In this document: in pieces, positions 1 through 41,536 of the stretch
How positions within the stretch are numbered: the first letter of the stretch is position 1
Layout: each line of letters opens with the position of its first letter
Source: a virus
DNA: 41,536 nucleotides
IMG/VR virus record: IMGVR_UViG_3300043331_000516
Coordinates: 1-41,536 of that record
Strand: one strand, 5' to 3'
Notes under the pieces: model-generated
Seen by the model: the letters and a program-made list of their open reading frames with translations, nothing else
The model's database searches: none
Told to the model about the DNA's origin: nothing
Translations under genes and position numbers: made by a program

Positions 1-66
1 CGGGTACAGCTCGGGGCCAATCTCGAATGGTGCTTCGCAGTCTTCGCATTCACGTTGCTCAGTCAT
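1..66 (-). CDS. 5' fragment of the 49-aa CxxC protein that crosses the circular join
   Basis: This is the first 22 codons of the gene given in full at 41356..41505. The start is ATG at 66..64, behind AACGGAGGACGAC, a strong Shine-Dalgarno (SD) sequence. It lies just downstream of the Phd-like gene (stop at 98..100), so the two are probably one transcript. It is not a separate gene; it is duplicated only because the sequence is terminally redundant. Confidence 0.85.
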   Translation of the reverse strand, partial: MTEQRECEDCEAPFEIGPELYP

Positions 67-97
67 GTCGTCCTCCGTTTCGGTGTCGCTTCCGGCC
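1..97. repeat. Left copy of 97-bp terminal direct repeat
   Basis: Bases 1-97 are identical to 41440-41536. The repeat carries the 5' end of a minus-strand gene (start codon at 66..64) and its ribosome-binding site. It means the sequence closes into a circle of about 41,439 bp. It could be a true terminal redundancy, a circular molecule, or an assembly overlap; the sequence alone cannot separate these. Confidence 0.97.
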
Positions 98-343
98 CTA
101 GTCGTCATCCCCGGCTAGCTTCTTCCGCTGTATCCGCTCGTACTCTGCGGCCCGGTCAGGCTCCTCACCATCAGGTGGGTCGAGCTTGGCCCGCTGTTCC
201 TTCCACCAGGCGTAGGGGACAAGCACCGCCCGGCGCTCACCCTTCTTGGTGATGATCGTCTCTTCCCCGGCGTAGTGGGCAGCGTCGATCAGCCGACCAA
301 GGTCGGCCCTCGCCTCGTTCGTGCCTATCAACTTTGCCTCCAT
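98..343 (-). CDS. Phd/YefM-family antitoxin-like protein (orphan)
   Basis: This 81-aa protein resembles the N-terminal DNA-binding fold of Phd/YefM antitoxins. It has an ARADLGRLIDAA helix (about residues 11-22), then EETIITKKGERRAVLVPY, the family's strand pair, and a charged helical tail (about 50-81) where antitoxins bind their toxin. In the family it neutralises a toxin and represses its own operon. No RelE, Doc or YoeB-type toxin gene is next to it: the downstream genes encode a 49-aa CxxC protein and helical proteins. It may instead be a small regulator, or a decoy antitoxin against a host toxin. The start is ATG at 343, at the edge of the divergent regulatory region 344..429. Family assignment is fairly firm; role is inference. 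Confidence 0.75.
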   Translation of the reverse strand: MEAKLIGTNEARADLGRLIDAAHYAGEETIITKKGERRAVLVPYAWWKEQRAKLDPPDGEEPDRAAEYERIQRKKLAGDDD

Positions 344-429
344 GACTGTCGAGAGTACCAGAGGAGACTAGCGTACCATAGTGACGTGTGGTAAGTTAGG
401 TAACGTCAGAACAGACCGGGGGGGCTGAG
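344..429. promoter_or_regulatory. Divergent intergenic region with dyad
   Basis: This region separates the minus-strand Phd-like operon from the plus-strand early gene chain, so it should hold promoters for both. A dyad TGACGT (382..387) / ACGTCA (403..408) spans 27 bp and could be an operator, perhaps for the Phd-like protein, whose family is autoregulatory. Weak TAxxxT elements occur (for example TACGCT on the minus strand, 5' of the antitoxin start), but no convincing TTGACA box pairs with them. Confidence 0.45.
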
Positions 430-570
430 ATGGCAGTCGAGAACGAGGTCGAGACCGTGAGCTGGCCGTGTACCAAGGGCGAATGCTCCAAGTGCAAGGG
501 TCAAGTTCGCTCGCTGTGGACCGATAGGCCGTGTGAGTGCCCGAAGGGCTGCCATGAGGAGGCGCAATGA
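430..570 (+). CDS. Small Cys-rich protein, 46 aa (zinc-ribbon-like)
   Basis: The ORF has six Cys: WPCTKGECSKCKG near residues 12-24, and CECPKGCH near the end. This suggests a small metal-binding knuckle. The start ATG follows GGGGGGCTGAG, a poor SD. The stop overlaps the next start as ATGA. The last residues (CPKGCH..EEAQ) recur in the 22-aa ORF at 809..877, so part of this gene has been duplicated. Function is unknown. Confidence 0.6.
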   Translation: MAVENEVETVSWPCTKGECSKCKGQVRSLWTDRPCECPKGCHEEAQ

Positions 571-809
571 CCAGGATCGATCTGGATGCCGTTGAGGCAC
601 CGACCGACAGCGAGTCGGGAGACGCGCAGTACAACGCCGACGTGTGGGAACTGCGGAGCCGCATCACAGCCCTGACCGCTGAGTTGCGGGCCGCCCGTGA
701 GGTTGTGCGCATGACGCGAGGTCACGACTGCGCGGTCATGTGGAAGGAGCCTTGCACGCATCAGAAGCGAGCCATCGCCGCCTATGACCGGCTGGACGAG
801 GAGGGCTGA
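567..809 (+). CDS. Hypothetical 80-aa early protein
   Basis: An acidic N-terminus is followed by a helix (about residues 26-48, WELRSRITALTAELRAAREV) likely to form a coiled coil, then HDCAVMWKEPCTHQK, a Cys/His-containing segment. The ATG overlaps the previous stop (ATGA), and its own stop overlaps the next ATG (TGATG), indicating translational coupling. The SD is GAGGAGGCGCA. No family is recognised. Confidence 0.7.
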   Translation: MTRIDLDAVEAPTDSESGDAQYNADVWELRSRITALTAELRAAREVVRMTRGHDCAVMWKEPCTHQKRAIAAYDRLDEEG

Positions 810-877
810 TGCCCCGCCCACCCGATACCCCCGGGGAGTGCCCGAAGGGCTGCCATGACAACGAGGAGGCGCAATGA
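809..877 (+). CDS. 22-aa mini-ORF, remnant of a duplication
   Basis: This tiny ORF overlaps both neighbours (TGATG at the front, ATGA at the back). It encodes a C-terminus (ECPKGCH..EEAQ) nearly identical to that of the 46-aa protein at 430..570. The DNA from 836 onward repeats the DNA from 536 onward almost exactly. It may be translated only to couple the flanking genes, or be a leftover of tandem duplication. Confidence 0.4.
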   Translation: MPRPPDTPGECPKGCHDNEEAQ

Positions 878-1029
878 CCGAGGGGGAGCCGTTCTACGTG
901 GTGGTGAAGCTCACCTATGACGAGTGGGAGCGGATCTACCGGGGCCAGCCGGTCACCATCACCAAGGTCGAGACGGTGCTGAACCCGTCCGAGGCGTCCG
1001 ACCTGGGCATCGGAAGAGAGGTGACCTGA
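874..1029 (+). CDS. Hypothetical 51-aa protein
   Basis: The start ATG overlaps the preceding stop, and the SD GAGGAGGCGCA is the same as for the gene at 567. The product (begins MTEGEPFYVVVKLTYDEW) has a beta-strand-like hydrophobic start followed by a charged segment. No family is recognised. It ends in TGATG coupling with the next gene. Confidence 0.6.
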   Translation: MTEGEPFYVVVKLTYDEWERIYRGQPVTITKVETVLNPSEASDLGIGREVT

Positions 1030-1190
1030 TGCCCTTCTACGGAGCCAAGTTCATCGGCACCACCGACCCTGACGCCAAGGTGTCGATCAAGGCCGGGGAG
1101 GTGTGCATCTGCCCGGCGTCACCGTTCGAGTGTGACTGGCTGGACTGCCGTAGCGACTGCAAAGCCTGTAAGAGGAGGAGAGCATCGTGA
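1029..1190 (+). CDS. Small Cys-rich protein, 53 aa
   Basis: The product has paired cysteines: CIC and CDWLDC, then CRSDCKAC near the C-terminus, then a basic tail KRRRAS. This looks like a small zinc-binding or nucleic-acid-binding protein. An in-frame start further upstream (924) would overlap the preceding gene, so the coupled ATG at 1029 is preferred. Confidence 0.65.
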   Translation: MPFYGAKFIGTTDPDAKVSIKAGEVCICPASPFECDWLDCRSDCKACKRRRAS

Positions 1191-1366
1191 GCGACGATCT
1201 GGTCTACGTCGAGGTCGTGTCATTCGTGGACGACGAGCACTACCGGAACGGCGAAGTCGTCAAGCGTATGGGGCCGATGAGCGAGTGGAAGGCCGAAAAG
1301 GTCGAGGGCGGCCTGCTCATCAACCTGAACTACGAGAAGTTCTTTACCCGTGTGGTGCCGTCGTGA
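1187..1366 (+). CDS. Hypothetical 59-aa protein
   Basis: The GTG start overlaps the previous TGA (GTGA) and follows AAGAGGAGGAGAGCATC, a very strong SD. The product alternates short strands and charged loops (DDLVYVEVVSFVDDEHY, then GGLLINLNYEKFFTRV). No family is recognised. It ends in GTGA overlap with the next gene. Confidence 0.6.
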   Translation: MSDDLVYVEVVSFVDDEHYRNGEVVKRMGPMSEWKAEKVEGGLLINLNYEKFFTRVVPS

Positions 1367-1626
1367 CCCAGACAGCGGAGTACGCCGACCAAGCCATCCA
1401 GCGGCTCCACGAATCCCTCGGGACCGGACCCTTCGCGGAGACTCCCGCTCCCCCACGGCTTCCCTCCACCGCTACCCGCCGGCATCACCTGTTCCAGGCG
1501 TTGAAGCTCCTTGCCGAGGTCGAGAGGGAGATCGCCACCCTTGATGATCTACGGGCCAGTGACGAGCTGTCGGAACTGTTCGCCCGGCTGGACGAGCTGA
1601 TGGCCGAGGCCGAGGAGAACGCATGA
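1363..1626 (+). CDS. Hypothetical 87-aa helical protein
   Basis: The GTG start is coupled to the previous stop. The N-terminal part (AEYADQAIQRLHESLG) is helical, the middle is Pro-rich, and the C-terminal half (about residues 45-87) is a leucine-rich acidic helix likely to form a coiled coil. The frame stays open upstream to 1132 but overlaps real genes there. Function is unknown. Confidence 0.6.
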   Translation: MTQTAEYADQAIQRLHESLGTGPFAETPAPPRLPSTATRRHHLFQALKLLAEVEREIATLDDLRASDELSELFARLDELMAEAEENA

Positions 1627-1841
1627 GCGACCGTGACCCCGACCGGGTTCCGGCCGCCCCGCTCGGCTACCTCCGCTCCCATCCCACCGCTGAGTTCGGG
1701 TCCTGTGACCGCTGCGGCGCCACCGTCGAGGCATCCAACCCCCAGGCCAAGGAGCTGCATGAGAAGTTCCACCAGGGGCTCCGGGTGATGTGGGCAACCG
1801 CCCAAGAGGGAGGTGATGCCGGAGGACAGGTGACTTCATGA
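1623..1841 (+). CDS. Small zinc-finger-like protein, 72 aa
   Basis: Residues about 28-51 carry CDRCGATVEASNPQAKELHEKFH, a C-x2-C...H-x4-H arrangement like a C2H2 finger. Small proteins of this type are common in actinobacteriophage early regions, with no proven role. It is the last gene of the first early cluster and is followed by a GC-rich hairpin. The ATG overlaps the previous stop. Confidence 0.7.
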   Translation: MSDRDPDRVPAAPLGYLRSHPTAEFGSCDRCGATVEASNPQAKELHEKFHQGLRVMWATAQEGGDAGGQVTS

Positions 1842-1846
1842 CGCAT

Positions 1847-1899
1847 GAGCGGGGCGGGTCAACCGTCTGGTAAGCGGTTGCTGCGTAACCGCCCCGCTC
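1847..1899 (+). terminator. GC-rich hairpin after first early cluster
   Basis: GAGCGGGGCGG (1847..1857) pairs perfectly with CCGCCCCGCTC (1889..1899). An inner AACCG/CGGTT pair (1861..1865 / 1875..1879) extends the structure. It begins 6 bases after the stop of the 72-aa gene. It is followed by AATCTCTTTATC rather than a T run, so it is an imperfect intrinsic terminator or an attenuator. Confidence 0.55.
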
Positions 1900-1925
1900 G
1901 AATCTCTTTATCGACAAGTAGACAT

Positions 1926-2053
1926 AGCTATCTGTGGACTTGGGGGGAGTAGGCGAGCGCGAGGCTGCTGATCTCACCGTTTGACTGAAGGGTGAAGCAC
2001 AACTTCAGCCGGGGACCGCGATGACCCTGCTCCCCCCAAGTCCACAGATAGCT
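1926..2053. repeat. Perfect 24-bp inverted repeat with 80-bp spacer
   Basis: The left arm 1926..1949 and right arm 2030..2053 are exact reverse complements. Each arm contains AAGTCCACA (on one strand), which shares the TCCACA core with actinobacterial DnaA boxes (TTGTCCACA). TCGACAA-type motifs flank both arms at 1911 and 2057. Position just before the initiator gene makes a replication or control role plausible. It could also form a long stem in RNA. Confidence 0.85.
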
Positions 2054-2109
2054 CAGTCGACAAAGCGACATGGGCCTCTAGCGACATTCGTAGGGTCCTA
2101 GGAGTTCGA

Positions 2110-2133
2110 CCGGACACGGGATATCCTGTCCGG
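2110..2133. promoter_or_regulatory. Operator-like dyad CCGGACA-N10-TGTCCGG
   Basis: Arms CCGGACA (2110..2116) and TGTCCGG (2127..2133) form a 24-bp dyad with two-turn half-site spacing, typical of a dimeric HTH regulator site. An offset GGATATCC palindrome lies in the centre. It sits about 185 bp upstream of the initiator gene. The protein that would bind is unknown. Confidence 0.5.
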
Positions 2134-2144
2134 TAAGTAAAGGA

Positions 2145-2171
2145 CCCGCCTGGGATGGCAGTCCCGGCGGG
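2145..2171 (+). other. GC-rich hairpin
   Basis: CCCGCC (2145..2150) pairs with GGCGGG (2166..2171), and inside it GGGA (2152..2155) pairs with TCCC (2162..2165). No T run follows. It is possibly part of the leader RNA of the replication operon. Confidence 0.4.
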
Positions 2172-2248
2172 CCCCAGGTCCCGGAGGGCTGCTGACGGCG
2201 AGTCCGGAACCTTCGCTGGGTGGAGCATACCACCTGTGCGCGGGTGAC

Positions 2249-2272
2249 GCCCTCCTGAGTTTTGTGGAGGGC
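2249..2272 (+). other. Hairpin overlapping a leader ribosome-binding site
   Basis: GCCCTCC (2249..2255) pairs with GGAGGGC (2266..2272) around a 10-base loop. The right arm is itself the Shine-Dalgarno sequence for a GTG at 2277, so folding would hide that ribosome-binding site. This is the geometry of a translational switch; no ligand or protein is known. Confidence 0.45.
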
Positions 2273-2276
2273 TGCC

Positions 2277-2321
2277 GTGTTTCAAGATCCCGCCGCGCCA
2301 TGCCGAGGAACCAGGGCATGA
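2277..2321 (+). CDS. Possible 14-aa leader peptide
   Basis: GTG at 2277 has an excellent SD (GGAGGG, 5 bases away). It opens a 14-codon ORF (MFQDPAAPCRGTRA) whose TGA overlaps the ATG of the initiator gene at 2318 (ATGA). The initiator's own SD is weak, so translation of the leader may feed the initiator by coupling. Its short length makes this tentative. Confidence 0.4.
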   Translation: MFQDPAAPCRGTRA

Positions 2322-3226
2322 GCGTCTACGGCTACACCTTCGGCCGCGTGCCCGATGCCCTGCTGTTCTCCGGCACCGACCGGGCGTGCCGCCTCTACGC
2401 CATCCTGACCCGCTGGGCCGACCTTCGGCCCCACGACCACCCAACCCGGGGCGAGCTGGCCGGACTCCTAGGCTGCTCGGTCGACACCGTTGACCGGACC
2501 AAGGAGGAGCTGGTCGACGGAACGTTCCTTGAGGTGAAACCCCAATACATCGGGGCTACCAAGCTCCGGGACGCGAACGACTGGCACCTCCTCCCGGGTC
2601 CGGAGATGCGCGGAGACCCGTTTGGGTATGGCCGCACCCATGCGGCCACCATCACCAGCGGAAACGACGAAACCGCAGGTCAAGATGGCCGCACCCATGC
2701 GGCCACCGCTGACCAGGGCAAACGCGAAACCGCAGGTCAAGATGGCCGCACCCATGCGGCCACTTCCTATAGAAAGAATAAAACCCTAGAGGGAAAGAAA
2801 GAGTCGGCCGGAAAATCGGCCGACGGCGCCCAGCCCCGACGCGGACGGCCGAAGGTCGAACCCTCGGCCGAGGCATGGGAGCTGGCACACCACCTCGCCG
2901 ACACCATCGCCGAACGTACCCCCGAGGTTGGCCGCCCGAACGTCACCCCGACGTGGGCGCTGGACATGGACAAGCTCCTCCGGCTCGGGGTCGTCGGCTA
3001 CAGCCAAGGGTTCAAGCCGGAGCAGGTTCGCTGGCTGATCGACTGGCTCGCCGCCGGGGAGTGCCGCGACGCGCTGTTCTGGCGCCGGAATGTCCGCAGC
3101 CCAGCCAAGCTCCGGGTTCACGCCGCTGAGCTTATCGAGGCCGCCCAGACGAACTACCAGGGCGTAAGCGGTCGGCCCTCGGTCGCCTCCGTCATCCGCG
3201 CCTCCATCGCCAAGGAGGTGGGCTGA
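2318..3226 (+). CDS. Phage replication initiator (winged-HTH, DnaD/O-like)
   Basis: This 302-aa protein has an N-terminal winged-helix region (about residues 10-95; RLYAILTRWADL, then GELAGLLGCSVDTVDRTKEEL as the recognition-helix unit) typical of phage replication initiators. A low-complexity linker (about 103-175) holds three 19-residue repeats beginning GRTHAAT. A C-terminal domain (about 185-290) probably contacts helicase-loading partners. Known relatives bind origin DNA and recruit the helicase loader; the next gene fits that role. The start at 2318 is chosen because homologous sequence begins near MSVYGYTFGRV. Alternative starts are 2264 and 2300. The linker DNA itself looks like the origin. 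Confidence 0.8.
   Translation: MSVYGYTFGRVPDALLFSGTDRACRLYAILTRWADLRPHDHPTRGELAGLLGCSVDTVDRTKEELVDGTFLEVKPQYIGATKLRDANDWHLLPGPEMRGDPFGYGRTHAATITSGNDETAGQDGRTHAATADQGKRETAGQDGRTHAATSYRKNKTLEGKKESAGKSADGAQPRRGRPKVEPSAEAWELAHHLADTIAERTPEVGRPNVTPTWALDMDKLLRLGVVGYSQGFKPEQVRWLIDWLAAGECRDALFWRRNVRSPAKLRVHAAELIEAAQTNYQGVSGRPSVASVIRASIAKEVG
2629..2805. other. Candidate replication origin: three 57-bp iterons plus AT-rich tract
   Basis: TGGCCGCACCCATGCGGCCA, itself an 8-bp/4-bp-loop dyad, occurs three times at exactly 57-bp steps (2629, 2686, 2743) inside the initiator gene. It is followed at 2763..2805 by an unusually A-rich stretch (CCTATAGAAAGAATAAAACC, then GGGAAAGAAAG) that would melt easily. This copies the lambda O-gene layout, in which iterons and an AT-rich segment lie within the initiator's own coding sequence. 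Function is inferred from layout. Confidence 0.65.
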
Positions 3227-3966
3227 TGGACCGCGCCCAGGCCAAGGCCATCGCCGGGGCGCTACTCCTCCAGTTCGCCGGCAACCGCAACCCCGAAGAC
3301 GTCGAGCTTCTGATGGAGCGATACGCCGACCACCTGGAGGAGTTCGACTACGGCCCCGCCGAGCTGGCCGTCCGCAAGCTGGAGGCCACGGCGACGTTCC
3401 TCCCCCGGATCGCCGAGGTGCGACAGGCCATCCTCGATGTGACCCACCCGGCCCCGGAGATCCCCGACGCCGACGAGGCATGGGGCGAAGTGCTGGAGGA
3501 GATCCGCCGGGTCGGATGGATGGGCACCCCGATGCTGTCCCCGCTGGTGCGGGAGACGGTGCGGAACCTCGCCCCCGACTGGCAAGCCGTCTGCGCGGGG
3601 AACCCGGACTTCCTCCGGCCGAACTTCCTCCGGCTGTACGAGACCTGCCTAAAACGCCAGCAGCGGGAGCGGAACCTGCTCGCCCTCCCGGCCGATGTTC
3701 GGGAAGCACTCACCCCGCCGCTACCGATCCCACGCGCCGCGCTGGAGCCACCACCACCCCGGGAACCGGCCGAGCTGGTCGGGGCACCGCCAGAGTTCAG
3801 CAAGGCCATCGGCGCCATCGGCCGCTCAAGTGACGAGCCGAGCGAGCCGATAGAGGTGATCGAGGCCCGCCGCGCCGCATCGGTCTTCATCGTCCAGCAA
3901 CTCGCAAAGCAGATCGAGGAAGAGCGCGGGGAGGTGGCCGATGGCAGTGCCGCGGGAGGTTCCTGA
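3226..3966 (+). CDS. Putative replicative helicase loader
   Basis: This 246-aa protein follows the initiator with a 1-base TGATG overlap. Its N-terminal 70 residues (FLPRIAEVRQAILD region) resemble the small helical domain of phage G39P-type helicase loaders/inhibitors. The central segment AWGEVLEEIRRVGWMGTPMLSPLVRETVRNL with FLRLYETCLKRQQRE (about residues 85-150) is characteristic of phage proteins found beside DnaD-like initiators. The C-terminal part is Pro-rich and then helical. The likely role is delivery of host DnaB to the origin. No helicase gene of its own is visible in the window. Family assignment rests on motif recollection and context. Confidence 0.6.
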   Translation: MDRAQAKAIAGALLLQFAGNRNPEDVELLMERYADHLEEFDYGPAELAVRKLEATATFLPRIAEVRQAILDVTHPAPEIPDADEAWGEVLEEIRRVGWMGTPMLSPLVRETVRNLAPDWQAVCAGNPDFLRPNFLRLYETCLKRQQRERNLLALPADVREALTPPLPIPRAALEPPPPREPAELVGAPPEFSKAIGAIGRSSDEPSEPIEVIEARRAASVFIVQQLAKQIEEERGEVADGSAAGGS

Positions 3967-4114
3967 GATCCGCCAGCTCCTCGCCGACCCGCACAGTCTC
4001 GGCGAGGACGGCAAGCTCCGGCCCGAGGTCCACGCTCTGATCGATGAACTGTCCCAGCAGATCGGCCACGAGCGGACCTTGGCCAGTGTCCGCGATCCAT
4101 CGGGGGTGGACTGA
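3941..4114 (+). CDS. Hypothetical 57-aa protein
   Basis: ATG at 3941 has the SD GGGGAGG within the end of the helicase-loader gene (26-bp overlap). The product has a helix (VPEIRQLLADPHSLG) and a C-terminal helical stretch (LIDELSQQIGHERTL). It ends TGATG, coupled to the next gene. No family is recognised. The coding strand is supported by spacing and the SD. Confidence 0.6.
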   Translation: MAVPREVPEIRQLLADPHSLGEDGKLRPEVHALIDELSQQIGHERTLASVRDPSGVD

Positions 4115-4386
4115 TGCAACTAACCCACGGCCAGGCCGTGCAGATGGCCGAGGTGATCCACGTCTTCGCCAGCCAACGAGACGAGGCCGTCAAAGACGCT
4201 GAGGAAGCCAGCAAGGCGGTCGACATCTGGCGGGAGGAAGCCCTGAAGCTCCGGCGTCAGGTCGCCGAGCTCGAGCAGTTGCGGGCGCTGGCCAAGGACA
4301 CCATCGACGGTCTCAAGCGGGACTTGGCGACATCTAACGGGGGGGCTAGTGACGTTCAGTCAGGAAGCGAGGGCAGCGATCTATGA
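4114..4386 (+). CDS. Coiled-coil protein, 90 aa
   Basis: Residues about 20-70 form a continuous charged helix with heptad-like leucines (EEALKLRRQVAELEQLRALA), suggesting a coiled-coil dimer. The start is coupled to the preceding gene (TGATG), and the 3' end overlaps the HNH gene by 38 bp. No enzymatic motif is seen. Confidence 0.65.
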   Translation: MQLTHGQAVQMAEVIHVFASQRDEAVKDAEEASKAVDIWREEALKLRRQVAELEQLRALAKDTIDGLKRDLATSNGGASDVQSGSEGSDL

Positions 4387-4645
4387 GCGGGCCCGGGGGC
4401 TGTGCGAGTGGTGCGGTGAGGACCACTCCGGCGAGTGGGGATGGTGGGAGTACCACCACCGCAAGCTCAAGCAGATGGGCGGGAGCCGTGACCCGCGGAT
4501 CAACCATCCGGACAACGGCGCCTTGGCCTGGAGCAGCCACCACAACGGCGGCCCTGACTCGATCCACGGCAACCGGGAGGAAGCGGTGAGGCGGAAGCTC
4601 ATCATCCCGAGCTGGGAAGAGATCCCAGCCTGGGCACCTAGCTAA
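4349..4645 (+). CDS. HNH endonuclease-like protein, 98 aa
   Basis: The product has CEWCGE (about residues 19-24), then YHHRKLKQMGGS and HPDNGALAWSSHH, the beta-beta-alpha metal finger of small HNH nucleases. The GTG start at 4349 overlaps the previous gene. Free-standing HNH proteins in early phage regions can be homing nucleases or replication/recombination helpers. The second zinc-binding Cys pair of many HNH proteins is absent. Confidence 0.75.
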   Translation: MTFSQEARAAIYERARGLCEWCGEDHSGEWGWWEYHHRKLKQMGGSRDPRINHPDNGALAWSSHHNGGPDSIHGNREEAVRRKLIIPSWEEIPAWAPS

Positions 4646-4654
4646 GGAGGACAA

Positions 4655-4837
4655 GTGACGAACTTGGAGAAGCGTCGAGAGTACAACGCACTGCTTGACG
4701 CCATGAACGAGAAGCAGCGTGCCGGCGGCGGTGTCATCTCGCTGACCGAGGTGCTGGGACGGCCGGGGCCGGTTGAACTTCCTGCGGGGGCAATCTTCAA
4801 CGGCTCCGCTTACCCGGATGTACGGATCGGACCCTAG
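4655..4837 (+). CDS. Hypothetical 60-aa protein
   Basis: The GTG start at 4655 follows TAAGGAGGACAA, one of the best SD sequences in the window. The N-terminus is helical (LEKRREYNALLDAMNEKQRA); the remainder is Gly/Pro-rich. No family is recognised. Confidence 0.65.
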   Translation: MTNLEKRREYNALLDAMNEKQRAGGGVISLTEVLGRPGPVELPAGAIFNGSAYPDVRIGP

Positions 4838-4841
4838 TCGC

Positions 4842-5279
4842 GTGAGGGACCTCCGTATCCCGGCCGCTCTTGGCCTACTCGCCGCCGCCACCGGCTCCAC
4901 CCTGGCCATGGCTACCAAGCCTGAGCCACCTGCTGTGTTGCGCCCGATCATTCGTGTGATGTCCACCCCGCCGTCAACCAGCAAGGAGGGACAAGCATGG
5001 CCGTCACAGTCGTTCCCCGAACAGAGCTGGTCTGCCGGCTCCACGACGCCCCCGTCTCCGTCGCGGCGGTCGCGTTCGTCGGCGATTCCGCCCGCTGGGC
5101 GCCGGTCTGCCGCGACTGCCTCAGTGACTTCGACCCGGCCGACGACCTCCTGGTCGTCTACCTCGACCACGGACTTCAGTCCGGCTCCATCTCTGCCGAC
5201 AACCACTGACAGCCTGCCGGATCCGTCTGTGTCCACGGCAGGCCAGGACGTGACCACGACAACGGAGGGGGAGCAATGA
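4842..5279 (+). CDS. Low-confidence ORF with hydrophobic N-terminus, overlapping the next gene
   Basis: GTG at 4842 opens 145 codons: a hydrophobic segment (LGLLAAATGSTLAMATKP, about residues 10-27) then a Ser/Thr/Pro-rich tail. The tail lies out of frame over the better-supported gene 4997..5209 and looks like a shifted GC-rich reading. No SD precedes GTG. The first 50 codons fill a stretch with no other gene, and the stop overlaps the start at 5276 (ATGA), so it cannot be dismissed. Confidence 0.3.
   Translation: MRDLRIPAALGLLAAATGSTLAMATKPEPPAVLRPIIRVMSTPPSTSKEGQAWPSQSFPEQSWSAGSTTPPSPSRRSRSSAIPPAGRRSAATASVTSTRPTTSWSSTSTTDFSPAPSLPTTTDSLPDPSVSTAGQDVTTTTEGEQ
4997..5209 (+). CDS. Small zinc-binding-type protein, 70 aa
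   Basis: AAGGAGGGACAAGC before ATG 4997 is an excellent SD. The product has VCRLHDAP (residues 12-19) and VCRDCL (about 37-42), a CxxH...CxxC pair as in small zinc ribbons, followed by an acidic hydrophobic tail. Similar short proteins are frequent in actinophages; function unknown. Confidence 0.7.
   Translation: MAVTVVPRTELVCRLHDAPVSVAAVAFVGDSARWAPVCRDCLSDFDPADDLLVVYLDHGLQSGSISADNH
5212..5243 (+). terminator. Hairpin between early genes
   Basis: GCCTGCCG (5212..5219) pairs perfectly with CGGCAGGC (5236..5243), 16-base loop, immediately after the stop at 5209. There is no T run; this is a partial terminator or processing site. Confidence 0.4.
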
Positions 5280-5434
5280 CCGCGGGTCCGATCGAGCAGC
5301 ACATCGAGGGATGGCTTCCCGACCTGGCCGAACCGGTGGAGCTCCCCGACCCGGCGTGGACACGGGCACCGGTACGGGTCAAGGAGAAGCCGAGGGTGGA
5401 TGCCAAGACACGCAAGAAGCGCAGACGGCGATGA
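5276..5434 (+). CDS. Hypothetical 52-aa protein with basic tail
   Basis: The SD is GGAGGGGGAGCA before ATG 5276. The product has an acidic, Pro-rich first half (GWLPDLAEPVELPDP) and a strongly basic C-terminus (KEKPR...KTRKKRRRR), suggesting nucleic-acid contact. The stop overlaps the methyltransferase start (ATGA), so the two are translationally coupled. Confidence 0.6.
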   Translation: MTAGPIEQHIEGWLPDLAEPVELPDPAWTRAPVRVKEKPRVDAKTRKKRRRR

Positions 5435-6078
5435 CTAGGCCCCGGCTCCTCGACCTGTTCTGCGGGGCAGGTGGCGCCGGCATGGGCTACCACCAAGCCG
5501 GGTTCGAGGTCGTCGGGGTGGACATCGCTCCGCAGCCGCACTACCCGTTCGAGTTCCACCAGGCTGATGCGCTCGAGTATCCCCTCGAGGGGTTCGACGT
5601 CATCCACGCTAGTGCTCCCTGCCAGCGGTTCACCGCCTACGGGCGTCGAAAGGGCATCGACCGCGAACGACACCTGAACCTGATCCCCGCCACCAGGGCT
5701 CGACTCCAAGCGAGCGGGCTGCCGTACGTCCTTGAGAACGTGGAAGGTGCTCCACTCAACAGCCCTATCCGGCTCTGCGGCACCAGCTTCGGCCCTGACC
5801 TGCAACGACACCGGCTGTTCGAGAGCAACATCCCACTGGCCGGTCGTCCTTGCGACCACGGCCGCAACACCTCGCGCTGGCCGATGGCTACCAACCGGCA
5901 GAACAAGCGCCGCACCATCGAGGTTGGGGTGTACCGCATCCCCCTATCTGACCAGCAGCGAGCTATGGGCATTGGCTGGATGACTCTTGAGGAGCTCAGC
6001 CAGGCTATCCCGCCCGCCTACACCCGCTTCCTCGGCGAGCAGCTCCTCCAGCATGTCGGTGCCGTGACCAGATCGTGA
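5431..6078 (+). CDS. DNA (cytosine-5) methyltransferase, compact
   Basis: The 215-aa product carries C5-methyltransferase motifs in order: I (LLDLFCGAGGAGMG, residues 6-19, SAM binding), IV (SAPCQRF, the Cys nucleophile), VI (LENVEG), VIII-like (LQRHRLFESN) and X (IPPAYTRFLGEQLL). It methylates cytosine in phage DNA, most likely to evade host restriction; no cognate endonuclease is nearby. It is much shorter than bacterial enzymes (300+ aa), so the target-recognition region is minimal. The start at 5431 is coupled to the previous gene; an in-frame upstream extension to 5311 would only overlap that gene. Confidence 0.88.
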   Translation: MTRPRLLDLFCGAGGAGMGYHQAGFEVVGVDIAPQPHYPFEFHQADALEYPLEGFDVIHASAPCQRFTAYGRRKGIDRERHLNLIPATRARLQASGLPYVLENVEGAPLNSPIRLCGTSFGPDLQRHRLFESNIPLAGRPCDHGRNTSRWPMATNRQNKRRTIEVGVYRIPLSDQQRAMGIGWMTLEELSQAIPPAYTRFLGEQLLQHVGAVTRS

Positions 6079-6150
6079 CCGTCGCCTAGCTTGCCCCCTC
6101 TGGGCTGATCGGGAGAGTATCCGCGCCGTCCGGTCCGCACTCTCTCTCAT

Positions 6151-6161
6151 CCCTACCAGGG
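6151..6161 (+). promoter_or_regulatory. CCCTACCAGGG element over the ribosome-binding site
   Basis: This 11-bp sequence (CCCT/AGGG arms) is repeated exactly at 12596..12606, each time a few bases before GAA...GCAATG. The AGGG arm supplies the SD. The shared 5' element suggests common translational control or a duplicated 5' region. Confidence 0.45.
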
Positions 6162-6172
6162 GGGAACCCGCA

Positions 6173-6724
6173 ATGCGCAAGCGTGTCCTCGCCGTGGCCT
6201 CGGTGGTCGCGGTGCTCTCTGTCCTGGCGGCGGTCTTCGTCGTCAACTTCGCCAAGGCCGACGACCTGCTCCGCACCGACGTCGGCCGCCGCGATGTCCC
6301 GGTCTACAAGAACGGCAACTCCGCGGCCGGGGAGATCAACGTCCGGGTGTACGCCAGCCAGTTCGACCGCGACGGCGACGGTGACACCCTCGTGGATCAC
6401 CAGCGGGCCGTCGCCCGGGTCTACAAGATCCGCGGCGCCTACCGGGTGCAGATCAACACCGTCCGGCTCCAGCGGCTCACCGACACCGGCTGGGAGACCC
6501 TCAAGAGCGCCGGCCCCGTGAACAGCGGTGCCGCCTCCAACGTGGTCGCCTACACCGACCCGCCGACCTACTTCCGCTGCAACAGCTCGACCATTTACCG
6601 CGTGCAGGTGATCGGTCTGGTCCGCTGGGGTTCGGCTGGTGGGCAGCTCAACAGCTTCAACGTGCTGTCGAACCGCTGGATCAACACTGACGCCGACTCG
6701 TCCTGCGAGCCGCTGGAGGTGTAG
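6173..6724 (+). CDS. Secreted/exported protein, 183 aa
   Basis: The N-terminus is a clear Sec signal or anchor: MRKR, a hydrophobic core (VLAVASVVAVLSVLAAVFVV), then a polar region after about residue 28. The mature part is beta-rich with two Cys near the end (YFRCNSS, SSCEPLEV) that could form a disulfide. The start is preceded by CCCTACCAGGG, an 11-bp element also found before the gene at 12610/12616. It is followed by a strong convergent terminator. Function is unknown; surface exclusion or host cell-envelope modification are possibilities only. Confidence 0.75.
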   Translation: MRKRVLAVASVVAVLSVLAAVFVVNFAKADDLLRTDVGRRDVPVYKNGNSAAGEINVRVYASQFDRDGDGDTLVDHQRAVARVYKIRGAYRVQINTVRLQRLTDTGWETLKSAGPVNSGAASNVVAYTDPPTYFRCNSSTIYRVQVIGLVRWGSAGGQLNSFNVLSNRWINTDADSSCEPLEV

Positions 6725-6780
6725 CAAGGGGCCCGAGCCGGGGCGCCGCTGGGCTGTCCTGGTGTAGCCCCCGGCTCCCC

Positions 6781-6830
6781 AAAGCGCACAGCCCCACCAT
6801 CAGGACCGGGATGGTGGGGCTGCTGCGTTT
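6781..6830. terminator. Bidirectional terminator between convergent genes
   Basis: CAGCCCCACCAT (6789..6800) pairs perfectly with ATGGTGGGGCTG (6811..6822). Outer AAAGCGCA / TGCGTTT extends the stem with one bulge and gives A-rich and T-rich flanks. It lies between the plus-strand secreted protein and the minus-strand DUF397-like gene, serving both directions. Confidence 0.8.
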
Positions 6831-6836
6831 CTGGGG

Positions 6837-6989
6837 TTAGGGCAGGTCGAACTCTCCGGCTCGGACTCCGGCAAGGAACTCCTCCCATGCGGCGAGGGGA
6901 ATGATGAGGGTAGGCAGGTCGTCCTCGTCGTTGCGGTAGAGGAGGACGTTGTCGCCGACGATGATCCAGGTCAGGGGGTTCTCGGTCAC
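6837..6989 (-). CDS. DUF397-like small protein
   Basis: From GTG 6989 (overlapping the upstream TGA) the 50-aa product ends AAWEEFLAGVRAGEFDLP, the signature C-terminus of DUF397 proteins, preceded by two strands (WIIVGDNVLLYRN, LPTLIIPL). In Streptomyces and relatives DUF397 proteins sit beside XRE-family regulators and influence differentiation; here an HTH gene lies about 0.9 kb upstream on the same strand. It lacks the usual N-terminal part. ATG 6998 is an alternative start; an open frame to 7118 gives only a His/Pro-rich extension and is rejected. Confidence 0.65.
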   Translation of the reverse strand: MTENPLTWIIVGDNVLLYRNDEDDLPTLIIPLAAWEEFLAGVRAGEFDLP

Positions 6990-7108
6990 CAGAGCCATCC
7001 CTTCGGTGTGGCGGCGAGGGCCGGGAGGGCGGTGGCGAGGGCGGCCAGGATGGTGGCGCCGATGAGGGTGAGGGTGCGCCGGAGCTGTCGGCGCTGGTAT
7101 CGGGTCAT
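6986..7108 (-). CDS. 40-aa single-span membrane or signal peptide protein
   Basis: ATG 7108 is preceded by GGGAGGGGG. The product starts with basic MTRYQRRQLRR, then a hydrophobic helix (LIGATILAALATALPALAA) with a signal-peptidase-like end. The stop overlaps the DUF397-like GTG (GTGA). It is probably co-translated with that gene. Confidence 0.5.
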   Translation of the reverse strand: MTRYQRRQLRRTLTLIGATILAALATALPALAATPKGWLW

Positions 7109-7157
7109 GGGGAATCACCCCCTCCCAACCCGTTCTGCTGAGAGATAACGCTCACTC

Positions 7158-7187
7158 TCTTTACGACGGTATGCCCCAACTTGTCAA
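7158..7187 (-). promoter_or_regulatory. Promoter for the DUF397-like operon
   Basis: On the minus strand, a perfect TTGACA (7187..7182) is followed after 18 bp by TAAAGA (7163..7158). The first downstream start codons are at 7118/7108. The -10 match is weak. Confidence 0.5.
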
Positions 7188-7236
7188 GAGTCGGCATATC
7201 CTGTCAGCAACACAGGCCCCATCAGGAGGCGCGGCA

Positions 7237-7389
7237 ATGCGGCCCGTTCCCATCCCCGAGCTACCCGAGGAACCCGACACCGACGAGGACACCCCTCCCG
7301 GCCCACCAGAGGCCCCCTACGGTCCTGCCAACGAGAAGGCGCCCCCCCGTGGGGAGGGGCGCTGGATCGGCTGGGGAAGGGCGCTCTAG
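7237..7389 (+). CDS. Hypothetical 50-aa acidic, Pro-rich protein
   Basis: CAGGAGGCGCGGCA before ATG 7237 is a strong SD. The product is acidic and Pro-rich (ELPEEPDTDEDTPPGPPEAP) and likely disordered. It converges with the minus-strand gene 7386..7931, stops overlapping by four bases. Confidence 0.5.
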   Translation: MRPVPIPELPEEPDTDEDTPPGPPEAPYGPANEKAPPRGEGRWIGWGRAL

Positions 7390-7931
7390 GCCACATGCAC
7401 CTCTGAGTACATGACGGCGATGGCTGGCTCGAACGCGGCTAGGTGCCGCGGCCAGTCCCCGGTCAGGGTGGCGGCCACGGTCGCGTCGTGCTCCAGCAGG
7501 AACGCCAGGTGCCGGATGCCGTGCAGCAGCACGCCCCACAGCCTGACCATCGGCGGCTCGGTCGGCCCGTGGGTCGGCTCCCCGCCCACGACCTCGGCCA
7601 CCCGGGGGGAGATCGGCCGGGCGTCCGGCCACTCAGACGGCACGGGCCCGTCGCAGGCCAGGACCGCCAGGTAGGTGAGGGTCACACTCCCGCCGCCGTT
7701 GCGCCAGGACGTCGAGTGCAGGCAGATCAGGTCATCGAGGGCGCCGTGGCGGATCAGCTCGAGCTCGGCCGAGGAGTGCGGCTCGGAGTGGTTGGGGACG
7801 GGCATGGACGGCCACGGGCCCTCCTCGCCCGAGAGCAGCCACAGGCCGGCGCGGTCGGCGGCGACCGGCCACACCTCCACCTCGACGGTCATCGGTGTGT
7901 AGGGCTCCATGCCGTGCTCGTACTCGATCAT
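7386..7931 (-). CDS. Conserved actinobacterial protein of unknown function, 181 aa
   Basis: The product begins MIEYEHGMEPYTPMTVEVEVWP and has a C-terminal helix region GVLLHGIRHLAFLLEHDATVA. I recognise this as resembling a conserved protein of unknown function found in streptomycetes near HTH regulators. It is coupled to the upstream HTH gene (4-bp overlap at 7928..7931), so they form a two-gene operon. The longer open frame to 8432 is rejected because it overlaps the HTH gene. No catalytic motif is visible. Confidence 0.65.
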   Translation of the reverse strand: MIEYEHGMEPYTPMTVEVEVWPVAADRAGLWLLSGEEGPWPSMPVPNHSEPHSSAELELIRHGALDDLICLHSTSWRNGGGSVTLTYLAVLACDGPVPSEWPDARPISPRVAEVVGGEPTHGPTEPPMVRLWGVLLHGIRHLAFLLEHDATVAATLTGDWPRHLAAFEPAIAVMYSEVHVA

Positions 7932-8257
7932 GCGAGGGCCTCCTCTCCGGCCGTCTTGCCCTTCTCGTAGCCGTCCACGATCTGCCCGACCCGCTGGCGG
8001 GTGACGCCGGCCAGGTCGGCGAGGGCGGTCAGGGACAGTTCCTTGGCCTCCCAGATGCGGCCGACGGTCTGGGTCCGGAGTTCGGCCGCTTCCTTGTAGG
8101 CCGCCTCGGCTTCCTTGAAGAAGCTGTTGGCGTGGGTGAGGGCCTCTTGGGGGTCGGGGATGGCGTTGATGGCGGCCACTACCTCCTCGTGCGCCGAGCG
8201 GACGACAGCGGCATAACGGGCTACGGCCTGCTCTGCTGCGGCGGACTGCTCGGACAT
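7928..8257 (-). CDS. HTH regulator, candidate repressor (109 aa)
   Basis: The N-terminal 65 residues are helical (VARYAAVVRSAHEEVVAAINAI), and the C-terminal part holds a helix-turn-helix: LTALADLAGVTRQRVGQIVDGYEK (about residues 75-99). ATG 8257 has no SD, but TATGAT lies 7 bases upstream, so the mRNA is probably leaderless. It faces a rightward promoter with a palindrome at its start site, as expected for a lysogeny or copy-control repressor. Starts upstream (for example 8296) are possible but would run across the -10 element. Confidence 0.7.
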   Translation of the reverse strand: MSEQSAAAEQAVARYAAVVRSAHEEVVAAINAIPDPQEALTHANSFFKEAEAAYKEAAELRTQTVGRIWEAKELSLTALADLAGVTRQRVGQIVDGYEKGKTAGEEALA

Positions 8258-8356
8258 GGTCAGAATCATACCGCAATAGGTCTTGCGTTCGCTCATCGTA
8301 TCCGCTAGGGTGCCTACGTGCAAGGCCCCTTGCGCACCCGATGAGGAGGACAAACG
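8258..8356. promoter_or_regulatory. Divergent switch region with palindromic operator
   Basis: Leftward: TATGAT (8270..8265), 7 bp from the HTH gene's ATG. Rightward: TTGCGT (8283..8288), 17-bp spacer, TAGGGT (8306..8311). At the expected rightward transcription start lies GCAAGG-CC-CCTTGC (8320..8333), a dyad suited to repressor binding. The following GAGGAGGACAAACG is the SD of the gene at 8357. Confidence 0.55.
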
Positions 8357-8455
8357 TTGGAGAACGGAGCCCGCCGTCTCCCACCGGCCGCCGCGCCGGC
8401 CGCCGGCCCGGGGTTCCTGCAGCATCCCCCACCCGGGCCGGCGGTCCCCGAATGA
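8357..8455 (+). CDS. Hypothetical 32-aa Pro/Ala-rich protein
   Basis: TTG 8357 follows GAGGAGGACAAACG; the stop overlaps the next ATG (ATGA). The product is low complexity (PPAAAPAAGPG). Good translation signals support it, but the sequence is uninformative. It may serve mainly as a translated leader of the operon. Confidence 0.45.
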   Translation: MENGARRLPPAAAPAAGPGFLQHPPPGPAVPE

Positions 8456-8649
8456 GCGTCGCCTTCCAGGCGTTCCTGCGCTGCGACGCCTGCGGGGCAA
8501 CCTACGACCTCGTGGCTGTGGTCGACCCGTCCGTGAACTACGGCCCGACCATCGAGGCCATTCGTAAGCAGGCCGCTAGGAACGGCTGGACGGTGTGGGC
8601 GGGTCGGGTGCGTTCCCGCCGCGACTTTTGCCCGGAGCACGTCCGATGA
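8452..8649 (+). CDS. Zinc-ribbon-like protein, 65 aa
   Basis: The product has RCDACGATYD (residues 10-19) and, near the end, RRDFCPEH, a C-x2-C...C-x2-H set. Between them is a helix (IEAIRKQAARNGWTV). Small proteins of this design are common in actinobacterial mobile elements. Starts upstream are rejected for overlap. Confidence 0.7.
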   Translation: MSVAFQAFLRCDACGATYDLVAVVDPSVNYGPTIEAIRKQAARNGWTVWAGRVRSRRDFCPEHVR

Positions 8650-8789
8650 TCGACCACCCGTTCGAGCCCTACACCTATGGCGACAAAGTGATTTGTAGCC
8701 ATATCGATCTGACCCGAGGGTACGGGCAGGTCTGCAGCAGGCCCGAGAGCGAGCACGACCAGACGGAGGACATCGAACAGACCGAGTAA
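8646..8789 (+). CDS. Hypothetical 47-aa protein with CxH/C/H residues
   Basis: ATG overlaps the previous stop. VICSHIDLTRGYGQVCSRPESEH suggests a small metal site like those in other short actinophage proteins. The acidic tail ends the cluster; a hairpin follows at 8799. Confidence 0.65.
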   Translation: MIDHPFEPYTYGDKVICSHIDLTRGYGQVCSRPESEHDQTEDIEQTE

Positions 8790-8798
8790 GCGGCAGGC

Positions 8799-8819
8799 CC
8801 GGGAGTCGGAAGCTCCCGG
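8799..8819 (+). terminator. Hairpin CCGGGAG-N7-CTCCCGG
   Basis: A perfect 7-bp stem lies 10 bases after the stop at 8789, without a T run. A second weaker stem follows (AGGCATC 8827..8833 / GATGCCT 8851..8857) and covers the start of the 20-aa ORF. Confidence 0.45.
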
Positions 8820-8851
8820 ACCCGCCAGGCATCCGAAAGAGAGGCCCTCAG

Positions 8852-8914
8852 ATGCCTTCGTATCGTCCAACCTGCCCGTATCTGGGCGCAACCCCCCATC
8901 GGGAGATCCGGTGA
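8852..8914 (+). CDS. 20-aa mini-ORF upstream of the transfer-like module
   Basis: ATG 8852 follows GAGAGGCCCTCAG and opens 20 codons ending TGATG into the next gene. The start lies inside a hairpin arm (8851..8857). It could be a coupled leader peptide. Nothing else identifies it. Confidence 0.35.
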   Translation: MPSYRPTCPYLGATPHREIR

Positions 8915-9132
8915 TGGGGGCGTTCCTGGACTTCCTCGGCTGGGACAGCCTGAGCTGGGCCGAGCAGATCGCCGTCGTCTTCTACTGCACCATCGGCGCG
9001 GTCGCCGGGTTCGTGCTGGCGATGTGGGCGCTCGCCCTGTTCGGGTTCGGCCCTCGCCGCCCTGCCAGGAAGGCCAAGCCCCGATCCAAGGCCAAGGCGA
9101 AGGCGAAGCGTAGGGCGGTGGTCCGGGGCTGA
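8914..9132 (+). CDS. Single-span membrane protein with basic tail, 72 aa
   Basis: A hydrophobic segment (about residues 17-45, IAVVFYCTIGAVAGFVLAMW) precedes a Lys/Arg/Ala tail (ARKAKPRSKAKAKAKRR). The topology suggests the tail is cytoplasmic. The stop overlaps the ATG of the cell-wall enzyme gene, so they are coupled. It probably works with the next two genes in the membrane. GTG 8911 is an alternative start. Confidence 0.65.
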   Translation: MGAFLDFLGWDSLSWAEQIAVVFYCTIGAVAGFVLAMWALALFGFGPRRPARKAKPRSKAKAKAKRRAVVRG

Positions 9133-10079
9133 TGTACCCCCAGCTCTCCGTCCGCGCCAAGATGGCCGCCGCGCCCTATGTGTTCTTCGCGTTGCTGGGC
9201 CTGTTCCTCGCGGGGAACTTCGACTCGGCAGCCCAGCCCACCGACGCCCCCGGTCGTGTCTCGGCTGCTCCGTCGTCGCCGCAGATGGCCGCCCAGGCGG
9301 TCTCCTTCGCCCTCGCCCAGCGCGGCAAGCCCTACAAGTGGGGCGCGAACGGCCCCAACGCCTACGACTGCTCCGGGCTGATGTGGGCGGCGTGGCGGTC
9401 GGCGGGGGTCAGCATCCCCCGCACCGCTGCCAACCAGCTCGCCCACCTCCCCCGCGCAAAGGGCAAGCTCAAGGCTGGCGACCTCGTCATCTACGCCACC
9501 AACGGCCCCTCACGGCGCCATGTGGCGATGGTGGTCGCCTCCGGTCGCATGGTCGAGGCCCGAGGGAAGGGCATCCCCGTCCGGGTGACCGCCCTCCGCA
9601 AGGGTTGGCTCGGGGTGGTCCGGCCGATCAGCCCCATCATGCTGGCGTCCGGGTTCGCCAAGCACACCATCCCCGGCCGCTACCTGGCCCTGTACCAGAA
9701 GGCCGGGAACGGTGAGGTCTGGAAGACCAAGGACGGCCGCCGCTATGCCGCCTGGGCCGTCCTTGCGGGCATCGGGAGGGTCGAGAGCAACCACGGCCGT
9801 TCCCGCCTGCCCGGGGTCCGTTCCGGGGCGAACCCGTGGGGTGCCTGCGGCCCCATGCAGATCGGCTGCGTCTCCGGTTCCAAGGCCGGCAACTCCTGGG
9901 CGCGCTATGGCAAGGGCCGACCGTACAACCCCGGCAACGCCATCCCGGCCGCCCGCCGCTACCTGCTCGCCAACGGCGCCCGCCGCAACGTCTACGGCGC
10001 CGTCTGGAACTACAACCACGCCGATTGGTACGTCCGCGGCGTGCTCAACCGGGCACGTCACTACCAGAAGGGAGCATGA
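9132..10079 (+). CDS. NlpC/P60 peptidase plus lysozyme-like (SLT) cell-wall enzyme
   Basis: The 315-aa protein has an N-terminal membrane segment (about 13-28), then an NlpC/P60 domain (about 52-165) with the Cys nucleophile in YDCSG (Cys80) and His in RRHVAM (His130). A C-terminal transglycosylase-like domain follows (about 205-300), with Glu218 in RVESNHG and GPMQIG. Two-domain enzymes of this kind open the peptidoglycan for DNA transfer in Gram-positive conjugative elements. The flanking membrane proteins and DUF2637 gene support that reading over an ordinary phage lysin. The virion endolysin is separate (36512). It could alternatively aid lysis or DNA entry. Confidence 0.8.
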   Translation: MYPQLSVRAKMAAAPYVFFALLGLFLAGNFDSAAQPTDAPGRVSAAPSSPQMAAQAVSFALAQRGKPYKWGANGPNAYDCSGLMWAAWRSAGVSIPRTAANQLAHLPRAKGKLKAGDLVIYATNGPSRRHVAMVVASGRMVEARGKGIPVRVTALRKGWLGVVRPISPIMLASGFAKHTIPGRYLALYQKAGNGEVWKTKDGRRYAAWAVLAGIGRVESNHGRSRLPGVRSGANPWGACGPMQIGCVSGSKAGNSWARYGKGRPYNPGNAIPAARRYLLANGARRNVYGAVWNYNHADWYVRGVLNRARHYQKGA

Positions 10080-10532
10080 ATGTTCCGTCACGCACCACCT
10101 ACCCTCGGGCCCGGCTGGGCCCCGATGGGCCAGCCCCAGCCCGCGCAGTCCCAGGCGGCAGTCTGGCTGCCCAAGATCGCCCGTGAGGTCGCCATCTTCG
10201 GCGTCCTCATCTTCCTCGCCGGCCGTCTCGGGGTCCTCGCCCACCCGGCGAGCTGGCTGGCCATCCTGATCGGTCGGGGGCTGGTCGGGGTCTTCCCCAA
10301 CCTCCGGGCCGAGCGGCGGGTGTTCCGGACCCTGCTCGAGTGGCTCGCCGTCGCCGTGCTCGGCGCCATCGTCGCCACCGTCCCGGCCACCTCCAAGGCG
10401 ATCAAGGAGCGCGCCCCGGTCAAGGTCGAGAGCGTCCAGCCCGGCTCGCTCGATGACCTCCGTGAGGGTGTCATCAACCTGTACGAGCGGATCGCCAAGG
10501 GCGGCCACATCCCCGGCAAGGCCGACAAGTGA
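10080..10532 (+). CDS. Two-span membrane protein, 150 aa
   Basis: It starts one base after the cell-wall enzyme's stop. A Pro-rich cytoplasmic head (about 1-30) is followed by two hydrophobic segments (about 36-50 and 87-102), and a charged C-terminus (LREGVINLYERIAKGG). The operon position suggests a partner of the NlpC/P60-SLT protein. No family name can be given with confidence. Confidence 0.65.
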   Translation: MFRHAPPTLGPGWAPMGQPQPAQSQAAVWLPKIAREVAIFGVLIFLAGRLGVLAHPASWLAILIGRGLVGVFPNLRAERRVFRTLLEWLAVAVLGAIVATVPATSKAIKERAPVKVESVQPGSLDDLREGVINLYERIAKGGHIPGKADK

Positions 10533-10545
10533 CGCTCCCCACCCA

Positions 10546-10555
10546 TGTAATTACA
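10546..10555. promoter_or_regulatory. 10-bp palindrome TGTAATTACA
   Basis: A perfect AT-rich palindrome in a GC-rich background, between the membrane gene and the DUF2637 gene, 22 bp before its ATG. It is a possible operator; nothing identifies the binder. Confidence 0.35.
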
Positions 10556-10576
10556 CCGCTGTCAGGAGGCCGTTAG

Positions 10577-11350
10577 ATGTGGTCGACGTTGCCGTCCAAC
10601 CTTCGAACTGTGCTGGGGGTGGCGCTCTTCCTCGGCATCGGGGTCGCTGCCGCCGCCTTCACCCTGTCGTTCTTCGCGCTCCGGGATGCCGCCTCTGACC
10701 CGATGCTCCAGTTCGGGGACGGGCACGCCTGGCTGTTCCCCATCGGGATCGACATGGCCCTGATCTTCTTCGAGATCCTGCTGATCGGCGCCTCGATGGT
10801 CCGGGTGCAGGAGCGGGGCCAGCTCGTCCCCTACCCGCGGACGGTGCCGTTCCTGCTCGTGGTGCTGTCCGCTGCCGCGACCCTGTACTTCAACGGTACC
10901 CGTGTTCCACCCCAGGCCCGACCGATCGCCCTTGCGGTCCCGGTGGCCTCCATCCTGGTCACCCTGGGGCTGGCCTACCTGCTGAAGATGTTGGTCCGGG
11001 TGTCGGGTGCCGACCATGTGTTCGAGGCCCCGGTCGCCTCTGACCCTCGAAAGCTTGTTCGGTCCAGCGATGTGGTCGACGGCGAGCTCGTCAGGGCCGA
11101 TTCGACCAGCGTAACTAGGTCCAGCAACGGGCAAAACGGACATGAGGTAAGTGGGGGAGAGGGCACCAAGATCGCCGCTATCCAAGCCGTCGCCGCCCAC
11201 CTTGGACCCGAGGAGGTCACCGAGATCGGCGCTGAGGGTGTCGCGCAGTACCTCGCGACCCACCACAACGTCCACACCAGTCCCGGGTACGTCCGCAAGG
11301 TCCTCGAAGGCCGGGCCGGGTCGAGCCGCAACGGGCACGGCAAGGCGTAG
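10577..11350 (+). CDS. DUF2637 (Spd-like) membrane protein
   Basis: AGGAGGCCGTTAG precedes ATG 10577. The N-terminal 150 residues contain four hydrophobic helices (about 10-30, 50-72, 90-104, 112-138) with GHAWLFPIGIDMALI, characteristic of DUF2637 proteins. DUF2637 proteins are encoded on actinobacterial plasmids, phages and conjugative elements, and some are linked to plasmid spread. The C-terminal part (about 200-250, IQAVAAHLGPEEVTEIGAEGVAQYL) looks helical and HTH-like. The segment GNGQNGHEVSGGEG is encoded by DNA that is partly repeated just after the gene (11363). Confidence 0.75.
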   Translation: MWSTLPSNLRTVLGVALFLGIGVAAAAFTLSFFALRDAASDPMLQFGDGHAWLFPIGIDMALIFFEILLIGASMVRVQERGQLVPYPRTVPFLLVVLSAAATLYFNGTRVPPQARPIALAVPVASILVTLGLAYLLKMLVRVSGADHVFEAPVASDPRKLVRSSDVVDGELVRADSTSVTRSSNGQNGHEVSGGEGTKIAAIQAVAAHLGPEEVTEIGAEGVAQYLATHHNVHTSPGYVRKVLEGRAGSSRNGHGKA

Positions 11351-11404
11351 CCGCTGACCGTACAAACCGGACATCCCGCAGTGGGGGAGAGGTGCCCCAG
11401 CGGG
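11132..11404 (+). repeat. Imperfect direct repeat: CAAAACGGACAT...GTGGGGGAGAGG
   Basis: CAAAACGGACAT (11132..11143) followed by AGTGGGGGAGAGG recurs as CAAACCGGACAT (11363..11374) followed by AGTGGGGGAGAGG, 231 bp apart. A third partial AGCGGGGGAGTG lies at about 11399. The first copy is in the DUF2637 gene, the second in the gap before the next gene. CAAACCGGACAT also occurs inverted at 16522..16533 beside the terminase repeats. Confidence 0.6.
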
Positions 11405-11432
11405 GGAGTGCAACCACAAGGAGAGGCCCGCC

Positions 11433-11621
11433 ATGAAGAGGTACGTCGTCATTTTGCAGCCGAAGCCCGGTTGGGGCTGGCAGACCAGCATTACCAGCCG
11501 CCGCCGGCTCTCGCGGCGCCGACTGCTCCGGCTCGCCCGCCGGAACGCCGTCGCGGCACGCGGTCCGGAGGCCAGTTGCTGGCCGCTGCTTGATTACTTC
11601 GAGGTGGAGAGGCCGTCATGA
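11433..11621 (+). CDS. Hypothetical 62-aa basic protein
   Basis: The SD is AAGGAGAGGCCCGCC before ATG 11433. The product begins MKRYVVILQPKPGWGWQT (strand) followed by an Arg-rich helix (SRRRLSRRRLLRLARRNA), suggesting nucleic-acid binding. The stop overlaps the next ATG (ATGA). It is the first gene of a short chain of tiny genes after the DUF2637 gene. Confidence 0.6.
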   Translation: MKRYVVILQPKPGWGWQTSITSRRRLSRRRLLRLARRNAVAARGPEASCWPLLDYFEVERPS

Positions 11622-11755
11622 AGTTCCGCAACCGCCGTCCCAAGTCGTCCCCGACCCATCTGTTCCCGGTCCACCTGGAGACCGCCGAGCAGACCATTGT
11701 TCGGCTCGGCCATGAGCAGGCTGAGTACGTGGCCCGTCACGTCACCCCGCTATGA
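11618..11755 (+). CDS. Hypothetical 45-aa protein
   Basis: ATG overlaps the previous stop (ATGA) with SD GGAGAGGCCGTC. The product has a basic N-terminus (MKFRNRRPKSS) and a His-containing helix (EQTIVRLGHEQAEYVARH). The stop overlaps the next ATG. No family is recognised. Confidence 0.55.
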   Translation: MKFRNRRPKSSPTHLFPVHLETAEQTIVRLGHEQAEYVARHVTPL

Positions 11756-11841
11756 GCTGGCCTGAGCGTCTCGGCCTCGTCGCGGTGGCGCTGATCCTGC
11801 CGGCCATCGTCGCCTGGGGCTACCGGAGGTGGCGTGACTGA
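11752..11841 (+). CDS. 29-aa single-span membrane peptide
   Basis: The product MSWPERLGLVAVALILPAI... is one hydrophobic helix with a basic end (YRRWRD). ATGA overlap with the preceding gene supports translation. Its size and context resemble small accessory membrane peptides; function unknown. Confidence 0.5.
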   Translation: MSWPERLGLVAVALILPAIVAWGYRRWRD

Positions 11842-11864
11842 TGAGTCCCGATAGGAGGTTCTCC

Positions 11865-11975
11865 ATGAAGAGAAGTGCGTTGATTGCGGTGGCCGGATTC
11901 GTCGGTGGGCTGCTGGCCGCGGTGTTGGCTGGCGCTGTCCAGGTGGCGCTCTATTGGGGCTGGTCGCCTTGGTGA
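11865..11975 (+). CDS. 36-aa membrane peptide
   Basis: ATAGGAGGTTCTCC before ATG 11865 is a near-perfect SD. The product is MKRS followed by a Gly/Ala-rich helix (ALIAVAGFVGGLLAAVLAG) and WGWSPW. The stop overlaps the WhiB-like GTG (GTGA), so the regulator's translation is coupled to it. Confidence 0.55.
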   Translation: MKRSALIAVAGFVGGLLAAVLAGAVQVALYWGWSPW

Positions 11976-18792: not shown

Positions 18793-20178
18793 GTGGCACG
18801 TCTCATCGACCGGCTCCGTCCGGCCCCGCCGGCACTCCCCCAGCCCAAGGGCACCGAATCCCGCTACAGCCTCTCGGACTACGCGAGTTGGATGAGCTTT
18901 GACGGTGGCCGCTACCTGCTCGGCCAGATCACCCAGACGCTCCAGGGCGACCGGGAAGCGGTGCCGGCGGGGTTCGACGGCTACGCCGGGACCGGCTACA
19001 AGGGCAACGGCGTAACGTTTGCCGTCTCGCTGGCGAGGATGCGGCTGTTCTCCGGCGCCCGGTTCCGGTTCCAGCAGCTTAGGAACGGCCAGCCCGGCGA
19101 CCTGTTCGGCACCCAAGCTCTTGATCTGCTGGACCGGCCGGACTGGAACACCTTCACCGGGGACCTGCTGGCCCGCATGGACCAGGACGTCACCCTCGCG
19201 GGGAACTGGTTCGGTGTCGCCAAGCCCGGAGGTCCCACCGGCCAGCGCATCGTCCGGTTGCGGCCCGATTGGGTGACGATCGTCCTCGGTTCCCAAAGGG
19301 ACGCCAAGGACCCCTACTGGCAGTCGGACGCGGAGATCATCGGGTACGCCTACACCGCCGGAGGGCCCAACTCAGGGAACCGCCCCGAGGTGTACCTGCG
19401 CGAAGAGGTCGCCCACTACAGCCCGTATCCGGACCCTGAAGCCCGGTATCGGGGCATGTCGTGGATGACCCCCATCCTCCGCGAGCTCGACGCTGACACC
19501 GCGGCGACCAAGCACAAGGCGAAGTTCTTCGAGAACGGCGCGACTCCCAACCTCGTAGTCAAGCCTGATGCGGCTCTGACCAAGGCGCAGTTTGACGAGT
19601 TCGTCACCCTCTTCAAAGAGAAGTACGAGGGGGTCGACAACGCCTACAAGACGATGCTCTTGGGCGGCGGGGCGGATGTGACCGTGGTCGGGTCCGACAT
19701 GCGCCAGCTTGATTTCAAAATGACGCAAGGGGCTGGCGAAACAAGAATTTGCGCGGCCGGTTCTGTCCCTCCAATTATCCCGGGATTTAGCGAGGGATTG
19801 CAAGCCGCGACGTACTCGAACTACGGGCAGGCACGGCGGCACTTCGGCGACCTGTTCGGCCACCCCCACTGGCAGATGGCCTCCGGCGTGCTCGAGGTCT
19901 TCGCTCCCCCTCCGGCCTCTTCGAGGCTTTGGTACGACAGCAGCCAAATCGCCTTCCTCCGCGAGGACCAGGCCGACCTGAGCGACATCCGCCAGAAAGA
20001 CGCCAGCACGATCCGGACTCTGGTCGACGCCGGCTATGAGCCGAAGTCGGTGATCGACGCGGTGACCTCCGGCGACATGCGCCGACTCGTTCACACCGGG
20101 CTCCTGAGCGTCCAGCTTTTCGAGCCCGGCAGTAACCCCTCCCCCGACCCGGCCCCGGAGCCGGACGCCAAGGAGTAA
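18793..20178 (+). CDS. Portal protein (HK97-like)
   Basis: The 461-aa protein has typical portal segments: FAVSLARMRLFSGARFRF near 75-95, a DVTLAGNWF strand region, WMTPILRELDADTAATKHKAKFFENGATPNLVV (stem/crown), and a conserved AGSVPPIIPGFSEGL segment. It forms the dodecameric DNA channel and docks TerL. The start is GTG 18793 directly after the preceding TAG. DNA at 19708..19806 uses codons unlike the rest (AAA, CAA, ACA, AGA, ATT, GGA, TTT, TTG), a local anomaly. Confidence 0.9.
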   Translation: MARLIDRLRPAPPALPQPKGTESRYSLSDYASWMSFDGGRYLLGQITQTLQGDREAVPAGFDGYAGTGYKGNGVTFAVSLARMRLFSGARFRFQQLRNGQPGDLFGTQALDLLDRPDWNTFTGDLLARMDQDVTLAGNWFGVAKPGGPTGQRIVRLRPDWVTIVLGSQRDAKDPYWQSDAEIIGYAYTAGGPNSGNRPEVYLREEVAHYSPYPDPEARYRGMSWMTPILRELDADTAATKHKAKFFENGATPNLVVKPDAALTKAQFDEFVTLFKEKYEGVDNAYKTMLLGGGADVTVVGSDMRQLDFKMTQGAGETRICAAGSVPPIIPGFSEGLQAATYSNYGQARRHFGDLFGHPHWQMASGVLEVFAPPPASSRLWYDSSQIAFLREDQADLSDIRQKDASTIRTLVDAGYEPKSVIDAVTSGDMRRLVHTGLLSVQLFEPGSNPSPDPAPEPDAKE

Positions 20179-20180
20179 CA

Positions 20181-20966
20181 GTGGAGACCCTCCGCGACCT
20201 CGACCTCGTCCGGGCTCAGCCCGCCAGCTTCGAGTTCCGCGCCGACGACGACGGCGACACCCTCGGCACGATGGTGGTCCGGTTCTCGCCGTTCGACACC
20301 TGGTACCGGGTCGACTCCTGGTTCGAGGGCACGTTCCTGGAGCGGACCGTCAAGGGCGCGTTCAAGAAGACCATGCGGGAGAACCGCGACAACATCGTCT
20401 CGCTGTTCGACCACGGCTTCGACTTCAGCATCGGGGAAAAGATCCTCGGCACCGTCGATGAGCTCAAGGAAGCCAAGGACTCCGCGGTCGGCGAGGTGGC
20501 CCTGTTCGATACCTCGTACAACCGCGACCTCCTTCCTGGCCTCCGGGCCGGTGTGTACGGCTCCAGCTTCAAGTTCCGGGTCGTCAAGGAAGAGTGGGAC
20601 GACGAGCCCGCCAAGAGCGCGCACAACCCCGACGGCCTCCCGGAGCGCAGCATCAAGGAGGTCCGGCTGTTCGAGTTCGGCCCGGTGACCTTCCCCGCCA
20701 ACCCCGCCGCAACGTCGGGGATGCGGTCGGCCACCGACGCCTACTACGAGCACCTCCGCACCCGCGACCCGCGCCGCTACGACGAGCTGGTCGCCCGTGC
20801 CCGCAGCATCCGCACTCCCGACGCGCCAGCCGGTTCGACCACTGGCGACGACGGAGCCGCACCGCAGCACACCGACGAGCCGGCCCCTGCCACTCGCGGT
20901 CTCTCCCCAAGCGCCAGAGAACGCCTCCTGGCGCTTCCGTTCCTTGCCCTCAAGGAGACCGCATGA
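20181..20966 (+). CDS. Prohead protease (HK97 family, U35)
   Basis: The 261-aa product has the family's catalytic signature: LFDHG (His), VYGSSFKF (Ser) and EVRLFEFGPVTFPANPAA. It cleaves the capsid's N-terminal delta domain during maturation. The C-terminal 60 residues are disordered and Thr/Pro/Asp-rich. GTG 20181 has AAGGAG upstream; the stop overlaps the capsid gene ATG. Confidence 0.9.
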   Translation: METLRDLDLVRAQPASFEFRADDDGDTLGTMVVRFSPFDTWYRVDSWFEGTFLERTVKGAFKKTMRENRDNIVSLFDHGFDFSIGEKILGTVDELKEAKDSAVGEVALFDTSYNRDLLPGLRAGVYGSSFKFRVVKEEWDDEPAKSAHNPDGLPERSIKEVRLFEFGPVTFPANPAATSGMRSATDAYYEHLRTRDPRRYDELVARARSIRTPDAPAGSTTGDDGAAPQHTDEPAPATRGLSPSARERLLALPFLALKETA

Positions 20967-22372
20967 ACCCCCGTGAGCGTCTGCTCGCCGTCGAGGCCGA
21001 GCTGCGCAGCATCCACGAGGCCGCAGGCGACAACCCGCTCGCCGACGACGCCCAGGCCAAGTGGGACGAGCTGACCGCCGAGCGCGCCCAGCTCCAGGAG
21101 ACCATCCGCCGCGACGACGAGCGCCGCGCCCAGGTCGCCAGCTTCGCCACCCGCCAGGCCGCCACCGAGAGCGGCGACTCGACCCGCCGTGAGGCCCCCG
21201 CGCAGATCAACCGCGAGGACCCGTTCGACGTGCTCGAGCGGGCGCGGAGCCTGAAGCCAACCGAGGCTAGGCGGCAACTCATCGACGCCAACATCCGTGC
21301 GATCGACGGCCGCATCGAGGACCCCGATCATCAGCGCCAGTTCGAGCGGCTCCTGAAGCGGCACGGCAACAACCTGCGCTGGGTCGAGAACCTCCTCGCT
21401 CGCCAGCGGCCTGAGTACGAGTCCGGCTGGTCGAAGCTGATGACCGGCAACGGGCACCTCCTCGACGACGAGGAGCGCGCCGCGATGACCGTCGGCACCA
21501 ACACCGCAGGCGGCCACCTGGTGCCGACGCATCTGGACCCAAGTCTGATGCTCACCTCGGCCGGGTCGACCAACGTCCTGCGGCAGCTCGCCCGCGTTGT
21601 CACCCTCGTCGAGGGATCGGTGTGGCATGGCGTCACGACCGCAGCGGTCACCGCGTCCTGGGATGCTGAGGTCACAGAGGTCAGCGACGACACGCCGGCG
21701 ATCGGCCCCGCTTCGGTGACGGTGACCAAGCCGCAGGCGTTCGTGCAGGCATCCATCGAGATGTTCGAGGATGTCGCCAACCTCACCAGCGACGTGCTCA
21801 TGCTGTTCGTCGACGCCAAGGAGACCCTGGAGGGCGCCGGGTTCATGACCGGCTCCGGGTCCTCGCAGCAGCCGACCGGGCTGTTCACCGCAATCAACGC
21901 CAGCGCATCGCTTCAGACCACTTCCACCACCGCTGCGACCATCGGCGAGGTCGACCTGGGAGCCCTGAAGCGGTCGCTACCGCAGCGGTGGCGCAACCGT
22001 GGCACCTGGGTCATGAACCCGCTTTACGCCGACGCCATCAAGCGTCTCGGCACAGCGGTCTCCTCGACCTTCTCCGGTGACCTGACCCAGCCCACCAGCG
22101 ACCGCATCCTCGGCCGTCCGGTGGTGGAGTCCGACGACGCCCCGACGACCCAGACCACCACGGCGCTCGACCAGGAGATCGTGTTCGCGGACCTGAAGCA
22201 GTACGTCATCGCGGACAAGCCCGGGAACACCTCGATCGAGTTCATCCCCCACATCTTCGGGACCAACCACCGCCCAACCGGCACCCGTGGCTGGTACATG
22301 CACTGGCGGACCGGGGGGAACTTCGTGAACCTCGTGGCTGGGCGCATCCTCGTCGACAAGACCTCGGCCTAG
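20963..22372 (+). CDS. Major capsid protein (HK97 fold)
   Basis: The 469-aa protein has an N-terminal coiled-coil scaffold/delta domain (about 1-130) followed by the HK97 core (VPTHLDPSLML, SWDAEVTEVSDDTPAIGPASV, QASIEMFEDVANL, GSGSSQQPTGLF, W..NPLYADAIKRL, GRPVVESDDAP, YVIADKPG). Cleavage by the upstream protease near residue 130-170 is expected. The upstream open frame to 20594 is rejected for overlap with the protease. A strong hairpin follows the gene. Confidence 0.93.
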   Translation: MNPRERLLAVEAELRSIHEAAGDNPLADDAQAKWDELTAERAQLQETIRRDDERRAQVASFATRQAATESGDSTRREAPAQINREDPFDVLERARSLKPTEARRQLIDANIRAIDGRIEDPDHQRQFERLLKRHGNNLRWVENLLARQRPEYESGWSKLMTGNGHLLDDEERAAMTVGTNTAGGHLVPTHLDPSLMLTSAGSTNVLRQLARVVTLVEGSVWHGVTTAAVTASWDAEVTEVSDDTPAIGPASVTVTKPQAFVQASIEMFEDVANLTSDVLMLFVDAKETLEGAGFMTGSGSSQQPTGLFTAINASASLQTTSTTAATIGEVDLGALKRSLPQRWRNRGTWVMNPLYADAIKRLGTAVSSTFSGDLTQPTSDRILGRPVVESDDAPTTQTTTALDQEIVFADLKQYVIADKPGNTSIEFIPHIFGTNHRPTGTRGWYMHWRTGGNFVNLVAGRILVDKTSA

Positions 22373-22382
22373 CCCGGGGCAG

Positions 22383-22422
22383 CAGGTGGGTGGGGCCGGG
22401 CGCCTCCTGTCCCACCCACCTG
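22383..22422 (+). terminator. Strong hairpin after the capsid gene
   Basis: CAGGTGGGTGGG (22383..22394) pairs perfectly with CCCACCCACCTG (22411..22422), 16-base loop, 11 bp after the stop. There is no U run; probably a partial terminator or mRNA-stability element that keeps capsid mRNA abundant. Confidence 0.7.
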
Positions 22423-22524
22423 TCAGAATAACGGCATCATGTTCTGCGCCCCCGGCTAGCTACCGGGGGAAGGTGGCCCCGCCTCTAGGCGGGCGGGGTC
22501 ACCGCCTCGCCTAGGAGGTAAGCC
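22423..22524 (+). ncRNA. Structured leader of Endo VII-type HNH gene (copy 1)
   Basis: Two GC stems precede the HNH start: CCCCCGG (22449..22455) / CCGGGGG (22463..22469), and GGTGGCCCCGCC (22472..22483) / GGCGGGGTCACC (22492..22503), paired over 12 positions with one G-U. It opens with AGAATA, like the leader at 30043. A CTAGGAGG SD follows the second stem. The structures may control the nuclease or belong to its mobile unit. Confidence 0.55.
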
Positions 22525-23085
22525 GTGACTCGGGGTGTCCTGAAGACCCCTCGCCTGTTGATCTGCGCTAACGCCAACTGCGGCAAGGAGTTCCTCGCCT
22601 ACAACGGCCACCAGCGCAACTGCTCGCCTGAGTGCAAGCGCCAGCGCCAGTACGCGCTACGTCTCGCCCGCCTAGAGGCTGGCGGTCCCCGGAAATGTAG
22701 TCGGTGCCAGCAGACGAAACCTGCTGACGCCTTCACCTTCAAGGCATTCCGCTGCAAGGAGTGCCAAGCTGAGGCGGCGCGGGAACACCGGGAGGCCAAC
22801 CCGGACTACAACCGGATCAAGAAGCTCAGCTACCACGGCCTGACCCCGGAGACCTTCGACGCCCTTCTCGTCAGCCAAGGCGGCGGCTGCGCGATCTGCC
22901 ACCGTTCGGAACCAGCCGGGCACGGTAAGTGGCACGTCGACCATGACCACCGCTGCTGCCCCGGTGCCTACGGTTGCGCCAAGTGCGTCCGTGGCCTGCT
23001 GTGTCACTACTGCAACCTGATGATCGGCATGGCCCAAGAAGACCCGGCGGTGTTCTTGGCGGCAGTTGAGTACCTGAGAACCTAG
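22525..23085 (+). CDS. Endonuclease VII-type HNH homing nuclease (copy 1), 186 aa
   Basis: GTG start after TAGGAGGTAAGCC. N-terminal zinc fingers (CANANCGKEF, CSPECKRQR; CSRCQQTK...FRCKEC) lead to the Endo VII-type core (about 105-180): YHGLTPETFDALL, CAICHRSEP, WHVDHDHRCCPG, CVRGLLCHYCNLMIGM. The family cuts branched DNA or acts as free-standing homing nucleases in phages. It interrupts the capsid-connector order and has a paralogue at 30122. Its position next to the conserved capsid gene fits homing. Confidence 0.85.
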   Translation: MTRGVLKTPRLLICANANCGKEFLAYNGHQRNCSPECKRQRQYALRLARLEAGGPRKCSRCQQTKPADAFTFKAFRCKECQAEAAREHREANPDYNRIKKLSYHGLTPETFDALLVSQGGGCAICHRSEPAGHGKWHVDHDHRCCPGAYGCAKCVRGLLCHYCNLMIGMAQEDPAVFLAAVEYLRT

Positions 23086-23097
23086 GAGGCGTGACAG

Positions 23098-23337
23098 ATG
23101 CCCACCGTCCAGCACCGCACCCCGGTCAGTGTCTACAACAAGGACATCGGCGAGTTTGAGGCGGTCGAACGGGGCACGGAACTTCCCGATGATCACCCGA
23201 TCGTGCTTGATCCGGCCAACGCCTACCTGTTCGAGGAAGACCCGGAGCCGGAGAAGGTCGACTCCGTGAGGATCGAGCAGGCAACCGCAGCACCAGGCGA
23301 GCGGCGCAACACTCGTCGGCCGAAGAAGGACGGTTGA
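23098..23337 (+). CDS. Hypothetical 79-aa protein of the head module
   Basis: TAGGAGGCGTGACAG precedes ATG 23098. The product has an N-terminal strand region (VQHRTPVSVYNKDIGEFEAVERGTELPDDHP cut by loops) and an acidic then basic tail (RRNTRRPKKDG). The position suggests a head decoration or completion accessory. The stop overlaps the next TTG. Confidence 0.6.
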   Translation: MPTVQHRTPVSVYNKDIGEFEAVERGTELPDDHPIVLDPANAYLFEEDPEPEKVDSVRIEQATAAPGERRNTRRPKKDG

Positions 23338-24110
23338 AGCGCGGCAGCGTCGTCCCGGCATTCCTCGACGCCCACCGCTGGTCCGCCTGCTTCGGCATCA
23401 GCTATCTCGAACTGACGCTCCACGACCTTGGCCACTCTGGCCGGATCATGCGGGAGAACGGCACGTATCTCCGGAAGGTCGCCGGGACGGCTGGGATCCC
23501 TGACGGCCGTAACGAGGTCTGCAAGAGCTTCCTCGATGGCACGGATGGTGAGTGGCTCCTCATGCTGGACACCGATATGGGGTTCGCCCCGGACACGGCC
23601 GACCGGCTGGTCACGTCGGCGGACCGCTACCACCGGCCGGTCATGGGCGCACTTTGCTTCGCTAACCGACGCACTGGCCCCGGTGATTTTCACGGGGAAC
23701 GGTTCGGGATCGTCCCTACCGTCTACAACTACGTCGATGAGTCCGAGGCCAACGGCGAGGTCGGGTTCCTCCCTGTCCATGACTACCCCCGCGATCAGGT
23801 GACTCGCTGCGCGGGAACGGGCGCGGCGTGCCTGCTTATCCACCGTGGCGCGCTCCACAAAGTCCGCGAGAAGTTCGGGGAGTGCTGGTTCGATCAGATG
23901 AAGCACCCCACCGGCCTGCAAGGGAAGCCGCGGAGCTTCAGCGAAGACCTTTCGTTTTGTGTTCGGCTGGCCGCGTGTGACGTACCGGTCCACGTCAACA
24001 CGGCGATCAAGACCTGTCACGAGAAGGGCGGCATCTTCCTCGATGAGGAAGCCTACGACCGGCAGATGACGCTGCTGAAGCTCGAACGCGAGCTAGAGAG
24101 CGTCGGCTAA
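23334..24110 (+). CDS. GT-A-type glycosyltransferase-like protein, 258 aa
   Basis: TTG 23334 overlaps the previous TGA. The GT-A features are GIPDGRNEVCKSFLDG, WLLMLDTDMGFAPDTADRL (DTD metal motif, about residues 82-84) and a late SFSEDLSFCVRLAACDVPVHVN segment, where the ED pair often sits near the catalytic base. It would transfer a sugar to a virion protein or DNA base. With the GT at 29026 and two methyltransferases it makes a modification set inside the structural operon. Confidence 0.75.
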   Translation: MKRGSVVPAFLDAHRWSACFGISYLELTLHDLGHSGRIMRENGTYLRKVAGTAGIPDGRNEVCKSFLDGTDGEWLLMLDTDMGFAPDTADRLVTSADRYHRPVMGALCFANRRTGPGDFHGERFGIVPTVYNYVDESEANGEVGFLPVHDYPRDQVTRCAGTGAACLLIHRGALHKVREKFGECWFDQMKHPTGLQGKPRSFSEDLSFCVRLAACDVPVHVNTAIKTCHEKGGIFLDEEAYDRQMTLLKLERELESVG

Positions 24111-24304
24111 TTCGGGCTCTGCGGGTTGAGCAGCTTCAGCCGGGCACGCTCGGCTATCGCGCCGATCTCCTGGAGTTCTGTCCGGAGCCGCACGACCTCC
24201 TCGATCAGCCAGTCGACATCCTCTGGCGAAATGCAGAGGTCGCTAGGGAAGCTCCAGAAGTCCGTGTTTTTGGCCTGGATCCGCTTTAGCCGGTCAGCGT
24301 CCAT
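24107..24304 (-). CDS. Small antisense-strand gene inside the late operon, 65 aa
   Basis: From ATG 24304 the product (MDADRLKRIQAKNTDFWSF...) has an EDVDWLIEEVVRLRTELQEI helix typical of small phage coiled-coil proteins. It fills a 216-bp gap between plus-strand genes. TACACT lies 6 bp before the ATG with no SD, so a leaderless transcript is likely. Being opposite to the late operon, it could be expressed in another phase (for example in the lysogen). The longer frame to 24409 is rejected. Confidence 0.55.
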   Translation of the reverse strand: MDADRLKRIQAKNTDFWSFPSDLCISPEDVDWLIEEVVRLRTELQEIGAIAERARLKLLNPQSPN

Positions 24305-24326
24305 CCGTCCAGTGTAAGGGGTCAGC

Positions 24327-24887
24327 GTGACCGAGCGGATCCCGGTCACCGAAGACGCCTTCACCCGCGCCCATCCTGACTGCGGCCATCCGGAGTGGTG
24401 GCACGCCACCGACGCTCAGAGCACGGAGATCGAGGTCACCGAACTTGTGGCCGCGTTCGTCCGGGCCATCCAACCCGACTACTGCATCGAGACGGGGTCG
24501 TGCTGGGGGCAGACCTCGGAGGCGATCGGGCGGGCGCTCCAGGCCAACGGCCACGGTCGTCTGGACACGCTGGAGCCGGACCCGCGGCGGGCTGCGGTGG
24601 CCCGTTCCCGCTGTGAGGGGTTGCCGGTGACCGTCCATGAAGTCCGCTCGCTGGAGTTCGTCCCTACCGGCCCGATCCATCTGGCGTGGCTGGACTCCCT
24701 GCTGGACCTGAGAGTTCCTGAGTACCACTACCTACGTCCCTGGATGCGACCCGGAACGGTCGTGGGGTTCCACGATACGGCGTCGCATCACGGGGTGTAC
24801 GGCGAGCATGTCCGGGCCCTGCCGGGGGTCGGGATCATCCACCTGAAGACCCCGAGAGGGGTCACGTTCGCGCAGGTCAAGGAGTAG
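24327..24887 (+). CDS. Class I SAM-dependent methyltransferase-like protein, 186 aa
   Basis: GTG start. The SAM-binding loop is ETGSCWGQTSEAIGRAL (about residues 55-71), followed by LDTLEPDPRRA (acidic ribose-binding end of strand 2) and HLAWLDSLLDLRVPEYHYLRPWMRPGTVVGFHD, as in sugar O-methyltransferase families. With the flanking glycosyltransferase it may methylate a glycan on the virion. Substrate is inferred. Confidence 0.75.
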   Translation: MTERIPVTEDAFTRAHPDCGHPEWWHATDAQSTEIEVTELVAAFVRAIQPDYCIETGSCWGQTSEAIGRALQANGHGRLDTLEPDPRRAAVARSRCEGLPVTVHEVRSLEFVPTGPIHLAWLDSLLDLRVPEYHYLRPWMRPGTVVGFHDTASHHGVYGEHVRALPGVGIIHLKTPRGVTFAQVKE

Positions 24888-24889
24888 AG

Positions 24890-25756
24890 ATGCCTTCGTC
24901 GTATGGGCCGGTCGCGGTGAACGTCGTCACCGGGGCGCTGGAGTACGCCACCGGATCAGGTGGCTCCCCGACCGGGAGCGCGGGCGGGGACCTGTCCGGC
25001 ACCTACCCGAACCCCGATATCGGGTCCGGGGTGATCGTCAACGCCGACGTGAACGCCTCCGCGGCGATTGTCGCGTCGAAGCTGTCGGGGGTGACAACGA
25101 CCGCGACCCTGACCACCAAGGGGGACATCTACGCGGCGACTGCGGCGAGCACCCCTGCGCGGGTTGCGGTCGGCTCCAACGACCAAGCGCTCGTGGCCGA
25201 CTCGTCCCAGAGCGCCGGGGTGAAGTGGGCGACGCTGCCGCTGTCCGCGAACCGAACCAAAGCCGGCCTGTACTATGCGACCCCGGTTGTGGCCCGCGCG
25301 ACCGCGACCCCGACACTGAACGACCTCCGCGCGGCGCCGTTCCTGCTCGCCGAGACGACCACCTTCGACCGTATCGCCGTGGACGTGAACACCGGCGGAT
25401 CGGCGGGTGCGGTGATCCGGCTCGGGATCTACGCCGACGACGGCGACGGCTACCCCGGTGCGCTGGTCCTGGACGCCGGCACCGTGGACTCCACCGGTAC
25501 GGGGTTGCTGACCATCACCATCTCCCAGCAGCTCGCCGCAGGGCTGTACTGGCTGGCCGGGGTGTCGCAGGTCGCCACATCGGTGGTGAACATCTCCACC
25601 GGGTCGGCGATCGGTCTAGGGGCCGGGACCAACCTCGCCCAAGCCCTCTGGGCCGGCTACTCCCAGACCAGCGTCTCCGGGACGCTCCCGAACCCGTTCA
25701 CCACCACCGTGACCGCCGGTACCCAGGTTGTCCGGGTCATCCTCCGGGCCGCGTAG
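24890..25756 (+). CDS. Tail fibre/collar-type structural protein, 288 aa
   Basis: ATG 24890 lies 3 bp after the methyltransferase. GGDLSGTYPNPDI (about 32-44) and TTKGDIYAATAASTPARVAVGSNDQ are standard phage fibre repeats. The C-terminal 140 residues look like a beta-sandwich (AVIRLGIYADDGDGYPGALV). It probably displays on the virion with the tailspike that follows. The position among head genes rather than after the tape measure is unusual. Confidence 0.75.
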   Translation: MPSSYGPVAVNVVTGALEYATGSGGSPTGSAGGDLSGTYPNPDIGSGVIVNADVNASAAIVASKLSGVTTTATLTTKGDIYAATAASTPARVAVGSNDQALVADSSQSAGVKWATLPLSANRTKAGLYYATPVVARATATPTLNDLRAAPFLLAETTTFDRIAVDVNTGGSAGAVIRLGIYADDGDGYPGALVLDAGTVDSTGTGLLTITISQQLAAGLYWLAGVSQVATSVVNISTGSAIGLGAGTNLAQALWAGYSQTSVSGTLPNPFTTTVTAGTQVVRVILRAA

Positions 25757-25764
25757 GGGGACCC

Positions 25765-27402
25765 ATGACGCGCAGGATGTTCCCCGACGAGGGATCACGG
25801 CTGGTCTACGCCATCTCCGGGACCGCGTTCCGGTCGTCGGTGGCGACCCAGATGAAGGTCTACAGCGACAGCGGCGCGACCACCCTCGCGGACATCCAGA
25901 CGACCGGGGGCGCGACCATCTCCGGGTCGGTCATCACCGTGGATTCCGGCAGCCAGTTGCCGTTGTTCAAGGGCCCCGACGACGCCAGCGATACCCTGTA
26001 CGTCAAGAAGGCCGACGGCACGGGGTCGGTATCAGCCATCTACGCCCGGGTGGACGACCGGCTCGACGTCATCGTCAACGAAGACCCCCTCAATGTGATG
26101 GATGCCCGCTTCGGCGCCGCCGGGAACGGCACCACCGACGACGCAGCCGCGATCCAGGCGGCGATTGATCTGGCCCAGACCGCCAACACCCCGTCGGAGG
26201 TGATCCTGCCGGGGCGGAAGTTCAGCCTTGCTAGCCCGCTCACCCTCCCCCCGGGCGTCACCCTGCGCGGGCTGAGCCCCGGCGCAAACGGACTAGCAGG
26301 CACCCTGCTGGCCCCGACCGCAGCCGTCACGACCGCTGCACTCCGCACCAGCGCCGTCGTCAACGGCCCGACCGACTTCTGGCATCGCGGCGGCCTGTTC
26401 GACCTGCGCCTGGACTGCTCGGCCATGACCGCCCCCACCGCAGACGGGATCGAGCTCTACCTGATGGGCGAGTTGGCCATCGCCGACCGAGTCATGGTCA
26501 TCCAGGCACCCCGCCACGGCCTCTACGTCCACGGCGAAGGAACCCCCGTCAAGCTTGGCTATCTGTCGCTGCACAGCAACGGCCGCAGCGGCAGCGGCTC
26601 GGGGCTATTCATGAGTGGCTCGCACTACACGGGCAACTATATCGAGTACGTCGGTGGCGACAACAACGGCACCGCACTCATCGAGCTGGAGTTCCTGGGC
26701 CGCTCGACCACCTTCATCGCCGCGTTCAAGGCAGAACGTCACAGCGCCAGCGGCAGCCCAGGCAACCCGACCGTCATCAAGATCAACCGTGGCGACGGCG
26801 GTACCGTGGTCATCGGTGGCGGGCGCGTCTACAAGAGCCCAGCCGCGGCCGATGGCAGCCACATCATCCTCAACACCCAAAGCGGTGGCGCGGTTGCCAG
26901 GGTCATCGTGGCCGGTGCGATCGAGTATGACGACACCGCCACCTATACCTACGACTACTACGAGGACAACGGCGGGATCATCAGCGCGGTCCCGTTCGGC
27001 CGGCTCCGCGGTCGGAGCCTGACGCTCGCCCGCGACGGGCACACCGCCATGCCCGCCACCGGCGGTGTCGCCTACGAGCTGCTCCGCGGAGTGGTCGGCC
27101 TCGTCCCGTACCTGATCGCCGCGCAGACCAACGGGGAGAGCTTTCATCGCTTCCGCGTCGACCACAGCGGCAAGCTGGAATGGAGCGACGGCACGGTTGC
27201 GCCAGGTTCGACCAGCGGGCTGAACCTGTACCGGAACAACGCGGTCCTGACCACCGATGGCAAGCTGACCGCCGTTGGTGGGCTCGGGGTGGGGAACAGC
27301 TCCCCGGCGACCATGCTGGGCACAGTGACGAAGAAGATCGAGGTCTTTGCCTCCAATGGCACCAGCCTTGGGTATGTGCCTGTTTATGACGCGATCACCT
27401 GA
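25765..27402 (+). CDS. Pectate-lyase-type tailspike (probable depolymerase)
   Basis: The 545-aa protein has an N-terminal virion-binding part (about 1-110) and a pectate_lyase_3 entry motif MDARFGAAGNGTTDDAAAIQAAID (about 111-135, broken across the motif), then a right-handed beta-helix (about 135-430; Asn/Gly-rich turns). It ends with a trimerisation-like tail (SGKLEWSDGTV, LYRNNAVLTTDGKL). Such spikes bind and degrade capsule or cell-wall polysaccharide. The open frame upstream to 25225 overlaps the fibre gene and is rejected. Confidence 0.82.
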   Translation: MTRRMFPDEGSRLVYAISGTAFRSSVATQMKVYSDSGATTLADIQTTGGATISGSVITVDSGSQLPLFKGPDDASDTLYVKKADGTGSVSAIYARVDDRLDVIVNEDPLNVMDARFGAAGNGTTDDAAAIQAAIDLAQTANTPSEVILPGRKFSLASPLTLPPGVTLRGLSPGANGLAGTLLAPTAAVTTAALRTSAVVNGPTDFWHRGGLFDLRLDCSAMTAPTADGIELYLMGELAIADRVMVIQAPRHGLYVHGEGTPVKLGYLSLHSNGRSGSGSGLFMSGSHYTGNYIEYVGGDNNGTALIELEFLGRSTTFIAAFKAERHSASGSPGNPTVIKINRGDGGTVVIGGGRVYKSPAAADGSHIILNTQSGGAVARVIVAGAIEYDDTATYTYDYYEDNGGIISAVPFGRLRGRSLTLARDGHTAMPATGGVAYELLRGVVGLVPYLIAAQTNGESFHRFRVDHSGKLEWSDGTVAPGSTSGLNLYRNNAVLTTDGKLTAVGGLGVGNSSPATMLGTVTKKIEVFASNGTSLGYVPVYDAIT

Positions 27403-27481
27403 CCGGATCCGTCCGGACCACCACGATCATCGGCTGTACGTCTACGACGGCGGGTGGCTGGCGACGGCGGCGCTTTCGTGA
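27386..27481 (+). CDS. 31-aa small protein
   Basis: ATG 27386 lies inside the last codons of the tailspike gene. The product (MTRSPDRIRPDHHDHRLYVYDGGWLATAALS) is His-rich at its N-terminus. It is followed by GAGGGGGTGCTAG for the next gene. The overlap and length make this tentative. Confidence 0.35.
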   Translation: MTRSPDRIRPDHHDHRLYVYDGGWLATAALS

Positions 27482-27492
27482 GGGGGTGCTAG

Positions 27493-28122
27493 ATGCCGGT
27501 TCCTGTTCCATCTGACCCTGATAGCTGGTACACGACCCCCGACGAGGTCCGCGAGCAACTCGGCGACTCGGCGAACCTGCTGGACCAGACGTTGCTGGAG
27601 AAGGCCGTCGCGTCAGTGTCGCGGGCGATCGACAAGGTCTGCGCGCAGAAGTTCTGGCTCGACTCGTCGGTCACGGTCAAGACCTACCGGCCCACCTGCT
27701 CCTGGGCCGTCGACGTGGATCCGATCGGGAGTACGACCGGGCTGATCGTGAAGACCGGCACCGGGGACTCCATCACCTTCGGGACGACCTGGACGATCGA
27801 TACCGATTTCCAGCTCGAACCCCTGAACGCGGCCGTGGAGGGTGTCCCCTACGCCTACAACCGCATCGTGGCGGTCGGGAACAACGCCTTCACCGGGGGC
27901 CGGTTCCCGACTCTCCAGGTGACCGCGCTGCATGGCTGGAGCTCGGTCCCGGATGAGGTGAACGAGGCCGCCATCCTCAAGGCCGTCAAGCTGTTCAAGC
28001 GGCGGGACTCCCCGCTGGGCATCCAGGGGTTCCAGGACTTCGGCCCCATCCGGCTCTCCCGCCAAGAGGACCCGGACGTCCTGGCCCTGCTCTCGCCGTT
28101 CATGCCCGTCAAGGTCGGCTGA
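27493..28122 (+). CDS. Head-tail connector/adaptor protein (gp6-like), 209 aa
   Basis: N-terminal helices (TTPDEVREQLGDSANLLDQTLLEKAVASVSRAID, about 13-48, split here for length) match the connector fold seen after capsid genes. Then come beta segments, and a C-terminal helix with VNEAAILKAVKLFKRRDSPLGIQG typical of gp6-like adaptors. It would ring the portal. The stop overlaps the next ATG. Confidence 0.75.
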   Translation: MPVPVPSDPDSWYTTPDEVREQLGDSANLLDQTLLEKAVASVSRAIDKVCAQKFWLDSSVTVKTYRPTCSWAVDVDPIGSTTGLIVKTGTGDSITFGTTWTIDTDFQLEPLNAAVEGVPYAYNRIVAVGNNAFTGGRFPTLQVTALHGWSSVPDEVNEAAILKAVKLFKRRDSPLGIQGFQDFGPIRLSRQEDPDVLALLSPFMPVKVG

Positions 28123-28544
28123 TGGCCTCCTACATCACCGTCCGGGCGGCGATCAAAGAGGCCCTCGTCGTCGGGGTATCGGGGATCAAGGTGTACGAGT
28201 ACATCCCCGACACCCTCACCCACCCCGCAGCCGTCATCGCTCCTGGGGATCCGGTGGTGAGCTTCGACGCCACCTTGAGCCGGGGCGCGGACGAGTACAC
28301 GTTCCTCGTCCGGGTGCTGGTGGACAACGCCCAGAGCGAGGTCGCAGACAAGGCCCTCGACGCCTACCTCGCCGGCTCCGGGTCACAGTCCATCAAGCAG
28401 GCCATCGAGGACGACCCGCGCCTGGGCGGGGTGGTCGACTTCGTAAGCGTCACCCAGGCCCGCAACTACGGCGTCTATGAGTTCGGCGGGGTGTCGTCCC
28501 TGGGGGTGGAGTTCGTCGTCGTCGCTTCCGCATCGGGTATCTGA
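28122..28544 (+). CDS. Tail terminator/head-tail joining protein, 140 aa
   Basis: The start is coupled (TGATG) to the adaptor. The sequence alternates strands and helices: VYEYIPDTLTHPAAVIAPGD, EYTFLVRVLVDNAQSEVADKALDAYL, SIKQAIEDDP, then VYEFGGVSSLGVEFVVV. This is the arrangement of tail terminator (gpU-like) proteins in siphophages. It caps the tail tube at the head-proximal end. Confidence 0.7.
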   Translation: MASYITVRAAIKEALVVGVSGIKVYEYIPDTLTHPAAVIAPGDPVVSFDATLSRGADEYTFLVRVLVDNAQSEVADKALDAYLAGSGSQSIKQAIEDDPRLGGVVDFVSVTQARNYGVYEFGGVSSLGVEFVVVASASGI

Positions 28545-29026
28545 TGCACACCGCCGCCCGCCAGTACGTGTCCTCCATCATCAGCGCCGGACGCTACGGG
28601 ACGGTGATCGAGGTCGGGGGGCGTGACGTGAACGGAGGGGTCCGAGGGCTCATCCGGTACCGCTCCTACACCTGCGTCGACCTCTACCCGGGTGAGGGCG
28701 TGGACGTGGTCGCCGACTGCCGCGACTGGTCTCCCCCGGTCAAGGCCGACCTCGTGTTGGCGCTCGAGGTACTGGAACACGCAGAGGATCCCGCCGGGGT
28801 GGTCAAAGCCTGCATCAGCTACCTAGCGGATGGGGGGCGGATGGTGCTGACCTGCGCCGGGCCCGGCCGGGAACCCCACTCCGGGATCGACGGGGAAGCA
28901 GTCCGGCCCGGGGAGCACTACCAGAACATCGACCCGGACGACCTGCGCGGGTGGCTGGCCGAGCTTGACGACCTGGACGTCACCCAGCGGGGGCCGGACC
29001 TGTACGCGACGGGGGTGAGGCGGTAG
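28544..29026 (+). CDS. Class I SAM-dependent methyltransferase (Methyltransf_11-like), 160 aa
   Basis: VIEVGGRDVNGGV (about 21-33) is the SAM loop, YTCVDLYPGEGVDVVADCRDW places the acidic residue at strand 2, and ADLVLALEVLEHAEDP is the classic post-motif region. It lies between the tail terminator and the glycosyltransferase, so it may methylate a glycan or polysaccharide. Coupled to both neighbours by 1-base overlaps. Confidence 0.78.
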   Translation: MHTAARQYVSSIISAGRYGTVIEVGGRDVNGGVRGLIRYRSYTCVDLYPGEGVDVVADCRDWSPPVKADLVLALEVLEHAEDPAGVVKACISYLADGGRMVLTCAGPGREPHSGIDGEAVRPGEHYQNIDPDDLRGWLAELDDLDVTQRGPDLYATGVRR

Positions 29027-30051
29027 TGCGGTTCTTGGTGGTTCACCCTGGGCCGCACTTCTGACTCAGCGTCGCCGACGTGCAAGCGGGCTGGGTTGAA
29101 GCCCTCCAAGCCGCAGGCCAGAAGGTCATCCCGTACAACACCGGGGACCGGATTTCCTTCTACGACGGTGCGTTCATCGAGGTCAAGCCGGGGATGCTCC
29201 GCAAGGCCCTCGACAAAGACCAAGCCATCCAACTAGCGGTCAACGGGCTCCTGTCGGCCTGCTATAAGACCTGGCCCGATGTGGTCCTCATCGTGAGCGG
29301 GTTCTTCCTCGAGCCCGAGATGCTGGACCTGCTGCGGGACCGCGGGCATCGAGTGGTGCTCTTGTGTACCGAGCAGCCCTATGAGCTGAACCGGGAGCTG
29401 GAGCTCGCCGCCCACTGCGACTTTACCGTGTTGAACGACCCGGCGAACCTGGACACGTTCAAGGCGCAGGGCCCGGCCACCTACCTCCCCCACGCCTACA
29501 GACCAAGTGTCCACTACCCCGGGCCTCCGTCCCCGGAATTGCGGTGCGACCTCGGGTTCGTCGGCACCGGGTACCCGTCCAGGCTGGCGTTCTTCGAGCA
29601 GATGGACCTCACCGGCATTGACGTGTTGTTGGCCGGCAACTGGTCCCAGGTCACCGAGGACTCCCCGCTCAGAGGGTTCATCGGCCACGACCCCAACGAG
29701 TGCCTCGACAACGCCCGCACCGCCCAGGTCTACCGCTCCGCGAAGCTGGGGCTGAACCTGTACCGCCGGGATGCCACCGACCCTGGGCAGGAGACCGGGA
29801 TCGCGGTCGGCCCGCGAGAGATCGAAATGGCGGCCACGGAATGCTTCTTCCTCCGTGACCCCCGGCCCGAAGGGGACGAGTTGTTCCCGATGCTCCCGAC
29901 CTTCGACACGCCCGAGCAGGCCAGCGAGCAGCTGCGCTGGTGGCTGGGACGGGACGACGCCCGGGAGAAGGCCGCCAAGCTCGCACGGCGGGCGGTCGCA
30001 GAACGCACGTTCGACAACAACGTGAAAAGGCTGCTTGACCTGCTAGAATAG
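29026..30051 (+). pseudogene. CgeB/GT-B-type glycosyltransferase interrupted by an in-frame TGA
   Basis: GTG 29026 starts MRFLVVHPGPHF, the usual first strand of this family, then hits TGA at 29062..29064. The same frame continues LSVADVQAGWVEALQAAG and runs to 30051 without another stop. Deleting six bases (TGACTC) would give HFSVADV, the expected sequence. The rest (324 codons from GTG 29080) keeps VVLIVSGFFLEPEMLDLL, LGFVGTGYPSRLAFFEQM, YRSAKLGLNLYRR and PREIEMAATECFFLRD, the CgeB-like C-terminal sugar-nucleotide half. It is either a recent pseudogene, readthrough-dependent, or translated from 29080 without its first strand. Confidence 0.8.
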
Positions 30052-30121
30052 AGAAGTTAAACGCCCCCGCGAGTGCGTCAACACTCCGAGGGCATGGCCG
30101 GAACCTTCTGGGAGGTCCGAC
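30052..30121 (+). ncRNA. Structured leader of Endo VII-type HNH gene (copy 2)
   Basis: GCCC (30063..30066), CG and GAGTG (30071..30075) pair with CACTC (30082..30086), CG and GGGC (30090..30093), forming one imperfect stem with small bulges and a 6-base loop. It is followed by ATGGCCGGAACC and the SD GGGAGGTCCGAC. With the copy-1 leader it shares AGAATA followed by a CGCCCCCG stem. Confidence 0.55.
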
Positions 30122-30712
30122 ATGGTCAAACGTACGACCTGCCGTTTTTGTGGTCAAGAGTTCGAGCATGAGGTGAAGCCGGGCGCGCAACCTCGCTACT
30201 GCTCGACTCAGTGTGGTCGGAAGGCCACCTACGCGCAGAAGTTGGCCCGAGCCGACAAGGACCGGCGGTGTCCCAAGTGCGGCGAGGTCAAGCCCGGCTC
30301 GGAGTACTCCAGCGGGACACATACCTACTGCCGACCGTGTAGCAACCAGTACAGGCGAGACCGCAAGCCGGTCACCCAAGAGGCCCGTCTGCGGTACAGA
30401 CGAACGTCTACGCTGCGGCGTTACGGCATCACTGAGCAGGAGTTCGAGGCTATCGCCAAAGCTCAGGGCGACCGATGCGCAATCTGCGGCACCGCTGAAC
30501 CGGGCGGGAATGGCGTATGGCACGTCGACCACGACCATAGCTGCTGCCCTGGCAGGCAGGTTAGTTGCGGCCAGTGCATCCGTGGGCTGTTGTGCGGACA
30601 CTGCAATATCGGTCTTGGCAACTTCCGGGACGACGTTGGCGTCCTTAAAGCTGCAATAACCTACATCGAAGAATTCCAGTCCCGCCGGATGCTAAAAGAA
30701 AAGGAGCGGTAA
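30122..30712 (+). CDS. Endonuclease VII-type HNH homing nuclease (copy 2), 196 aa
   Basis: The same architecture as 22525..23085: TCRFCGQEF and YCSTQCGRKA, CPKCGEVKP and YCRPCSNQY fingers, then a core of RRYGITEQEFEAIAKAQGDR (cut), CAICGTAEP, WHVDHDHSCCPG, CIRGLLCGHCNIGLGNF (about 100-185). It separates the glycosyltransferase and the major tail protein. The 3' end is AT-richer than the phage average (AAAAGAAAAGGAGCGG, which also serves as the SD for the next gene). Confidence 0.85.
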   Translation: MVKRTTCRFCGQEFEHEVKPGAQPRYCSTQCGRKATYAQKLARADKDRRCPKCGEVKPGSEYSSGTHTYCRPCSNQYRRDRKPVTQEARLRYRRTSTLRRYGITEQEFEAIAKAQGDRCAICGTAEPGGNGVWHVDHDHSCCPGRQVSCGQCIRGLLCGHCNIGLGNFRDDVGVLKAAITYIEEFQSRRMLKEKER

Positions 30713-30713
30713 A

Positions 30714-31112
30714 TTGTCTAGAATAGCGGGGCGCAACGGTGTAATTTACATGGGTATAGCGTCAGGCGGAACCGCCTCGCCGCTGACCTTCCAAGCGTCA
30801 TGGAGTCTCGATTTTTCCACGGACAAGATCGATGTCACCGCGTTCGGGGACACCGGCAAGACGTATGTCGCCGGACTCCCGGACGCCCAGGGCGAGTTCT
30901 CCGGCTTCTACGACGACGCCACCGCCCAGACCTACACCGCCGCCACTGACGGCACCGCCCGCAAGTTCTACCTCTACCCGTCGTCCGGTACGGCTGGGCA
31001 GTACTTCTTCGGGACCATCCTCCCCGACATGAGCATCAACGCCACCGTCGACGGAGCGGTTGAGGTGTCGGCGTCCTGGAGCGCGGCGAGCTCGATCATC
31101 AAGGTTGGCTGA
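30714..31112 (+). CDS. Major tail (tube) protein, 132 aa
   Basis: TTG 30714 follows AAAAGGAGCGGTAAA. The product has LTFQASWSLDFSTDKIDVTAFGD, a beta hairpin typical of tail tube proteins, FSGFYDDATAQTY, KFYLYPSSG and ATVDGAVEVSASWSAAS. It stacks as rings around the tape measure. The first 50 bases are unusually AT-rich. Size is typical of short tube proteins. Confidence 0.8.
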   Translation: MSRIAGRNGVIYMGIASGGTASPLTFQASWSLDFSTDKIDVTAFGDTGKTYVAGLPDAQGEFSGFYDDATAQTYTAATDGTARKFYLYPSSGTAGQYFFGTILPDMSINATVDGAVEVSASWSAASSIIKVG

Positions 31113-31115
31113 CCG

Positions 31116-31589
31116 CTGATCCTCATCCGGATCTCCTCCTCGGACGATCTGCGGCGGGTCGCCAAGATGATCCGCAAGCACGCCGATGCCAAGGAACTCC
31201 GCAAGGAGATGACCCGCGGCATCCGTGAGGAGCTGCGGCCGGTCGTGCAGGCGGTCAAGAGCGGCTACGGCGGGGGGAAGCATCTCCGGCCGGCGCTCAG
31301 GCGGGCGACCCGGATGCAGGTCAGAACCACCGGGAGGCAGGCCGGAGCGAAGGTGATGGTCGACGGCCGCAAGATGCCGGACGGGATGCGGAGCCTGCCT
31401 GCCTACCGGGAGGGCGAGAAAAGCCCTTGGCGGCATCCGACCTTCGGACGTCGGGGCCCGAAAGACTGGGTCAACCAGGCACCGCATCCGGTCTTCTACG
31501 AGACGGTGAAGCCGTACATCCCCAAGGTGAACCGCCGCATCGAGGAGATCGTCACCGACATCGCCAACAAGATGCAGAACTGGGGGTAA
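31116..31589 (+). CDS. HK97 gp10-like tail-completion/minor structural protein; non-AUG start likely
   Basis: The frame from CTG 31116 encodes LILIRISSSDDLRRVAKMIRK, continuous with the ATG at 31167; the N-terminal segment matches the style of gp10-like proteins. Later parts include RPALRRATRMQVRTTGR and SPWRHPTFGRRGPKDWVNQ, then FYETVKPYIPKVNRRI, a terminal helix usual in this family. The upstream TGA at 31110 limits choices: CTG 31116 or ATG 31167 (140 aa). It normally lies near the tail terminator; here it follows the tube gene. Confidence 0.65.
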   Translation: MILIRISSSDDLRRVAKMIRKHADAKELRKEMTRGIREELRPVVQAVKSGYGGGKHLRPALRRATRMQVRTTGRQAGAKVMVDGRKMPDGMRSLPAYREGEKSPWRHPTFGRRGPKDWVNQAPHPVFYETVKPYIPKVNRRIEEIVTDIANKMQNWG

Positions 31590-31592
31590 CGC

Positions 31593-31919
31593 ATGGCCGA
31601 TGAGGCGCCATCGGTGAAGGTGTCGCTTGACCTGGACACCTACACCCTCCGGGAGAAGATCGACCTCGAAACCCAGCTCAAGGACAACCTTTACACCCTG
31701 TTCCCTCCGGGGGAGATGCCGACGTTCCGGGGGATCAACGGACTGGTGTGGCTGACCAAACGCCGCGAGAACCCGATCCTGACCTTCCAGATGTTCGTGG
31801 ACGCCAACGTCGAGGACGACTGGGAGGTCGCGAAGGAGGACCCTACGAGCGCAGGCGACTCTCCCAGCACGGAGAAGATATCGCCTGCTTCCTCGACTAC
31901 TGGCGAGGACTCTCCCTGA
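31593..31919 (+). CDS. Tail assembly chaperone, upstream frame (gpG-like)
   Basis: ATG 31593 gives a 108-aa protein (begins MADEAPSVKVSLDLDTYT) with LVWLTKRRENPILTFQMFVD, as in chaperones placed before the tape measure. A second open frame, -1 relative, covers the end of this one and runs to 31993, as for classic G/G-T frameshift pairs. The last 25 residues in this frame are Ser/Thr-rich filler. Confidence 0.75.
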   Translation: MADEAPSVKVSLDLDTYTLREKIDLETQLKDNLYTLFPPGEMPTFRGINGLVWLTKRRENPILTFQMFVDANVEDDWEVAKEDPTSAGDSPSTEKISPASSTTGEDSP

Positions 31920-31993
31920 CCGAAGTCCTGGACATGCCCGGGTGGCTGTATCAGGCACTCGTGAAGCACGCCAACAAGCAACTGGGAGGGTGA
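31748..31993 (+). CDS. Tail assembly chaperone, -1 frameshift extension (gpT-like)
   Basis: The frame is -1 to the gene at 31593. Its informative part is after about 31860: DIACFLDYWRGLSLTEVLD, MPGWLYQALVKHANKQLGG, typical of the frameshifted part of tail chaperones. Before that the translation is shadow. No standard X-XXY-YYZ slippery heptamer was found in the overlap, so the shift position is not assigned. It ends just before the tape measure GTG. Confidence 0.6.
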   Translation: MADQTPREPDPDLPDVRGRQRRGRLGGREGGPYERRRLSQHGEDIACFLDYWRGLSLTEVLDMPGWLYQALVKHANKQLGG

Positions 31994-31996
31994 GGC

Positions 31997-33772
31997 GTGA
32001 CCCGTAGCGTCGGCTGGGACTTCACCGCCCGGGACGTCAACGCGTCTCGTACCGCCAACAAGGTCTCGCGGGCCTTCGACAAGGCCGGCGGCGGGATCGA
32101 CAAGACCGGCAAACGCCTGACCGGCATCAAGACCGCCGCCGACGCCTTCGGGTCCTCGATGCTGGACGTGTCGGCGATCACCGCCGGCGCTGGGGTGGCG
32201 GCGTTCGCGTTCTGGAAGAGCGCGTTCGAGGAAGCCCGCGACGCCGCCAAGGTCGGACGCCAAACCGAGGCGGTCATCAGGAGCACGGGCGGGGCGGCGA
32301 ACATCACCGCCCAGGAGGTCGGCCGCCTCGCCGAGTCCATCTCCAACAAGGTCGGGGTGGACGACGAGGCCATCCAGTCCGGCGAGAACTTGTTGCTGAC
32401 CTTCACCCGCGTCCGGAACGAAGCGGGTAAGGGGAACGACATCTTCAACCAGGCCACGATGGCGATCGTGGACATGACCGCCGCCATGAACGGCGGTGAG
32501 GTCTCGGCCGAAGGGTTGAAGGCGTCAACCATCCAGGTCGGGAAAGCCTTGAACGACCCGATCAAGGGCATGACCGCCTTGAAGAAGGTCGGTGTCAGCT
32601 TCACCGAGTCCCAGCAGGACCAGATCAAGGCGCTGGTCAAGTCCGGCAAGACGATGGAAGCGCAGAAGATCATCCTGCGCGAGCTGCAAACCGAGTTCTC
32701 CGGGTCCGCTGAAGCAAGCACCGACTCGATGCAGAAGCTCAGCGTCCAGATCGACAACATCAAGGAAGACCTCGGCACTGGGTTGCTCCCGGCGGCTGAG
32801 AATGCCGCCTCTGCGCTGGGGAAGCTGGCTGACGGGTTCAACAAACTCAACGACCGGCAGAAGTCGACCGTCTCCAACCTGGCTGTGTTCGGGCCGGTGG
32901 TTGGGTTCGCCACCGGGGCGTGGAACAGCCTCCAGGTTGCGCTGGGCCGGACCGACAAGTCTCAGCAGGACGTCGCCGGGTCAGCGAAAGCGGCGGGGTC
33001 GGCTGAGGGTAAGGCCGCGGTTGCCGCGGAGAAGGCCAAGGAGGCGCACAAGAAGCAGGCCGAGGCGGTCAAGAAGGCGAAAGAGGAGTTCTACAAGGAA
33101 CGCGCCGCGATCGCGTCGGTGATCCCGGCGTTCGAGGGCTACAACAAGAAGTCGGACGTCACCAAGAGCAAGATCCTGTCCAACCTGCGCCAAGAGGTCA
33201 GCGCCTACCGGACGTGGGCCGCCGACACCCGAACCCTCCTCAAGCGTGGCGCTGACCCGGCGGTGGTCAAGGCGCTGTCCGACAAAGGTCCGCAGTACGT
33301 CCACGCCTTCGTGAGCGCGTCGGGCAAGGAACTCCAGGACTTGAATCGGCTGTTCAAGTCCCGCACCCAGGCGGCCGGGGCGGTGGCGATCACTACCGCT
33401 GGGCAGGCAGGTGCGGCGATGGGCCGGGCGGCGGCGAGAGGGTTCTCGGCCAACTTCCACCCTGTCTTCGCCGTCCCCCGAGCCGGGAGTGGGTCGAAGC
33501 CGTTCAAGGGCCAGCGACCCAAGGCATACGCCTCCGGCGGGGTGATCTCTGAGCCGGTCGCCGGAATCGGGCTGCGGACCGGCTCGCCGTACTCGATCGG
33601 TGAGCGGGGTCCGGAGGCGGTCGTCCCCATGACCGGCCGGAGCGGGGCACCGAACACCTACTCGATCAGTGTCGCGGTCGGCCCCGGGGGGAACCCGGCC
33701 GAGGTCGGCGCCCGGGTCGTCTCGGCCATCAAGGAGTACGAGCGCAGGTCGGGGACGAGCTGGCGGCGATGA
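31997..33772 (+). CDS. Tape measure protein, 591 aa
   Basis: GTG start. The long helical N-terminal part (SRAFDKAGGGIDKTGKRLTGI), hydrophobic patch (about 55-75), TMP-like ALNDPIKGMTALKKVGVSF, a Lys/Ala-rich coiled coil (about 335-370) and a C-terminal SYSIGERGPEAVVPM-type motif (here SPYSIGERGPEAVVP) identify it. Its length predicts a short tail, roughly 90 nm by the usual 1.5 angstrom per residue. It sets tail length and is ejected with DNA. Confidence 0.9.
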   Translation: MTRSVGWDFTARDVNASRTANKVSRAFDKAGGGIDKTGKRLTGIKTAADAFGSSMLDVSAITAGAGVAAFAFWKSAFEEARDAAKVGRQTEAVIRSTGGAANITAQEVGRLAESISNKVGVDDEAIQSGENLLLTFTRVRNEAGKGNDIFNQATMAIVDMTAAMNGGEVSAEGLKASTIQVGKALNDPIKGMTALKKVGVSFTESQQDQIKALVKSGKTMEAQKIILRELQTEFSGSAEASTDSMQKLSVQIDNIKEDLGTGLLPAAENAASALGKLADGFNKLNDRQKSTVSNLAVFGPVVGFATGAWNSLQVALGRTDKSQQDVAGSAKAAGSAEGKAAVAAEKAKEAHKKQAEAVKKAKEEFYKERAAIASVIPAFEGYNKKSDVTKSKILSNLRQEVSAYRTWAADTRTLLKRGADPAVVKALSDKGPQYVHAFVSASGKELQDLNRLFKSRTQAAGAVAITTAGQAGAAMGRAAARGFSANFHPVFAVPRAGSGSKPFKGQRPKAYASGGVISEPVAGIGLRTGSPYSIGERGPEAVVPMTGRSGAPNTYSISVAVGPGGNPAEVGARVVSAIKEYERRSGTSWRR

Positions 33773-35052
33773 CGTTCCCGACCGTCCGGCTCGAGGCGAA
33801 CCTGACCGCCGCCGACACCGGCACTCTGCTGCATCTCGGGGACGCCACCCGGGGACTCCTTGGCACCGGCACCCTCGGGGGAACTGACAGCGGGTTCACC
33901 GACCTGGCGTCGTATCTGCGGCGGGTCTCCACCCGGCGGGGGTCGAACCGGGTTGAGGGGCCGATGATCCGGTATGAGGCCGGCACCCTCCAGGGGACAC
34001 TCCGCAACGAAGACCGGAGGTTCGACCCGACCAACCTATTCGGTCCGTATGTGGCTGCTGGGGAGACCCAGCTTGTCCCGATGCGGGCGGTCAGGCTGAT
34101 CGCCGACTACAGCGGGACGACGTACCCGATCTGGCGGGGGTTCGCGGACTCCTGGCTGATCGACTACCAGCCCCCGAACTACTCCGAATGCACCCTCACC
34201 TGTACCGATGCGTTCAAGGTGCTCGCCAACTACATCCGCGCCGAGCAAACAGCGGTGGGATCAGGTGACGACACCGGAGCGAGGGTGGATCGGGTCCTCG
34301 ACTCGGTCGACTGGGCCGAGGCTGACCGGCTGATCTCCACAGGCGACACCGCCCTCCAGGCCACCACGCTTGCCGGGGATGCCCTGAGCGAGCTCCAGGC
34401 CGCTGTTGATTCGGAGATGGGCGAGCTGTATGTGGACGAGAGCGGCCGGGTTGTGTTCCGGAACCGGCTCGCGCTCTTCACCGACACTCGCTCCGCTGAC
34501 ACCCAGGCGCAGTTCAACGACGACGGCACTGATCTGCCGTACGCCAACGTGGTGGTCGAGTACGACGAGAGCCAGCTCATCAACCTGGCCCGGATCGGCC
34601 GGACCGATGGGGCACCCCAGGAACGCGACGACGGCGAGAGCCGCACCAAGTACCTGACCCGTTCGTTTGAGCGGACCGATCTGCTGATGACCTCCGACGG
34701 CGCGGCGGCTGACCTGGCGAGCTACATCGTGCGGATCTGCAAGGACCCTGAGCTCCGGTTCGCCCAGATCGAACTGCGTCCCTTGCGGGACGAGGCGTTG
34801 TGGCCGGAGGTGCTGGGCCGCCAGATCGGTGACCGTATCGCCATCCTCCGTCATCCCCCCGGGGGGGGCGACCCGATCGAGCGGGGCTGCTTCATCCGTG
34901 GGATCGACCATGACATCGACCTTGGCGGGCGGAACTGGGTCACCACCTGGACGTTGCAGTCGGCCAGCGGGTTCGAGCCTCCCGGTGACCCGTATCTCGT
35001 CCTCGGCAGCGGGACCAGCGGGCTGCTCGGCACCAACACCCTCGCCCCATGA
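33769..35052 (+). CDS. Distal/minor tail protein, 427 aa
   Basis: ATG 33769 overlaps the tape measure end. The first 20-40 residues (LGDATRGLLGTGTLGG) and the last 18 (LGSGTSGLLGTNTLAP) are related, an unusual end-to-end internal repeat. The middle has TYPIWRGFADSWLIDY, CTLTCTDAFKVLANYI, MGELYVDESGRVVFRNR and typical baseplate-hub strands. It is placed where distal tail/Tal proteins lie. Confidence 0.78.
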   Translation: MTFPTVRLEANLTAADTGTLLHLGDATRGLLGTGTLGGTDSGFTDLASYLRRVSTRRGSNRVEGPMIRYEAGTLQGTLRNEDRRFDPTNLFGPYVAAGETQLVPMRAVRLIADYSGTTYPIWRGFADSWLIDYQPPNYSECTLTCTDAFKVLANYIRAEQTAVGSGDDTGARVDRVLDSVDWAEADRLISTGDTALQATTLAGDALSELQAAVDSEMGELYVDESGRVVFRNRLALFTDTRSADTQAQFNDDGTDLPYANVVVEYDESQLINLARIGRTDGAPQERDDGESRTKYLTRSFERTDLLMTSDGAAADLASYIVRICKDPELRFAQIELRPLRDEALWPEVLGRQIGDRIAILRHPPGGGDPIERGCFIRGIDHDIDLGGRNWVTTWTLQSASGFEPPGDPYLVLGSGTSGLLGTNTLAP

Positions 35053-35065
35053 CTAGGAGTGGTCG

Positions 35066-35539
35066 TTGAGCACCAGCAGAGACTTCACCGATGGGTCGGT
35101 CCTGACCGCCGCGCAGGTCGAAGACCTCGCCCAAGGACGCCTCGGTGTCGGAACTCCCGGCACCTCCGATGTCGGGCCGACGTCGGGCACGACCAGCCTT
35201 GACGTCATCACCTGCGCGGCAGTCACCCCGGCCACCGCCAGCCGGGTCCTGCAGGTCAAGGCCCGCTGGCGTGGCATCGTCGGGACCAACTCCGGGGACG
35301 TGTTCGAGCTCCGCCTTCAGGAAGGCGCGACCGTCATCGAACGGCAGAACCAGCAGATCGAAGCGACCGGGGTCGGCCACAACGGCGGGGTGATCGAGAC
35401 CGAGGTCGAGTCCCCCACCGCCGCCGCGCACACCTACAAGCTGACCATCACCCGCGTGACGGGGTCAGGGACCGCAACCGTACAGGGGGCCGCGACCTAC
35501 CCCATCGCCATCTCCGTAGTCGACATCGGCACCGCCTAG
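35066..35539 (+). CDS. Minor tail/fibre-tip protein, 157 aa
   Basis: TTG 35066. The N-terminal FTDGSVLTAAQVEDLAQG is common in small fibre-tip proteins; the rest is a beta-sandwich-like domain (FELRLQEGATVIERQNQQIE; YKLTITRVTGSGTATVQG). It probably decorates the tail end. No enzymatic site is seen. Confidence 0.65.
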   Translation: MSTSRDFTDGSVLTAAQVEDLAQGRLGVGTPGTSDVGPTSGTTSLDVITCAAVTPATASRVLQVKARWRGIVGTNSGDVFELRLQEGATVIERQNQQIEATGVGHNGGVIETEVESPTAAAHTYKLTITRVTGSGTATVQGAATYPIAISVVDIGTA

Positions 35540-35583
35540 CGTCCCATCCATACCGCCGCCCTCGCCCGGTTCTGGAGGGCTCC

Positions 35584-35901
35584 GTGCTCCTGCTCGCGCT
35601 CGTCGCCGTCACCCACCCCGTCGGAACGATCCACCTGCTCAACCTCCTCGCCCAAGCGTCCGGTCCCGCCGGCGAGGTCGGCCCCTGGCTCACGGTCGTG
35701 AACCTCGGTGTCAGTGGCCTGATGCTCTATCTGTTCGCTACTGACCGGATCGCCCCGACCCAGGAGCGGAACCGGCTCAGGGAGGAAATCTCCCAGCGTA
35801 ACGCCCAGGACCGCGACACCCTCATCCCCCTGCTCACCCGGGTGCTGGACGTCCTCGCACGCGCCACCGAAGCCCAGGCAGCAGAGCGGAGGGGCAAGTG
35901 A
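35584..35901 (+). CDS. Membrane protein with coiled-coil tail, 105 aa
   Basis: GTG start with SD GGAGGGCTCC. One or two hydrophobic segments (about 1-10 and 34-52, WLTVVNLGVSGLMLYLF) precede ATDRIAPTQERNRLREEI and a helical C-terminus. Similar proteins occur near actinophage lysis genes, perhaps as a holin/spanin partner. Confidence 0.6.
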   Translation: MLLLALVAVTHPVGTIHLLNLLAQASGPAGEVGPWLTVVNLGVSGLMLYLFATDRIAPTQERNRLREEISQRNAQDRDTLIPLLTRVLDVLARATEAQAAERRGK

Positions 35902-36035
35902 CCGTGACCGAGCAAGAGGTCCGGGAATCCGAACGGCTCCGAGAGGAAGTCGCGCAGATCGCCCGGCGGCTGGCACTCATCGCCGCCGAGCTGGAACGGC
36001 TAGCCGCCGCTGGCCCAGAGCACGGAAAGGGGTAG
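35898..36035 (+). CDS. Coiled-coil protein, 45 aa
   Basis: The GTGA overlap couples it to the membrane protein. It is almost wholly helix (VRESERLREEVAQIARRLAL). It could pair with the coiled-coil tails of its neighbours. Confidence 0.55.
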   Translation: MTVTEQEVRESERLREEVAQIARRLALIAAELERLAAAGPEHGKG

Positions 36036-36040
36036 GCGGC

Positions 36041-36502
36041 ATGTCCGAGCATGAACGGTCCGAGGAGGAGGTCATCGAGGAGGCCCGAGCACTCCGGGAG
36101 GTCGCGGCCAAGCTCGAGCAGCACGTCGGGGATCTGGTCGCCCGGGAGGTGCAAACGGTTGCCGTCCCTCGGACGAGGTTCCGGTCCATCGTGCTCGCGC
36201 TCGTCCTCGGGGGGCTGCTGGTCATCTTCCTCGCCGGAGCGTGGAACCGGGTCACCCTCCAGCAGGCCCAGCAGCAGGCCCAGCGCGACGTGACGTTCCA
36301 GGTCGTGAACTGCTTCCTGCGGCCTGGAAGCAACACTCCCGCCCAGGCTGCGGAGTGCGCCCGGCGTAACGGTGGCGAGGTCTACAGCCGCCGCCAGCAG
36401 GAGAGCGCCGAAGCGACCAGGCGGTTCCAGGACCTCCAGCGGTGGGCGGAGGCGCACGGCTGGAGCCCACCGACGACCACGACCACCACCTTGGCGCAGT
36501 AA
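36041..36502 (+). CDS. Single-span membrane protein, 153 aa (spanin-like topology)
   Basis: A cytoplasmic helical head (about 1-45), one transmembrane helix (about 49-67, IVLALVLGGLLVIFLAG), then an outer helical region with two Cys (NCFLRPG, AECARRN) and a Thr-run tail. Position before endolysin and holin suggests a lysis accessory; topology is like an inner spanin, but Gram-positive hosts do not require spanins. Confidence 0.6.
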   Translation: MSEHERSEEEVIEEARALREVAAKLEQHVGDLVAREVQTVAVPRTRFRSIVLALVLGGLLVIFLAGAWNRVTLQQAQQQAQRDVTFQVVNCFLRPGSNTPAQAAECARRNGGEVYSRRQQESAEATRRFQDLQRWAEAHGWSPPTTTTTTLAQ

Positions 36503-36511
36503 GGAGGGGCG

Positions 36512-37150
36512 ATGGCGACCTCCCAGAACGGCTGGACGGTCATCACCTCCGAGCAGGTCGCCCCCCTCGAGGTGCGGGGGGTGGCCTATGTCCCCGGGGT
36601 CCGAAGGTCGCTGCTGCCGCTGTTCACCGACCTGTGTGAGCGGCTCGCCGACATCGAGGCACCGATGAGCCCGGGATGCTGGGGGTGGAACTCGCGGCCG
36701 ATCCGCGGCCAGACCAGCGGCTACAGCAACCACGCCTCAGGGACCGCCGTGGACCACAACGCTCCGCGTCATCCTCGGGGCAGCGTCCAGCACGCCGGGT
36801 ACAGCGCCGACCAGGTCACCGCGATCCACGAGCTCTTGAAACGCTACGACGGGGTGATCCGCTGGGGTGGCGACTACCGGCGGGTGCCGTTCGACCCGAT
36901 GCACTTCGAGGTGGTCGGAACCGCCGAGCAGGTCAGCCGGGTTATCGAACGCCTCCGGGCGAAGGAGGGGCTGAACGTGGCTGAGGTCAAGGACATCCTC
37001 GACAAGCTGGAGCGGGTCGAGACCAAGGTCGAGACCGTCCAGAACACTGTCAAGGAGAAGACCGGCAAGCTCGCCGAGCGGCTCGACCGGCTGGCAACCG
37101 AGCTCGCCGAGGTGAAGGCGCTGGTCCAGATCCAACCCGGCCAGCAGTGA
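36512..37150 (+). CDS. Endolysin: M15 peptidase (VanY/D-Ala-D-Ala carboxypeptidase-like) with coiled-coil tail
   Basis: The catalytic core (about 45-150) has WNSRPIRGQTSGYSNHASGT and AVDHNAPRHP (SxHxxGxAxD metal site) and DPMHFEVV, the second His. It cuts peptide cross-links or stem peptides in peptidoglycan. The C-terminal 60 residues (KDILDKLERVETKVETVQNT, then KLAERLDRLATELAEVKALV) are a coiled coil rather than a known wall-binding domain. The gene is followed by holin-like genes. Confidence 0.85.
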   Translation: MATSQNGWTVITSEQVAPLEVRGVAYVPGVRRSLLPLFTDLCERLADIEAPMSPGCWGWNSRPIRGQTSGYSNHASGTAVDHNAPRHPRGSVQHAGYSADQVTAIHELLKRYDGVIRWGGDYRRVPFDPMHFEVVGTAEQVSRVIERLRAKEGLNVAEVKDILDKLERVETKVETVQNTVKEKTGKLAERLDRLATELAEVKALVQIQPGQQ

Positions 37151-37356
37151 CGGCAATCGTTGTCGGGGTCGTCGCCGGGGTGAACGTCGGAGTGACCTCG
37201 GACGGGAAGGTGTGGGCGCTCGGACGCTCCTGGAAGGTCGAGGAAGCGAACGAGCTGATCGTGCATCTGACCAAGGCGACCGGGCTGGCCCGGCTCCAGG
37301 AGCAGGGCGAGTCCTCGACCGACATGGGCAGTTCATCTAGGCAAGGAGACATCTGA
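37147..37356 (+). CDS. Hypothetical 69-aa protein of the lysis cluster
   Basis: GTG overlaps the endolysin stop (GTGA) and its TGA overlaps the holin ATG. The N-terminus is hydrophobic (AIVVGVVAGVNVGVTSDG), the middle helical, the tail polar. Perhaps a lysis regulator; no family recognised. Confidence 0.55.
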   Translation: MTAIVVGVVAGVNVGVTSDGKVWALGRSWKVEEANELIVHLTKATGLARLQEQGESSTDMGSSSRQGDI

Positions 37357-37529
37357 TGCTGGGACGTGAGCCGGCCCTGATCCTGGGCCTCGTCAATGCG
37401 CTGCTGGCCGTCGCCGTCGGGTTCGGCCTCCAGGTCACCCCCGAGCAGGTCGGCCTCATCAACGCCGCCGTCGCGGCGGTGCTGGCGGTCATCACCCGGA
37501 GCCAGGTCACCCCGACCGGGGACGCCTAA
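37356..37529 (+). CDS. Holin-like protein, 57 aa
   Basis: The product begins MLGREPALILGLVNALLAVA and has LQVTPEQVGLINAAVAAVLAVI, two hydrophobic helices around a short TPEQ turn: the common actinophage holin pattern. It would permeabilise the membrane for the M15 endolysin. Coupled to the previous gene by TGATG. Confidence 0.75.
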   Translation: MLGREPALILGLVNALLAVAVGFGLQVTPEQVGLINAAVAAVLAVITRSQVTPTGDA

Positions 37530-37697
37530 ATGGCGTCTCTCGTCGCGCTGATCCTGTTCGTGGTTGCCTTCATCGTCCGCGCCGTCTCCGGTGGCGGGGT
37601 GGAGGCTGACGACTGGGTGCTGTGGTTCCTGGCCGGGATGGCGTTCCTTGCCCTGGCCCCGGCGGTCGCCTACGTGCAGGCCAAGAGCAACCCCTAA
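37530..37697 (+). CDS. Second small membrane protein of the lysis cluster, 55 aa
   Basis: ATG 37530 directly follows the holin TAA. Two hydrophobic segments (LVALILFVVAFIVRAV; WVLWFLAGMAFLALAPAVAY) suggest a second holin or anti-holin. It is the last gene before the major terminator. Confidence 0.65.
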   Translation: MASLVALILFVVAFIVRAVSGGGVEADDWVLWFLAGMAFLALAPAVAYVQAKSNP

Positions 37698-37698
37698 G

Positions 37699-37739
37699 TC
37701 GACAAAGCAACAAGTCTCTACATCTACAAAGGCACAAGT
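37699..37739 (+). repeat. Tandem TC(G/T)ACAAAGsmACAAGT motifs
   Basis: TCGACAAAGCAACAAGT (37699..37715) and TCTACAAAGGCACAAGT (37723..37739) are 24 bp apart. The first resembles TCGACAAAGCGACA at 2057 and TCGACAAGTAGACA at 1911 that flank the long inverted repeat. Possible protein-binding iterons. Confidence 0.5.
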
Positions 37740-37777
37740 AAGCCTGGCCCGGTCTCCCACCCTCCCGGCCAGGTCGC

Positions 37778-37850
37778 ATCGCCCCCCTCTCCATGCCTCC
37801 CCGGGTCAGACGGCCCCAGGGTGATGGCGGGAGAGGGGGGCGATCTTTTT
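37778..37850 (+). terminator. Strong Rho-independent terminator of the late operon
   Basis: A 15-bp arm ATCGCCCCCCTCTCC (37778..37792) pairs perfectly with GGAGAGGGGGGCGAT (37830..37844), followed by CTTTTTTC. It is the clearest terminator in the window and closes the structural/lysis transcript. Confidence 0.9.
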
Positions 37851-37929
37851 TCTAAGGCTCCCGTGAAGGTCGGCCGATACACCCATTGCGGCAAGGTGCC
37901 GCCCCGCCGATAGCAAGGAAAGGCCGTCT

Positions 37930-38520
37930 ATGCCCAAGTCCATCCGCAGGGTCGCCCTCGGCGTCCTGCTCGGGGCCGCGGTCGCCTGTACCGCCGTCGC
38001 CCCCGCCTTCGCCTCGGCGAAGCGGATCGAGCCCACCGCGGCCCGGCTCCGCACCGCCGGGATCAAGGTCAGCCTGACCGTGGACGGCAAGCCCATCTCC
38101 GGCCAGGTCGTCAAGGGCCGTGAGGTCGAGGCCCGCATCTACCTGCCCGCCGGGGTGAAGCTGACCCGGCCGACCGCGGTGTCCCTGGTCGACTACCAGA
38201 CCACCTCGTTCAACCTGGCGAAGTCGGACCAGCGGTTCCTGCAGGCCACCTCGACCCGGCTGCTCGGCGGGAAGCAGATCGTCCTGAAGCTGGGGATCCG
38301 CTGCCAGCTCAAGGTCGGCCGCAAGTGCGCCGGCAAGCTCTACAAGCACCAGCTCGACGTGGTCGTGGGGCCCAAGCTGATCGGCGCCTCGACCCCGTTC
38401 AAGTGGCTGGGGACCTACCCGCACTACAGCGGCAAGCAGCTCCTGGCGGGCGGGTTCGTCAAGGCCAAGTGCCGGCTGGTCCACAAGCCCAAGCCGTGCA
38501 AGTGCCACCGGAGGGGGTGA
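37930..38520 (+). CDS. Secreted basic protein with Cys residues, 196 aa
   Basis: AAGGAAAGGCCGTCT precedes ATG 37930. A signal peptide (basic start, GVLLGAAVACTAVAPAFASA, cleavage near residue 29) leads a basic beta-rich domain with RCQLKVGRKCAG, KCRLVHKPKPCKCH near the end. Five Cys could form disulfides. Host cell-surface or superinfection-exclusion roles are possible only by analogy. Confidence 0.7.
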   Translation: MPKSIRRVALGVLLGAAVACTAVAPAFASAKRIEPTAARLRTAGIKVSLTVDGKPISGQVVKGREVEARIYLPAGVKLTRPTAVSLVDYQTTSFNLAKSDQRFLQATSTRLLGGKQIVLKLGIRCQLKVGRKCAGKLYKHQLDVVVGPKLIGASTPFKWLGTYPHYSGKQLLAGGFVKAKCRLVHKPKPCKCHRRG

Positions 38521-38522
38521 AC

Positions 38523-38645
38523 ATGACCCCCACCCGACCGGCGGTGCTGGTCAAGGCCGGATGGCTGGCCGCGACCGCCCCCCGCTACCGGCCGGACCGA
38601 CAGACCGCCGAGGAGCTGTTGAGCCTGGTGGTCGGTAGCCGCTAG
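38523..38645 (+). CDS. Hypothetical 40-aa protein
   Basis: GGAGGGGGTGAAC precedes ATG 38523. The product (MTPTRPAVLVKAGWLAATAP...) has a helix at the end (TAEELLSLVVGSR). Followed by a long hairpin. No family is recognised. Confidence 0.5.
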   Translation: MTPTRPAVLVKAGWLAATAPRYRPDRQTAEELLSLVVGSR

Positions 38646-38648
38646 ACC

Positions 38649-38691
38649 CCTCCGGGGTCGGTGCCGAGGGAAGCGGCATCGGCCCCGGAGG
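38649..38691 (+). terminator. 18-bp stem hairpin
   Basis: The arm 38649..38666 pairs with 38674..38691 over 18 positions (two mismatch/wobble positions) around a 7-base loop, then TCTTCC. It separates the small gene from the MerR-type gene and may attenuate read-through. Confidence 0.7.
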
Positions 38692-38711
38692 TCTTCCAAG
38701 GAGGTGAAGCG

Positions 38712-38909
38712 ATGGGCCATGTGTTCCCCGAGGTGCTGCTGCGGACCGAGGAGGTGTCCAAGCGGCTCGGGGTGAGCGTCCGGACGGTGTTGTCCTGGGC
38801 CGATAGGGGCCTGATTCCCAGCACCAAGACCCCCGGAGGGCATCGGAGATATCCGGCCGGGGGGGTCGAGGAGGTCTGGGCCAAGATGACCGGCGAGTCC
38901 AGCAGCTAG
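38712..38909 (+). CDS. BldC/MerR-type small HTH protein, 65 aa
   Basis: CAAGGAGGTGAAGC precedes ATG 38712. LLRTEEVSKRLGVSVRTVLS (helix-turn-helix) and GLIPSTKTPGGHRRY (wing) match the DNA-binding half of MerR-family/BldC-like proteins. It may act as a transcriptional regulator or excisionase-like factor. No integrase is present, which weakens the excisionase reading. Confidence 0.8.
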   Translation: MGHVFPEVLLRTEEVSKRLGVSVRTVLSWADRGLIPSTKTPGGHRRYPAGGVEEVWAKMTGESSS

Positions 38910-38964
38910 CACCACCAGCGCCACGAATCCGCCGCCGTGGCCTCCAACGCAAGGGAGGTACGGC

Positions 38965-39456
38965 ATGAGTAACAGACTCACCTGGGGAATCCTGGCCGGT
39001 GGGGTCGTCCTGGCCCTGGTCGGGTTCGCCACCAGAGCGGACGCGATCCCACCGGTCGAACCGGTCCCGGCGGTCTACACCCCGGGTCCGGCGAGTGACG
39101 CCGTGAAGGGGCTCCGCTGCCCTGTGGCGCTGCACCCTGAGGGGTTCGATCGGGTGTGCGCGTCGGTGCATGTCCGCGAGGACCGGTTCGGGAACCTGAC
39201 CGTCCGGGCAGCCGGGACCGTCGCCAGCTACAACGGCCGGCGGCAGCGGGTCGCCCGGCCCCTAGCCCTGCGGGTCCGGCTGATCGGTGACCCGTACGGG
39301 CTCCGGAAGGCACCCCCGCTCTACAGCACCCGTAGAAGCCGCCTAGGACCCCCTAGGATCGCCGCACGGGCACAGGCGAGGGTGGTTGCCTACGTCTACC
39401 GGGGCGGCCACTGGAGGGCGTATCTCGTCAACTCAGAGCCGGTACGGGTCGGCTGA
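38965..39456 (+). CDS. Secreted protein, 163 aa
   Basis: CAAGGGAGGTACGGC precedes ATG 38965. Signal-like N-terminus (LTWGILAGGVVLALVGFATRADA, shown in parts; cleavage near residue 27), then a beta-rich domain with two Cys (LRCPVAL, DRVCASV). Similar in design to the proteins at 6173 and 37930. Function unknown. Confidence 0.68.
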   Translation: MSNRLTWGILAGGVVLALVGFATRADAIPPVEPVPAVYTPGPASDAVKGLRCPVALHPEGFDRVCASVHVREDRFGNLTVRAAGTVASYNGRRQRVARPLALRVRLIGDPYGLRKAPPLYSTRRSRLGPPRIAARAQARVVAYVYRGGHWRAYLVNSEPVRVG

Positions 39457-39473
39457 GCCGGCCGCCGCACCAC

Positions 39474-39507
39474 AGAACGCCCCTGGGCTACGGCCTGGGG
39501 GCGTTCT
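39474..39507 (+). terminator. Rho-independent terminator
   Basis: AGAACGCCCC (39474..39483) pairs with GGGGCGTTCT (39498..39507), then TCTGTCTTC. It ends the secreted-protein transcript. The next 140 bp have no gene and probably hold a promoter (AT-richer ACTAGATAACTAAATG around 39560), not resolvable further. Confidence 0.8.
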
Positions 39508-39649
39508 TCTGTCTTCACCGTAGGGACAGACCAAGCCCATGACGTAGACCATTCTCCGGACTAGATAACTAAATGTGCCTATCCCGTCAGGCTGGACAAC
39601 CGGCGCCAGAACGAGATAGACCTAAGACCGTTCAAGGAGGGGGGCATCC

Positions 39650-39751
39650 ATGTGGGATCCGGACTGGGTCGGCGTTGCCGTGGTCATCGGCATCGGCCTC
39701 GGCTTCCTGGTCGGCGTTCCCGGGCTGCTCCCCCGCCGCAAGCGTCGATAG
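39650..39751 (+). CDS. 33-aa membrane peptide with basic tail
   Basis: AAGGAGGGGGGCATCC precedes ATG 39650. The product MWDPDWVGVAVVIGIGLGFL...PRRKRR is a single helix with a cytoplasmic basic anchor. The strong SD supports it. Function unknown. Confidence 0.5.
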   Translation: MWDPDWVGVAVVIGIGLGFLVGVPGLLPRRKRR

Positions 39752-39864
39752 AGCACCGCGCCTCCGGACTCCCCCCGGGGAAGGGCGGCGTGGTGCCGGG
39801 ATGCTCCCGCGCAGCCGGTCCCCGAACCCTGCGCGGGAGTACCCGGCCAACCAAGGGGGACTTG

Positions 39865-40200
39865 TTGCCGGACGAGTTGCTGAGACCCAAGCAGGCCGCT
39901 GCCGTCCTGCGGGTGACCTCCAAGACGTTGGCGCGCTACGCGCAGTTCCGTGGCCTGCCGTACGAGGAAACCCCAGGTGGCCACCGCCGCTACTGGCGAT
40001 CCAAGCTGCTGGAGTGGGATGCCGCGCAGGCAGACCGCCGGGAGGCGATGCGGGCGACCGCGAGGGCCCGTGGCCAGCAGACCGCCGCGACCAGAAACTC
40101 CCAGCCGGGATCATCGGATCCGAGCACCACTCGGGTTCCGGCTGGGAGCACCAACGGCTCGGGGCGGGCAGTTCGTCCCCCGGCCCGCCCCGAGCCATGA
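39865..40200 (+). CDS. Second MerR/BldC-type HTH protein, 111 aa
   Basis: TTG 39865 is preferred (SD AAGGGGG). LLRPKQAAAVLRVTSKTLAR (HTH) and PYEETPGGHRRYWRSKLLEW (wing and third helix) match MerR-type winged HTH domains. The C-terminal half (about 62-111) is disordered and Ser/Thr/Arg-rich. A paralogue-like partner lies at 38712. The stop overlaps the next ATG. Confidence 0.78.
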   Translation: MPDELLRPKQAAAVLRVTSKTLARYAQFRGLPYEETPGGHRRYWRSKLLEWDAAQADRREAMRATARARGQQTAATRNSQPGSSDPSTTRVPAGSTNGSGRAVRPPARPEP

Positions 40201-40559
40201 CCCGCAAGTGGGGCGACGACCCCTTGATCCAAGACGTCGCGGGACCGGGGTGGGCGATCGGCGAGGACGCCGACGACGTCGTCATCGGACCCCTCCCGGC
40301 GCTCAAGAACCTCGCCGCCCGGTTCGCTGAAGCCCTCGCCCCGGTCGAGCGGGTCGCGTTCCTGAAGGCCACCCATGCCCGCGGCCAGTCCCTCGACCCG
40401 GCCGAGCTCGACTGGCTGCTGCGCTATGCCGAGGAACGATCCACCCGGGACAAGGCCGTCCTCGCTGCGCTTGAGGGGTTCGCGGCTGGGATGGCGAACG
40501 CGGTCCTCGGCAACGGCCCGGTGTTCGATGATCACGGCGGCCAGTTCGTTGACGCCTGA
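40197..40559 (+). CDS. Hypothetical 120-aa protein
   Basis: ATGA overlap with the MerR-type gene. The product has LKNLAARFAEALAPVERVAFL and ELDWLLRYAEERSTRDKAVL, an all-helical core. Coupling suggests it works with the regulator. The frame is open upstream to 39573 but only in shadow. Confidence 0.6.
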   Translation: MTRKWGDDPLIQDVAGPGWAIGEDADDVVIGPLPALKNLAARFAEALAPVERVAFLKATHARGQSLDPAELDWLLRYAEERSTRDKAVLAALEGFAAGMANAVLGNGPVFDDHGGQFVDA

Positions 40560-40737
40560 CGATACTCCCCCACCCGAAACCCTGGTCCTGTCCCTGACAG
40601 CCAGGGCGATCCGCGGGCAGGTCAGCCAGGTACAGGACTGGGACCGCAACCGCCGCCGGTTGCGTCGTGCCGGGGCGCTGTTCCTGGGGGTGGTTGTCCT
40701 TGGGGGGCCGGCGCTGCTGGCCGGGTGGTGGCGATGA
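40528..40737 (+). CDS. Single-span membrane protein, 62-69 aa
   Basis: ATG 40528 or TTG 40549 starts it inside the previous gene. A helical charged part (ARAIRGQVSQVQDWDRNRRRL) precedes one transmembrane helix (ALFLGVVVLGGPALLAGWW). Coupled to the next gene by ATGA. Start uncertain. Confidence 0.5.
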   Translation: MITAASSLTPDDTPPPETLVLSLTARAIRGQVSQVQDWDRNRRRLRRAGALFLGVVVLGGPALLAGWWR

Positions 40738-40901
40738 TCCACTGGCTGTTCGTGGGCCTGGCCGTGTTCGGGACGTTCACGATCGTGAACGTGGTCGGGC
40801 TGCTGGTGCTGCTGTATGTGACCCGGGACCGGGAACCGGAGTGCTGGCCGGATGGTCGGCCGGTCATTGTGGAGTGGCTGGAGCCTAGAGACTTCGGCTA
40901 G
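40734..40901 (+). CDS. Small membrane protein, 55 aa
   Basis: ATG overlaps the previous stop. One long hydrophobic helix (about 1-29) is followed by a polar tail with CWPDGRPVIVEWLE. It is the last plus-strand gene, converging on the minus-strand operon. Confidence 0.6.
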   Translation: MIHWLFVGLAVFGTFTIVNVVGLLVLLYVTRDREPECWPDGRPVIVEWLEPRDFG

Positions 40902-40927
40902 TGACGAGGCTGGTTCACAGCGTCACT
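40900..40927. terminator. Small hairpin between convergent genes
   Basis: AGTGACG (40900..40906) pairs with CGTCACT (40921..40927). It lies exactly where plus and minus transcripts meet; weak stem, no T run. Confidence 0.35.
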
Positions 40928-41085
40928 GGATCGGGCCAGGGGCCACTCCGCTCCGTCAGGATTGCGGCCGTGGTCGGTGGATCGAGAAGCCGGTTGCAGT
41001 CGTAGCACACCGCCCACCCACCGCCCTTTAGCTCCAAGACCTCGTGCTCGTGGCTCGAGGCGTCACCCGTAGATAGCGCGCTCAC
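40915..41085 (-). CDS. CxxC small protein, 56 aa
   Basis: GTG 41085 gives a product with SSHEHEVLELKGGGWAVCYDCNRLL, a single CxxC knuckle typical of small phage zinc ribbons. ATG 41130 is an alternative but overlaps the upstream gene by 68 bp. Last gene of the minus-strand operon. Confidence 0.55.
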   Translation of the reverse strand: MSALSTGDASSHEHEVLELKGGGWAVCYDCNRLLDPPTTAAILTERSGPWPDPVTL

Positions 41086-41356
41086 GGGCAACGCCTTCGC
41101 TGCGACCAGTAGTTGTCTTGCGGTAGACATCGAGGGCCGCCTCGACGCCGATAAGGTGGTCCTCGTACTGCCGCATGTCCTCGGCTAGCGTCCGGCCAGC
41201 CTGCACCTTCCCGACCAGATCCCAGAGCCGCTCGATCGTCAGGTAGTTATGTAGCTGGGCAACGACCTGCTCTGCGTCCTCCACCTCCTGAGCCTCGTCC
41301 CACCGGCATAGCAGCCGAACCAGCTCGTCAAGATCAGTCAGCTCAGACTCGCTCAT
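41063..41356 (-). CDS. Hypothetical 97-aa helical protein
   Basis: GGGAGGCTCTG precedes ATG 41356, which overlaps the upstream stop (TGATG). The product is acidic and helical (LDELVRLLCRWDEAQEVEDA; YEDHLIGVEAALDVYRKTT). No family is recognised. It is part of the operon that begins with the Phd-like gene across the join; whether it acts as a partner of that antitoxin is unknown. Confidence 0.65.
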   Translation of the reverse strand: MSESELTDLDELVRLLCRWDEAQEVEDAEQVVAQLHNYLTIERLWDLVGKVQAGRTLAEDMRQYEDHLIGVEAALDVYRKTTTGRSEGVARERAIYG

Positions 41357-41505
41357 CAGAGCCTCCCGAATATCGGTGCGGCAGCCTTATCGGTACAAGG
41401 ACCACAACGAGTCTGGTTCTGCCCGATCAGCGGCCCGCCCGGGTACAGCTCGGGGCCAATCTCGAATGGTGCTTCGCAGTCTTCGCATTCACGTTGCTCA
41501 GTCAT
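41356..41505 (-). CDS. CxxC...CxxC protein, 49 aa (complete copy across the circular join)
   Basis: AACGGAGGACGAC precedes ATG 41505. The product has CEDCEAPFEIGPEL and CGPCTDKA, a two-knuckle zinc ribbon. In the circular form it lies directly downstream of the Phd-like gene and is coupled to the 97-aa gene. Its 5' part is repeated at 1..66. Confidence 0.75.
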   Translation of the reverse strand: MTEQRECEDCEAPFEIGPELYPGGPLIGQNQTRCGPCTDKAAAPIFGRL

Positions 41506-41536
41506 GTCGTCCTCCGTTTCGGTGTCGCTTCCGGCC
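41440..41536. repeat. Right copy of 97-bp terminal direct repeat
   Basis: Identical to 1..97; see that entry. Confidence 0.97.

Follow-up and report, generated by a model that had tools for sequence, protein, structure and literature searches.

Replication origins that lie within the gene of their own initiator have been established in phage lambda (PMC7466680), in oriL of the Bacillus phage SPP1 (PMC6316719) and in the lactococcal phages TP901-1 and Tuc2009 (PMC8965321). In lambda, as well as in the Stx phages, dyad iterons occupy the middle of the initiator gene O, an AT-rich tract follows directly on their 3' side, and the loader gene comes next (PMC7466680). SPP1 features repeats and an AT-rich element inside gene 38 (oriL), and a loader of the G39P type belongs to that module (gp38, gp39, gp40; PMC6316719). 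In TP901-1 (ORF13) and Tuc2009 (Rep2009), repeats bound by the replisome organizer within its own gene were shown to be the origin (PMC8965321). Among phages of actinobacteria, the RepA replicons of the mycobacteriophages Miko, Rachaly and Jeeves have been described: in Miko, repA with 171 bp of upstream sequence suffices and the origin is suspected either within repA or upstream of it; no repeated motifs were detected by the authors in the regions under study (PMC7157519).

The DNA analysed here, referred to as the window, is a virus sequence of 41,536 bases (IMG/VR record IMGVR_UViG_3300043331_000516). Its positions 2629-2815 very probably represent a phage replication origin of the lambda/SPP1/TP901-1 type inside an initiator gene, a reading to which we assign a probability of roughly 0.8. 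It is based on the position of the AT peak, the constraint on the DNA, the half-sites and the spacer found in the linkers of relatives, the Asp of the recognition helix, the O-like C-terminal domain, the neighbouring loader-like gene, and the arrays of three relatives of the C-terminal domain (L087, L093 and L094). Points against it are the 57-bp spacing of the sites, a GC skew that is uninformative for the position of an origin in the window (block shuffle p 0.24), and an AT maximum away from the array in three relatives with GCCGCA sites (L224, L227 and L230). The features concerned are the following.

2264-3226, plus strand: replication initiator ORF (320 aa from GTG 2264)
2333-2600, plus strand: N-terminal winged-helix domain, HTH_36-like (weak Pfam HTH_36 match, 0.11; relatives; alignments A5 and A9)
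2474-2515, plus strand: predicted recognition helix CSVDTVDRTKEELV with Asp at position 4 (association of Asp with GCCGCA-enriched linkers)
2629-2648, no strand: dyad (iteron) 1, TGGCCGCACCCATGCGGCCA, perfect copy
2686-2705, no strand: dyad (iteron) 2, TGGCCGCACCCATGCGGCCA, identical to dyad 1
2743-2762, no strand: dyad (iteron) 3, TGGCCGCACCCATGCGGCCA, identical to dyad 1
2762-2815, plus strand: A-rich, purine-rich tract, candidate DNA-unwinding element (best 40-mer 2762-2801)
2803-2824, no strand: additional dyad with a sequence of its own, GTCGGCCGGAAAATCGGCCGAC (chance expectation, one such match)
2870-3151, plus strand: C-terminal domain, O/DnaD-like, W..D....FW..N..S..KLR (profile A6 against lambda O; alignments A1 and A2)
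3226-3966, plus strand: probable G39P-type helicase loader, overlapping the initiator by 1 nt (phrog_9804, 6e-24)

An earlier, sequence-only reading of this DNA had likened the locus to the lambda origin inside O, and the likeness holds for the position within the gene and for the AT-rich tract. The array lies, as had been proposed, between the winged helix (about aa 24-112) and the C-terminal domain (about aa 203-296). It is directly followed by the A-rich tract noted at the time, whose 40-mer at 2762-2801 is the most AT-rich of the whole 41.5-kb window (65% AT, against 33% for the initiator gene) and begins at the final base of dyad 3; lambda O, taken as a positive control, has the AT maximum of the gene beginning 3 bp past iteron 4. 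The likeness does not extend to the 57-bp step, which is peculiar to this phage, the lambda-type spacing of about 20-24 bp being found in most relatives (mostly 22-24 bp). Where lambda has four iterons at 20-24 bp, the window has three at 57 bp; its N-terminal domain is HTH_36-like and gave no match to Phage_rep_O (PF04492) at E<=1, whereas lambda O itself matched at 5.7e-36; and its loader resembles G39P. Iteron spacing is a variable detail of lambda-type in-gene origins rather than a requirement, because SPP1 and TP901-1 differ too. The initiator-loader gene order is that of lambda O-P and of SPP1 gp38 and gp39 (PMC6316719). SPP1 has a second origin, oriR, whereas the dyad-pattern scan revealed no second array in the window; the likeness to SPP1 is one of arrangement and of the loader. 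TP901-1 and Tuc2009, which have a different host, are likened by arrangement, and the mycobacteriophage RepA proteins only as helix-turn-helix initiators of actinobacterial phages. This kind of in-gene origin is already known, and the candidate presented here would join it.

The initiator (P0001) is likelier to start at ATG 2318, to judge from a GAGGA sequence 8 nt upstream, than at GTG 2264. It matches phrog_2514 (DnaD-like helicase loader, 1.2e-6), phrog_270 (replication initiation, 4.8e-6) and phrog_4880 (replisome organizer, 1.3e-5), and its match on its own to O-like families is weak (phrog_391, 7.6e-4). A profile (A6) built from 14 relatives with the initiator at their head aligned with the C-terminal region of lambda O with an hhalign probability of 96.9 (E 1.6e-10), which indicates that the two C-terminal domains are related. 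In the N-terminal domains of relatives, HTH_36 is matched at 5e-6 to 6e-4, as against 0.11 in the window protein. A pattern scan with the single sequence detected no close relatives of the initiator in viral_contigs and none in plasmids. The downstream gene probably encodes a helicase loader of the G39P type: the two closest relatives of its product are recognised by PF11417 (Inhibitor_G39P, best 4.4e-12), the product itself having no Pfam match, and it aligns with the annotated loader of Bacillus phage 022DV001 (hhalign E 4.6e-6). No replicative helicase gene was identified among the subset of window ORFs that was scanned.

From the dyads, the AT peak, the domain relationships, the gene order, the conservation of sites and their covariation with the recognition helix, all read from sequence, we infer binding, dimerisation, melting, helicase loading and origin activity. 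The winged helix of the initiator would bind the three GGCCGCA-N4-TGCGGCC dyads, probably as one dimer per dyad; the bound array would then open the adjacent A-rich tract (2762-2815); and the O/DnaD-like C-terminal domain, together with the neighbouring G39P-like loader, would bring in the host replicative helicase. On the minus strand, the further dyad at 2803-2824 and the A-tract look like an intrinsic terminator for leftward transcription, which could halt such transcription into the candidate origin.

Each 20-bp dyad is built as TGGCCGCA-CCCA-TGCGGCCA, and among the tandem repeats in the window the array scores highest (TRF 228; runner-up 68). Its three copies, reported earlier as standing at exact 57-bp steps, were recovered as perfect copies starting at 2629, 2686 and 2743 (57 + 57 bp), and are the only perfect matches to the dyad pattern in the window (five matches with up to three mismatches, against 0.54 expected in shuffles). 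The array keeps to the reading frame of the ORF, 57 nt corresponding to 19 codons, with GRTHAAT in each unit. Hence the protein repeats of 19 aa that had been described are correct as to length and frame, but only the 7-8 aa over the dyad are common to all three units (units 2 and 3 have 39 nt in common). Units 1 and 2 are identical at 23 of 23 bases in the core and at 11 of 34 outside it; dyads with a common half-site appeared in 0 of 200 synonymous-codon shuffles of the initiator gene; and the probability of a palindrome in register, given the GRTHAA peptide and the phage's own codon usage, is about 0.007 per copy. These values indicate that the conservation of the repeats exceeds chance and that the constraint acts on the DNA.

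The N-terminal domain has relatives in five genes of actinobacterial chromosomes, all five with GGCCGCA sites in the linker; these encode GR[TS]xAAT or, in a different frame, VAAxxRP, which argues that the conserved item is the DNA and not the encoded peptide. The idea that protein linker and origin evolved together therefore needs to be recast: the half-site is kept in the linker, but with the DNA coming first, since the codon frames of the relatives differ. One N-domain relative is a prophage gene with capsid, portal and terminase genes nearby (L130), another lies near a relaxase gene (L126), and the chromosomal L125, L126 and L128 are possibly parts of integrated elements.

A profile search with the N-terminal domain yielded 134 viral contigs (80 fetched) and 12 genomes, and the family set comprised 58 nonredundant genes, the window included, in which enrichment was judged against synonymous shuffles. 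Linkers enriched in GCCGCA were found in 15 of the 58. In the recognition helix, position 4 is Asp in 13 genes of this enriched set of 15, compared with 3 of the 43 others (Fisher p 1.6e-8, uncorrected, like all the family statistics, for relatedness, L228 and L229 being 91% identical, or for GC content), and two of the three Asp genes outside the enriched set contain a near-match dyad with the same spacer. Genes with Lys at this position often have GCGTCAC/GTGACGC sites instead, which in L190 follow each other at 22-23 bp steps in changing codon frames. In the GCCGCA genes, a 4-base spacer (GCCGCA-N4-TGCGGC) separates the arms of 45 of 47 dyads, with freely varying loop sequences; the starts of GCCGCA fall in codon phases 1 (29), 0 (16) and 2 (2); and dyads are mostly spaced by 22-24 bp, or else by values near 47 or 66, so that the 57 bp of the window is an outlier. 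Site density amounts to 16.6 per kb in linkers and 1.6 per kb in the remainder of the genes. In 14 of 17 genes, where 2.2 would be expected, the AT maximum falls between -20 and +80 bp from the last dyad. Given the same linker half-site in relatives and the association of Asp with GCCGCA, each protein of the family probably binds sites inside its own gene. A scan of viral_contigs for two adjacent GGCCGCA dyads found none, probably because it demanded perfect 7-bp arms and gaps of 20-50 bp. Repeated 7-mers exceed the synonymous null in 19 of the 58 N-domain genes, and arrays in the other 39 are degenerate, short or undetected, so that the in-gene array is not a universal rule in this family. 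The same winged helix and sites are joined to at least three kinds of C-terminal domain. As a separate observation, the C-termini of L125, L126 and L128, on the same winged helix and dyads, share a conserved domain (RSPMRLAEAGPWW...TRATV.RRA) with no Pfam match.

Three relatives identified through the C-terminal domain carry, at the same position of the gene, dyads unrelated to those of the window: AAACCCCGCAGATCCTGCGGGGTTT in L093, GGGTGCAG-N3-CTGCACCC (five) in L094 and CCGGCAGATTCTGCCGG in L087. A local AT maximum follows the array in all three (3/3), the arrays of L093 and L094 are supported by synonymous shuffles, and in both L093 and L087 one dyad is read in two frames. At 2203-2423 of L093, within an initiator gene from another phage, AAACCCCGCAGATCCTGCGGGGTTT occurs in at least three complete copies and several incomplete ones, in two frames, and parts of this array can form very long hairpins. 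Initiators of Streptomyces and Gordonia phages with a different N-terminal domain have direct repeats of 7 or 8 bp (GGAACAGGG-type) in the linker, as short tandem arrays that replace the dyads (L106, L107 and L109 from Gordonia; L068-L071 from Streptomyces), with an additional 23-nt repeat (AGTTTGTTGCAAG...) at 30 bp spacing in the Gordonia phages L106 and L109. Arthrobacter phage initiators, several of them annotated as RepA-like, mostly display further kinds of linker repeats. Repeats within the gene are thus a common feature of actinophage initiators, although some of the genes examined do not show them; cultured relatives that have them include the Arthrobacter phages Kovu and Laroye and the Gordonia phage Smoothie.

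The dyads might also be sites to which the protein binds in another role, as an autorepression operator or in partition/handcuffing, with the origin elsewhere. Sites in several N-domain relatives without a visible O/DnaD-like, helicase-recruiting domain (e.g. L199, L228 and L202) are in keeping with such a role, as is the match of phrog_16198, a 'transcriptional repressor', to the N-terminal domains of L128, L130 and L134. For the window, however, we regard it as unlikely, given that the sites lie in the middle of the gene and not at a promoter, that the AT maximum sits beside the sites in most of the genes with such dyads (14/17), and that the window protein does possess an O/DnaD-like C-terminal domain. 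Autoregulation and origin function are compatible and not exclusive. In the site-bearing relatives without a recognisable O/DnaD-like C-terminal domain the sites could thus have another use, and it is for these that a pure operator or partition role is least improbable. Less likely still is an origin upstream of the gene, in the long inverted repeat at 1926-2053, with the in-gene array being secondary. This element, located between the upstream gene and the initiator (near-perfect over 1918-2061, with 24 exact bases and 36-nt arms that are 89% complementary, and degenerate CGACA-type repeats on both sides), is the sole perfect inverted repeat of the window with arms of at least 18 bp; its transcript would fold much more stably than shuffled sequences (z -8.1), and RNA-based origins are known in mycobacteriophages (PMC7157519). 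Yet no copy of it was found in viral_contigs, and no such long inverted repeat is present near the initiators of the eight N-domain and two C-domain relatives examined (the long repeats of L093 being its own dyads), while the array inside the gene is found again in relatives. A hairpin of this strength would also fit a terminator or a regulatory RNA.

Two other explanations look beyond DNA-binding sites, to the mRNA and to the protein, and both appear exceedingly improbable. Each dyad could form an RNA hairpin with an 8-bp stem and a 4-nt loop, which would control translation or transcription; but the combination of constant arms, freely varying loops and helix covariation speaks against it, as the arm sequence itself, beyond its pairing, is conserved in divergent genes and changes with the recognition helix. 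A repeat at the protein level, i.e. a flexible linker with codons that are palindromic by accident, would agree with the common frame and the GRTHAAT peptide of the three window copies, but hardly with the low per-copy probability given above, and it is disfavoured by the changing codon frames, relatives reading the same dyad as GRTxAAT and as VAAxxRP.

With the in-gene origin as the preferred reading, what is new is a sequence-based case for in-gene sites in an actinobacterial winged-helix family, with an N4 dyad conserved across codon frames, a correlation between recognition residue and site, and at least three kinds of C-terminal domain on the same helix and sites. In the papers searched, which cover the literature incompletely, no description of in-gene sites of this winged-helix family was found. 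We give even odds to a broader proposal, namely that winged helix, matching iterons and AT-rich opener form a portable 'self-origin' segment that has been joined to different C-terminal domains (O/DnaD-like, YPRK-TWLN-type and TRSPMRLAEAGPWW-type) across actinobacterial phages, prophages and integrated elements, with a short code (Asp: GCCGCA; Lys: GCGTCAC) by which the origin could be read from the protein. To our knowledge, most phages of actinobacteria have no mapped replication origin. The residue-to-site correlation would predict a candidate origin from the initiator protein, the candidate sites make the question of the origin testable with short DNA fragments, and such origins could yield small replicons for actinobacterial genetics.

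As for the phage itself, positions 1-98 of the window equal 41439-41536 (first 60 bases compared by script, the rest by eye), and this end repeat of about 98 bp makes it probable that the contig represents the whole genome, some 41.4 kb long. The terminase relatives of the window are phages of actinobacteria, and the host and life style of the virus are deduced from relatives alone. A search of 33 phage records related through the terminase, fragments among them, did not recover the initiator; the replication module has therefore probably been exchanged. Promoter and Rfam searches gave no match. A small ORF on the minus strand (98-343) resembles, by eye, a Phd/YefM-type antitoxin. Two DNA methyltransferase genes are present at 5311-6078 and 13905-14711, one of the C-5 cytosine type and one of the phrog_359 type.
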